This document shows positions 1-36,627 of a stretch of 36,627 nucleotides of DNA, piece after piece. Each line of letters begins with the position of its first letter. Within the stretch, counting starts at the first letter, position 1. The notes beneath the pieces were generated by a model. That model saw only the letters and a list, made by a program, of their open reading frames with translations, was not told the DNA's origin and did no database searches. Source of the stretch: Pararhodobacter sp. (GTDB lineage: Bacteria; Pseudomonadota; Alphaproteobacteria; Rhodobacterales; Rhodobacteraceae); contig JAFIEK010000038.1 in the NCBI GenBank assembly GCA_020832545.1, positions 1 to 36,627 on the forward strand, in the 5' to 3' direction. The translations under genes were made by a program, and so were the position numbers.

Positions 1-3
1 GAA

Positions 4-39
4 TTGGCCGACAGGCCAAGAGGGGGGCAACGCCCCCCT
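4..39. terminator. Two adjacent hairpins at the left edge
   Basis: Two perfect inverted repeats lie back to back. The first has 6-bp TTGGCC/GGCCAA arms (4-9 and 14-19). The second has 8-bp AGGGGGGC/GCCCCCCT arms (21-28 and 32-39) around a 3-nt loop. There is no long T run. They probably end transcription of a gene that lies left of the window. Confidence 0.45.
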
Positions 40-152
40 TGCCCGGCCCGGGACCTCACCTGCGATTTTCTCCTTGCCGCCTTGACTTGCAGACGCCACC
101 TTACCGGGTATGCGGCATCCGGTCGCAACCGCACCGGGACGAGGAGGAGCAG

Positions 153-905
153 ATGCCACACCAGCGCGGCCCAAAGCCCCACGCCTTATCAGGGGTCCTT
201 GTGCTCTTTATGGCGCTTGGTTTCGTAACCGCAGCACCCGGGGCACTGGGCCAGAGCGCTGAGCCCTTGGGCAACGCAGGGCGCGGTTTGGCGATATGGG
301 AGGGTGAGTGCGCGGCATGCCACGCCATGGGCCCGGGCGCAGAGCATGACATAGGCCCGCATCTGAACCGCCTTTTCGGGCGTCGCGCCGGGGCGCTGGA
401 GGGCTTCACCTTTTCCGCGTCGATCCAGCGCATGGGCCGCGACGGGTTGCACTGGGACTATCGCACCCTTGATGCCTATATCGCGAACCCCTACGCGCTG
501 GTCTCGGGCACCCGCATGGCCTATCCCGGCCTTGATGATCCGCAGGCACGCGCCGATCTTCTGGCCTTCATCCGGCTGCATTCTGACATGCCCGCTGATA
601 TCCCTGAATCTGCCCCCACCGCCAGACGGCTTGAGGTAGAGCTGTCGCCCGAAGTGCTGGGCCTTGAAGGCGATCGCGAATGGGGCGAGTATCTGGCCAG
701 CGAATGCACCACATGCCACCGCCGCGACGGCGCGGCGCAGGGCATCCCCTCGATCACCCACTGGCCCGAGGAGCGCTTCGTGGTCGCCATGCACGCCTAC
801 CGCGAGGGGTTGCGCCCGCATCAGGTGATGCAATCGGTGGCCCGGCGGCTGACGGATGAGGATATCGCCGCACTGGCCGCCTATTTCGCCACCATTGACG
901 AATGA
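153..905 (+). CDS. Diheme cytochrome c, FccA/SoxE-like subunit of flavocytochrome c
   Basis: Likely electron-accepting subunit of a periplasmic sulfide-oxidising flavocytochrome c. The 250-residue protein has an N-terminal hydrophobic signal segment (about 11-33, ending near ALGQ). Two c-type haem motifs follow: CAACH at residues 53-57 and CTTCH at 185-189. Each sits in its own cytochrome domain (about 40-145 and 165-248). Met122 in the first domain and Met214 or Met226 in the second are candidate axial ligands. The ATG at 153 was chosen because a purine-rich GAGGAGGAG lies just upstream and because the signal peptide starts there; an in-frame ATG at 39 adds 38 residues with no signal character. 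The flavoprotein gene follows after 22 bp, supporting one complex. SoxE is the alternative name, but no other sox gene is visible in the window. Confidence 0.85.
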   Translation: MPHQRGPKPHALSGVLVLFMALGFVTAAPGALGQSAEPLGNAGRGLAIWEGECAACHAMGPGAEHDIGPHLNRLFGRRAGALEGFTFSASIQRMGRDGLHWDYRTLDAYIANPYALVSGTRMAYPGLDDPQARADLLAFIRLHSDMPADIPESAPTARRLEVELSPEVLGLEGDREWGEYLASECTTCHRRDGAAQGIPSITHWPEERFVVAMHAYREGLRPHQVMQSVARRLTDEDIAALAAYFATIDE

Positions 906-927
906 CAACCAACCGGAGGACCCGATC

Positions 928-2193
928 ATGAAACTGAATAGACGCACATTGCTGGGCAGTATGGCTGCCGGTGCCGCCGCGCTTACTGCACCCGCAGTCC
1001 TCGGCCAGACCCGTCCGCGCGTGGTGGTGATCGGCGGTGGCTCGGGCGGGGCGACGGCGGCGCGCTACATCGCACGCGACAGCGACGGCGCGATCGATGT
1101 CACGCTGGTTGAACCCACACGCACCTATTTCACCTGCTATTTCTCCAACCTCTACCTTGGCGGGTTCTGGGATCTGGCTGATCTGGGCCACACCTATGGC
1201 ACGCTGGCAGCAGCGCACGGTATCAATGTGGTGCATGACTGGGCTGTGGGCGTGGACCGGGACGCGAAAACCGTCTCGCTGGCGGGCGGCACGGTGTTAC
1301 CGTATGACCGGCTGGTCATCTCGCCGGGGATCGATTTTGTCGAAGACAGTGTGCCGGGCTGGACACTGGCATCGCAAAACCGCATGCCGCATGCTTACAA
1401 GGCCGGCAGCCAGACCGAGCTTCTGAAAGCGCAGGTCGAGAACATGCGCGAGGGCGGCACCTTCGCCATGGTTGCCCCGCCCAACCCCTACCGCTGCCCC
1501 CCCGGTCCATATGAGCGCATCTCGATGGTCGCGCATGTGCTGTCAGAGCGCAATCCGACCGCCAAGATCCTGATCATCGACCCCAAAGAGACCTATTCGA
1601 AACAGGGCCTGTTTGAGGATGGCTGGGCGCGCCACTATCCCGGCATGATCGAGCGGATCGGGCCGGAATTTGGTGCCGACAACATATCGGTCAACCCAGA
1701 GGCGATGGAGGTGGATATCGACGGCATGGTGGAGCGGGTCGATGTCTGCAACGTCATCCCCGCGCAAAAGGCCGGGCGCATTGCCGAGATCGCCGGGCTG
1801 ACCAACGATGCGGGCTGGGCGCCTGTGCTGCCTGCGAACATGAAAAGCCGCATGGACGATGATATCTATGTGCTGGGCGATGCCAGCGCGCAGGGCGACA
1901 TGCCGAAATCTGGCTTTTCGGCCAACAGTCAGGCCAAGGTGGCGGCCAATTCGATCCGCCATGAACTGACGGATTCGCGCCTGTTCCCGGCGCGGTATTC
2001 CAACACCTGTTGGTCGCTGATCGGTACCGACGACGGGGTGAAGGTGGGTGCGAACTACGAGCCGACCGAGGAAAAGATCGCCAGCGTCGAGGGTTTCATA
2101 AGTCAGGTGGGTGAGGATGCCGAGCTGCGCCGCCAGACCTATGAGGAGAGCATCGGCTGGTATAACGGCATCGTGGCTGACATGTTTACCTGA
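928..2193 (+). CDS. Flavocytochrome c sulfide dehydrogenase, flavoprotein subunit (FccB/SoxF-like)
   Basis: FAD-binding subunit that would oxidise sulfide to sulfur or polysulfide in the periplasm and pass electrons to the diheme cytochrome encoded just upstream. The 421-residue protein begins with a twin-arginine signal (NRRTLLG at 4-10, then an Ala-rich stretch to about 27), as expected for a cofactor folded in the cytoplasm. The FAD-binding GGGSGG motif is at 36-41 and a second dinucleotide-fold LGDAS at 316-320. Cys190 (in YRCPPGPYER) and Cys361 (in NTCWSL) correspond to the redox-active cysteine pair of the FccB family. The start ATG at 928 has an AGGAG-like site at 915-920. The nearest relatives are FccB and SoxF, with sulfide:quinone reductase more distant. 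The TAT signal and cytochrome partner favour FccB/SoxF. Confidence 0.9.
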   Translation: MKLNRRTLLGSMAAGAAALTAPAVLGQTRPRVVVIGGGSGGATAARYIARDSDGAIDVTLVEPTRTYFTCYFSNLYLGGFWDLADLGHTYGTLAAAHGINVVHDWAVGVDRDAKTVSLAGGTVLPYDRLVISPGIDFVEDSVPGWTLASQNRMPHAYKAGSQTELLKAQVENMREGGTFAMVAPPNPYRCPPGPYERISMVAHVLSERNPTAKILIIDPKETYSKQGLFEDGWARHYPGMIERIGPEFGADNISVNPEAMEVDIDGMVERVDVCNVIPAQKAGRIAEIAGLTNDAGWAPVLPANMKSRMDDDIYVLGDASAQGDMPKSGFSANSQAKVAANSIRHELTDSRLFPARYSNTCWSLIGTDDGVKVGANYEPTEEKIASVEGFISQVGEDAELRRQTYEESIGWYNGIVADMFT

Positions 2194-2211
2194 TGCCGTG
2201 AGCTTGCGACC

Positions 2212-2240
2212 AATGGCGGCAGGTTCTGCCTGCCGCCATT
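2212..2240. terminator. 12-bp perfect hairpin between convergent genes
   Basis: A perfect 12-bp stem (AATGGCGGCAGG at 2212-2223 pairing with 2229-2240) encloses a 5-nt loop. It lies between the fccB-like gene (+) and the regulator gene (-), which end towards each other. There is no proper U tract on either side, so it may be a weak bidirectional terminator or an mRNA-end stabiliser. Confidence 0.6.
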
Positions 2241-2244
2241 TCGT

Positions 2245-2862
2245 TCAGTCGGTCTCTGACTCGGTGCAGACCACCAGTATCCGCGCGTCCTGAGCGCCGG
2301 ACGAGGCATAGAGATGGCCGCGCGCGCTGTCGAAATAGATGCTGTCGCCCTGTTGCAACGTGACAGGCACGCGCCCCTCGGCATGGACCGTGACCGCGCC
2401 TTCCAGCACCAGCAGAAACTCCTGCCCCGGATGGCGCACAAAATCGTCGAAATCCAGAATGTCATGGGCCTTGAGCGTGCCCATCATCGGCACCATGGCC
2501 TTGTTCCGGATTTCCGGGAACAGCATTTCATAGACGTAATTGCGGGTTTCCTGCTTTCGGAATGTGCCGCGCGGGGCCACGGCAAAACTGCCGGGCGCAA
2601 AGGCTTCGCCCTCGTTGGTGAAGAACTCGGCCATGTCCACGCCGATGCCGCGCGCCAGTTGCAGCATGCGGTCATAGGTCAACGCCATGACCCCGCGTTC
2701 AGCTTTGGAAATGGTCGAGATTGCCAGCCCTGAACGCTCTGCCAGTTCCGCCAGTGTCCAGCCGCGCGCGCGACGCAACTCGCGCAACCGGCGGCCGAAT
2801 TCGGCGCGCTGGTTGCCAGGGCTGTCGGTCGCGGGGCGATCGTCCGGGGGCTGGCTGTTCAT
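2245..2862 (-). CDS. XRE-family transcriptional regulator with C-terminal cupin domain
   Basis: Likely ligand-responsive regulator of the divergent operon starting at 2985. The 205-residue protein has an N-terminal XRE helix-turn-helix (about 20-75, with RELRRARGWTLAELAERSG and the recognition-helix region SISKAERG-like) and a C-terminal cupin (about 125-200, with HPGQEFLLVLEG and QQGDSIYF). XRE-cupin proteins typically control amino-acid, polyamine or other nitrogen-compound catabolism next to them, with the cupin binding a small molecule. The ATG at 2862 was preferred because translation from the ATG at 2982 would run through the A/T-rich operator repeats. The start lies 40-60 bp from two tandem 16-bp elements, so autoregulation is plausible. 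The effector is unknown. Confidence 0.85.
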   Translation of the reverse strand: MNSQPPDDRPATDSPGNQRAEFGRRLRELRRARGWTLAELAERSGLAISTISKAERGVMALTYDRMLQLARGIGVDMAEFFTNEGEAFAPGSFAVAPRGTFRKQETRNYVYEMLFPEIRNKAMVPMMGTLKAHDILDFDDFVRHPGQEFLLVLEGAVTVHAEGRVPVTLQQGDSIYFDSARGHLYASSGAQDARILVVCTESETD

Positions 2863-2901
2863 TGCCTCAGGATAAACCGGCGCATACCAAAGACCAACAC
2901 T

Positions 2902-2938
2902 TTTTCCGATACGAAAAAATACTTTTCCGATACGAAAA
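2902..2938. promoter_or_regulatory. Tandem 16-bp operator candidates between divergent genes
   Basis: Two identical copies of TTTTCCGATACGAAAA lie at 2902-2917 and 2923-2938. Their start-to-start distance is 21 bp, about two helical turns, so both sites face the same side of the DNA. Each copy has TTTTC/GAAAA inverted outer arms around a 6-bp core. They occupy the space between the regulator start (2862) and the operon start (2985), close to where a -35 region would sit for either gene. They are the best candidate binding sites for the XRE-cupin regulator. Confidence 0.7.
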
Positions 2939-2984
2939 ACGGTGCTAGCGTGATGTTTCTTGTAAGGGGCGGATGGCGACATAA

Positions 2985-4112
2985 ATGGAAAGCTGGGATG
3001 TAGCTGTCATTGGCGCGGGCATTGCCGGGGCCTCTGCCGCCGCCGAACTGGCGGCGCTGGGTGCGCGCGTTGTGCTGCTGGAACGTGAAGCGCAGCCCGG
3101 CTACCACACCACTGGCCGCTCGGCCGCGCTGTTCACCGTGACCTATGGCCCGCCGGTGATCCGCGCGCTGTCACGGGCCTCGGCCACCCATTTTAACGCC
3201 CCGCCTGATGCCGCCCGCCCCCATCCTTTGCTGCGTCCGCGCGGTGCGTTGTTCATCGCGCGGGCGGATCAGTTGGATGCGCTTGATGCATTGGCGGCAG
3301 AGCTGGGCACAGCGGCGCAGCGCATCGGGCAGGCTGAAACGCTGGCCCACCTGCCGATCCTGCGCCCGGACTATATCGCCGGGGCGCTGCTTGACCCGGT
3401 CGCCGCCGATATCGACGTGGACGCCCTGCATCGCCAGTATCTGCGCACCCTCGCCGCTCAAGGCGGGGAGTTGCGCACAAACGCACCGGTTCTGGGTCTG
3501 TCGCGCGACAGTTCAGGCTGGAAGATCGAAACGCGGGCGGGTGCGGTCAATGCGCGGATCGTCGTCAACGCCGCCGGAGCCTGGGCCGACGAAGTTGCAG
3601 GAATGGCCGGCGTGGCACCGGTAGGGCTGGAGCCACGGCGGCGCACGGCGGTGCTGGTATCGCCACCCGCCGGGCACAACATTGAGCGTTGGCCCATGAC
3701 GGTTGATATCGATGAGCGCTTCTATCTGAAGCCCGACGCCGGGAAACTGCTGCTCTCGCCCGCTGACGAGACCCGCTCGCCGCCCTGTGATGCCCAGCCC
3801 GAGGAGCTGGATATCGCGATCTGCATCGACCGGATCCAGACCGCATTTGACCTGCCGGTTCAGCGGATAGACCACAAATGGGCGGGGCTGCGGTCATTCG
3901 TTGCCGACAAGTGCCCGGTTGCGGGCTTCGCCCCGGAAGCGCCGGGCTTCTTCTGGCTGGCGGGGCAGGGCGGCTATGGCATCCAGAGCGCCCCGGCGCT
4001 GGCCCGGCTTGCTGCGGCGCTGGTGCTGGGCCGCCCAATCCCTGACGATATCACCGCGCAGGGCGTCACCGCAGCGGCGTTGGCCCCGCACAGACAGGCG
4101 CTGGCGGCATGA
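2985..4112 (+). CDS. FAD-dependent D-amino-acid dehydrogenase, DauA-like (DAO family)
   Basis: Predicted to oxidise a D-amino acid to an imino acid (then 2-oxo acid), using bound FAD. The 375-residue protein has the Rossmann motif GAGIAGA at 10-16 and closely resembles my recollection of Pseudomonas aeruginosa D-arginine dehydrogenase across its length: EREAQPGYH at 33-41, GRSAA at 44-48, FYLKPDAG at 246-253, WAGLRSFVAD at 299-308 and GQGGYGIQ at 327-334. Residues equivalent to the substrate-carboxylate and active-site groups of DauA are present (Tyr54, Arg220, Tyr247, Arg303). The positions equivalent to DauA His48 and the side-chain-binding Glu87 are Leu49 and Ala88, so the preferred substrate is probably not D-arginine. 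It is the first gene of the operon and overlaps dctM by ATGA. Sarcosine or glycine oxidase is a less likely alternative. Confidence 0.82.
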   Translation: MESWDVAVIGAGIAGASAAAELAALGARVVLLEREAQPGYHTTGRSAALFTVTYGPPVIRALSRASATHFNAPPDAARPHPLLRPRGALFIARADQLDALDALAAELGTAAQRIGQAETLAHLPILRPDYIAGALLDPVAADIDVDALHRQYLRTLAAQGGELRTNAPVLGLSRDSSGWKIETRAGAVNARIVVNAAGAWADEVAGMAGVAPVGLEPRRRTAVLVSPPAGHNIERWPMTVDIDERFYLKPDAGKLLLSPADETRSPPCDAQPEELDIAICIDRIQTAFDLPVQRIDHKWAGLRSFVADKCPVAGFAPEAPGFFWLAGQGGYGIQSAPALARLAAALVLGRPIPDDITAQGVTAAALAPHRQALAA

Positions 4113-5395
4113 TCCAGATCGTTCCACTCATCGGCCTCGTACTGCTCGCCTCGGGGCTGGCGATTGCCTATGTGGTGGGCGGCGCGGCGGTACTGGCCTT
4201 CATTGCCACCGACCGCACACGCTTTCTGGCGATCCTGCCGCAGCAGATCTTCTCCAAGATTGATGTTTTCGCGCTGATGGCCATGCCACTGTTCATTCTG
4301 GCGGGCGAGGTGATGAACCGGGGCGGCATCACCCGTGTGCTGATCAATCTGGCGATGTCACTGGTGGGCAGGCTGCGCGGCGGGTTGGGGCATGTGAATG
4401 TGCTGACCAGCGTGTTTTTCGCCGGAATCTCGGGCTCGGCGGTGGCGGATTCGGCGGCGCTGTCGAACACGCTGGTGCCCGCGATGCGTGAGCGTGGTTA
4501 CAAGCTGGACTATGCCGGGGCGATCACGGCGGCCTCGTCGATCATCGGGCCGATCGTGCCGCCGTCGATTGTGATGATCTTTTATGGCGCGCTGATGAGC
4601 ACCTCGGTGACGGCGCTGTTCATGGCGGGCATCATTCCGGGGCTGTTGCTGGCGGCGGCCCTGATTGCCACGAACGCCTTTTTCGCATGGCGCGATGACC
4701 ACCCCCGCCTGCTGCCCGCCGAGGTGCCGCGCTTCTTCCCCACCCTGCTGCATGCGCTGCCCGCGCTCATGATCCCGCTGATCATCGTTGGCGGCATCAT
4801 CTTTGGCCTGATGACCCCGACCGAAGCTGCTGCCGTGGCTGTAGTCGCCGCTGTCGGGGCCGGGTACTTTTACGAAGGGCTTGGCCTACGGGGCCTGCTG
4901 GAGGCCTTGCGCCGCACCGCCATGCTGTCGGGCGCGATCTTCATGATTATCGCCGCTGTCTCAGCTTTGGGCTATCTGGGCGCGCTTGAGCGTATCCCCG
5001 AGGCCATCGCCACCTGGGTTGACGATATGGGCCTTGGTCCGCTGCAATACCTGCTCCTGCTCAATGTGATCTTTCTGGTGGCGGGCATGGTGCTGGATAT
5101 CCCTGTCGCGCTGGCGCTTCTGGTGCCGCTTCTGGCGCCGGTGGCAATCGCACAGGGGGCGGACCCGGTGCATCTGGGCATCGTCTTGAGCTTCAATCTG
5201 TGCATCGGCCTGATCTCGCCACCGTTGGGGGGGTGCCTGCTGGTTGTCTCTACCGTAACGGGGCTGAACTACTGGCGGCTGGCGCGCGCTGTGTTGCCGT
5301 TTTTACTGGTGCAGATCGTCGTGTTGATTGTGCTGGTGCAGGTACCCGAAATCTCGTTGTGGCTGCCGCGGCAGATGGGGCTGATTGGCGGGTAG
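4109..5395 (+). CDS. TRAP transporter large permease, DctM family
   Basis: The 428-residue polytopic membrane protein is the ion-coupled translocation subunit of a tripartite TRAP importer. It is hydrophobic throughout, with about 11-12 predicted segments. It carries family-typical stretches: MPLFILAGEVM (about 54-64), FFAGISGSAVAD (about 103-114), the glycine/proline-rich SSIIGPIVPPS (about 142-152) and a repeat of this in SPPLGG near 370. Length is usual for DctM. The start ATG overlaps the stop of the upstream dehydrogenase gene (ATGA at 4109-4112), so translation is coupled. The binding protein and small permease follow, giving the order M-P-Q instead of the common P-Q-M. Confidence 0.93.
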   Translation: MIQIVPLIGLVLLASGLAIAYVVGGAAVLAFIATDRTRFLAILPQQIFSKIDVFALMAMPLFILAGEVMNRGGITRVLINLAMSLVGRLRGGLGHVNVLTSVFFAGISGSAVADSAALSNTLVPAMRERGYKLDYAGAITAASSIIGPIVPPSIVMIFYGALMSTSVTALFMAGIIPGLLLAAALIATNAFFAWRDDHPRLLPAEVPRFFPTLLHALPALMIPLIIVGGIIFGLMTPTEAAAVAVVAAVGAGYFYEGLGLRGLLEALRRTAMLSGAIFMIIAAVSALGYLGALERIPEAIATWVDDMGLGPLQYLLLLNVIFLVAGMVLDIPVALALLVPLLAPVAIAQGADPVHLGIVLSFNLCIGLISPPLGGCLLVVSTVTGLNYWRLARAVLPFLLVQIVVLIVLVQVPEISLWLPRQMGLIGG

Positions 5396-5428
5396 AGAAA
5401 AATAATGAACCAACAGGAGGAAGTGACA

Positions 5429-6400
5429 ATGAAACCGATGAAACTGCTGGCCGCCACGGCCATGGCACTCGTGATGGCAAGCACGGCGCAGGCGCAGGTT
5501 AAAATCGCGCTCGACAGCCCGGCCGATCTGGATGGCTCGGGCAGCTATGTCTGGGCGCATGTGTTTGCCAATCATCTCAACGAAAACGGCGTGGAGGCCG
5601 AGGAATACCAGCGCGGTGCGCTTGGCGGCGATGACGAGGTGTTTGACCAGGTCAGCCAGGGCTTGTTGGAAGTGGGGATGGCACCGCTGAACATTGTGGC
5701 GTCGATCGATCCGCTGATCTTTGGTCTGCGCCTGCCCTATTTCTTCGCCGATATGGAAGAAGTGGACCGCGCGCTTTACGATGGCGGCATGCTGGCGCGG
5801 ATCAACGAGGCGACGACACCTGCTGGCGTGCGGGTCCTGGGCGTCAACACCGTGGGCCCTGCCACCGGCATCTTCAACACCCGCCGCCCGGTAAGTTCGG
5901 TCGAGGACATGGCAGGCCTGCGCATGCGCGCGCTTGATGAAAGCCAGATTGATCTGTTTCGCGCCTGGGGTGCGGCGGGCACGATCGTCAGCTGGGCAGA
6001 GGTGCCGAACGCGCTGCAAACCGGCGTGGCAGATGGCTATCTGAACCCGGCATTCGTGCCGCTTCTGTTTGGTCATACCGAGTTCATCAAGCATTTCACC
6101 GATGCTGCGGTCTCGCCCTCGCTGCGCATCACTATTGTCTCTGAAGACTGGTATCAGGGCCTCAGCGATGATGAACGCGCGGTGGTCGATGCCGCTGCGC
6201 AGGCCGCCGATGCTGCCAACCGTGAATGGCTGGGCACGCAGGACGGCGTGATCGATCAACTGATTGAGGCCGGGGTGGAAGTGACCGAGCTGACGCCTGA
6301 GGCGCGCACGGCCTTTCAGGAGGCGTCTGCAGCCACGTATGCAGATGGGGTGCTGAGCGCCGAGCAGATCGCGGAATGGGAAGCCGCGATCGGGCGCTGA
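5429..6400 (+). CDS. TRAP transporter periplasmic substrate-binding protein, DctP family
   Basis: The 323-residue periplasmic receptor would deliver substrate to the DctQM permease encoded around it. A clear signal peptide (residues 1-23, ending TAQAQ) precedes the mature domain. The region around GLRMRALDESQ (about 169-179) holds the arginine that in this family usually forms a salt bridge with the substrate carboxylate. Asn and Pro in GYLNPAFVP (about 203-211) fall in the second ligand-binding segment. The ATG at 5429 was chosen because CAGGAGG lies 9 nt upstream; an in-frame ATG at 5405 precedes that site. The conserved arginine fits a carboxylate-bearing ligand such as an amino acid, but the exact substrate cannot be read from sequence. 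Confidence 0.9.
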   Translation: MKPMKLLAATAMALVMASTAQAQVKIALDSPADLDGSGSYVWAHVFANHLNENGVEAEEYQRGALGGDDEVFDQVSQGLLEVGMAPLNIVASIDPLIFGLRLPYFFADMEEVDRALYDGGMLARINEATTPAGVRVLGVNTVGPATGIFNTRRPVSSVEDMAGLRMRALDESQIDLFRAWGAAGTIVSWAEVPNALQTGVADGYLNPAFVPLLFGHTEFIKHFTDAAVSPSLRITIVSEDWYQGLSDDERAVVDAAAQAADAANREWLGTQDGVIDQLIEAGVEVTELTPEARTAFQEASAATYADGVLSAEQIAEWEAAIGR

Positions 6401-6404
6401 AAGC

Positions 6405-6944
6405 ATGCGTGCGGTGGCCCTTGCCCTTGACCGGCTGTCAGCGGCGCTGAACAGCATTGCGCTTTGGGGCGCGGTGCTGGCAGTGCTGGTGATGGTCTAT
6501 GCTGCGGGCTGGCAGGTCATCGCGCGCTATTTGCTTGATGCGCCACCCGTCTGGACCGAGGAACTGGCACGCCGGGCCATGGTCTGGGCCGGGATGCTGG
6601 GGGCCTCGGCGGCGTTTCGCGCGGGTGCCGATCCGTCGCTGTTTCCCAATATGGTCGAAATCCGTGGGCGGCTGGGGCTGGTTCTGGCGCTGATCCGGGC
6701 GGCGGGTGTGGCGCTCTTTGCCGCGCCCGTGATCTGGTTCTCGCTTTACGGTCCCAACATGAACATGGCGCGCGGCTTTCTGGGCCGCTCGCTGGATCGC
6801 ACCGCCGAGATGATCCCGATCTCGATGATCTGGTTCACCGCCGCCGTTCCCATCGCTTTTGTGCTGATTGTGCTGCACATGCTGGCGGGGCTGGCCATCC
6901 GGCTGACCGACCCCGAAGTCTACACCCCCAAGGAAACTTCATGA
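6405..6944 (+). CDS. TRAP transporter small permease, DctQ family
   Basis: The 179-residue membrane protein has four predicted helices (about 12-38, 52-70, 90-118 and 135-160) with the DctQ-typical WTEELARRAMVWAGMLGASAA-like segment near 46-66. It would pair with DctM to form the membrane part of the TRAP importer. It starts 4 bp after the binding-protein gene, and its stop overlaps the next ATG (ATGA at 6941-6944), so transport and the downstream peptidase are translated as one unit. Confidence 0.9.
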   Translation: MRAVALALDRLSAALNSIALWGAVLAVLVMVYAAGWQVIARYLLDAPPVWTEELARRAMVWAGMLGASAAFRAGADPSLFPNMVEIRGRLGLVLALIRAAGVALFAAPVIWFSLYGPNMNMARGFLGRSLDRTAEMIPISMIWFTAAVPIAFVLIVLHMLAGLAIRLTDPEVYTPKETS

Positions 6945-8401
6945 AGCTGTTTACCGCCTGCCTTGCCACGGAAACCAACTCGTTCTCGCCCCTGCCCACC
7001 GGATACGCGGGCTTTGCCGAAAGCGGCATCCACCACGGCACCGCCACCCAAGGCCCCCCCGATTACTGGACCGGCGCACTGCATATCTGGCGCAAACGTG
7101 CCGAGGCGCGGGGCTGGGAGGTCGCGGAAAGCCTTGCCGCCTTTGCCCAGCCCGCCGGACCGACCGTGCGCCCAGTCTATGAGGCATTTCGCGATGAAAT
7201 TCTTGCCGATCTGCGCGCCGCCATGCCCGTGGACATGGTGTTGCTGCAACTGCATGGCGCGATGATTGCCGATGGTTATGACGATTGCGAGGGCGATCTG
7301 ATCGCCCATATCCGCGCCATTGCCCCTGATGCGAAAATCGGCGGGTTGCTGGACCCGCATTGCCATTTGACCAAGGCGATGCTGACCAAGGCCACCGCGC
7401 TGATCGCCTTCAAGGAATACCCCCATATTGACCTGCCTGCGCGCGCAGAAGAGCTGTTCACTCTGATCACGGATGCCGCCGAGGGCCGCACCAACCCGGT
7501 GATGCGCGATCATGACTGCCGCATCATCATGGCCATGCCCACGCCCGAGGGCGCAATGCGCGCCTATGTCGATGCGATGATCGCCCGCGAAAGCGAGCCG
7601 GGTGTGCTGTCGCTGTCGCTGGCGCATGGCTTCCCCTGGGGTGACCATGAACGCACCGGCGCGCGCGCCTTCGCAGTTACCGATGGCGACGCTGATCTGG
7701 CGGCACGGATGGCGCGCGAGCTGGGCGAGAAGCTGTTTTCTGAACGTCATGAGATCTTCCAGCCAGTGCATGACATCGCTGCCGCACTGGATATGGCCGC
7801 CGCCGCGTCAGGCGGGCCATTGGTGCTGGCGGATATGTCTGACAACGCGGGCGGCGGCGCGCCGTCGGATGCCACCTTCCTTCTACGCGCGATGCTGGAG
7901 CGCGGGGTGTCATCAATCGTCAGTGGCATCTTCTATGACCCGATGGCGTTGCGGGTGCTGCAAGACGCGGGTGAGGGGGCCACGCTGCCGATCCGGCTGG
8001 GCGGCAAGTTCGGCCCCATGTCGGGCGACCCGCTGGATCTGAGGGTGAGGGTGCGTAAACTGGCATCCGGACTGACACAGCGTTTCGGCAGCCTGCCGGT
8101 GGCGCTGGGGCAGATGGCATGGGTGACGCTGGCGAGCGACGACAGCATTGATCTGGTGATCAACGACACCCGCACCCAGACCTTCCACCCTGAGGCTTTC
8201 ACCGGACTTGGTATCGATCTGACCGCCCGGCGGCACGTCTGTGTGAAATCCTCCAACCATTACCGTGCGGGCTTTGCCCCCATCGCGCGCGCGATCATAC
8301 CAGTGGCTACGCCCGGCGCGATCACGCCTGATTTCGCCAATATCCCCTACACCCGCCGCGCCCCCAACTACTGGCCCAAGGTCGAGGACCCGTTTGCATG
8401 A
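6941..8401 (+). CDS. M81-family metallopeptidase (MlrC-like)
   Basis: The 486-residue cytoplasmic protein belongs to the M81 family, named for MlrC, the last enzyme of microcystin breakdown in sphingomonads. Candidate zinc ligands are visible: Asp138 and His140 in LLDPHCH and His162 in EYPHID, a D-x-H plus later H arrangement as in MlrC. His105 in QLHGAM is also conserved. The C-terminal half has the family features ADMSDNAGGGAPSD (about 287-300) and KSSNHYRAGF (about 434-443). There is no signal peptide, so it would act after import. Most family members have unknown substrates; peptide or amide hydrolysis is the default inference. Both gene borders are ATGA overlaps, tying it to the transporter and the next hydrolase. 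Confidence 0.85.
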   Translation: MKLFTACLATETNSFSPLPTGYAGFAESGIHHGTATQGPPDYWTGALHIWRKRAEARGWEVAESLAAFAQPAGPTVRPVYEAFRDEILADLRAAMPVDMVLLQLHGAMIADGYDDCEGDLIAHIRAIAPDAKIGGLLDPHCHLTKAMLTKATALIAFKEYPHIDLPARAEELFTLITDAAEGRTNPVMRDHDCRIIMAMPTPEGAMRAYVDAMIARESEPGVLSLSLAHGFPWGDHERTGARAFAVTDGDADLAARMARELGEKLFSERHEIFQPVHDIAAALDMAAAASGGPLVLADMSDNAGGGAPSDATFLLRAMLERGVSSIVSGIFYDPMALRVLQDAGEGATLPIRLGGKFGPMSGDPLDLRVRVRKLASGLTQRFGSLPVALGQMAWVTLASDDSIDLVINDTRTQTFHPEAFTGLGIDLTARRHVCVKSSNHYRAGFAPIARAIIPVATPGAITPDFANIPYTRRAPNYWPKVEDPFA

Positions 8402-9252
8402 CCAATTCGCTGATCGACGCCCGCGATGCTTTCACCTGCCAACACCCTGAAACCCGCATCTCGCTGAACGGGCGCGACTGGGGGCTGATTGATGCCGGGC
8501 AAGGCGATCAGGCGCTCGTGCTGATACCCGGCACGCTGGGGCGCGCTGACATCTTCTGGCAACAGATCGAGGCGCTGGCCCCGCGTTTACGTGTGTTGGC
8601 TGTCAGCTACCCGGATGCAGGCGGAATTGCCGAGTGGTGCATGGATGTTCAGGCGCTGATGGATGAAAAGGGCATCAATCAGGCGGCGGTGCTGGGTTCA
8701 TCACTGGGCGGGTATCTGGCGCAATACATCGCAGGTCATGCCCCGTCGCGCGTCAGCCACCTGTTCGCGGCCAGCACGTTGCACAGCGTGCAGGGGCTGG
8801 AAACCCGCCCGCCTTATTCTGCCGATCTTCAGGCCGCCCCGATCGAGGCTTTGCGCGCGGGCTTCACGCTGGCCATGCAGGCTTGGGGTCAGACCCATCC
8901 GGATCAGGCTGATCTGGTTGAGTTCCTGCTGGCCGAGGTCGGAGGCCGCATTACTGAGGGCGAGATGCGCGCGCGTCTTTCGGCGCTCAAGCACGGGCCG
9001 GAACTGCCCGAAACTTCGCTGCCCGGTAAGGCGATGACCTGTGTCGAAGCCCTTGATGACCCGCTGATCGCGCCGCCCATGCGCGCGGCGGTTCGTGCCC
9101 GCCTGCCCGGCGCAGCGGCGTTCCGGTTTTTGTGGGGCGGGCACTTTCCCTATGTGCTGCGCCCGGCGCTTTACAGCAATATCATCGCCGTGCGGCTGGG
9201 GCTGGAGCCTTTGGCGGAAGACTGGCAAGGCAGCGAGGTTCTTGAGGCATGA
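8398..9252 (+). CDS. Alpha/beta hydrolase, maspardin (SPG21)-like
   Basis: The 284-residue alpha/beta-hydrolase-fold protein has the nucleophile elbow GSSLG at 100-104 (Ser102), a candidate acid in EALDDPLI (about 217-224) and a late His in GGHFPYVLRP (about 248-257). The block VLIPGTLGRADIFWQQI (about 41-57), the GSSLGGYLAQ region and the late GGxFPYxxR block are very like what I recall of eukaryotic maspardin, a hydrolase-fold protein lacking the usual histidine. Here the His is present, so the bacterial protein looks catalytically competent. The substrate is unknown; an ester, amide or lactone related to the operon's substrate is plausible. Start and stop both overlap neighbours by ATGA. 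Confidence 0.82.
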   Translation: MTNSLIDARDAFTCQHPETRISLNGRDWGLIDAGQGDQALVLIPGTLGRADIFWQQIEALAPRLRVLAVSYPDAGGIAEWCMDVQALMDEKGINQAAVLGSSLGGYLAQYIAGHAPSRVSHLFAASTLHSVQGLETRPPYSADLQAAPIEALRAGFTLAMQAWGQTHPDQADLVEFLLAEVGGRITEGEMRARLSALKHGPELPETSLPGKAMTCVEALDDPLIAPPMRAAVRARLPGAAAFRFLWGGHFPYVLRPALYSNIIAVRLGLEPLAEDWQGSEVLEA

Positions 9253-10226
9253 AGGTACTCAGCAATGCGGATATCGCCGCACTTTTGCCCATGGATGCGG
9301 CCATTGCGGTGGTCGATGCCGTGATGCGCCGGGTCTCTGTGGGTGGCGCACAACTGCCTTTGCGCCATGTGGTGCCGGTGGGCGGCAAGAACATGATGGG
9401 CGTCATGTCCGGCGCGCTTGATGCACCGCAGTGTTACGGGGTCAAGCTGGTCAGCCTGTTCCCCGATAACCCCGCGCGCGGCTTGTCCGGTCATCGCGGG
9501 GCGGTGGTGCTGTTCGAGGCGGAAACCGGTGGCGCGGTGGCGATGATGGATGCAGGTCTGCTGACCGCCATCCGCACCGCCGCTGCCAGCGGCGTGGCCA
9601 CACGCGCGCTGGCCCGACCAGATGCCGAACGTCTGACGCTGATCGGCACGGGCGAACAGGGCGAACACCATCTGGAGGCCATGCTGGCTGTGCGCCCGAT
9701 CAAATCCGTGCATGTGGTCGGCCGACGGGCGGAGAGGGCCGAGAGCTTCGCGCAGAACGCCAGAGACCGCCACCCCGGACTGGCCATCACCCATGGAACC
9801 GACGCGCAGGCGGGCGTGCGCGGAGCGGATATCATTTGCACCGTGACCAATGCGGCCCAGCCGGTGCTGATGGGCGACTGGCTGGAGGCCGGGCAGCACC
9901 TGAATGTGGTCGGCGCCTCAGTCCCCAGCAAGCGCGAGATCGACGACGCGGCGGTCTTGCGCACGCAGGTCTTTGCTGACTACCGCCCGTCTTTCTTTGC
10001 CCAGGCGGGCGAAATTGTGGAGATGATCGCGGCGGGTGCAATCAGCGAGGGGCATCTGCGCGCAGAAATCGGCGAGGTGCTGGCGGGGGATGCGGCAGGA
10101 CGGCAAAGCGCCGATGCCATCACGCTCTACCGCTCGCTGGGGATCACCGCGCAGGACCTGGCGGTGGCGCAACATTGTCTTGACCGCGCCTTGGCAGAAG
10201 GACGCGGGCAGGACGTGGCATTCTGA
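9249..10226 (+). CDS. Ornithine cyclodeaminase / mu-crystallin family reductase (DauB-like)
   Basis: The 325-residue NAD(P)-dependent enzyme has the Rossmann motif GTGEQGEHH at 133-141, the conserved active-site Lys66 in YGVKLVSLFP, and Arg109 in the LLTAIRT block. The family includes ornithine cyclodeaminase, alanine dehydrogenase of archaea, pyrroline-2-carboxylate reductase, iminosuccinate reductase BhcD and Pseudomonas DauB, which reduces 2-ketoarginine to L-arginine. Because a DauA-like dehydrogenase opens this operon, the most economical role is reduction of the imino acid or 2-oxo acid to the L-amino acid. This is inference from family and context. It is the last gene of the operon; its ATG overlaps the hydrolase stop. 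Confidence 0.85.
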   Translation: MKVLSNADIAALLPMDAAIAVVDAVMRRVSVGGAQLPLRHVVPVGGKNMMGVMSGALDAPQCYGVKLVSLFPDNPARGLSGHRGAVVLFEAETGGAVAMMDAGLLTAIRTAAASGVATRALARPDAERLTLIGTGEQGEHHLEAMLAVRPIKSVHVVGRRAERAESFAQNARDRHPGLAITHGTDAQAGVRGADIICTVTNAAQPVLMGDWLEAGQHLNVVGASVPSKREIDDAAVLRTQVFADYRPSFFAQAGEIVEMIAAGAISEGHLRAEIGEVLAGDAAGRQSADAITLYRSLGITAQDLAVAQHCLDRALAEGRGQDVAF

Positions 10227-10254
10227 GCGCAGACCCGTAAGCGGGCAGGATAGT

Positions 10255-10593
10255 TCACGCCGCAGGGCAGTTGCCACCGGCGCCGGGTTCCTGTCCCGCT
10301 GCGAAGCCATCGCCACTGGCCGGGTGGCCCGCCCCCCAGATTCGGCGGGCATCACGCGCGATAAGTCTGGCCTCGATCCCGTCCAGCGCGGCCAGCGCAC
10401 CGCCCCGGTCGCCGCGCGCCTGTTTCAACGCTTTTTCCCAAACCTTTCGCACCGATCCAGCGCTCCAGGGCAGGGCCGCATCATGCAGCCAGTGGCGCAG
10501 TTCGCAGGGCAGGGCGTCGAACGCCTGCATCGGATTGCCACGCGCCCGGCGCTTGAGCGAACTGCGCAGGTTGCGCCCCCCGTTGGCCGCCAT
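10255..10593 (-). CDS. DUF6525 family protein
   Basis: A 112-residue basic, Ala/Arg-rich protein resembling a small uncharacterised family that I associate with Rhodobacterales (DUF6525). It shows the pattern of paired arginines, then PMQAFDALPCELRHWLH, and a later Trp-rich basic helix (WSAGSVRKVWEKAL). No catalytic motif, signal or membrane segment is visible. Its start ATG at 10593 lies 2 bp after the stop of the upstream COG0523 GTPase gene on the same strand, so both are probably co-transcribed. That hints at a shared regulon but not at a function. Confidence 0.7.
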   Translation of the reverse strand: MAANGGRNLRSSLKRRARGNPMQAFDALPCELRHWLHDAALPWSAGSVRKVWEKALKQARGDRGGALAALDGIEARLIARDARRIWGAGHPASGDGFAAGQEPGAGGNCPAA

Positions 10594-10595
10594 GG

Positions 10596-11801
10596 TCAGG
10601 CCGCCTGGCGCTGTCCCCACTTGGGGAACGGGTCTGGCAGGTCAGCCCAGGCGTGGGGGGTGAAGTCTTCACCGGGCAGCAACGCGCCATCCAGCGCAGC
10701 GGTGATCGCCGCCTTGTCCATGCCCGCGCCGATGAACACCAGCTCCTGCCGCCGATCGCCCCAGGGCTCGGCCCATTTTGACGCCACCTCATCCAACGCA
10801 TCCGGGTGGGTAGGCCAGCGCTCACGCGGCACGCTGTCCCACCAGCCACCCAAAGGTGTCACCGACGATATCGCGCCTGCAAGGCTGAACTCGACCGCCC
10901 AGTTGGGGCGCGAGGCGATCCAGAAGTGCCCCTTGGCCCGGATCACGCCCGGAAGTGCCCCATTGAGAACACCATGCAGCTTTGTCGGATCAAACGGACG
11001 GCGGGCGCGATAGACAAAGGACGAAATGCCGTATTCCTCGGTTTCCGGTACATGCTCGGCAAAACCATAGAGTTCCTTGGCCCACATCGGGTGCATATGC
11101 GCGCGGTCAAAATCGAACAGGCCGGTGTCGAAAATCTCACTGGCCGCAACCAGCGAATGGTCGGTTTCGATCAGCTTGGCATCGGGGTTGAGCGCCTTGA
11201 TGATCTTGCGCGCGGCATCGGTGCGCGCGGGCCCGGCGTCAGTGGTCTTGTTCAGAACCACTACATCGGCGAATTCGATCTGTTCGGTCAGCAGATTGAC
11301 CAGTGTGCGGTCATCGTCCTCGCCCAGCGATTCGCCGCGATCTGACAGAAAATCATGGCTGGCATAGTCTTTCAGCAGGTTCACGGCATCGACCACCGTC
11401 ACCATCGTGTCCAGCCGCGAGACATCGGAAAGGCTTTCACCGTTTTCATCGCGGAAATCAAAGGTCGCGGCGACGGGGAGGGGTTCGGCGATGCCGGTTG
11501 ATTCGATCAACAGGTAGTCAAAACGGCCCTCGGCGGCGAGGCGGCGCACTTCGATCAGAAGATCGTCGCGCAGGGTACAGCAGATGCACCCGTTGGTCAT
11601 TTCCACCAGCTTTTCCTCTGACCGCGAAAGTTCGGCCCCGTCGCGCACTAGATCGGCGTCAATGTTGACCTCGGACATGTCATTGACGATGACCGCCACC
11701 CGGCGGCCTTCTCGGTTGTTGAGAACATGGTTCAGAAGCGTGGTCTTGCCCGCTCCCAGAAAGCCTGAAAGCACTGTCACCGGAAGGCGTCTGTCCGACA
11801 T
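10596..11801 (-). CDS. COG0523 / CobW-family GTP-binding metallochaperone (ZigA/ZNG1-like)
   Basis: A 401-residue G3E GTPase. The P-loop GFLGAGKT is at 13-20, the metal-binding CICC at 72-75, and the switch-type ESTGIAEP follows at about 107-114. The C-terminal CobW domain starts near residue 250. His-containing DRAHMHPMW (about 229-237) could also bind metal. Family members hand metal, often zinc under starvation, to client proteins; others serve cobalt or nitrile hydratase. The Zur-like palindrome at 11848-11862, about 50 bp upstream, argues for the zinc group. The ATG at 11801 is preferred over 11828 because AAAGGAGA sits 9 nt before it. Confidence 0.88.
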
Positions 11802-11847
11802 GATTCTGGTTCTCCTTTGCATCGTCAAAATTCGCGGTTTCGATAAT

Positions 11848-11862
11848 TGTTATATTATCACA
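11848..11862. promoter_or_regulatory. Zur-box-like palindrome upstream of the COG0523 gene
   Basis: TGTTATATTATCACA is a 7+1+7 palindrome with one mismatch, in an A/T-rich island. It closely matches the alphaproteobacterial Zur pattern I recall, TGTTATAnTATAACA. It lies 47-61 bp upstream of the start at 11801, in the expected operator position for repression when zinc is sufficient. Confidence 0.65.
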
Positions 11863-11915
11863 TATCCTTCAGCAAGGGTGAGCAGATCACGACAGTGCGC
11901 ACAATGTCGCCGGAC

Positions 11916-11949
11916 AATAAAAAAGGCCCCGGGATAACCCGGGGCCTTT
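11916..11949 (-). terminator. Rho-independent terminator of ctaD
   Basis: A 12-bp perfect stem (AAAGGCCCCGGG at 11922-11933 with 11938-11949) has a 4-nt loop. Read on the minus strand it is followed by a T-rich run (TTTTTATTG), immediately after the ctaD stop at 11974. This is a textbook intrinsic terminator. Confidence 0.88.
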
Positions 11950-11973
11950 GCCGTCAGCTCATAGCAACTGCGC

Positions 11974-13644
11974 TCAGTGCGCTGGTTGTTTGTCCCAGTC
12001 TTCGCGCTTGGGGAGCGTCTCAAAGGTGTGCTCCGGCGGCGGTGTCGGCAGGGTCCATTCCAGCGTGTCCGCGTGCTCATTCCAGTAGTTGTTCGCGGTT
12101 ACGCGCCTGCCGTAGCGTAGCGTGTAGAAGACCACACCGATGAAGAACAGGAACGAGGCGAAGGAGATGAACGCACCGATCGACGAGATATAGTTCCAGA
12201 GCGCATAGGCTTCAGGATAGTCGATATAGCGGCGCGGCATGCCTTGACGGCCTAGGAAGTGCTGCGGGAAGAAGGTCAGGTTGGAGCCGATGAACATCGC
12301 CCAGAAATGCAGTTTGCCTGCCCATTCCGGGTATTGTCGCCCGGACATCTTGCCTATCCAGTAGTATATCCCGGCGAATAGCGCAAAGATCGCCCCTAGT
12401 GACATCACATAGTGGAAGTGGGCCACCACATAGTATGTGTCATGATAGGTCCGGTCGACCGGTGCCTGCGCCAGCACGATGCCGGTTACCCCGCCCACAG
12501 TGAAGAGGAAGAGGAACCCGAAAGCCCACAGCATTGGCGTTTCAAAACTGACCGAGCCGCGCCACATCGTCGCGATCCATGAGAAGATCTTGATGCCGGT
12601 GGGCACTGCGATCGTCATCGTGGCCAGCATGAAATAGGTCTGCTGGGTCAGCGACATGCCAACGGTATACATGTGGTGCGCCCAGACCACGAAGCCAAGC
12701 GCTGCAATGGCGATCATCGCATAGACCATCGGCAGGTAACCAAAGATCGGTTTGCGCGAGAAGGTGGCGATGACGTGGCTGATGATGCCGAAGCCGGGCA
12801 CGATGATGATGTACACTTCCGGATGGCCAAAGAACCACAGGATGTGCTGATACAGGATCGGATCGCCACCGCCCGCCGGGTCAAAGAAGGTGGTGCCAAA
12901 GTTGCGGTCGGTCAGCAACATGGTGATCGCCCCGGCCAGCACCGGCAGCGCCAGCAGGATCATCCATGCGGTGATGAACACCGACCAGGCAAAGAGCGGC
13001 ACCTTGTGCAGCGTCATGCCCGGCGCACGCATGTTGAGGAAGGTGGTGATGATATTGATCGCGCCCAGAATAGACGAGGCACCAGAGACATGGACCGCGA
13101 AGATGGCGAAATCCATCGCATAGCCGGCCTCGGCCGTGGTCGACAGCGGTGGATACAGCACCCAGCCCACGCCGGTGCCGGTGCCCAGTTCGCCACCACC
13201 ACCCGGAGCAAATAGCGAGCAGACAGCAAGCGTGGAACCGGCGACATAAAGCCAGTAGCTGAGGTTGTTGAGCCGCGGAAACGCCATGTCGGGCGCGCCG
13301 ATGTGCAGCGGCATGAAGTAGTTGCCGAAGCCACCGAACAGTGCGGGAATGACGACGAAGAACATCATCAACACGCCATGTGCCGTCACCAGCACGTTCC
13401 ACAAATGCCCGTTTGGCGTACAATCGCCATCGGCAATCAGCCGTGCCCCCTCGGCGCACATGTATTGCACACCGGGATCCATCAACTCCATCCGCATATA
13501 CACCGTGAAGGCGACGGCGACAAAGCCGACAACCCCCGAGGTGAACAGATAAAGGATACCGATATCCTTGTGGTTGGTGGACATGAACCAGCGGGTAAAG
13601 AACCCGCGGGTGTCCTCGTGTCCGTGAGCGGCTGCGTTGGCCAT
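11974..13644 (-). CDS. ctaD: Cytochrome c oxidase subunit I, aa3 type
   Basis: Catalytic subunit of the proton-pumping aa3 oxidase in the inner membrane, holding haem a, haem a3 and CuB. The 556-residue, about 12-helix protein shows [11 protein letters not shown] (CuB histidine with Tyr cross-link and the D-channel Glu), the CuB pair WAHHMYT, the K-channel lysine in TGIKIFSW, the D-channel entrance aspartate in GAPDMAFPR, and haem ligands in HFHYVMSLG. All functional residues appear intact. The ATG at 13644 is chosen by homology (MANAAAHGH); an in-frame ATG at 13689 lacks homologous sequence. Subunits II and III are not adjacent, which is usual for Rhodobacter/Paracoccus ctaD. A perfect FNR box lies about 140 bp upstream. 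Confidence 0.97.
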
Positions 13645-13782
13645 ACGTTGCTCCCGTTCCCTTGACGAACTGTTCTTATACGGAATCACCCGCCGATGCG
13701 GATGCTCCGGCAGATACCTGAGCCTGTTCTAGAGCGCCGAAGGGGCGGCGGCAACGTCCCTAATGTCGCATCGGGAAAAAAA

Positions 13783-13796
13783 TTGATCCACATCAA
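13783..13796. promoter_or_regulatory. Perfect FNR/FnrL box upstream of ctaD
   Basis: TTGATCCACATCAA matches the FNR consensus TTGAT-N4-ATCAA at all ten specified positions. It is 139-152 bp upstream of ctaD (-) and downstream of the secreted-protein gene, which points the same way. It therefore most likely acts on ctaD, linking aa3 oxidase expression to oxygen through an Fe-S FNR-type regulator. Confidence 0.75.
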
Positions 13797-13866
13797 GGCG
13801 GGCGCGCAAGTTTTGTTGCTGGGCCCGTCAAGCCTGCCGCCGTCCTGTGTTACCCCAAACGTTGTG

Positions 13867-14244
13867 TCACTCGAAATACAGCCAATCGTCGGTCGCCCGC
13901 ACGATAGCTGTTCCGCAATAGTTTACCGTTCCGTCAAAGACCGCGCCATCATGGAACACAACGCGGGTCATAACCTCGCAGCGATTGTCGAGCGGGTCGG
14001 AAAATTCCAGCGTCATTCCGTGGCCGGGTGCCATGGGTGCGCTCAGCCAGTTGTGGCCGAACCGGCCATTTTGCTCGGTAATGCGAAACTGGGTCACCGT
14101 GTAGCTGGAATCGTTGAAGAAGTTGAACGACCAGTCATCGCTGTGCATATCCTTCGCATGGCTGGCGCCGGAAAGCACTGTGACGAGGACGCCAGCAAAG
14201 AGCGCGGCACGCAGGGCGACCGCAGTTTGGAATGTGGGTTTCAT
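13867..14244 (-). CDS. Secreted protein of unknown function
   Basis: I do not recognise this family. The 125-residue product has a signal peptide (hydrophobic about 9-27, cleavage near SHAKD) and a mature part of about 95 residues rich in Asp, Phe and aromatic residues. It looks like a beta-sheet fold, with FNFFNDSSYTVTQFRI near the start. Two cysteines (in DNRCEVM and NYCGTA) could form a disulfide in the periplasm. Translation may start at 14256, 12 bp earlier; neither start has a clear ribosome site. Two inverted repeats lie upstream (14260-14279 and 14307-14328), suggesting dedicated regulation. It sits alone between ctaD and lipB. Confidence 0.7.
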   Translation of the reverse strand: MKPTFQTAVALRAALFAGVLVTVLSGASHAKDMHSDDWSFNFFNDSSYTVTQFRITEQNGRFGHNWLSAPMAPGHGMTLEFSDPLDNRCEVMTRVVFHDGAVFDGTVNYCGTAIVRATDDWLYFE

Positions 14245-14259
14245 GGTGACTCGCATGGC

Positions 14260-14279
14260 AAGTTGCGAAAGTGCAACTT
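14260..14279. promoter_or_regulatory. Inverted repeat upstream of the secreted-protein gene
   Basis: Perfect 7-bp arms AAGTTGC and GCAACTT flank a 6-bp spacer. The element lies 15-35 bp upstream of the probable start at 14244 (4 bp before the alternative ATG at 14256). It could be a repressor site or a 5' UTR hairpin. Confidence 0.4.
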
Positions 14280-14306
14280 CGTCAGGCTAGTGCCTTTAAG
14301 TTCTTG

Positions 14307-14328
14307 CGATGTATCATATGTTGCATCG
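14307..14328. promoter_or_regulatory. 22-bp imperfect palindrome
   Basis: Perfect 5-bp CGATG/CATCG outer arms enclose a core that pairs at 4 of 6 further positions around a central CATATG, so 9 of 11 half-site positions match. It lies between the lipB stop (14335) and the secreted-protein gene, within the likely promoter of the latter. Confidence 0.35.
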
Positions 14329-14334
14329 ACCGGA

Positions 14335-14994
14335 TTATCCGTTGCGCAGTTGCGCCATCGCCACATCAAAGTTCTGGCGCAACGCAAGGTCCAGATCATC
14401 CATCGTCACCGGCAGGCCCAGATCGACCAGCGACGTGACACCATGCCCGCGGATGCCGCAGGGCACTATGCCATCGAAATGGCTCAGATCCGGCTCCACA
14501 TTGATGCTGATCCCGTGAAAGCTGACCCAGCGGCGCAGCTTGACGCCGATCGCGGCAATCTTGTCTTCGCGCGGGCTTCCGTCTGGCAGGGGGGGCTTGT
14601 CAGGCCGCGCGACCCAGACACCCACGCGTCCCGCCCGGCGCTCGCCCTTCACATTGAACTCCGACAGCGTGGCAATTACCCAATCCTCCAGCGCGCAGAC
14701 AAAGCGGCGCACGTCGCGTCCGCGCATATTGAGGTCCAGCATGACATAGGCCACGCGTTGTCCGGGGCCGTGATAGGTGTATTGCCCACCGCGTCCGGCC
14801 ACATGCACCGGAAAGCGCGCCGGATCAGTCAGATCCGCCGCGCGCGCCGAGGTTCCGGCGGTATAGAGCGGCGGGTGTTCCAGCAGCCAGACGGCCTCTG
14901 GCGCGGTGCCGGTGGCGATGGCGGCGACACGGCCCTCCATGGCGCGCAGGGTTTCGTCGTAAAGGGCGAGGCCCGGGATATGGGTCCATTCCAT
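14335..14994 (-). CDS. lipB: Octanoyl-[acyl-carrier-protein]:protein octanoyltransferase
   Basis: Transfers octanoate from acyl carrier protein to lipoyl domains of 2-oxoacid dehydrogenases and the glycine cleavage H protein, the first step of lipoate assembly in the cytoplasm. The 219-residue length is usual. Signatures include [13 protein letters not shown] (about 68-80), the conserved lysine in [13 protein letters not shown] (about 150-162) and the catalytic cysteine in [13 protein letters not shown] (about 178-190). Start ATG at 14994. It appears to be transcribed alone, divergently from the secreted peptidoglycan-binding gene. Confidence 0.96.
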
Positions 14995-15102
14995 CGTCTG
15001 GGTCCGGTTCTAGGCTTTGCTTCCAGATAGACGAGTTGATGCTTTGCGCAAGGGGTGGGGAATGCTAGACTTCACGTTCATGTTATCTTCGGGGTAGTTT
15101 CA

Positions 15103-16722
15103 ATGTATGGACAGTATTTGACGACCGCCGCCCTGGTGCTTGCGCTTGGTGCGGCGCATACCTCCCGCGCCGAGGCGGATGCCTTTGTCGGCGGGCTGGT
15201 CGGCGGGATAATCGGTGGCGCGATTGGTTCGAACGTGCGCACCCAGCCCAGGCGCGCGACACAGGCGCGCCCGGTCGTGGCCTCCCCGCAGCGCCAGCAG
15301 AACCGCGAGATCCAGACCGCGCTCAATCATTTCGGCTTCAATGTCGGCAGTGCTGACGGCGCGCTCGGGCCGCGGTCACGCGCTGGGATTTCGCAGTATC
15401 AGGGCTATCTGGGCTTTCCAACCACCGGTCAGTTGACCGATTTTGAACGCACGGTACTTCTGAGCGCCTATCAGCGCAGCCAGATGGGCGGGTCGCAGGT
15501 GATGCGCATCGCCAACACCCATCGCGACGGCATGCGCGGTCTGTTGCCCACCGTGCGTGACGAGATGCGGGGCGGGGGCGGGCGTACCGCCGGGGCCTAT
15601 GGCCTGCCACCTGAAGTGGCCGATGCCGTGGACGAGATTGCCGCCAGCTCTGACCCTTCAGCCGAGCAGCTGGTGCAGCGCGCGGGCTTCATCCAGCTTG
15701 CTGATCTCAATGGCGACGGGCGCACCGACTACATCCTTGATACCTCGGTGACCGGCAGCAGCTTCTGGTGCGGTGCGCGCGACTGCACGGTGGTCGTCTT
15801 CGCCTCGACCCCGGATGGTTATATGCGCAACGATTTTCTTGCGCGCGAGGTGACGCCTGCGATGGTGACCTGTCGCCGGGGCGATTGCTCGATCGACGCG
15901 GGCGGCGCCGTGACCACGCTGGCCGCCGCACCTGCGCCGGAAACCCCGGTTGCACCGACCGAGGTGGTAGCCGCACCCGCAGCCCCAGCAATGCCCACCT
16001 TCTTCGGCGGGCAGGGTGCGCAGACGGTCTCGCTGGCCTCGCATTGTAACCGTGTCGGGCTGGTGACCAATGCCAATGGCGGGCTTACTGACATCAACAG
16101 CATGGACGACCCGGTCTTTACCCTGAACGAGCAGTTCTGTCTGGCCCGTGCCATGGCTATCGCCGATGGTGAGGCGTTGGCCACCCAGGTGCCCGGTGTC
16201 ACTGCGCAGGCGATTACCGAGCAATGCAACGGCTTCGCGCCGGTTCTGCAGCCGCATGTCGCAGCGCTTGAGCTTCAGCCGCGCGATGAGGTGTTGCGTG
16301 CGGTGGCCGGGCTGGTCCTGCAATCGGGCATGGATCCGTCCGATCTGGCAGCCACAGCACGCATCTGCCTGTCCAGCGGCTATATGCAGGACGCAATGCC
16401 GGTGGCCGTAGGCTCGGCGCTGCTGCTGGCGGGGCTGGGGGAAACCGGCTATGGCGAACTGGCCGCGCATCACCTGATGCAGGGCATCGGCGTCACGCAA
16501 CGGCGCGAGCTGGCGCGTGACTGGTATGCCGCCAGTGTGCCGCAGCCGGATGCGCCGATGGGGATCGACGTGGGTTTCGCACCCGGGCCGGAATCGCGCA
16601 ACGCACTGATACACCACGCTTTGGCGGTGCTTGACGGTTCTGCCAGCGCGCCTGCGGCTGTCCCGGTCGAGGGGGCGGCACCCGCCACCGCGCTGCCGGT
16701 CTTCAACCTCAGCAACAACTGA
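15103..16722 (+). CDS. Secreted peptidoglycan-binding-domain protein
   Basis: A 539-residue exported protein. Its signal peptide (about 1-23) is followed by a glycine-zipper stretch (GGLVGGIIGGAIG, about 30-42) that could insert in or associate with a membrane. A PG_binding_1-like domain spans about 68-128 (REIQTALNHFGFNVGSADGALGP-like repeat with LGFPTTGQLT). Residues near 200 (DLNGDGRTD) look like a calcium-binding loop in a small beta domain with paired cysteines (WCGARDC, then CRRGDC). An Ala/Pro linker is followed by a C-terminal alpha-helical region of about 210 residues, which I cannot assign. The ATG at 15103 is chosen because the signal peptide begins there; 15055 is an in-frame alternative. 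Role inferred: envelope association. Confidence 0.75.
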   Translation: MYGQYLTTAALVLALGAAHTSRAEADAFVGGLVGGIIGGAIGSNVRTQPRRATQARPVVASPQRQQNREIQTALNHFGFNVGSADGALGPRSRAGISQYQGYLGFPTTGQLTDFERTVLLSAYQRSQMGGSQVMRIANTHRDGMRGLLPTVRDEMRGGGGRTAGAYGLPPEVADAVDEIAASSDPSAEQLVQRAGFIQLADLNGDGRTDYILDTSVTGSSFWCGARDCTVVVFASTPDGYMRNDFLAREVTPAMVTCRRGDCSIDAGGAVTTLAAAPAPETPVAPTEVVAAPAAPAMPTFFGGQGAQTVSLASHCNRVGLVTNANGGLTDINSMDDPVFTLNEQFCLARAMAIADGEALATQVPGVTAQAITEQCNGFAPVLQPHVAALELQPRDEVLRAVAGLVLQSGMDPSDLAATARICLSSGYMQDAMPVAVGSALLLAGLGETGYGELAAHHLMQGIGVTQRRELARDWYAASVPQPDAPMGIDVGFAPGPESRNALIHHALAVLDGSASAPAAVPVEGAAPATALPVFNLSNN

Positions 16723-16747
16723 TCGCCGCCTTCACGACAGCCTGCAC

Positions 16748-16786
16748 CCCGCCCGGCTCACCTGCGCCGGGCGGGATCATTTTTTC
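16748..16786 (+). terminator. Rho-independent terminator
   Basis: A perfect 10-bp G/C stem (16748-16757 with 16766-16775) and 8-nt loop are followed by GATCATTTTTT. It lies 26 bp after the peptidoglycan-binding gene and separates it from the tRNA gene. Confidence 0.9.
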
Positions 16787-16835
16787 CTCTTCACATCGGT
16801 CGATCAACCCGCTAAGAGCGGCGCACCAATCCAGT

Positions 16836-16922
16836 GCGGTCGTGGCGGAATTGGTAGACGCGCAGCGTTGAGGTCGCTGTGGGGTAACTCCCGTGGAAGT
16901 TCGAGTCTTCTCGACCGCACCA
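16836..16922 (+). tRNA. tRNA-Leu, anticodon GAG
   Basis: An 87-nt gene including encoded CCA. The acceptor stem pairs GCGGTCG (16836-16842) with CGACCGC (16912-16918). The D arm contains GGCGGAATTGGTAGACGC. The anticodon stem CAGCG/CGCTG encloses the 7-nt loop TTGAGGT, giving anticodon GAG (reads CUU and CUC). A long variable arm, typical of class II tRNAs, is followed by TTCGAGT in the T loop. No direct repeat of its 3' end was noticed downstream. Confidence 0.97.
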
Positions 16923-16960
16923 ATCTTCCCTCATAACCAGTGATCCTGGTTTCGGATGAA

Positions 16961-16989
16961 CGATTCCCCGCCCTCAGGCGGGGGAATCG
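16961..16989. terminator. Strong hairpin downstream of tRNA-Leu
   Basis: A 12-bp stem with one bulged G (CGATTCCCCGCC pairing with GGCGGGGGAATCG) has a CTCA loop. No T run follows. It is a likely transcription or processing end for the tRNA. The remaining space to the ABC operon, up to about 17100, shows nothing else I can name. Confidence 0.5.
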
Positions 16990-17142
16990 ACTGATTGTTG
17001 ACCATCAGACAGAGGGTTGCGGGAAGACCGCCCGTCCAGGCCTTCGAATCTGATCATATTTCCCGCCACGTTGAGATTGTGGGCGCTTTTTGCGCGAAAT
17101 AGCCGTTCTTGGCGTGACAAGGGACATAGCGATTGCAAAAAT

Positions 17143-17157
17143 AACCGAATGTCGGTT
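17143..17157. promoter_or_regulatory. Palindrome before the ABC transporter operon
   Basis: AACCGA-ATG-TCGGTT is a perfect 6+3+6 inverted repeat, 51-66 bp upstream of the probable GTG start of the ATPase gene. A second hairpin (GGCGG/CCGCC, 17175-17188) lies between it and that start. It is a candidate operator for the transporter operon. Confidence 0.4.
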
Positions 17158-17208
17158 TAACTGATGATTAACAAGGCGGAAAACCGCCGGTCAACAGGGG
17201 GTAAATTG

Positions 17209-18306
17209 GTGTCTTCAGGCAACCGGAACGGATTCGTCGTTTTTGACCGTGTCCAGAAAAGCTACGATGGCGAGACGCTCGTCGTCAAAGACCTGAACCT
17301 GAGTATTGCTAAGGGCGAGTTTCTGACCATGCTGGGCCCCTCGGGCTCGGGCAAGACGACCTGCCTGATGATGCTGGCTGGGTTCGAAACCGCGACAAAT
17401 GGCGAGATCTTGCTGGATGGGCGACCGATCAACAGGATCCCGCCGCACAAGCGCGGGATAGGGATGGTGTTCCAGAACTATGCGCTTTTCCCACATATGT
17501 CGGTGGGCGAGAACCTCGCGTTCCCGCTGGAAGTGCGCGGGATGGGCAAGTCGCAGCGCGAGGCCCAGGTCAAGCGCGCGCTGGATATGGTGCAGATGGG
17601 CGACTTTGCCAATCGTCGCCCGGCGCAACTGTCGGGTGGCCAGCAGCAGCGCATTGCACTGGCTCGGGCGTTGGTGTTCGAACCCGAGGTGGTGTTGATG
17701 GACGAGCCGCTGGGCGCGCTCGACAAGCAGTTGCGCGAGCACATGCAGTTCGAAATCACGCGGCTGGCGCATTCGCTGGGAATCACCACGGTCTATGTCA
17801 CCCATGACCAGATCGAGGCGCTGACCATGTCGGACAATGTGGCGGTGTTTAACGACGGGGTGATCCAACAACTCGCGCCACCCGAAGAGCTGTATGAACG
17901 CCCGGCCAACAGTTTCGTGGCGCAGTTCATCGGCGAGAACAACAAACTGGAAGGAACGGTGGAAACCATTGACGGCGAGCGCTGCACCGTCCGGCTGGAT
18001 GATGGCACGGTGGTTGATGCGCAGCCGGTCAACGTGACATCGGCAGGCGAACGCACCCGTGTTTCAATCCGGCCCGAGCGCGTAGAGTCAAACCCGCAAC
18101 GCCTGCCAGAGGATGCCCATCTGGTCGACGCCGAGGTGCTGGAGTTCATCTATATGGGCGACACCTTCCGGTTCCGGCTGCGGGTGGCCGGGCAGGATGA
18201 TTTCGTGATGAAATACCGCAACGCACAAGACCAGCTCCGCCTGACGGTAGGCGACAAGATTCGCATCGGCTGGTTGCCCGAGGATTGTCGAGCGTTGGAC
18301 ATCTGA
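17209..18306 (+). CDS. ABC transporter ATP-binding protein, polyamine type (PotA-like)
   Basis: Energises import by a polyamine-family ABC transporter at the inner membrane. The 365-residue protein has Walker A GPSGSGKTT, Q-loop in VFQNYALFPH, signature LSGGQQQR, Walker B VLMDEP with catalytic Glu, and H-loop VTHDQIEALTMSD, followed by a C-terminal TOBE domain (about 270-360). The GTG at 17209 is chosen because AGGGGG lies 7 nt before it and the length then fits PotA. The ATG at 17164 would add 15 residues, has no ribosome site and would place a GGCGG/CCGCC hairpin inside the gene. It is the first of four genes encoding a complete importer. Confidence 0.9.
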   Translation: MSSGNRNGFVVFDRVQKSYDGETLVVKDLNLSIAKGEFLTMLGPSGSGKTTCLMMLAGFETATNGEILLDGRPINRIPPHKRGIGMVFQNYALFPHMSVGENLAFPLEVRGMGKSQREAQVKRALDMVQMGDFANRRPAQLSGGQQQRIALARALVFEPEVVLMDEPLGALDKQLREHMQFEITRLAHSLGITTVYVTHDQIEALTMSDNVAVFNDGVIQQLAPPEELYERPANSFVAQFIGENNKLEGTVETIDGERCTVRLDDGTVVDAQPVNVTSAGERTRVSIRPERVESNPQRLPEDAHLVDAEVLEFIYMGDTFRFRLRVAGQDDFVMKYRNAQDQLRLTVGDKIRIGWLPEDCRALDI

Positions 18307-18392
18307 GGCGACGGAGCCGAACTTTATGCCGTCCGTATGCCCGCGCGGCGGCTTGCAAGAGAAGCGGGTATCTACGACAAGGGAGTTACACA

Positions 18393-19496
18393 ATGAAATT
18401 GAAAACCGTTCTTATGGGTGCCGCAGGGGCCATGGCGCTGAGCGTCGGAACCACCTCGGCGCAGGACCCGGTATCGCTGACGATCGTGTCATGGGGCGGC
18501 GCCTACACCACCAGCCAGGTCCGCGCCTATCACGACCCCTACATGGCCGAAAACCCGCATGTGACGATCATCAACGACGATGGTTCGGCCAACGCGCTGG
18601 CCGGCCTCAGGGCCCAAAGCCAGGCCGGCAACGTGACCTGGGATCTGGTCGACATGCTGCCTTCGGACGCGCAGCTGGCCTGCGACGAAGGGTTGATTCT
18701 TGAGATCGACCACGACGAAATGCTGGCGGCGGCGCCCGATGGCACCTCCGCGTCCGAGGACTTCCTGCCCGGCAGCTTGGGTGAGTGCTTCATCCCGCAG
18801 ATCGTGTATTCGACAGTCCTGACCTACCGTCCCGGCGCATTCTCCGATGACGCGCAGCCCAGCTCGATCGCAGATCTCTTCGACGTCGAGAACTTCCCGG
18901 GCCGCCGCGCGCTGCAAGATCGCCCCGGCACCAACCTGGAATGGGCGCTCTATGCCGATGGCGTGGACCCGGACGATATCTACGAAGTCCTCTCGACGCC
19001 AGAAGGCGTGGACCGTGCCTTCGCCAAGCTCGACACGATCAAGGAGCACATCGTGTTCTGGACCGAAGGAGCGCAGGCGCCGCAGCTTCTCGCCGACGGC
19101 GAGGTGGTCATGGCCACCGGCTACAACGGCCGGATGTTCGATGCGATCGAAGTCGAGGGCATGGATGCCGACATCATCTGGGATGGCCAGGTTGTCGAGT
19201 GGGACGGTTGGGTCGTGCCCGCAGGTGGTAGCAACATTGAGGCGGTGATGGACTACCTCTACTGGGCGACTGATACCCAGCGGCTGGCCGATCAGGCCAA
19301 GTACATCTCCTACGGTCCGGCACGCGCCTCGTCCGCGCCGCTGGTCGGCGAACATGCCGATCTGGGGATCGACATGAACCAGCACATGCCGACCAATCCC
19401 GACAACTACTTCTCCCCGATCATTCTGGATAACGACTTCTGGACCGATTACGGCGACGAGTTGCGTGAGCGTTTTGCTAACTGGATGCTGCAGTAA
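18393..19496 (+). CDS. ABC transporter periplasmic substrate-binding protein (PotD/PotF-like)
   Basis: Periplasmic receptor of the importer. The 367-residue protein begins with a signal peptide (about 1-22, ending TTSAQ). It has the polyamine-binding-protein pattern SWGGAYTTSQ near the N-terminus, WDLVDMLPSD (about 87-96), TGYNGRMFDA (about 243-252) and WDGWVVPAGG (about 270-279). The start ATG at 18393 has AAGGGAG 8 nt upstream; ATG codons further upstream lack a signal peptide. Relatives bind putrescine, spermidine or related amines such as opines and gamma-aminobutyrate; the ligand cannot be fixed from sequence alone. Confidence 0.9.
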   Translation: MKLKTVLMGAAGAMALSVGTTSAQDPVSLTIVSWGGAYTTSQVRAYHDPYMAENPHVTIINDDGSANALAGLRAQSQAGNVTWDLVDMLPSDAQLACDEGLILEIDHDEMLAAAPDGTSASEDFLPGSLGECFIPQIVYSTVLTYRPGAFSDDAQPSSIADLFDVENFPGRRALQDRPGTNLEWALYADGVDPDDIYEVLSTPEGVDRAFAKLDTIKEHIVFWTEGAQAPQLLADGEVVMATGYNGRMFDAIEVEGMDADIIWDGQVVEWDGWVVPAGGSNIEAVMDYLYWATDTQRLADQAKYISYGPARASSAPLVGEHADLGIDMNQHMPTNPDNYFSPIILDNDFWTDYGDELRERFANWMLQ

Positions 19497-19589
19497 TCAG
19501 CGCCACTTCGCCGGGGCGCGCCCGCATCGGGCGGTGCGCGCCCCGGCCACCAAGACCGAGTCATTCGGCGACAGGACGGGGAGAGACGC

Positions 19590-20900
19590 ATGGCACAGGC
19601 AGACGCCAGAGCCCTTGCTAACGGGGCAGAACCCGCACCGACAGATCGTGCGGGGCGGTTACAGACTGCCGACGGCGTCCCATTGAAAACGGCCCTGCGC
19701 CGCGCCGAGCGTCGGCGCAAGATCGCCGCCTTCCTGCTGGTGGCTCCGCTTCTGTTCTTCATCCTTACCTTTTTCGTATTTCCCATCGCACAGATGATGT
19801 GGCGCAGCGTTGACAACCCGCAGGTCGTCCGCGCCCTGCCACAGACGCTGGAGGCGCTTCAGGACTGGGACGGCAGCGATGTACCGGGCGAGCCGGTCTT
19901 CGCCGCGCTTCACGCCGACATGATGGCCGATCTTGAACGTCCGCGCGTCGCGCAGGCGATCGGCCCGCTCGGCATCCGTCTGAATTATGAACTCAGCGCG
20001 GCGCGCAGCGCGATCTCGCGCACCGCACGGCAAGTGCCGAATTTTGAGGCCCCCTACCGCGACGCCTTTATGGACTCGCACCGGCTTTGGGGTGATCCTG
20101 CGCTTTGGCGGATTATCAAGCGCGAGGGGCGGCCGCTGACCTCGGCTTATTACGTTGCCGCGCTCGACCGCGAATTCGACGACCAGGGCAATATCGTTCG
20201 GCGCGATGAGAACCGACGTATTTATGTGCAACTTTTCATCCGTACGATTCTGATGTCGGTGGCGATCACGTTCCTGACTTTCATGCTCGGCTTTCCGATC
20301 TCGTACTACCTGTCGATTCTGCCGATGCGATACGCGAACCTGCTGATGATCTGCGTGCTGCTGCCCTTCTGGACCTCGCTTCTGGTGCGAACCTCGGCCT
20401 GGATTGTGTTGCTGCAGCAGCAGGGGGTGATTAACACGATGCTGGTGCAGATCGGGCTGATCAGCGACGACGGCCGACTATCGATGATCTACAACATGAC
20501 CGGCACGATCATCGCGATGACGCATATCCTGCTGCCTTTCATGGTGCTCCCGCTCTATTCGGTGATGCGAAACATTCCGCCCAGTTACGTGCGCGCCGCG
20601 AAAAGCCTGGGCGCGACACCCTGGACGGCCTTCCGTCGGATCTATTTCCCGCAGACCCTGCCGGGGATCGGAGCGGGGGGCGTTCTCGTCTTCATCATCT
20701 CGATCGGTTATTACATCACACCGGCGCTGGTCGGCGGCCAGTCGGGCCGCATGATCTCGAACGAGATCGCGCGGCACATGCAGCAATCGCTCAACTGGGG
20801 CCTTGCCGCGGCGCTGGGCACGATGCTGCTGATCGGCGTGCTGGTGCTCTATTGGGTCTATAATCGACTTGTCGGTGCCGACAGTCTGAAACTCGGGTAA
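19590..20900 (+). CDS. ABC transporter permease (PotB/PotH-like) with long first periplasmic loop
   Basis: One of two membrane subunits of the importer. In this 436-residue protein, about 43 polar residues precede the first helix (44-68). A hydrophilic segment of about 140 residues (70-212) separates it from helix 2 (about 214-240). The remainder follows the PotB plan of five further helices, with the EAA coupling motif RAAKSLGATPWTAFRRIYFP at about 337-356. The long loop makes it about 130 residues longer than enteric PotB and would lie in the periplasm, where it could contact the binding protein. A GGGGAGAG site precedes the ATG. Confidence 0.9.
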   Translation: MAQADARALANGAEPAPTDRAGRLQTADGVPLKTALRRAERRRKIAAFLLVAPLLFFILTFFVFPIAQMMWRSVDNPQVVRALPQTLEALQDWDGSDVPGEPVFAALHADMMADLERPRVAQAIGPLGIRLNYELSAARSAISRTARQVPNFEAPYRDAFMDSHRLWGDPALWRIIKREGRPLTSAYYVAALDREFDDQGNIVRRDENRRIYVQLFIRTILMSVAITFLTFMLGFPISYYLSILPMRYANLLMICVLLPFWTSLLVRTSAWIVLLQQQGVINTMLVQIGLISDDGRLSMIYNMTGTIIAMTHILLPFMVLPLYSVMRNIPPSYVRAAKSLGATPWTAFRRIYFPQTLPGIGAGGVLVFIISIGYYITPALVGGQSGRMISNEIARHMQQSLNWGLAAALGTMLLIGVLVLYWVYNRLVGADSLKLG

Positions 20901-20913
20901 GGAGACGCGCAAG

Positions 20914-21765
20914 ATGGCCCTTCCTGCCTATGCGACCACCAAGGACAAAATCTGGTACTACACCTTCCGGGTGATCTGTTTCGCGATCTTCTTCTTCCTT
21001 CTGGCGCCGATCGTCGTGATGATTCCGCTCAGCTTCAACGCGCAACCTTTCTTTTCCTTCACGCGTGAGATGGTGACGCTGAATCCAGAAGGCTACAGCT
21101 TGCGCTGGTACCGCGACTTCCTCGGCTCGGACAGCTGGATGCGGTCGATCCGGAATTCCTTCATCATCGGCATCGCCGCGACCGTCCTGGCAACGACGTT
21201 GGGAACCATTGCTGCACTGGGTCTGTCGCGGTCGGAAATGCCTTTCAAGGGCGCGATTATGGCGATCCTGATCTCGCCGATGATCGTGCCGCTGATCATT
21301 TCGGCGGCGGGGATGTTCTTCTTCTTCTCGCAACTCGGCATTTCGGGCACCTATCTGGGCGTCGTCCTTGCCCATGCGGCATTGGGTATCCCATTTGTTA
21401 TCATCACGGTAACGGCAACGCTTGTGGGGTTCGATCAGTCGCTGATCCGGGCTGCGGCCAGTCTAGGCGCCTCGCCCACGCGCACCTTCTTCAAGATCAC
21501 CATGCCGCTGATCCTTCCGGGCGTGATCTCGGGCGCGCTTTTTGCCTTCATCACCTCGTTCGACGAGATCGTCATTGTCCTTTTCGTCGCCGGCCCCGAA
21601 CAGCGCACTATCCCGCGCGAGATGTGGTCAGGTATCCGCGAGGATATCAGCCCCACGATTCTGGCGGTGGCCACGTTGATGGTGTTGTTGTCGGTCATGT
21701 TGTTGACCACGCTGGAACTGCTGCGTCGGCGCAATGAGCGTATGCGCGGCATTACTCCTACCTGA
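20914..21765 (+). CDS. ABC transporter permease (PotC/PotI-like)
   Basis: Second membrane subunit of the importer. The 283-residue protein has about six helices: the first at 21-42, the rest between 75 and 270. The EAA coupling motif IRAAASLGASPTRTFFKITM lies at about 179-198. It starts 13 bp after the first permease gene behind a GGAGACGCG site, so the two are co-translated. Length and helix pattern are normal for PotC. It ends the four-gene transporter operon. No clear terminator follows, and the 245 bp to the next gene (21766-22010) contain nothing I recognise. Confidence 0.92.
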   Translation: MALPAYATTKDKIWYYTFRVICFAIFFFLLAPIVVMIPLSFNAQPFFSFTREMVTLNPEGYSLRWYRDFLGSDSWMRSIRNSFIIGIAATVLATTLGTIAALGLSRSEMPFKGAIMAILISPMIVPLIISAAGMFFFFSQLGISGTYLGVVLAHAALGIPFVIITVTATLVGFDQSLIRAAASLGASPTRTFFKITMPLILPGVISGALFAFITSFDEIVIVLFVAGPEQRTIPREMWSGIREDISPTILAVATLMVLLSVMLLTTLELLRRRNERMRGITPT

Positions 21766-22010
21766 CCCATACTCCGGGGGGCAGATTGCCAAATGACTTG
21801 CCGCGCAAAAGCCCATGCCCCGCCTGTGCGGTGGTCAGGTTGCGGGCACCGTCATATGCACCGGGCAGGAGCAGCACCACAAATCAACCCGCAGCGGCAG
21901 ATCGCCGGGTCTTGTGGGGGAGGGGGCATGCGACGCCAAATCACTCCATATCATCGCATGTATGAGGCGTGGCTTCAGCGCCGGGTTCTATGCCGGTTCC
22001 GGCGATCCGG

Positions 22011-22634
22011 TCACTGGCGTGGAGGGCGCGGCTTGTAGACCGGCAACCGCCAGCCAAAGCGCATCGAGCCTGCGCGCAGCAGAAAGGTTGCCGCCGCACA
22101 GCCGAGCAGCGAGAGCTGCATTCCCAGCCCCAGCCAGATCAGTGCCAGCGCCGTCAACGCGCCGACGAGGGCCGCGCTGAGATAAAGCTCGCCCTGGCGC
22201 AGCACCATCGGCACTTCATTGCACACAACATCACGCATCAGCCCGCCGAAAGCCCCGGTCGCCATGCCCATCATCACCACCACCGCCGGCGATTGCCCCA
22301 TGGCCAGCGCCACGCCGGTGCCTGCGGGCACCGCCACGGCCAGCGCGCCCGCATCCAGCCAGTCCAGCGTGCGGCGGCGCGATTCGAGCAGATGAGCGGT
22401 GAAGAAGACCAGCAAGGCCGCCGCACAGGCGGTGCCGATCATCCAGGGATCGGCGATCCAGAACACGGTGTCGCGGTTGAGAAGCAGATCGCGCACGGTG
22501 CCACCACCCACGGCTGTCAGGCTGGCGATGAACAGAAAGCCCACCAGATCCAGTTGCGCGCGGCTGGCGGCCAATGCGCCGGTCAGGGCGAAGATGAAGA
22601 CCGCCAGGTAATCGAAGGTCACCAGAAGGCCCAT
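22011..22634 (-). CDS. UPF0126 / trimeric intracellular cation channel family protein (YicG-like)
   Basis: A 207-residue polytopic membrane protein with seven predicted helices. It is built from two similar halves: the first has SLTAVGGGTVRDLLLN (about 38-53), and the second has GMATGAFGGLMRDVVCNE (about 123-140). The paired GGG-x-x-RD motifs are diagnostic of UPF0126, which shares the fold of TRIC channels. Bacterial roles are debated; glycine transport has been reported for an E. coli member. Its start overlaps the rnhA stop by one base (TAATG at 22632-22636), making it the last gene of the minus-strand operon. Confidence 0.9.
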   Translation of the reverse strand: MGLLVTFDYLAVFIFALTGALAASRAQLDLVGFLFIASLTAVGGGTVRDLLLNRDTVFWIADPWMIGTACAAALLVFFTAHLLESRRRTLDWLDAGALAVAVPAGTGVALAMGQSPAVVVMMGMATGAFGGLMRDVVCNEVPMVLRQGELYLSAALVGALTALALIWLGLGMQLSLLGCAAATFLLRAGSMRFGWRLPVYKPRPPRQ

Positions 22635-23119
22635 TATCGCGCCCCGCCCACCGCAGCCTTGCCCACCGACGGTTTGAAAGGTGCCATGCCCGCCCGTGCC
22701 AGTTCATCGGCACGCTCGTTTTCTTCATGCCCGGCATGGCCCTTGATCCAGTGCCAGGTCACTTGATGACGAGCTTGTGCCGTGTCCAGCCGTTGCCACA
22801 GGTCCACGTTCTTGACGGGTTTCTTGCCTGCGGTGCGCCAGCCGTTTTTCTTCCAGCCATGAATCCAGGTGGTGACGCCGTTCTTCACATAGGCCGAGTC
22901 GGTTGTGATGGTGACGTGCGAGGGCCGCGTCAGCGCCTCAAGCGCCATGATCGCGGCCATCAGTTCCATACGATTGTTGGTGGTGTCGGCCTCGCCGCCG
23001 GAAAGCGCGCGTTCCTTCAGGACCTGGTCGCCGTTGATCGCGCGCAAAAGTGCGCCCCAGCCGCCGGGGCCGGGGTTGCCGGAACAGGCGCCATCGGTCC
23101 AGGCGTGCACCTCAGGCAT
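22634..23119 (-). CDS. rnhA: Ribonuclease HI
   Basis: Cleaves RNA in RNA-DNA hybrids using two metal ions. The 161-residue protein shows the full catalytic set: Asp in [17 protein letters not shown], Glu in [10 protein letters not shown], Asp in TTDSAYV, and the late Asp in NERADELA, with the His of [10 protein letters not shown]. The basic [15 protein letters not shown] handle region is present. The start ATG at 23119 (MPEVHAWTD) is set by homology; the frame stays open 108 bp further upstream but reads through the preceding gene. It overlaps the DUF3429 stop by 8 bp and touches the UPF0126 gene. Confidence 0.96.
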
Positions 23120-23537
23120 GCCGGGCGATCCACAGACATGCCAGAACCACTGCGCTGGCGGGCAGGCGCAACACCAGCCACCAGCGCGGGGCCAGCCCCT
23201 TGGCAAGATACACTGCATCCAGCACAAGAACCCCGATGAACCCTGCGATCAGATGCGCGATCGCTTGCCCCTCCAGCGCCCAGGGGTGGCGCAGCGCGAA
23301 GAAGAAGGCGTAAAGGGCAGGCATCACGCTGAGCACATAGGCCCAGGGCGCGCCACCGCCGCTGCGGCTGGCAAAACCCCAGAGCACGCCGGACATGAAC
23401 GACAGGATCACCACGCCATAGGCCACGATCAGCGCCCGCCCCTCGCCGGGCCAGAAGCCAAGGATCATGGCCGCGCCGATCAGGAAGGGCAGGGTGCCCG
23501 CCGCTGTCAGGAGGATGGCAATATGCGGCGGTCTCAT
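23112..23537 (-). CDS. DUF3429 domain membrane protein
   Basis: A 141-residue integral membrane protein with about five helices, resembling the DUF3429 family: Pro-Phe-Leu near the start, then [18 protein letters not shown] at about 39-56. The function of the family is not known. Its ATG overlaps the ispH stop (ATGA at 23534-23537) and its own stop overlaps rnhA, so it is translated within this operon. A link to isoprenoid or RNA metabolism cannot be inferred from position alone. Confidence 0.8.
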
Positions 23538-24487
23538 GCGGGCGTCCGCAACACGCGTGGCACCTTGAATTCAACCCGCTCTACGGCGGTCTCGACCAGT
23601 TCGCGCGTCAGATCATACCGCGCCGCGAAAGCGTCGATCACCTCGTTGATCAGCACTTCGGGCGCGCTGGCCCCGGCGGTCAGCCCAACCGCACGCGCGC
23701 CATCCAGCGCGCGCCAGTCGATTTCGTCGGCGCGTTGAATCAGCTGCGCATAGCCGCAGCCCGCCGCACGCCCCACCTCGACCAATCGCCGCGAATTTGA
23801 CGAATTGGGCGCACCGATCACCAAAAGTGCATCAATCCGGCCTGCGATCTCCTTTACCGCAGCCTGCCGATTGGTGGTGGCGTAGCAGATGTCTTCCTTG
23901 TGCGGCCCGATGATTGCCGGAAACCGCGCCTGCAACGCGGCCACGATCGCGGCGGTATCATCAACTGACAATGTGGTCTGGGTGATGAAGGCCAGCCGCT
24001 TTGGGTCACGCGGGGTGATGCCTGCGACATCCTCGACCGTTTCAACCAGAAGCACCTCGCCTTCGGGCAACTGACCCATGGTGCCCACCGTTTCAGGGTG
24101 GCCCTCATGGCCAATCATCACCATCTGCAGACCGTTTTCAAAATGGCGTTCGGCCTCGATATGCACCTTGGAGACCAGCGGGCATGTGGCATCGACATAA
24201 ATCATCTGCCGTGCCTCGGCGGCGGCGGGTACGGATTTGGGCACACCATGCGCCGAAAAAATCACCGGTCGGTCATCAGGGCATTCGTCCAGTTCCTCGA
24301 CAAAAACCGCGCCCTGTTCGCGCAGCCTGTCCACCACGAACTTGTTGTGCACGATTTCATGGCGCACATAGACCGGCGCGCCCCACTTCTGGATCGCCAT
24401 TTCCACAATCTTGATCGCCCGGTCTACCCCGGCGCAGAACCCGCGCGGGGCGGCCAGATAGAGCGTGAGGGGGGATTTGTCAGGCAT
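23534..24487 (-). CDS. ispH: 4-hydroxy-3-methylbut-2-enyl diphosphate reductase
   Basis: Final enzyme of the non-mevalonate (MEP) isoprenoid pathway: an Fe-S protein that converts HMBPP into IPP and DMAPP. The 317-residue length is normal. Three conserved cluster cysteines are visible: Cys18 in [10 protein letters not shown], one in [12 protein letters not shown] (about 100) and one in [11 protein letters not shown] (about 199). [11 protein letters not shown] and IGHEGHPET add the substrate-binding histidines. The ATGA overlap with DUF3429 shows translational coupling. Confidence 0.97.
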
Positions 24488-24548
24488 CAGCAGGCTCCGT
24501 TCAGTCAGTGCCAGACCTAAAGCCCAAGACCCCGTCCGTCCAGCCCCT

Positions 24549-24986
24549 TCAATTCAGCCCCATCGCGCGCGCAGTGATCCACCCCAGCGCCACAAAGCGG
24601 CCGGTCTTGGCCAGCGTGACCAGAAGTGCGAACTGCCATAACGGTGTGCGCAACGCACCGGCCACCACGGTAAACCAACCCAGGACCGGTGCCCAGCTCA
24701 GGAGAAGCGACCACACGCCCCAGCGTTCCCACCAGCGTCGGGCCCGTTGGAATTTGGCGTCATCGATACGCAGCCAGCGGTGAGCGCCTGCATCTTCCAA
24801 CCGCGCGCCGATCCAGTAATTAACGAAAGCCCCCAGCGTGTTACCGACACTGGCCACCACCACCAGAACCCACAGTGGCGCAAACCCGGCCAGCTGTAGC
24901 CCGACAAACACCACCTCGGACTGAAAGGGAAAGACCGTCGCGGCAAGAAACGTGGCCGCGAACAGCCCTGCAAGGGCGGCCAGCAC
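24549..24986 (-). CDS. YqaA family membrane protein (DedA/SNARE-associated superfamily)
   Basis: A 145-residue membrane protein with the YqaA pattern: a first helix with [19 protein letters not shown] (about 13-31), then [17 protein letters not shown] (about 44-60), a polar R/W-rich loop [18 protein letters not shown], and a last helix. The glycine-containing re-entrant regions are those of the DedA superfamily, whose members act in lipid or ion homeostasis. The specific role of YqaA is unknown. Translation probably starts at a GTG (24986), 6 bp after the NYN-domain gene stop, so the two are co-transcribed. Confidence 0.85.
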
Positions 24987-24992
24987 GGTTGC

Positions 24993-25574
24993 TTAACTGT
25001 CGTCTTCGCTGGTTTCCTCGCGCTCGAACCGGGTGTCACGGGGCTCCCGCGGGGGGCGGCCAATCACTTCACGCAGATCGTCCAGTTCGATGAAATTGTC
25101 GGCCTGTCTGCGCAATTCATCAGCGATCATCGGCGGCTGGCTGCGAATGGTTGACACAACAGACACCCGCACGCCCTGACGTTGAAGCGATTCCACCAGC
25201 GGGCGGAAATCACCATCTCCGGAAAACAGCACCGCATGGTCCAGCCGTGGCGCCAGCTCCATGGCGTTCACGGCCAGCTCGATATCCATGTTGCCCTTCA
25301 CCTTCCGCCGCCCGGCGCTGTCAGTGTATTCCTTGGCGGGTTTGGTGACCATCGCGTAACCGTTATAGTTCAGCCAGTCGATCAGCGGGCGGATGGGAGA
25401 GTATTCCTCGTTTTCCAGAAGCGCAGTATAGTAGAAGGCACGCAAAAGTTTTCCCCGGCGCATGAACTCCTGGCGCAGAAGTTTGTAGTCGATGTCGAAG
25501 CCAAGCGCCTTACCGGCCGCAAACAGGTTGGCTCCGTCTATGAACAGCGCGAGCCGTTCGTCTTTGTAGAACAT
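24993..25574 (-). CDS. NYN (PIN-like) domain protein, LabA/DUF88 family
   Basis: A 193-residue predicted nuclease-fold protein. Acidic residues that would bind metal are visible in LALFIDGANLF (about 8-18), KGNMDIELAVNAM (about 90-102) and LFSGDGDFRPLV (about 111-122). The C-terminal tail is charged and disordered (RPPREPRDTRFEREETSEDDS-like). Members are thought to cleave or bind RNA, but few have a known role. The start ATG at 25574 has GAGGAAG 6 nt upstream; an in-frame ATG at 25721 would overlap folK and lacks homologous sequence. It is divergent from folK with about 140 bp between. Confidence 0.87.
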   Translation of the reverse strand: MFYKDERLALFIDGANLFAAGKALGFDIDYKLLRQEFMRRGKLLRAFYYTALLENEEYSPIRPLIDWLNYNGYAMVTKPAKEYTDSAGRRKVKGNMDIELAVNAMELAPRLDHAVLFSGDGDFRPLVESLQRQGVRVSVVSTIRSQPPMIADELRRQADNFIELDDLREVIGRPPREPRDTRFEREETSEDDS

Positions 25575-25715
25575 AGTGCTTCCTCTCGAAGCCGCGCCAT
25601 GGGACGGGAATTGAATGAAAAAAAACTTGCCGCGAAAAAGTCCCTGGACTTCTGGCAAACGCTTCTCATTGAACTGACTTACTCGGAAACCGGCACGGAC
25701 AAGGAATTCATAGGT

Positions 25716-26288
25716 ATGCAATTTGCAAACTGCAACCGTTTCCTCATCGCGTTGGGGGCAAATCTGGGGGGATCACCAGAAAAGAACGCCAAAGCCATTC
25801 ATGCCGCTATCGGCATGATTGAAGCGCGCGAACTCAGCGCCACCATAACGAGTGATTTGTGGGTCACGCCCGCATTTCCGGCGGGTTCGGGGCCGGATTT
25901 CGTAAATGCCTGCCTTCAGGTCGAAGCAGCGCTGGACCCCGAGGCGATGTTGACGCTCCTGCACGAGATTGAGGCCACTCTGGGCCGGGTGCGCCGTGCG
26001 CGCTGGGGGGCGCGAGTTATTGATATCGATCTGCTGGCAGCGGGATCGCTGATCCTGCCCGATCTGGCCACAGTGCGCCACTGGATGGACCTGTCACCTG
26101 ATGAGCAGCGTCATGTCGCGCCAGACCGTTTGATTTTGCCGCATCCACGCCTGCATGAGCGTGGATTCGTGCTGGTACCTCTGACCCAGATCGCGCCGGA
26201 ATGGGAGCATCCGGTGCTGAAAACAACCGTTCAAGCGCTGGAACAGGCGCTGGATCCGGGCGAGCGGGCGCAGATCAGGCGGATTTGA
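25716..26288 (+). CDS. folK: 2-amino-4-hydroxy-6-hydroxymethyldihydropteridine diphosphokinase
   Basis: Transfers pyrophosphate from ATP to the pterin precursor of folate. The 190-residue protein has LIALGANLGG near the N-terminus, the RARWGARVIDIDLL signature (about 93-106, with the paired metal-binding aspartates) and PHPRLHERGFVLVPL (about 142-156). The ATG at 25716 follows AAGGAATTC at a plausible distance; the frame is open far upstream but those starts overlap the divergent NYN gene. Confidence 0.94.
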   Translation: MQFANCNRFLIALGANLGGSPEKNAKAIHAAIGMIEARELSATITSDLWVTPAFPAGSGPDFVNACLQVEAALDPEAMLTLLHEIEATLGRVRRARWGARVIDIDLLAAGSLILPDLATVRHWMDLSPDEQRHVAPDRLILPHPRLHERGFVLVPLTQIAPEWEHPVLKTTVQALEQALDPGERAQIRRI

Positions 26289-26309
26289 ATGCAGGCGGGC
26301 GGCTTTCAC

Positions 26310-26338
26310 TTGTCAAGCCCGGCCAATGCCGTTAGATA
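26310..26338 (+). promoter_or_regulatory. Sigma-70-type promoter of rpoZ-relA
   Basis: A -35-like TTGTCA (26310-26315), a 17-bp spacer and TAGATA (26333-26338) lie 41 bp upstream of the rpoZ ATG. The TTAGATACC context resembles housekeeping promoters I recall from Rhodobacterales. The match to the -10 consensus is only partial. Confidence 0.5.
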
Positions 26339-26378
26339 CCACAGGCTGATCCTCCCCTAGTCGGAATTGGAGTGTTGC

Positions 26379-26735
26379 ATGGCCCGTGTAACGGTCGAAG
26401 ATTGCGTTGACAAAGTCCCGAACCGGTTTGAACTGGTGATCCTTGCTGCGCATCGTGCGCGCGAACTCGCCGCTGGTTCGCCAATCACGGTTGACCGCGA
26501 CAACGACAAGAACCCGGTGGTCGCCCTGCGCGAAATCGCCGATGAGACCCAGTCTTCCGACAGCCTGCGCGAGCGGCTGATCGAAAGCATGCAGACCCAG
26601 ATCGAGGTCGATATGCCGGAAGAAGACGACATGGCGCTCTTGATGAATGCGCAGGCTGACCGCCCGGTCGCTGATGACATGAGCGAAGAGCAGATGCTGC
26701 GCCAGCTTCTTGAAGCGCAAAGCCAGCAGGGTTGA
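26379..26735 (+). CDS. rpoZ: DNA-directed RNA polymerase omega subunit
   Basis: Small subunit that stabilises the beta-prime chain of RNA polymerase and forms part of a (p)ppGpp site. The 118-residue protein shows [31 protein letters not shown] and [15 protein letters not shown], all typical. The tail after about 75 is acidic and variable. The ATG at 26379 gives the usual MARVTVED start; an in-frame ATG lies 12 bp upstream. It is followed 26 bp later by the (p)ppGpp synthetase/hydrolase gene, the standard alphaproteobacterial pairing. Confidence 0.97.
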
Positions 26736-26761
26736 ACCCATGAAGCGCACAGGGTCAGGCC

Positions 26762-28882
26762 GTGATTACGCCCGATGACCTTGTTGCGCTGGTTCGCAAT
26801 TACAACCCGACATGCGACGAAGCCCTGATCCGCCGCGCCTGGGACTATGGCGCGCGGATGCATGATGGCCAGACGCGCTATTCGGGTGAGCCCTATTTCA
26901 CACATCCGGTCGCTGTCGCCTCGATCCTGACCGAGATGCGGCTTGATGATGCAACGATCGTCACAGCCCTTTTGCATGACGCGATCGAGGACACCCGCTC
27001 AACCCATACCGAGATCGCGCGGATGTTTTCGCCCGAAATTGCGGAACTGGTCGATGGTGTCACCAAGCTGACCAACCTTCAGCTGTCGTCGTCCGAGGCC
27101 AAACAGGCCGAGAACTTCCGCAAGCTGCTGATTGCCATGTCCCGCGACCTGCGGGTGATCCTGGTCAAGCTGGCAGACCGCTTGCACAACATGCGCACCA
27201 TCCGCTCCATGCGGCCTGACAAGCAGGCGCAGAAAGCGCGTGAGACAATGGACATTTTCGCTCCGCTTGCCGGGCGGATGGGCATGCAGTGGATGCGCGA
27301 GGAGCTAGAAGATCTGGCGTTCCGGGTGCTCAACCCCGAGGCCCGAAATTCCATTCTGCGCCGCTTCATCACGCTGCAACGTGAATCCGGCGACGTGATT
27401 GCCCGCATCACTGCAGATATCCGGCTGGAGCTGGAAAAAGCCGGGCTTGACTGCACCGTCTATGGTCGCGCCAAGAAACCCTATTCGGTCTGGCGCAAGA
27501 TGCAGGAAAAGGACCTGGCCTTTTCGCGCCTGTCGGATATCTACGGCTTTCGTCTGATCGTTGATGATGTGGCGCAGTGCTATCAGGTGCTGGGCCTGAT
27601 CCACCAGCGCTGGCGCGCCGTGCCGGGGCGGTTCAAGGATTACATCAGCCAGCCCAAATCGAACGGCTACCGATCGATCCACACCACCGTTTCAGGCCGC
27701 GATGGCAAACGCGTCGAGGTGCAGATCCGCACCCGCGAGATGCACGAGGTCGCCGAGGCCGGGGTGGCTGCGCACTGGGCCTACAAGGACGGCGCGCGCA
27801 CCGCCAACCCCTTTGCCGTGGACCCCGCCAAGTGGATCGCCACGCTGACCGAGCGGCTGGATTCATCCGAGGATCATGACGAGTTTCTTGAGCATGTGAA
27901 GCTTGAGATGTATTCTGATCAGGTTTTCTGCTTCACCCCCAAGGGTGACGTGATCCAGTTGCCGCGTGGTGCCACGCCGCTTGATTTTGCCTATGCCATC
28001 CACACCCGCATTGGCCACGCTACGGTTTCGGCCAAGGTGGACGGGCTGCGCGTGCCGCTCTGGACGCGGCTGCGCAACGGCCAGTCGGTCGAGATCATCA
28101 CAGCCGAGGGCCAACGTCCGCAAGCAAGCTGGATTGAACTGGTCCATACAGGCCGCGCCAAGGCCGCCATCCGTCGGTCACTGCGTGAGGAGGATCGCGA
28201 GCGCTTTGTCCGGCTGGGCCGTGAACTGACCCGTGTCGCCTTTGAAAACCTGGGCCGCCGCGTCAGCGACAAGGCGCTGGACACTGCCGCCCGCAAGATG
28301 GGGCTGAAAGGCCCGCAAGACCTTCTTGCGCGGGTGGGCAGCGCCGAGTTGAGCGCGCGCGGTGTGGTTGAACAACTTTACCCCGAACTGGTCGCCGTCC
28401 AGACTGAGGAAATCGATGCCGCGCGTCCGGTCGTGGGGCTTGAGCCGGGCCAGACCTTTCGGCGCGCGAATTGCTGCCAGCCGGTGCCGGGTGAACGCAT
28501 CGTCGGTATCACCTATCGCGGCAAGGGCGTGGTCGCCCATGCCATCGACTGCGCGGTGCTGGCCGGGCTTGAGGACCAGCCGGACCGCTGGATCGATCTG
28601 CGCTGGCATGAAGGGCGGCATCCGGCCATCCACACCGTGGCACTGGAATTGACGATATCAAACAGCACCGGCGTTCTGGGGCGGGTTTGCACCTTGATCG
28701 GCGAGCAAAAGGCCAATATCTCGGACCTGCGGTTTCTGGATCGCAAGCCGGATTATTTCCGCATCTTTCTGGAGGTCGACGTGCGCGACGCCGAGCATCT
28801 GTACCGTATTCTGACGATGCTGAATGCCGAGAATGATGTCGCTCAGGTCATCCGGCTGCGCGATCCCACCAGACAGCCCTGA
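26762..28882 (+). CDS. Bifunctional (p)ppGpp synthetase/hydrolase (Rsh, RelA/SpoT family)
   Basis: Makes and degrades the stringent-response alarmones. The 706-residue protein starts with GTG. The HD hydrolase domain (about 25-175) has His48, the His72-Asp73 pair and Asp139 in KLADRLHN, so hydrolysis should work. The synthetase domain (about 235-345) has RFKDYISQPKSNGYRSIHTT and EVQIRTREMHE; the RFKD form is the one found in bifunctional enzymes. The TGS domain (about 385-445) and a C-terminal ACT domain (about 625-700) are both present. Alphaproteobacteria normally have this one long Rsh. Its position after rpoZ agrees. Confidence 0.96.
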   Translation: MITPDDLVALVRNYNPTCDEALIRRAWDYGARMHDGQTRYSGEPYFTHPVAVASILTEMRLDDATIVTALLHDAIEDTRSTHTEIARMFSPEIAELVDGVTKLTNLQLSSSEAKQAENFRKLLIAMSRDLRVILVKLADRLHNMRTIRSMRPDKQAQKARETMDIFAPLAGRMGMQWMREELEDLAFRVLNPEARNSILRRFITLQRESGDVIARITADIRLELEKAGLDCTVYGRAKKPYSVWRKMQEKDLAFSRLSDIYGFRLIVDDVAQCYQVLGLIHQRWRAVPGRFKDYISQPKSNGYRSIHTTVSGRDGKRVEVQIRTREMHEVAEAGVAAHWAYKDGARTANPFAVDPAKWIATLTERLDSSEDHDEFLEHVKLEMYSDQVFCFTPKGDVIQLPRGATPLDFAYAIHTRIGHATVSAKVDGLRVPLWTRLRNGQSVEIITAEGQRPQASWIELVHTGRAKAAIRRSLREEDRERFVRLGRELTRVAFENLGRRVSDKALDTAARKMGLKGPQDLLARVGSAELSARGVVEQLYPELVAVQTEEIDAARPVVGLEPGQTFRRANCCQPVPGERIVGITYRGKGVVAHAIDCAVLAGLEDQPDRWIDLRWHEGRHPAIHTVALELTISNSTGVLGRVCTLIGEQKANISDLRFLDRKPDYFRIFLEVDVRDAEHLYRILTMLNAENDVAQVIRLRDPTRQP

Positions 28883-28900
28883 CAGCGAGGGCAGCACGGC

Positions 28901-29548
28901 GTGGTATTCAAACGACGAACCAAAAAGGGCATACTGCGCACGGTAGGAGAGTTCTTCTACCCGCGCGGCGGTTGGCGGCGCTCCACCTCTTATGTGCTCC
29001 ACCGCCTGCGCCGCCTGCCAGACACACCGCACCGGATCTGCATCGGCATTGCCGCGGGGGCGTTTGTGTCGTTCCTGCCCATCTACGGGCTGCATTTTCT
29101 GGCCGCGGCCCTTCTCGCCTGGCTGTTTCGCGGCAATATCCTGGCCGCCCTTCTGGGCACTTTCTACGGCAATCCCATCACCTTCCCTATCATGGCCGTG
29201 ACGGCGCTTGAGCTGGGGAACTGGCTGTTGGGTGAGCCGGGCAGCATGTCATTCTCAGCGGTGATGGGGGCGATCGGACGGGCCAGTTCAGAACTGAGCC
29301 ACAACCTGATGGCGATCTTCACCAGCGACACGGTGCATTGGGGGCGGTTGGAAACCTTCTGGTGGCGGGTCTTCCTGCCCTTCATGATTGGCGGTACGAT
29401 CATTGGCGCACCCAGTGCGGTGGCGATCTATTTCATCCACCTGCCGCTGGTGCGCGCTTATCAGCGTGGCCGACAGAAACGGCTGCGCCAACGCTTCGAA
29501 GAAGCGCGCACCCGGCAGCGCGCCAAGGAAAACGGAGACGACCCATGA
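28901..29548 (+). CDS. DUF2062 domain membrane protein
   Basis: A 215-residue protein with a basic N-terminus (KRRTKKG), the DUF2062 core [20 protein letters not shown] (about 43-62), [13 protein letters not shown] (about 85-97), and a hydrophobic helix near 160-185, then a very basic Arg/Gln-rich tail. The function is unknown; the family is widespread in Proteobacteria. Translation probably starts at a GTG (28901), 18 bp after the rsh stop. Its stop overlaps the pdxJ ATG (ATGA at 29545-29548). Confidence 0.88.
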
Positions 29549-30291
29549 CCAACCCTCCACTCAGGCTGGGCGTAAATATTGACCACGTTGCAACCCTGCG
29601 CAACGCCCGTGGCTCGGCCTACCCGGACCCGGTGCGCGCGGCTCTTGTGGCGCAAGAGGCCGGGGCCGATGGCATCACCGCTCATCTGCGCGAGGACCGG
29701 CGCCATATCATTGATCTGGATATCGAGCGGCTGATGGAAGCCATTGCGCTGCCCCTCAATTTCGAGATGGCTGCCACCGCCGAGATGCAGGCCATCGCCC
29801 TGCGCCATCGTCCGCATGCGGTGTGCCTTGTGCCTGAAAAGCGCGAGGAGCGCACCACCGAGGGCGGGCTGGATGTCGCCAGTGATGCCAACCGCCTGAC
29901 CGGCTTCATCGCGCCCCTGCGTGAGGCCGGGTGCCGGGTGTCGCTGTTCATCGGCCATGATCCGCGTCAGATCGAGGCGGCGGTGCGGGTGGGGGCTGCG
30001 GTGGTTGAGCTGCACACCGGCCAGTATTGCGAGCTGATCGCCGAGGGCCGGCCCGACGCGGCCGCTGAAGAACTGGCGGCGCTGCGCAAGGGCGTGGCGC
30101 TGGCGCATGCCGCCGGGCTGGAGGTGCATGCCGGGCACGGGCTGAGCTTTGACACGGTAGCGCCCTTCGCCGCCATGTCTGAACTGCGTGAGCTGAACAT
30201 CGGCCATTTTCTGGTGTCAGAGGCTGTGTTCATGGGCCTTGGCCCGGCCATTGCCGAAATGCGCCGTTTAATGGATGATGCCCGCGGCTGA
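29545..30291 (+). CDS. pdxJ: Pyridoxine 5'-phosphate synthase
   Basis: Condenses 1-deoxyxylulose 5-phosphate with 1-amino-3-hydroxyacetone 3-phosphate to give pyridoxine 5'-phosphate. The 248-residue TIM-barrel protein carries [16 protein letters not shown] (about 7-22), HLREDRRHI (about 48-56), the catalytic-loop [16 protein letters not shown] (about 96-111) and VHAGHGLSF near 194. The ATG at 29545 overlaps the DUF2062 stop; an open frame upstream is only the shadow of that gene. Confidence 0.97.
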
Positions 30292-30319
30292 TTGCGCCGC
30301 CATCGGCTTGAGGTTCGCC

Positions 30320-30823
30320 ATGCCATTGCCTGCCCCCGCTGCACTTGCTCCCTTTGCACCCCTTCGCGCTTGCCTCTTTGCGCTGGCTTTCGCGGCGCCA
30401 GTTGCTGTGGTCCCTGTGATGCTTTCGGCGCAGGTGATCGAAGACTGCGGCTGGGTAAGCAGCCCGGCCCATATCACTGAACCCTGGGATGAGAATTCCC
30501 GCAGCTTCGCCAACGGCGCGGTTCGTGTTGCGCGGCTTGATACCGGGGGCGAGCCGGTTTGCTGTGCGGTGCATCTGCTGATCCTCTCACCCGCGCCCGA
30601 GGGGCCGCATCGTCAGTGCCACACCGCGTCACCCGCCTCCGGTCGCGGGTTTTTTGACATCGACTTTTCTGGTATCTCCGCCAGCTATGACCCCGCGCAG
30701 GGGCTTTTGGTCAGTGTACCGGTGTTTCATTGGCATTCCGGCGTGGAAACCGGTGCGGGGGGCATCCCTGACCGTATGGAAATCCTCGTCAATCAGGCGA
30801 CCGGCGCCGTGACGGCGGATTAG
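30320..30823 (+). CDS. Exported protein of unknown function
   Basis: I do not recognise the family. The 167-residue product has a long hydrophobic N-terminal segment (about 8-38) that could be a signal peptide or anchor. The mature part of about 130 residues contains four or five cysteines (EDCGW, VCCAVHLL and RQCHT), so disulfides are likely if it is exported. GAGGIPDRMEILVNQATGAVTAD ends the protein in beta-strand-like sequence. GAGG lies 6 nt before the ATG at 30320; starts at 30275/30278 would overlap pdxJ. It sits between pdxJ and acpS, 3 bp before the latter, and is probably co-transcribed with both. Confidence 0.7.
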   Translation: MPLPAPAALAPFAPLRACLFALAFAAPVAVVPVMLSAQVIEDCGWVSSPAHITEPWDENSRSFANGAVRVARLDTGGEPVCCAVHLLILSPAPEGPHRQCHTASPASGRGFFDIDFSGISASYDPAQGLLVSVPVFHWHSGVETGAGGIPDRMEILVNQATGAVTAD

Positions 30824-30826
30824 CGG

Positions 30827-31246
30827 ATGATCTTGGGCATCGGCACCGATCTGGCCAATATCGAACGTATCCAGGGGACACTGGAACGTTTCGGTGACCG
30901 GTTTCGTCAGCGTGTCTTTACGCCAACGGAATTGCGCAAGGCGACCCGGCGGCGCGACGAAGCGGGAACCCTCGCCAAACGCTGGGCTGCGAAAGAGGCC
31001 TGCTCGAAAGCGCTGGGCACCGGGCTGCGTATGGGGATCAGTTGGAAGGACATGGCGGTCAGCAACCTGCGCACCGGCCAGCCGGTGATGGACCTGACCG
31101 GCTGGGCCGCCGAGCGTCTGGCCACGATGACCCCCCCGGGCCATGAGGCAATCGTCCATGTCAGCCTGACCGACGACCACCCGTGGGCGCAGGCCTATGT
31201 CGTAATCGAGGCCCGGCTATTGGCTGACACCGCGCAAGGCCAGTAA
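30827..31246 (+). CDS. acpS: Holo-[acyl-carrier-protein] synthase
   Basis: Transfers 4'-phosphopantetheine from CoA to acyl carrier protein. The 139-residue protein has the N-terminal [12 protein letters not shown] with metal-binding Asp (residue 8) and [18 protein letters not shown] (about 48-65) with the second metal-binding Glu. Length is usual for AcpS. It lies 3 bp after the exported-protein gene. In many alphaproteobacteria lepB-rnc-era follow acpS; here ruvB converges instead. Confidence 0.95.
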
Positions 31247-31263
31247 CCGCGCAACCGCGCGCC

Positions 31264-31326
31264 CATTTTCTGTTTGAAAATATCCTGGGGGTGGGCCGCG
31301 AAGCGGCGAGGGGGCGAAGCCCCCTG
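31264..31326. repeat. Hairpin-rich intergenic element between acpS and ruvB
   Basis: Three inverted repeats follow one another: TTTTC-N5-GAAAA (31266-31280), GCCGC-GAA-GCGGC (31295-31307) and GGGGGC-GAA-GCCCCC (31310-31324). The genes on both sides end here, so it can act as a bidirectional terminator. The wording resembles an intergenic element I recall as common in Rhodobacterales genomes (a run AAAATATCCT-like, then GC-rich GAA-loop hairpins). The 21-39 hairpin at the left edge is of the same type. Confidence 0.55.
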
Positions 31327-32418
31327 CTACGTCCCGTCCTCGAAAAGATCGGATTGCCCCGGCTGGCGCGGCGCCTCCAGCCCCAGGTGACGCCAGGCAT
31401 TGGCCGTCAGCATCCGGCCCCGAGGCGTCCGTGCGATCAACCCCTGCTGCAGCAAAAACGGCTCGATCACCTCTTCGATCGCATCGCGCGATTCCGACAG
31501 GGCGGCGGCGATCGTTTCTACCCCGACCGGCCCGCCCGCATACCCTTCGGCCAGCAGCGTCAGATAGCGGCGGTCTGCGCTGTCGAGGCCACGGTGATCA
31601 ACTTCCAGCCGCGTCAGTGCATTGTCGGCCAGCGCGCGGGACAGCTTGCCATCCCCCTCGACCAGCGCAAAATCAACCACCCGCCTGAGCAGTCGCCCGG
31701 CGATGCGCGGCGTGCCGCGCGCGCGCCGCGCGATTTCGCGCACGCCGTCAGCCTCACAGGGCACCCCCATCAGCCGCGCGCCCCGGTCAACGATCTGGCA
31801 CAGCTCGTCCTCGGTATAGAATTGCAGCCGGGTGGGGATGCCGAAGCGGTCGCGCAGCGGCGTTGTCAGCAGGCCCAGTCGCGTGGTCGCCCCCACCAAC
31901 GTGAAGGGCTGCAGCTCAATGCGCACGGTGCGGGCGGCTGGCCCCTCGCCGATCACCAGGTCCAGCTGAAAATCCTCCAGCGCCGGATACAGCACTTCCT
32001 CGACGGCCGGGTTCAGGCGGTGAATTTCGTCGATGAACAGCACATCCCGCGGCTCCAGATTGGTCAGGATTGCCGCAAGGTCACCCGCCTTGGCCAGCAC
32101 CGGCCCCGAGGTCATGCGAAATCCCACCCCCAGTTCGCGCGCCATGATCTGTGCCAGCGTCGTCTTGCCCAGGCCGGGCGGGCCATAGAACAAGGTGTGA
32201 TCCATCGCCTCGCCCCGCATTTTTGCGGACTGGATGAAGACACGCAGATTGGCGCGCGCCTGATGCTGGCCGACGAACTCGTCCAGCAATTGCGGCCGCA
32301 GAGCGCGATCGGTGTCTTCGGGCTGACGGTCGGCGCGCAAGGTGGGGTCAGGGGTGGTCATTGGGGCAGTCTGGTCTGGGCCGGGGGCGCTGGCAAGGGG
32401 CGGCGGTGGCAAGCTCAT
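31327..32418 (-). CDS. ruvB: Holliday junction branch migration ATPase RuvB
   Basis: Hexameric motor that drives branch migration with RuvA. Walker [10 protein letters not shown], Walker [10 protein letters not shown], sensor-1 VGATTRLG and the C-terminal winged-helix region are intact. The ATG at 32418 overlaps the ruvA stop (ATGA) and has AAAGG at a fitting distance, giving 363 residues. However, the first 19 residues (Pro/Ala-rich) are absent from the homologues I recall, and the ATG at 32361 (MTTPDPT, 344 residues) fits the family better. The true start is undecided. It is the last gene of the ruvCAB operon. Confidence 0.96.
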
Positions 32419-33104
32419 GTCTGACCTTTTGGTGCCAGCAGGCGCAGCGCGGCGCGGATCAGGGCCGGGGTTTCACTCTCATGCTCGGCCGCCTGCGCCA
32501 CGGCAGAAGCGGCCTCGGACGGGGAGTAGCCCAGATTGGTCAGTGCAGAAAGTGCATCTGCCTGTGTCTGCGCGGATTGGCGGGTCTGGCTGGTCGTTCC
32601 GCGTGTCTTGCGCGGCGGCAGGTCAGTTTCTGGCGTTTCAATTACCGGTGTATCGTCCTGATCTGTGCCCAGATCGGGAGCGGTCATGGCCATTGCCATG
32701 ACGCTGGGTGCTTTTTCCTTCAGTTCCAGCACGACCCGCTGGGCCAGCTTTGGGCCCACGCCCGGTGCTTTGCGGATCGCGCCCGCGTCACCGATTGCGA
32801 GCGCCCGCGCCACCCCCTCTGGCCCAAGTGTGCCCAGGATCGCCATGGCAGCCTTTGCACCCACGCCCTGAACCGAGGTCAGCAACCGGTGCCATTCCTT
32901 CTCCGCAAGGGTCAGAAAGCCGAAAAGCTGTAACAGATCCTCGCGCACCAACAGTTCGGTATAAAGAGCGGCCATCCCCCCGGGGCCGGGCAACGCCATA
33001 AGCGTGCGCTCGGACACATGCACTACATAGCCCACCCCACGCACATCGATCAGCACATGATCGTTGCCGCGATAATCAATCCGCCCAGACAGTTTGCCGA
33101 TCAT
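32415..33104 (-). CDS. ruvA: Holliday junction branch migration protein RuvA
   Basis: Tetrameric protein that binds four-way junctions and loads RuvB. The 229-residue protein has the N-terminal OB fold ([21 protein letters not shown]-like), two helix-hairpin-helix motifs ([16 protein letters not shown] and [14 protein letters not shown]) and the C-terminal RuvB-contacting domain ([16 protein letters not shown]). The acidic/Thr-rich linker near 150-180 is typical. The start at 33104 overlaps the ruvC stop by ATGA. Confidence 0.96.
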
Positions 33105-33604
33105 TGCGCCGCCCTCACTGCCGCCGCCCAACGTCCGGCCGATTGCATGTGATGGGCGTGACAGATGGCGATAGCCAGCGCGTCAGCGGCGTCAGGTCCG
33201 GCGATCTGTGCGCCGGGCAGTTGCATGCGCACCATGTGATCAACCTGCTGCTTGGCGGCCTTTCCCACGCCCACCACGGTTTTCTTGACCGCGTTAGGCG
33301 CGTATTCACCCACATTCAGCCCCGCCTGCGCGGGCACCAGAAGCGCAATGGCGCGTGCATGCCCCAGCTTGAGGGTGGCCACGGCATCCTTGTTGACAAA
33401 GGTCTGTTCGACGGCTGCGCAATCCGGGCCGAAACGGGCCAGAACATCGGTCAGTTGTTCATGCAGGCTCAGAAGTCGCGAGGCGAGATCAAGGCCTTGC
33501 GAGTGGCACACCCCGTTTGCGACATGGATCAACCGGGTGCCGAAAACGTCGATCACGCCCCAGCCCATGTTTCGAAGCCCGGGATCGATTCCCAATACCC
33601 GCAT
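33101..33604 (-). CDS. ruvC: Crossover junction endodeoxyribonuclease RuvC
   Basis: Dimeric resolvase that nicks Holliday junctions. The 167-residue protein shows the RNase-H-fold catalytic acids: Asp7 in [13 protein letters not shown], Glu in AAVEQTFVN (about 66), and the late pair in [16 protein letters not shown] (about 139-142). Length and motif spacing are normal. It is the first gene of the minus-strand ruvC-ruvA-ruvB operon, all coupled by ATGA overlaps. Confidence 0.97.
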
Positions 33605-33930
33605 CTGCCGATTCCTGCCCTGTCTGTCGCCCTTGGCGCGCGTTCTCCGGTTAACAAAGCGTTAGCACGAAAAGTGAACATGTGCCAGTTGGAAAAGCCG
33701 GAGCCGGGTTTTTGCAGTTGTCGGGTTGTCTGGCGGCGAAAATATTCATAAAAGGGTCGCATTCAGGCTGTGCCGCTGGCGCCAGCCTCTTTGATGCTGC
33801 GCTGCGTCATGCGGTTTCTGCATGGCGGGGTTGCAGGCAATCCATCTTCTCGCTGCACGTTTTCTGGCCTATTTGATCTGCAGAAGCACAGTGCTTCATC
33901 AGAATCAAAACAGTTTGTCAGGAACACAAA
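33605..33930. other. Intergenic region between ruvC and the DUF1127 gene
   Basis: About 326 bp without a convincing gene. It must hold the promoter for ruvCAB (-) and for the DUF1127 gene (+). The only structured element I found is the perfect palindrome at 33883-33897. I searched by eye for the alphaproteobacterial LexA pattern GTTC-N7-GTTC near ruvC and did not find it. Confidence 0.6.
33883..33897. promoter_or_regulatory. Perfect palindrome upstream of the DUF1127 gene
   Basis: GAAGCAC-A-GTGCTTC is a 7+1+7 perfect inverted repeat, 34-48 bp before the ATG at 33931. The short one-base centre argues for a protein-binding site and against a terminator hairpin. It could regulate the small protein. 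Confidence 0.45.
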
Positions 33931-34140
33931 ATGGCCTTCTTCGCTCACAGCCGCCCCGTAGCCGACGGAGTGTTCGGCGGTGGTCTGCGCCTTTCGTTTG
34001 GTGAATTCTTCGCCACGATCGCGGCATGGAATGACCGTCGCATCACGCGTCGCGAACTCTCGAAGCTTTCGGACCGGGAACTGGAAGATATCGGCCTGTG
34101 CCGTGCCGATATCGACACAGTGGTGGATCAGCTGCGCTGA
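33931..34140 (+). CDS. DUF1127 small protein
   Basis: A 69-residue protein with the arginine-rich DUF1127 helix pair at the C-terminus: WNDRRITRRELSKLSDRELEDIGL (about 33-56), preceded by a short Gly/Phe-rich N-terminal part. In Rhodobacter and Agrobacterium, such proteins affect RNA metabolism and phosphate or stress responses, and some (CcaF1) bind RNA. The start is preceded by AGGAACAC. A terminator follows, so it is monocistronic. Confidence 0.9.
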   Translation: MAFFAHSRPVADGVFGGGLRLSFGEFFATIAAWNDRRITRRELSKLSDRELEDIGLCRADIDTVVDQLR

Positions 34141-34164
34141 ACCCGACCCCGAGAGAATGGATTT

Positions 34165-34197
34165 AACGCCGCACCGTGTTCCGGGGCGGCGTTTTCC
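34165..34197 (+). terminator. Rho-independent terminator of the DUF1127 gene
   Basis: An 8-bp stem AACGCCGC/GCGGCGTT (34165-34172 with 34186-34193), with possible additional inner pairing, is followed by TTCC. It lies 25 bp after the stop. Confidence 0.75.
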
Positions 34198-34218
34198 GTT
34201 TGGAGGAAGGAGAGCGGA

Positions 34219-34506
34219 TCAGGCGCGCGCGGGTGTCAGGACGTCAGCGATCAGCCGGGTGAGCGGGTCGATCCCGGTCAGCCACAGGCGCAGGGTCGAT
34301 GGCTCTTGCGTGGCGAGGCGGGCAAAGACCTCTTCGCCCTGAAAGGCCAGCGTCGCGCCCTTGAGCAGGAAAAAGCACACAAGGGTGGCCACCATGGCAC
34401 CGACCAGCGCCATCGATCGGCGCGTGGCAGTGCGTTTGCGCGGCTGGCGCGCCGCATGCGCGGCCAGAACGCGCGCCTTGCGATCATTGAATCCGGTGCT
34501 TTGCAT
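34219..34506 (-). CDS. Small single-helix membrane protein of unknown function
   Basis: A 95-residue protein with a basic N-terminus (ARKA/RKRTATRR-like, residues 9-30), one hydrophobic helix (about 32-54, MALVGAMVATLVCFFLLKGATLAF) and a C-terminal 40-residue tail predicted outside the cytoplasm. I recognise no family. The ATG at 34506 has AGGATC about 8 nt upstream. Codon use matches the neighbours and it lies in the same direction as prmA, 78 bp downstream of its end. Its reality rests on the start signal, composition and membrane pattern. Confidence 0.65.
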   Translation of the reverse strand: MQSTGFNDRKARVLAAHAARQPRKRTATRRSMALVGAMVATLVCFFLLKGATLAFQGEEVFARLATQEPSTLRLWLTGIDPLTRLIADVLTPARA

Positions 34507-34584
34507 GGCTGATCCTGTGCCGGAATTAGGTGCAAACCCGTCTTTACCCGGCGAAAGGGGCAGAAATTTGTCGCTTTGGCGGTG

Positions 34585-35454
34585 TCAGATACGAGTCAGA
34601 GTCAGGATACTCCACTCGCCGATATCCTCGCGGTGGTGCAGGGTGAAACCTGCAGCGGTATAGGCGGCCAGTACGACCTCGGCCTGGGTAACCAGGAGGC
34701 CTGAGAGGATGGCATAGCCCCCCGGCGCGGTGTGGCGCGCCATGTCTGGCGCAAGGGCGATCAGCGGGCCCTTGAGGATATTGGCGAACACCAGATCGAA
34801 CGGCGCACGCGCGACAATCGTTGGATGTTCAAAGCCCACAGCTTCCAGACATTCAACCCGGCCTTGCAGGGCATTGGCAATGACATTGGCGTCGGCCACG
34901 TCGACCGCGACGGCGTCGATATCGCTGGCCAGAACTGGGTCAGGCCAGATACGGGCCGCGGCCATGGCCAGAACGGCGGTGCCGCAGCCCACATCGATCA
35001 CGTTGCGGCCCTGAAACCCGGCCGTATCCAGCCGGTCCAGTGCCTTCAGGCAGCCCAGCGTGGTGCCATGATGCCCGGTGCCAAAGGCCATGGCGGCCTC
35101 GATCAAGAGACCGATGCGGCCCTCGGGCAATTTGTCGGCGTCATGGCTGCCATAGACGAAGAAGCGCCCGGCCTCGACCGGCTTTAATTCGCGCCGGACA
35201 TGGGCGACCCAGTCGATCTCTGGCAGTTCCGATACCGCGAAGGGGGCGGCGCCATGCGCCTTTGCCAGGAGCGCGAGGGCGATATCATCCGGCGTTTCGG
35301 TGAAATATGCGCCGACCTCCCACAGGCCCGAACCATCTTCAAGTTCGAACACGCCAACGCCCACTGGCTCTGGTTCCAGCATCTCCAGATCTTCGCCAAG
35401 CGCGGTGGCGCGGGCCTCGTCCGGAAGGGTGGTCAGGGCGGTGAAGGTGGGCAT
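34585..35454 (-). CDS. prmA: Ribosomal protein L11 methyltransferase
   Basis: SAM-dependent enzyme that trimethylates ribosomal protein L11. The 289-residue protein has a variable N-terminal substrate domain (1-100) and the class I methyltransferase core: AMAFGTGHHGTTLGCL (about 134-149), VIDVGCGTAVLAMAAA (about 165-180, SAM-binding), SDIDAVAVDVA (about 190-200) and LVFANILKGPL (about 239-249, the NxxxxP-like catalytic block). Length and order are normal. Confidence 0.93.
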   Translation of the reverse strand: MPTFTALTTLPDEARATALGEDLEMLEPEPVGVGVFELEDGSGLWEVGAYFTETPDDIALALLAKAHGAAPFAVSELPEIDWVAHVRRELKPVEAGRFFVYGSHDADKLPEGRIGLLIEAAMAFGTGHHGTTLGCLKALDRLDTAGFQGRNVIDVGCGTAVLAMAAARIWPDPVLASDIDAVAVDVADANVIANALQGRVECLEAVGFEHPTIVARAPFDLVFANILKGPLIALAPDMARHTAPGGYAILSGLLVTQAEVVLAAYTAAGFTLHHREDIGEWSILTLTRI

Positions 35455-35507
35455 GCGCGCGGGCCTTTCAGCTGTTCAGCGCGGCTTAGCGGCATGCCCT
35501 CCAAGCG

Positions 35508-36155
35508 TCAAGCGCTCAGCCCGACCGGGCAACTGACCCCTGTGCCGCTAATCCCGCAGTAACCGGCGGGGTTCTTGGCCAGATACTGCTGGTGATAATC
35601 CTCGGCAAAGTAGAATTCGCCTGCGGGCCGGATCTCGGTGGTGATCGGACCATAGCCCGCCCCGGCCAGCCGCGCCTGATAAGCCTCACGGCTGGCCAGC
35701 GCGGCGGCTTCCTGCGCGGGTGTTGTGGGATAGAGGCCCGAGCGATATTGCGTGCCCCGGTCATTGCCCTGACGCATGCCCTGCGTGGGGTCATGGTTCT
35801 CCCAGAAGACCTTGAGCAGGGCATCATAGCTGATCACTGCCGGATCATGGATCAGCCGCACCAGTTCATTGTGGCCGGTGCGCCCGGTGCAGACCTCCTG
35901 ATAGGTGGGGTTCGGCGTGTAGCCGCCGCCATAGCCGACCATTGTCAGCCAGACGCCATCCAGTGCCCAGAAGAGGCGTTCCACCCCCCAAAAGCACCCC
36001 ATGCCAAGGATCATGGCTTCCATCCCGTCCGGCACGGAGGCCTTGAGCGGGCGGGAAGTGAGGAAATGGGTTTCGGCGGTGGGAATGGGGGTGGTGCGAC
36101 CGGGCAGGGCCTCGGACGCGGGGATCATGTCGTAGCTTTTGGATGAGAAGAGCAT
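35508..36155 (-). CDS. msrA: Peptide methionine (S)-S-oxide reductase
   Basis: Repairs oxidised methionine. The 215-residue protein has the catalytic Cys54 in [46 protein letters not shown]-type substrate-binding sequence and the resolving cysteines in [14 protein letters not shown] near the C-terminus (about 206 and 210-216), so it is a three-cysteine MsrA. There is no signal peptide, so it is cytoplasmic. The start at 36155 gives an N-terminal extension of about 45 residues before the core, which is common in this form. Confidence 0.96.
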
Positions 36156-36221
36156 GGGCTGGCCTTTGGCTTTCGGGGCTTTGGGCTATAGATAGTGCGC
36201 GGGTGGGCACTTGGCAAAGGG

Positions 36222-36557
36222 TCAGCGGTCCAACCCGGGCTCATCCAGCAGATGGCGGCCCGCGCGATCCTCGATCTCGATGACCCAAAGATCACGGTCG
36301 CGGGAACGCTCGCGGGTGATCTGGGCATCGACCTGCGCCTCGGGGCCCTCGGTGAGGATGATCCAGCGGCGGCGGTCATCCATCAGATCGAACATGCGTT
36401 GATAGAGCGTTGCATTGCCGTCCAGCGTGGCAAGCTTGACCATGACAGACCCCGCCGAGGCATCACCACGCGCCACGACGTAGGCCGGAATACCGGCCAG
36501 ACGGAGGCGGGTCAGATAGGCCCGGACCCAGAAATCAGAGGTAAGTTGCGGCTGCAT
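36222..36557 (-). CDS. DUF1491 family protein
   Basis: A 111-residue protein with the family pattern: LTSDFWVRAYLTRLRLAGIPAYVVARGD at the N-terminus, AGSVMVKLATLDG, a long RMFDLMDDRRRWIILTEGP, and DLWVIEIEDRAGRHLLDEPGL at the end. It is found mainly in Alphaproteobacteria and its function is unknown. The gene is complete, with AAGG 8 nt before the ATG at 36557, although only about 25 bp of plausible sequence remain before the terminal G run. Confidence 0.88.
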   Translation of the reverse strand: MQPQLTSDFWVRAYLTRLRLAGIPAYVVARGDASAGSVMVKLATLDGNATLYQRMFDLMDDRRRWIILTEGPEAQVDAQITRERSRDRDLWVIEIEDRAGRHLLDEPGLDR

Positions 36558-36582
36558 GAGTAGAACCTTGCCGGGGGCGGGG

Positions 36583-36627
<45 letters not shown>

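Follow-up and report, generated by a model that had tools for sequence, protein, structure and literature searches.

A conserved seven-gene operon for the probable scavenging of D-amino-acyl compounds in Pararhodobacter

The window, by which we mean the whole stretch of 36,627 nucleotides from Pararhodobacter sp. that was analysed, contains seven consecutive genes that probably form a regulated scavenging operon for compounds with an amide-joined, non-basic D-amino acid; the likeliest candidates are dipeptides of the D-Ala-D-Ala type (D,D-dipeptides) that cell walls set free. Such compounds would be imported, hydrolysed inside the cell and oxidised, and the freed D-amino acid would perhaps be inverted. 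We infer the substrate, each of the reactions and the regulation from gene content and order, conservation, individual residues, a repeated palindrome and the genomic context of relatives. The features on which the argument depends are as follows.

2245..2862, minus strand: XRE (HTH_3) and cupin regulator of 205 aa, divergent from the operon (Pfam HTH_3 and Cupin_2; gene models)
2903..2937, no strand: predicted operator, two copies of the palindrome-like TTTCCGATACGAAA, at 2903-2916 and 2924-2937 (palindrome scans)
2985-10226, plus strand: operon of seven same-strand open reading frames (open reading frame list and Pfam)
2985..4112, plus strand: DauA-like FAD D-amino-acid dehydrogenase (Pfam DAO; alignment to 6p9d)
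4109..5395, plus strand: TRAP large permease, DctM (Pfam, NCBIfam)
5429..6400, plus strand: TRAP periplasmic binding protein, DctP (Pfam; signal-like N-terminus by eye)
6405..6944, plus strand: TRAP small permease, DctQ (Pfam)
6941..8401, plus strand: M81/MlrC-family metallopeptidase (Pfam; no signal peptide by eye)
8398..9252, plus strand: alpha/beta hydrolase (Pfam Abhydrolase_1)
9249..10226, plus strand: ornithine cyclodeaminase/mu-crystallin family reductase (Pfam OCD_Mu_crystall; alignment)

Four junctions are 4-base ATGA overlaps (dehydrogenase/large permease, small permease/M81, M81/hydrolase and hydrolase/reductase), and the other two are gaps of 9 and 4 bases. The open reading frame of the binding protein is listed from 5405, but a start at 5429 is likelier, because AGGAGG precedes it. 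All of the Pfam matches (DAO, DctM, DctP, DctQ, DUF1485 for M81 together with MlrC_C, Abhydrolase_1 and OCD_Mu_crystall) lie above cut-off, and the TRAP transporter is thus complete. A first-pass annotation had described seven consecutive genes with four ATGA overlaps, encoding a DauA-like enzyme, a complete TRAP importer, an M81 peptidase and a reductase of the ornithine cyclodeaminase family; the open reading frames and junctions, Pfam and the 6p9d alignment bear this out. Its 'maspardin-like' label for the hydrolase was not confirmed, since its matches were all to alpha/beta hydrolases in general: Pfam Abhydrolase_1, PcaD/BioH-type NCBIfam models below cut-off, and Est1 in the PDB (1.3e-8). 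Overlapping opposite-strand reading frames (e.g. 5303-6457 and 6920-7771), considered as possible hidden genes, were dropped by a codon-based gene model.

Co-occurrence of all seven families in other genomes, which the same annotation had offered as a check, is found in six more loci (L021-L025 and L075), where the entire set stands in unchanged order; L075 comes from a different family than the window. Since the order recurs in this way, the gene set is not a chance grouping. The oxidoreductase pair is, by contrast, not obligatory in related operons: those of Octadecabacter and Sulfitobacter have the DauA-like, TRAP and M81 genes, with an amidohydrolase and a CobW gene replacing the alpha/beta hydrolase and the reductase, while L077 and L078 have DauA and TRAP genes without the reductase, and L030 and L031 have the reductase without DauA. 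No relatives were found in viral contigs among 46, 77 and 73 pattern matches, and a scan of genome contigs with one protein gave a single 30-residue match.

The divergent regulator and the tandem palindrome upstream belong to the operon unit. The two copies are 21 bases apart, and the nearer one lies 61 bases from the start codon of the dauA-like gene. A longer regulator reading frame, extending to 2982, would span the predicted operator; most gene models of its orthologues have 194-207 aa. A tandem pair precedes the dauA-like gene in 10 of the 44 loci scanned, and in a scan of the 4.37-Mb genome the pair at the operon was the sole tandem pair, with two single sites elsewhere, one of them intergenic. 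The XRE-cupin protein would control the operon through this pair, which could serve as a marker in the annotation of such operons.

The flavoenzyme is identical to 6p9d at 179 of 364 aligned residues. According to PMC11193025, Arg222 and Arg305 of the DauA active site are the alpha-carboxylate arginines, and the guanidinium of D-arginine is bound by two glutamates, Glu87 and Glu246. The FAD-binding DAO fold with Arg222, Arg305, Tyr53 and Tyr249 is present in all 16 aligned sequences, including that of the window. Glu246 is kept, but Glu87 is replaced by Ala in the window (A, V, T, L or I across the 16), and His48, which is Leu in the window, is absent from every one. Lacking one of the two guanidinium-binding glutamates, the enzyme is unlikely to use D-arginine, and we reject that substrate. 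The analogy drawn earlier with Pseudomonas DauA and DauB (the latter, according to the first-pass annotation, of the reductase's family) is thus sound as to a DauA-type dehydrogenase with its alpha-carboxylate arginines, accompanied by a reductase, and fails as to arginine; the window enzyme differs also in being joined to an importer and hydrolases.

The reductase belongs to the OCD/mu-crystallin superfamily (PF02423, 240.5 bits against a cut-off of 24). Its Ser224 falls at the position of an Asp in archaeal alanine dehydrogenase (1omo, aligned GADGPGKQELD); all 12 reductase sequences have Ser there, as does mu-crystallin. True ornithine cyclodeaminases have an Asp in the GxD loop. Ser in place of Asp leads us to reject an Asp-type alanine dehydrogenase, and speaks against a true cyclodeaminase, which the first-pass annotation had named as incompatible with its proposal. 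D-to-L inversion by the flavoenzyme and the reductase together is plausible from these residues, although this site holds a residue other than Ser or Asp in 6t3e, the top PDB match of the reductase. Relatives of the reductase, present in 39 plasmid records of which two were inspected, also occur in other settings.

Relatives of the transporter bear on the substrate. Among TRAP binding proteins of solved structure 4n8g is the closest, and it shares with 4ngu and the window protein the motif R-x-R-A-[LM]-D-x-S-Q; the ligand of 4n8g and 4ngu we take to be D-Ala-D-Ala. The motif Asp is present in 5 of 5 aligned 4n8g-type proteins and in all 18 members of the window's clade, an amidase-linked pair included. 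Against a D,D-dipeptide ligand, identity between the window protein and the 4n8g type is no more than about 30%, and the first binding segment of the window protein reads LDSP rather than YNGP. The tree of binding proteins has many open forks, its two control proteins giving no clean root, and a single-sequence fold of the window protein reached a pLDDT of 37. Of 81 genomes searched, 32 carry a 4n8g-type protein, and all 32 have a same-strand gene of the M15 D-Ala-D-Ala-dipeptidase family 1.9-2.2 kb downstream of it. The M15 gene scored below the NCBIfam cut-offs for DdpX and VanX, and none was seen at L049. These operons resemble ours in combining a TRAP transporter bearing the RA[LM]DxSQ motif with a dipeptidase-family gene, but the peptidase is M15 rather than M81, a LysR-like regulator (by eye) is present in two of three loci, and no DauA or OCD homologue was found in those three.

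Plasmid relatives of the window binding protein (E 1e-20), which are not independent lineages, have a gene for an amide or peptide hydrolase as a neighbour in 10 of 10 cases: M81 with an amidohydrolase in three, D-aminoacylase in two, amidase in two and another amidohydrolase in three. The corresponding count is 0 of 4 for annotated control TRAP loci, drawn from the best 9 of 814 records; H64 (no annotation there), H63, H68, H70 and H71 were left out. H63 is the query's own record, with a D-aminoacylase TRAP operon a few kb away.

Both M81 domains are above cut-off (PF07364, 252.6 bits; PF07171, 168.2 bits), and the protein shares this architecture and the HGAM, D-x-H and YPH motifs with microcystinase C (MlrC). 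At 325.7 bits against an NCBIfam cut-off of 999 it is, however, not an MlrC equivalog, and no mlr-type neighbours were noticed by eye. To our knowledge, microcystin breakdown is the sole known function of the M81 family. Plasmid relatives number 331 at E 1e-40 or better; among the best 25, three lie in TRAP loci and six more were inspected. Two of these six sit with a DdpC-type D,D-dipeptide ABC permease and a gene of the M55 D-aminopeptidase family, and next to them is an XRE regulator that resembles the one in the window at 41-44%; the Phyllobacterium locus has a DauA-like gene as well. On the other side, the ddp/M55 set is absent from the remaining four, and M81 paralogues in the same genome (30-34%) occur in other contexts.

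Taken together, the relatives of the parts suggest D-amino-acyl substrates. In the proposed pathway the TRAP transporter would take up the intact compound, the M81 enzyme would cleave it in the cell to free a D-amino acid, and the alpha/beta hydrolase might act on a second or alternative bond or on a conjugate. The flavoenzyme would then oxidise this D-amino acid, and the reductase could convert the resulting imino acid, directly or as 2-oxo acid and ammonia, to the L-amino acid; without reduction, water would turn the imino acid into the 2-oxo acid. The earlier proposal that a compound is imported and hydrolysed to release a D-amino acid gains support from the context of relatives (M15, M81 with ddp and M55, and the hydrolase neighbours), and the inversion step stays plausible. 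A more specific reading is offered tentatively: M81 enzymes of this clade may be D,D-dipeptidases, a means of scavenging D-Ala-D-Ala that evolved separately from VanX/DdpX (M15) and DppA (M55). In the window operon they stand with a TRAP importer and a DauA-like/mu-crystallin-like pair, and this pair would take the freed D-amino acid through its imine to the L-form, so that D-alanine from cell walls would be put to use again as an L-amino acid.

In the alpha/beta hydrolase, Ser102 (GSSLGG), Asp220/221 and His249 are unchanged across all 13 sequences aligned. The enzyme is kept without M81 in L030, L031, L033 and L076-L078, and simple use of D-Ala-D-Ala has no place for it. The presence of two hydrolases would be explained if the D-amino acid were imported as an N-acyl, amide or ester conjugate and not as a dipeptide, one of the two enzymes then stripping off the acyl or other group before oxidation and reduction. 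Binding-protein relatives at 38-44% adjoin D-aminoacylase or amidohydrolase genes, those at 48% adjoin amidase genes, and the Octadecabacter and Sulfitobacter operons carry an amidohydrolase after M81. We nevertheless judge such a conjugate rather unlikely: the four D-aminoacylase- or amidohydrolase-linked binding proteins all have Asn in the motif (RALN), as against the Asp of the window's clade and the 4n8g type, and two M81 relatives adjoin D,D-dipeptide transport genes. Of two plasmid relatives of the hydrolase (25-31%), one lies in a record unannotated at the locus; the other (25%) has MFS and SDR neighbours and no D-amino-acid genes nearby. In the stretch shown for six distant hydrolase loci (L079-L084), the D-amino-acid partners known from the operon are all absent.

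It is less likely again that the substrate has no D-aminoacyl part and that these families serve some other nitrogenous acid. Every family is functionally broad, and M81 relatives lie beside sugar-type ABC genes, just as the reductase has kin elsewhere; yet the kin of the binding protein and of M81, and the DauA residues, point to D-amino acids. Least probable, in our view, is a cyclic or N-substituted D-amino acid such as D-proline or D-pipecolate, with the reductase acting as a delta1-pyrroline-2-carboxylate/ketimine reductase and yielding an L-imino acid. A reductase would make sense there because cyclic imines are more stable to water, and its top PDB matches are the delta1-pyrroline-2-carboxylate reductase 6t3e (1.1e-51) and then thiomorpholine-carboxylate dehydrogenase, with PRK06141 (Pyr2C/Pip2C reductase) second in NCBIfam. 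That match, like every NCBIfam match of the reductase, is below cut-off, however; no proline-specific enzyme was noticed by eye in the annotated loci, and the transporter and peptidase context favours D,D-dipeptides.

No published pathway with this gene set was recognised in a search of the open-access literature by pathway terms. Among the closest known systems is ddp of E. coli, in which the DdpX dipeptidase works with the DdpABCDF ABC importer, and the D-amino acid is then oxidised by DadA. D,D-dipeptide import, intracellular hydrolysis and D-amino-acid oxidation, as we propose them for the window operon, are alike in the two, and the two M81 relatives described above have genes for a ddpC-type permease and an M55 peptidase beside them. 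The window operon is nonetheless not a ddp system proper: DdpABCDF and the M15 enzyme DdpX are absent, with TRAP and M81 in their place, the dehydrogenase and reductase lie inside the operon, and the regulator is of the XRE-cupin type. The D-amino acids of cell walls hold a large store of organic nitrogen, and a TRAP-based route with stereo-inversion, if true, would extend the known ABC/DdpX and DadA routes to it. M81 (MlrC) enzymes are common, and the context found here links one clade of them to D-amino-acyl substrates, a link that is directly testable.

The operon under study (2985-10226) consists of seven genes on the same strand, encoding a DauA-like flavoenzyme, the large permease, binding protein and small permease of a TRAP importer, an M81 metallopeptidase of the MlrC family, an alpha/beta hydrolase (ABH) and a reductase of the ornithine cyclodeaminase/mu-crystallin family (OCD). 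ATGA overlaps form four of its junctions, and the remaining gaps are of 9 and 4 bases. The operon and its surroundings are as follows.

327-2193, before the regulator: a gene pair in which an ORF carrying two CxxCH haem-type motifs (by eye) stands with the gene for the flavoprotein chain of a flavocytochrome c sulfide dehydrogenase (matched by Pfam FCSD_central and FCSD-flav_bind); probably a sulfide-oxidising unit
2245-2862: XRE-cupin regulator, divergent from the operon and ahead of its first gene
5429: probable start codon of the TRAP binding protein, with AGGAGG ahead
10596-11828, minus strand: ZigA-like CobW zinc GTPase (599.9 bits against an NCBIfam cut-off of 600), the nearest identified downstream gene, adjoining the operon's end; CobW genes adjoin M81 loci elsewhere too (L038, L039, L088, L055)
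16836-16922: tRNA-Leu (gag)

The first-pass annotation had proposed import, hydrolysis and D-to-L inversion by a DauA/DauB-like pair, and its outline of import, hydrolysis and a D-amino acid survives. It is very likely that the substrate holds a D-amino acid of some kind. We consider it somewhat probable that the operon serves the regulated scavenging of amide-linked compounds of non-basic D-amino acids, most likely D,D-dipeptides of the D-Ala-D-Ala type; within this explanation, D-Ala-D-Ala itself is a possible but doubtful substrate. On this reading the operon is a variant of the systems known to scavenge D,D-dipeptides and D-amino acids. In pathway-term searches of the open-access literature, no paper was recognised as a description of the seven-gene set.

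The solved binding proteins nearest to that of the window are the PDB entries 4n8g (5.9e-38) and 4ngu (2.4e-28), both of which we take to have been deposited with bound D-Ala-D-Ala. We tested the link to D-Ala-D-Ala through gene context. Within the phylum, 3 of 398 genomes encode proteins of the 4n8g type (E 1e-60 or better; loci L047-L049). In two of these loci the TRAP genes are directly followed by a gene matching Pfam Peptidase_M15 (D-Ala-D-Ala dipeptidase), with scores under the cut-offs of the NCBIfam models DdpX and VanX; no M15 gene was seen at the third. In the family of one carrier, the protein is present in 32 of 81 genomes, and in every one of the 32 an M15 gene follows it on the same strand at a distance of 1.9-2.2 kb; ten further genomes of that set have an M15 gene without a 4n8g-type protein. 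As for the window's own binding protein, an amide or peptide hydrolase gene adjoins all ten of its plasmid relatives at E 1e-20, which represent six or fewer independent lineages: M81 with an amidohydrolase in three, a D-aminoacylase in two, an amidase in two, and another amidohydrolase in three. Of four annotated control loci for a different TRAP protein, drawn from the 9 of 814 records listed, none shows such a hydrolase; they carry sugar, transketolase or phosphonate genes.

In a tree of the binding proteins, many of whose forks are open, the 4n8g type and one long-branched control protein split from the other 23 rows (100/99), among which a second control protein sits, and an 18-row clade around the window is supported (92/91). 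The arginine motif reads RAMDxSQ in 4n8g, 4ngu and L047-L049, RA[LI]DxxQ in the window's clade (Asp in 18/18), and RALN in four binding proteins linked to D-aminoacylases or amidohydrolases. We infer that the motif's Asp would read a free amine.

In the M81 protein both Pfam domains are present, and it shares the HGAM, D-x-H and YPH motifs with microcystinase C; as MlrC proper it was rejected, scoring far under the MlrC cut-off. Its three closest plasmid relatives (among the best 25 of 331) lie in the TRAP operons of the binding-protein relatives. Two of six other relatives fetched (Phyllobacterium, 53%; Ensifer canadensis, 50%) adjoin a gene for a D,D-dipeptide ABC permease, which scores 462.3 and 478.6 bits, respectively, against a cut-off of 434, together with an M55 D-aminopeptidase-family gene and XRE regulators 41-44% like the window's. 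The other four stand alongside an ABC binding protein (Roseovarius), XRE, ABC binding protein, amidohydrolase and CobW genes (Roseomonas), sugar-type ABC genes (Aureimonas) and other peptidases (Paracoccus). A large island on plasmid pT1293b of Phyllobacterium sp. T1293 (L052/L045) holds two M81 genes, an M55 peptidase, a creatininase, a D,D-dipeptide ABC permease, a DauA-like gene, an annotated amino acid deaminase and a serine hydrolase. The ABH has its Ser-Asp-His set intact, and its earlier label of 'maspardin-like' was not confirmed. No signal peptide was seen by eye in either hydrolase, and therefore both probably act after import.

Over 364 aligned residues, the flavoenzyme shares 49% identity with Pseudomonas DauA. 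In DauA, according to PMC11193025, Glu87 and Glu246 contact the guanidinium, and Arg222 and Arg305 the carboxylate. Arg222, Arg305, Tyr53, Tyr249 and Glu246 are retained in all 16 flavoenzyme sequences, the window's counted, while A, V, T, L or I stands in place of Glu87, and L, I, V or F in place of His48, in 16/16. The proposed arginine analogy with DauA thus fails. With the carboxylate residues retained and Glu87 and His48 replaced, the pattern is consistent with an enzyme that dehydrogenates non-basic D-amino acids.

The reductase has Ser in 12/12 sequences at the Asp site of the archaeal alanine dehydrogenase, as does mu-crystallin, whereas the pyrroline-carboxylate reductase 6t3e has neither residue there. 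It could turn the imine into an L-amino acid, as first proposed; it could just as well have a cyclic imine as its substrate. PMC5619798, which speaks of D-arginine racemisation, has the iminoarginine made by DauA becoming, via water or a Rid protein, the keto acid needed by the next enzyme, and thus the imine route is only one of two options in the window. On an Agrobacterium vitis plasmid (L054), a 43% relative of the window's OCD gene is divergent from an FAD-dependent oxidoreductase and RidA, which may be a second pair for inversion.

The palindrome-like TTTCCGATACGAAA occurs twice at a distance of 21 bases, and the nearer copy is 61 bases from the first gene's start. Allowing two mismatches or fewer, the 16-base form TTTTCCGATACGAAAA matches these two sites alone in the window and none in 100 shuffles. 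Of 44 loci scanned, two of which overlap each other, 10 have TTTCNNATNNGAAA as a tandem pair ahead of a DauA-like gene, at a spacing of 21-29: the window, L020-L025 (ABH loci of its family), and L075, L077 and L078 (ABH loci from the class-wide search). Single sites occur in L032, L039 and L076, and Ensifer L046 has two, far apart; the remaining loci scanned had none. We infer that the XRE-cupin protein binds this predicted operator; at L021 and L077 no regulator gene was recognised beside the pair. The window's own 4.37-Mb genome has four TTTCNNATNNGAAA sites, namely the operon pair, one within a predicted gene, and one intergenic (L098:1501-1514, contig C86). This last site precedes a formate-tetrahydrofolate-ligase-like gene (by eye) and may be a chance match or a second target. 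When the intergenic region was base-shuffled 20,000 times, a single site arose once and two sites never.

The ABH is found at E 1e-20 or better in 15 of 295 genomes of the family, the window's own counted, accompanied by M81 in 12 and OCD in 11 of these loci, two of which are short contigs (L027, 8.0 kb; L029, 6.8 kb). The seven families do co-occur: all are present in six of the 15 (window, L021-L025), and L075, from a different family, has them with the regulator in identical order. Variants include L020 (TRAP absent within the 20 kb seen), L028 (DauA-M81-ABH-OCD, without TRAP), L026 (TRAP-M81-ABH, without DauA or OCD), L027 (TRAP-M81-ABH without DauA, ending after an ABH whose frame has one stop), L030 (a PepT-type peptidase where M81 would be) and L031 (ABH and OCD alone). 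At L032 a decayed dauA-like remnant (14342-14927) with one palindrome left precedes TRAP-M81-ABH; with OCD missing as well, the two members of the redox pair were apparently lost together. At L033 (5227-9422) the ABH lies near LamB/YcsF (Pfam), SDR and 5-oxoprolinase-type genes (by eye), and no other operon member was recognised.

Across the class, the ABH profile matched in 12 of 385 genomes, one being the window's own; six of the 11 other loci (L079-L084) showed no such partners within the stretch seen. L085, at the end of a contig, carries TRAP-M81-ABH, and L076 has DauA and ABH. L077 and L078 combine DauA, TRAP and ABH, the reductase missing, with a class III aminotransferase-like gene (by eye) between DauA and TRAP (L077:6472-7773, L078:6538-7821), which may give the oxo acid a different fate. 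Octadecabacter and two Sulfitobacter plasmids carry the order XRE, DauA, TRAP, M81, amidohydrolase, CobW.
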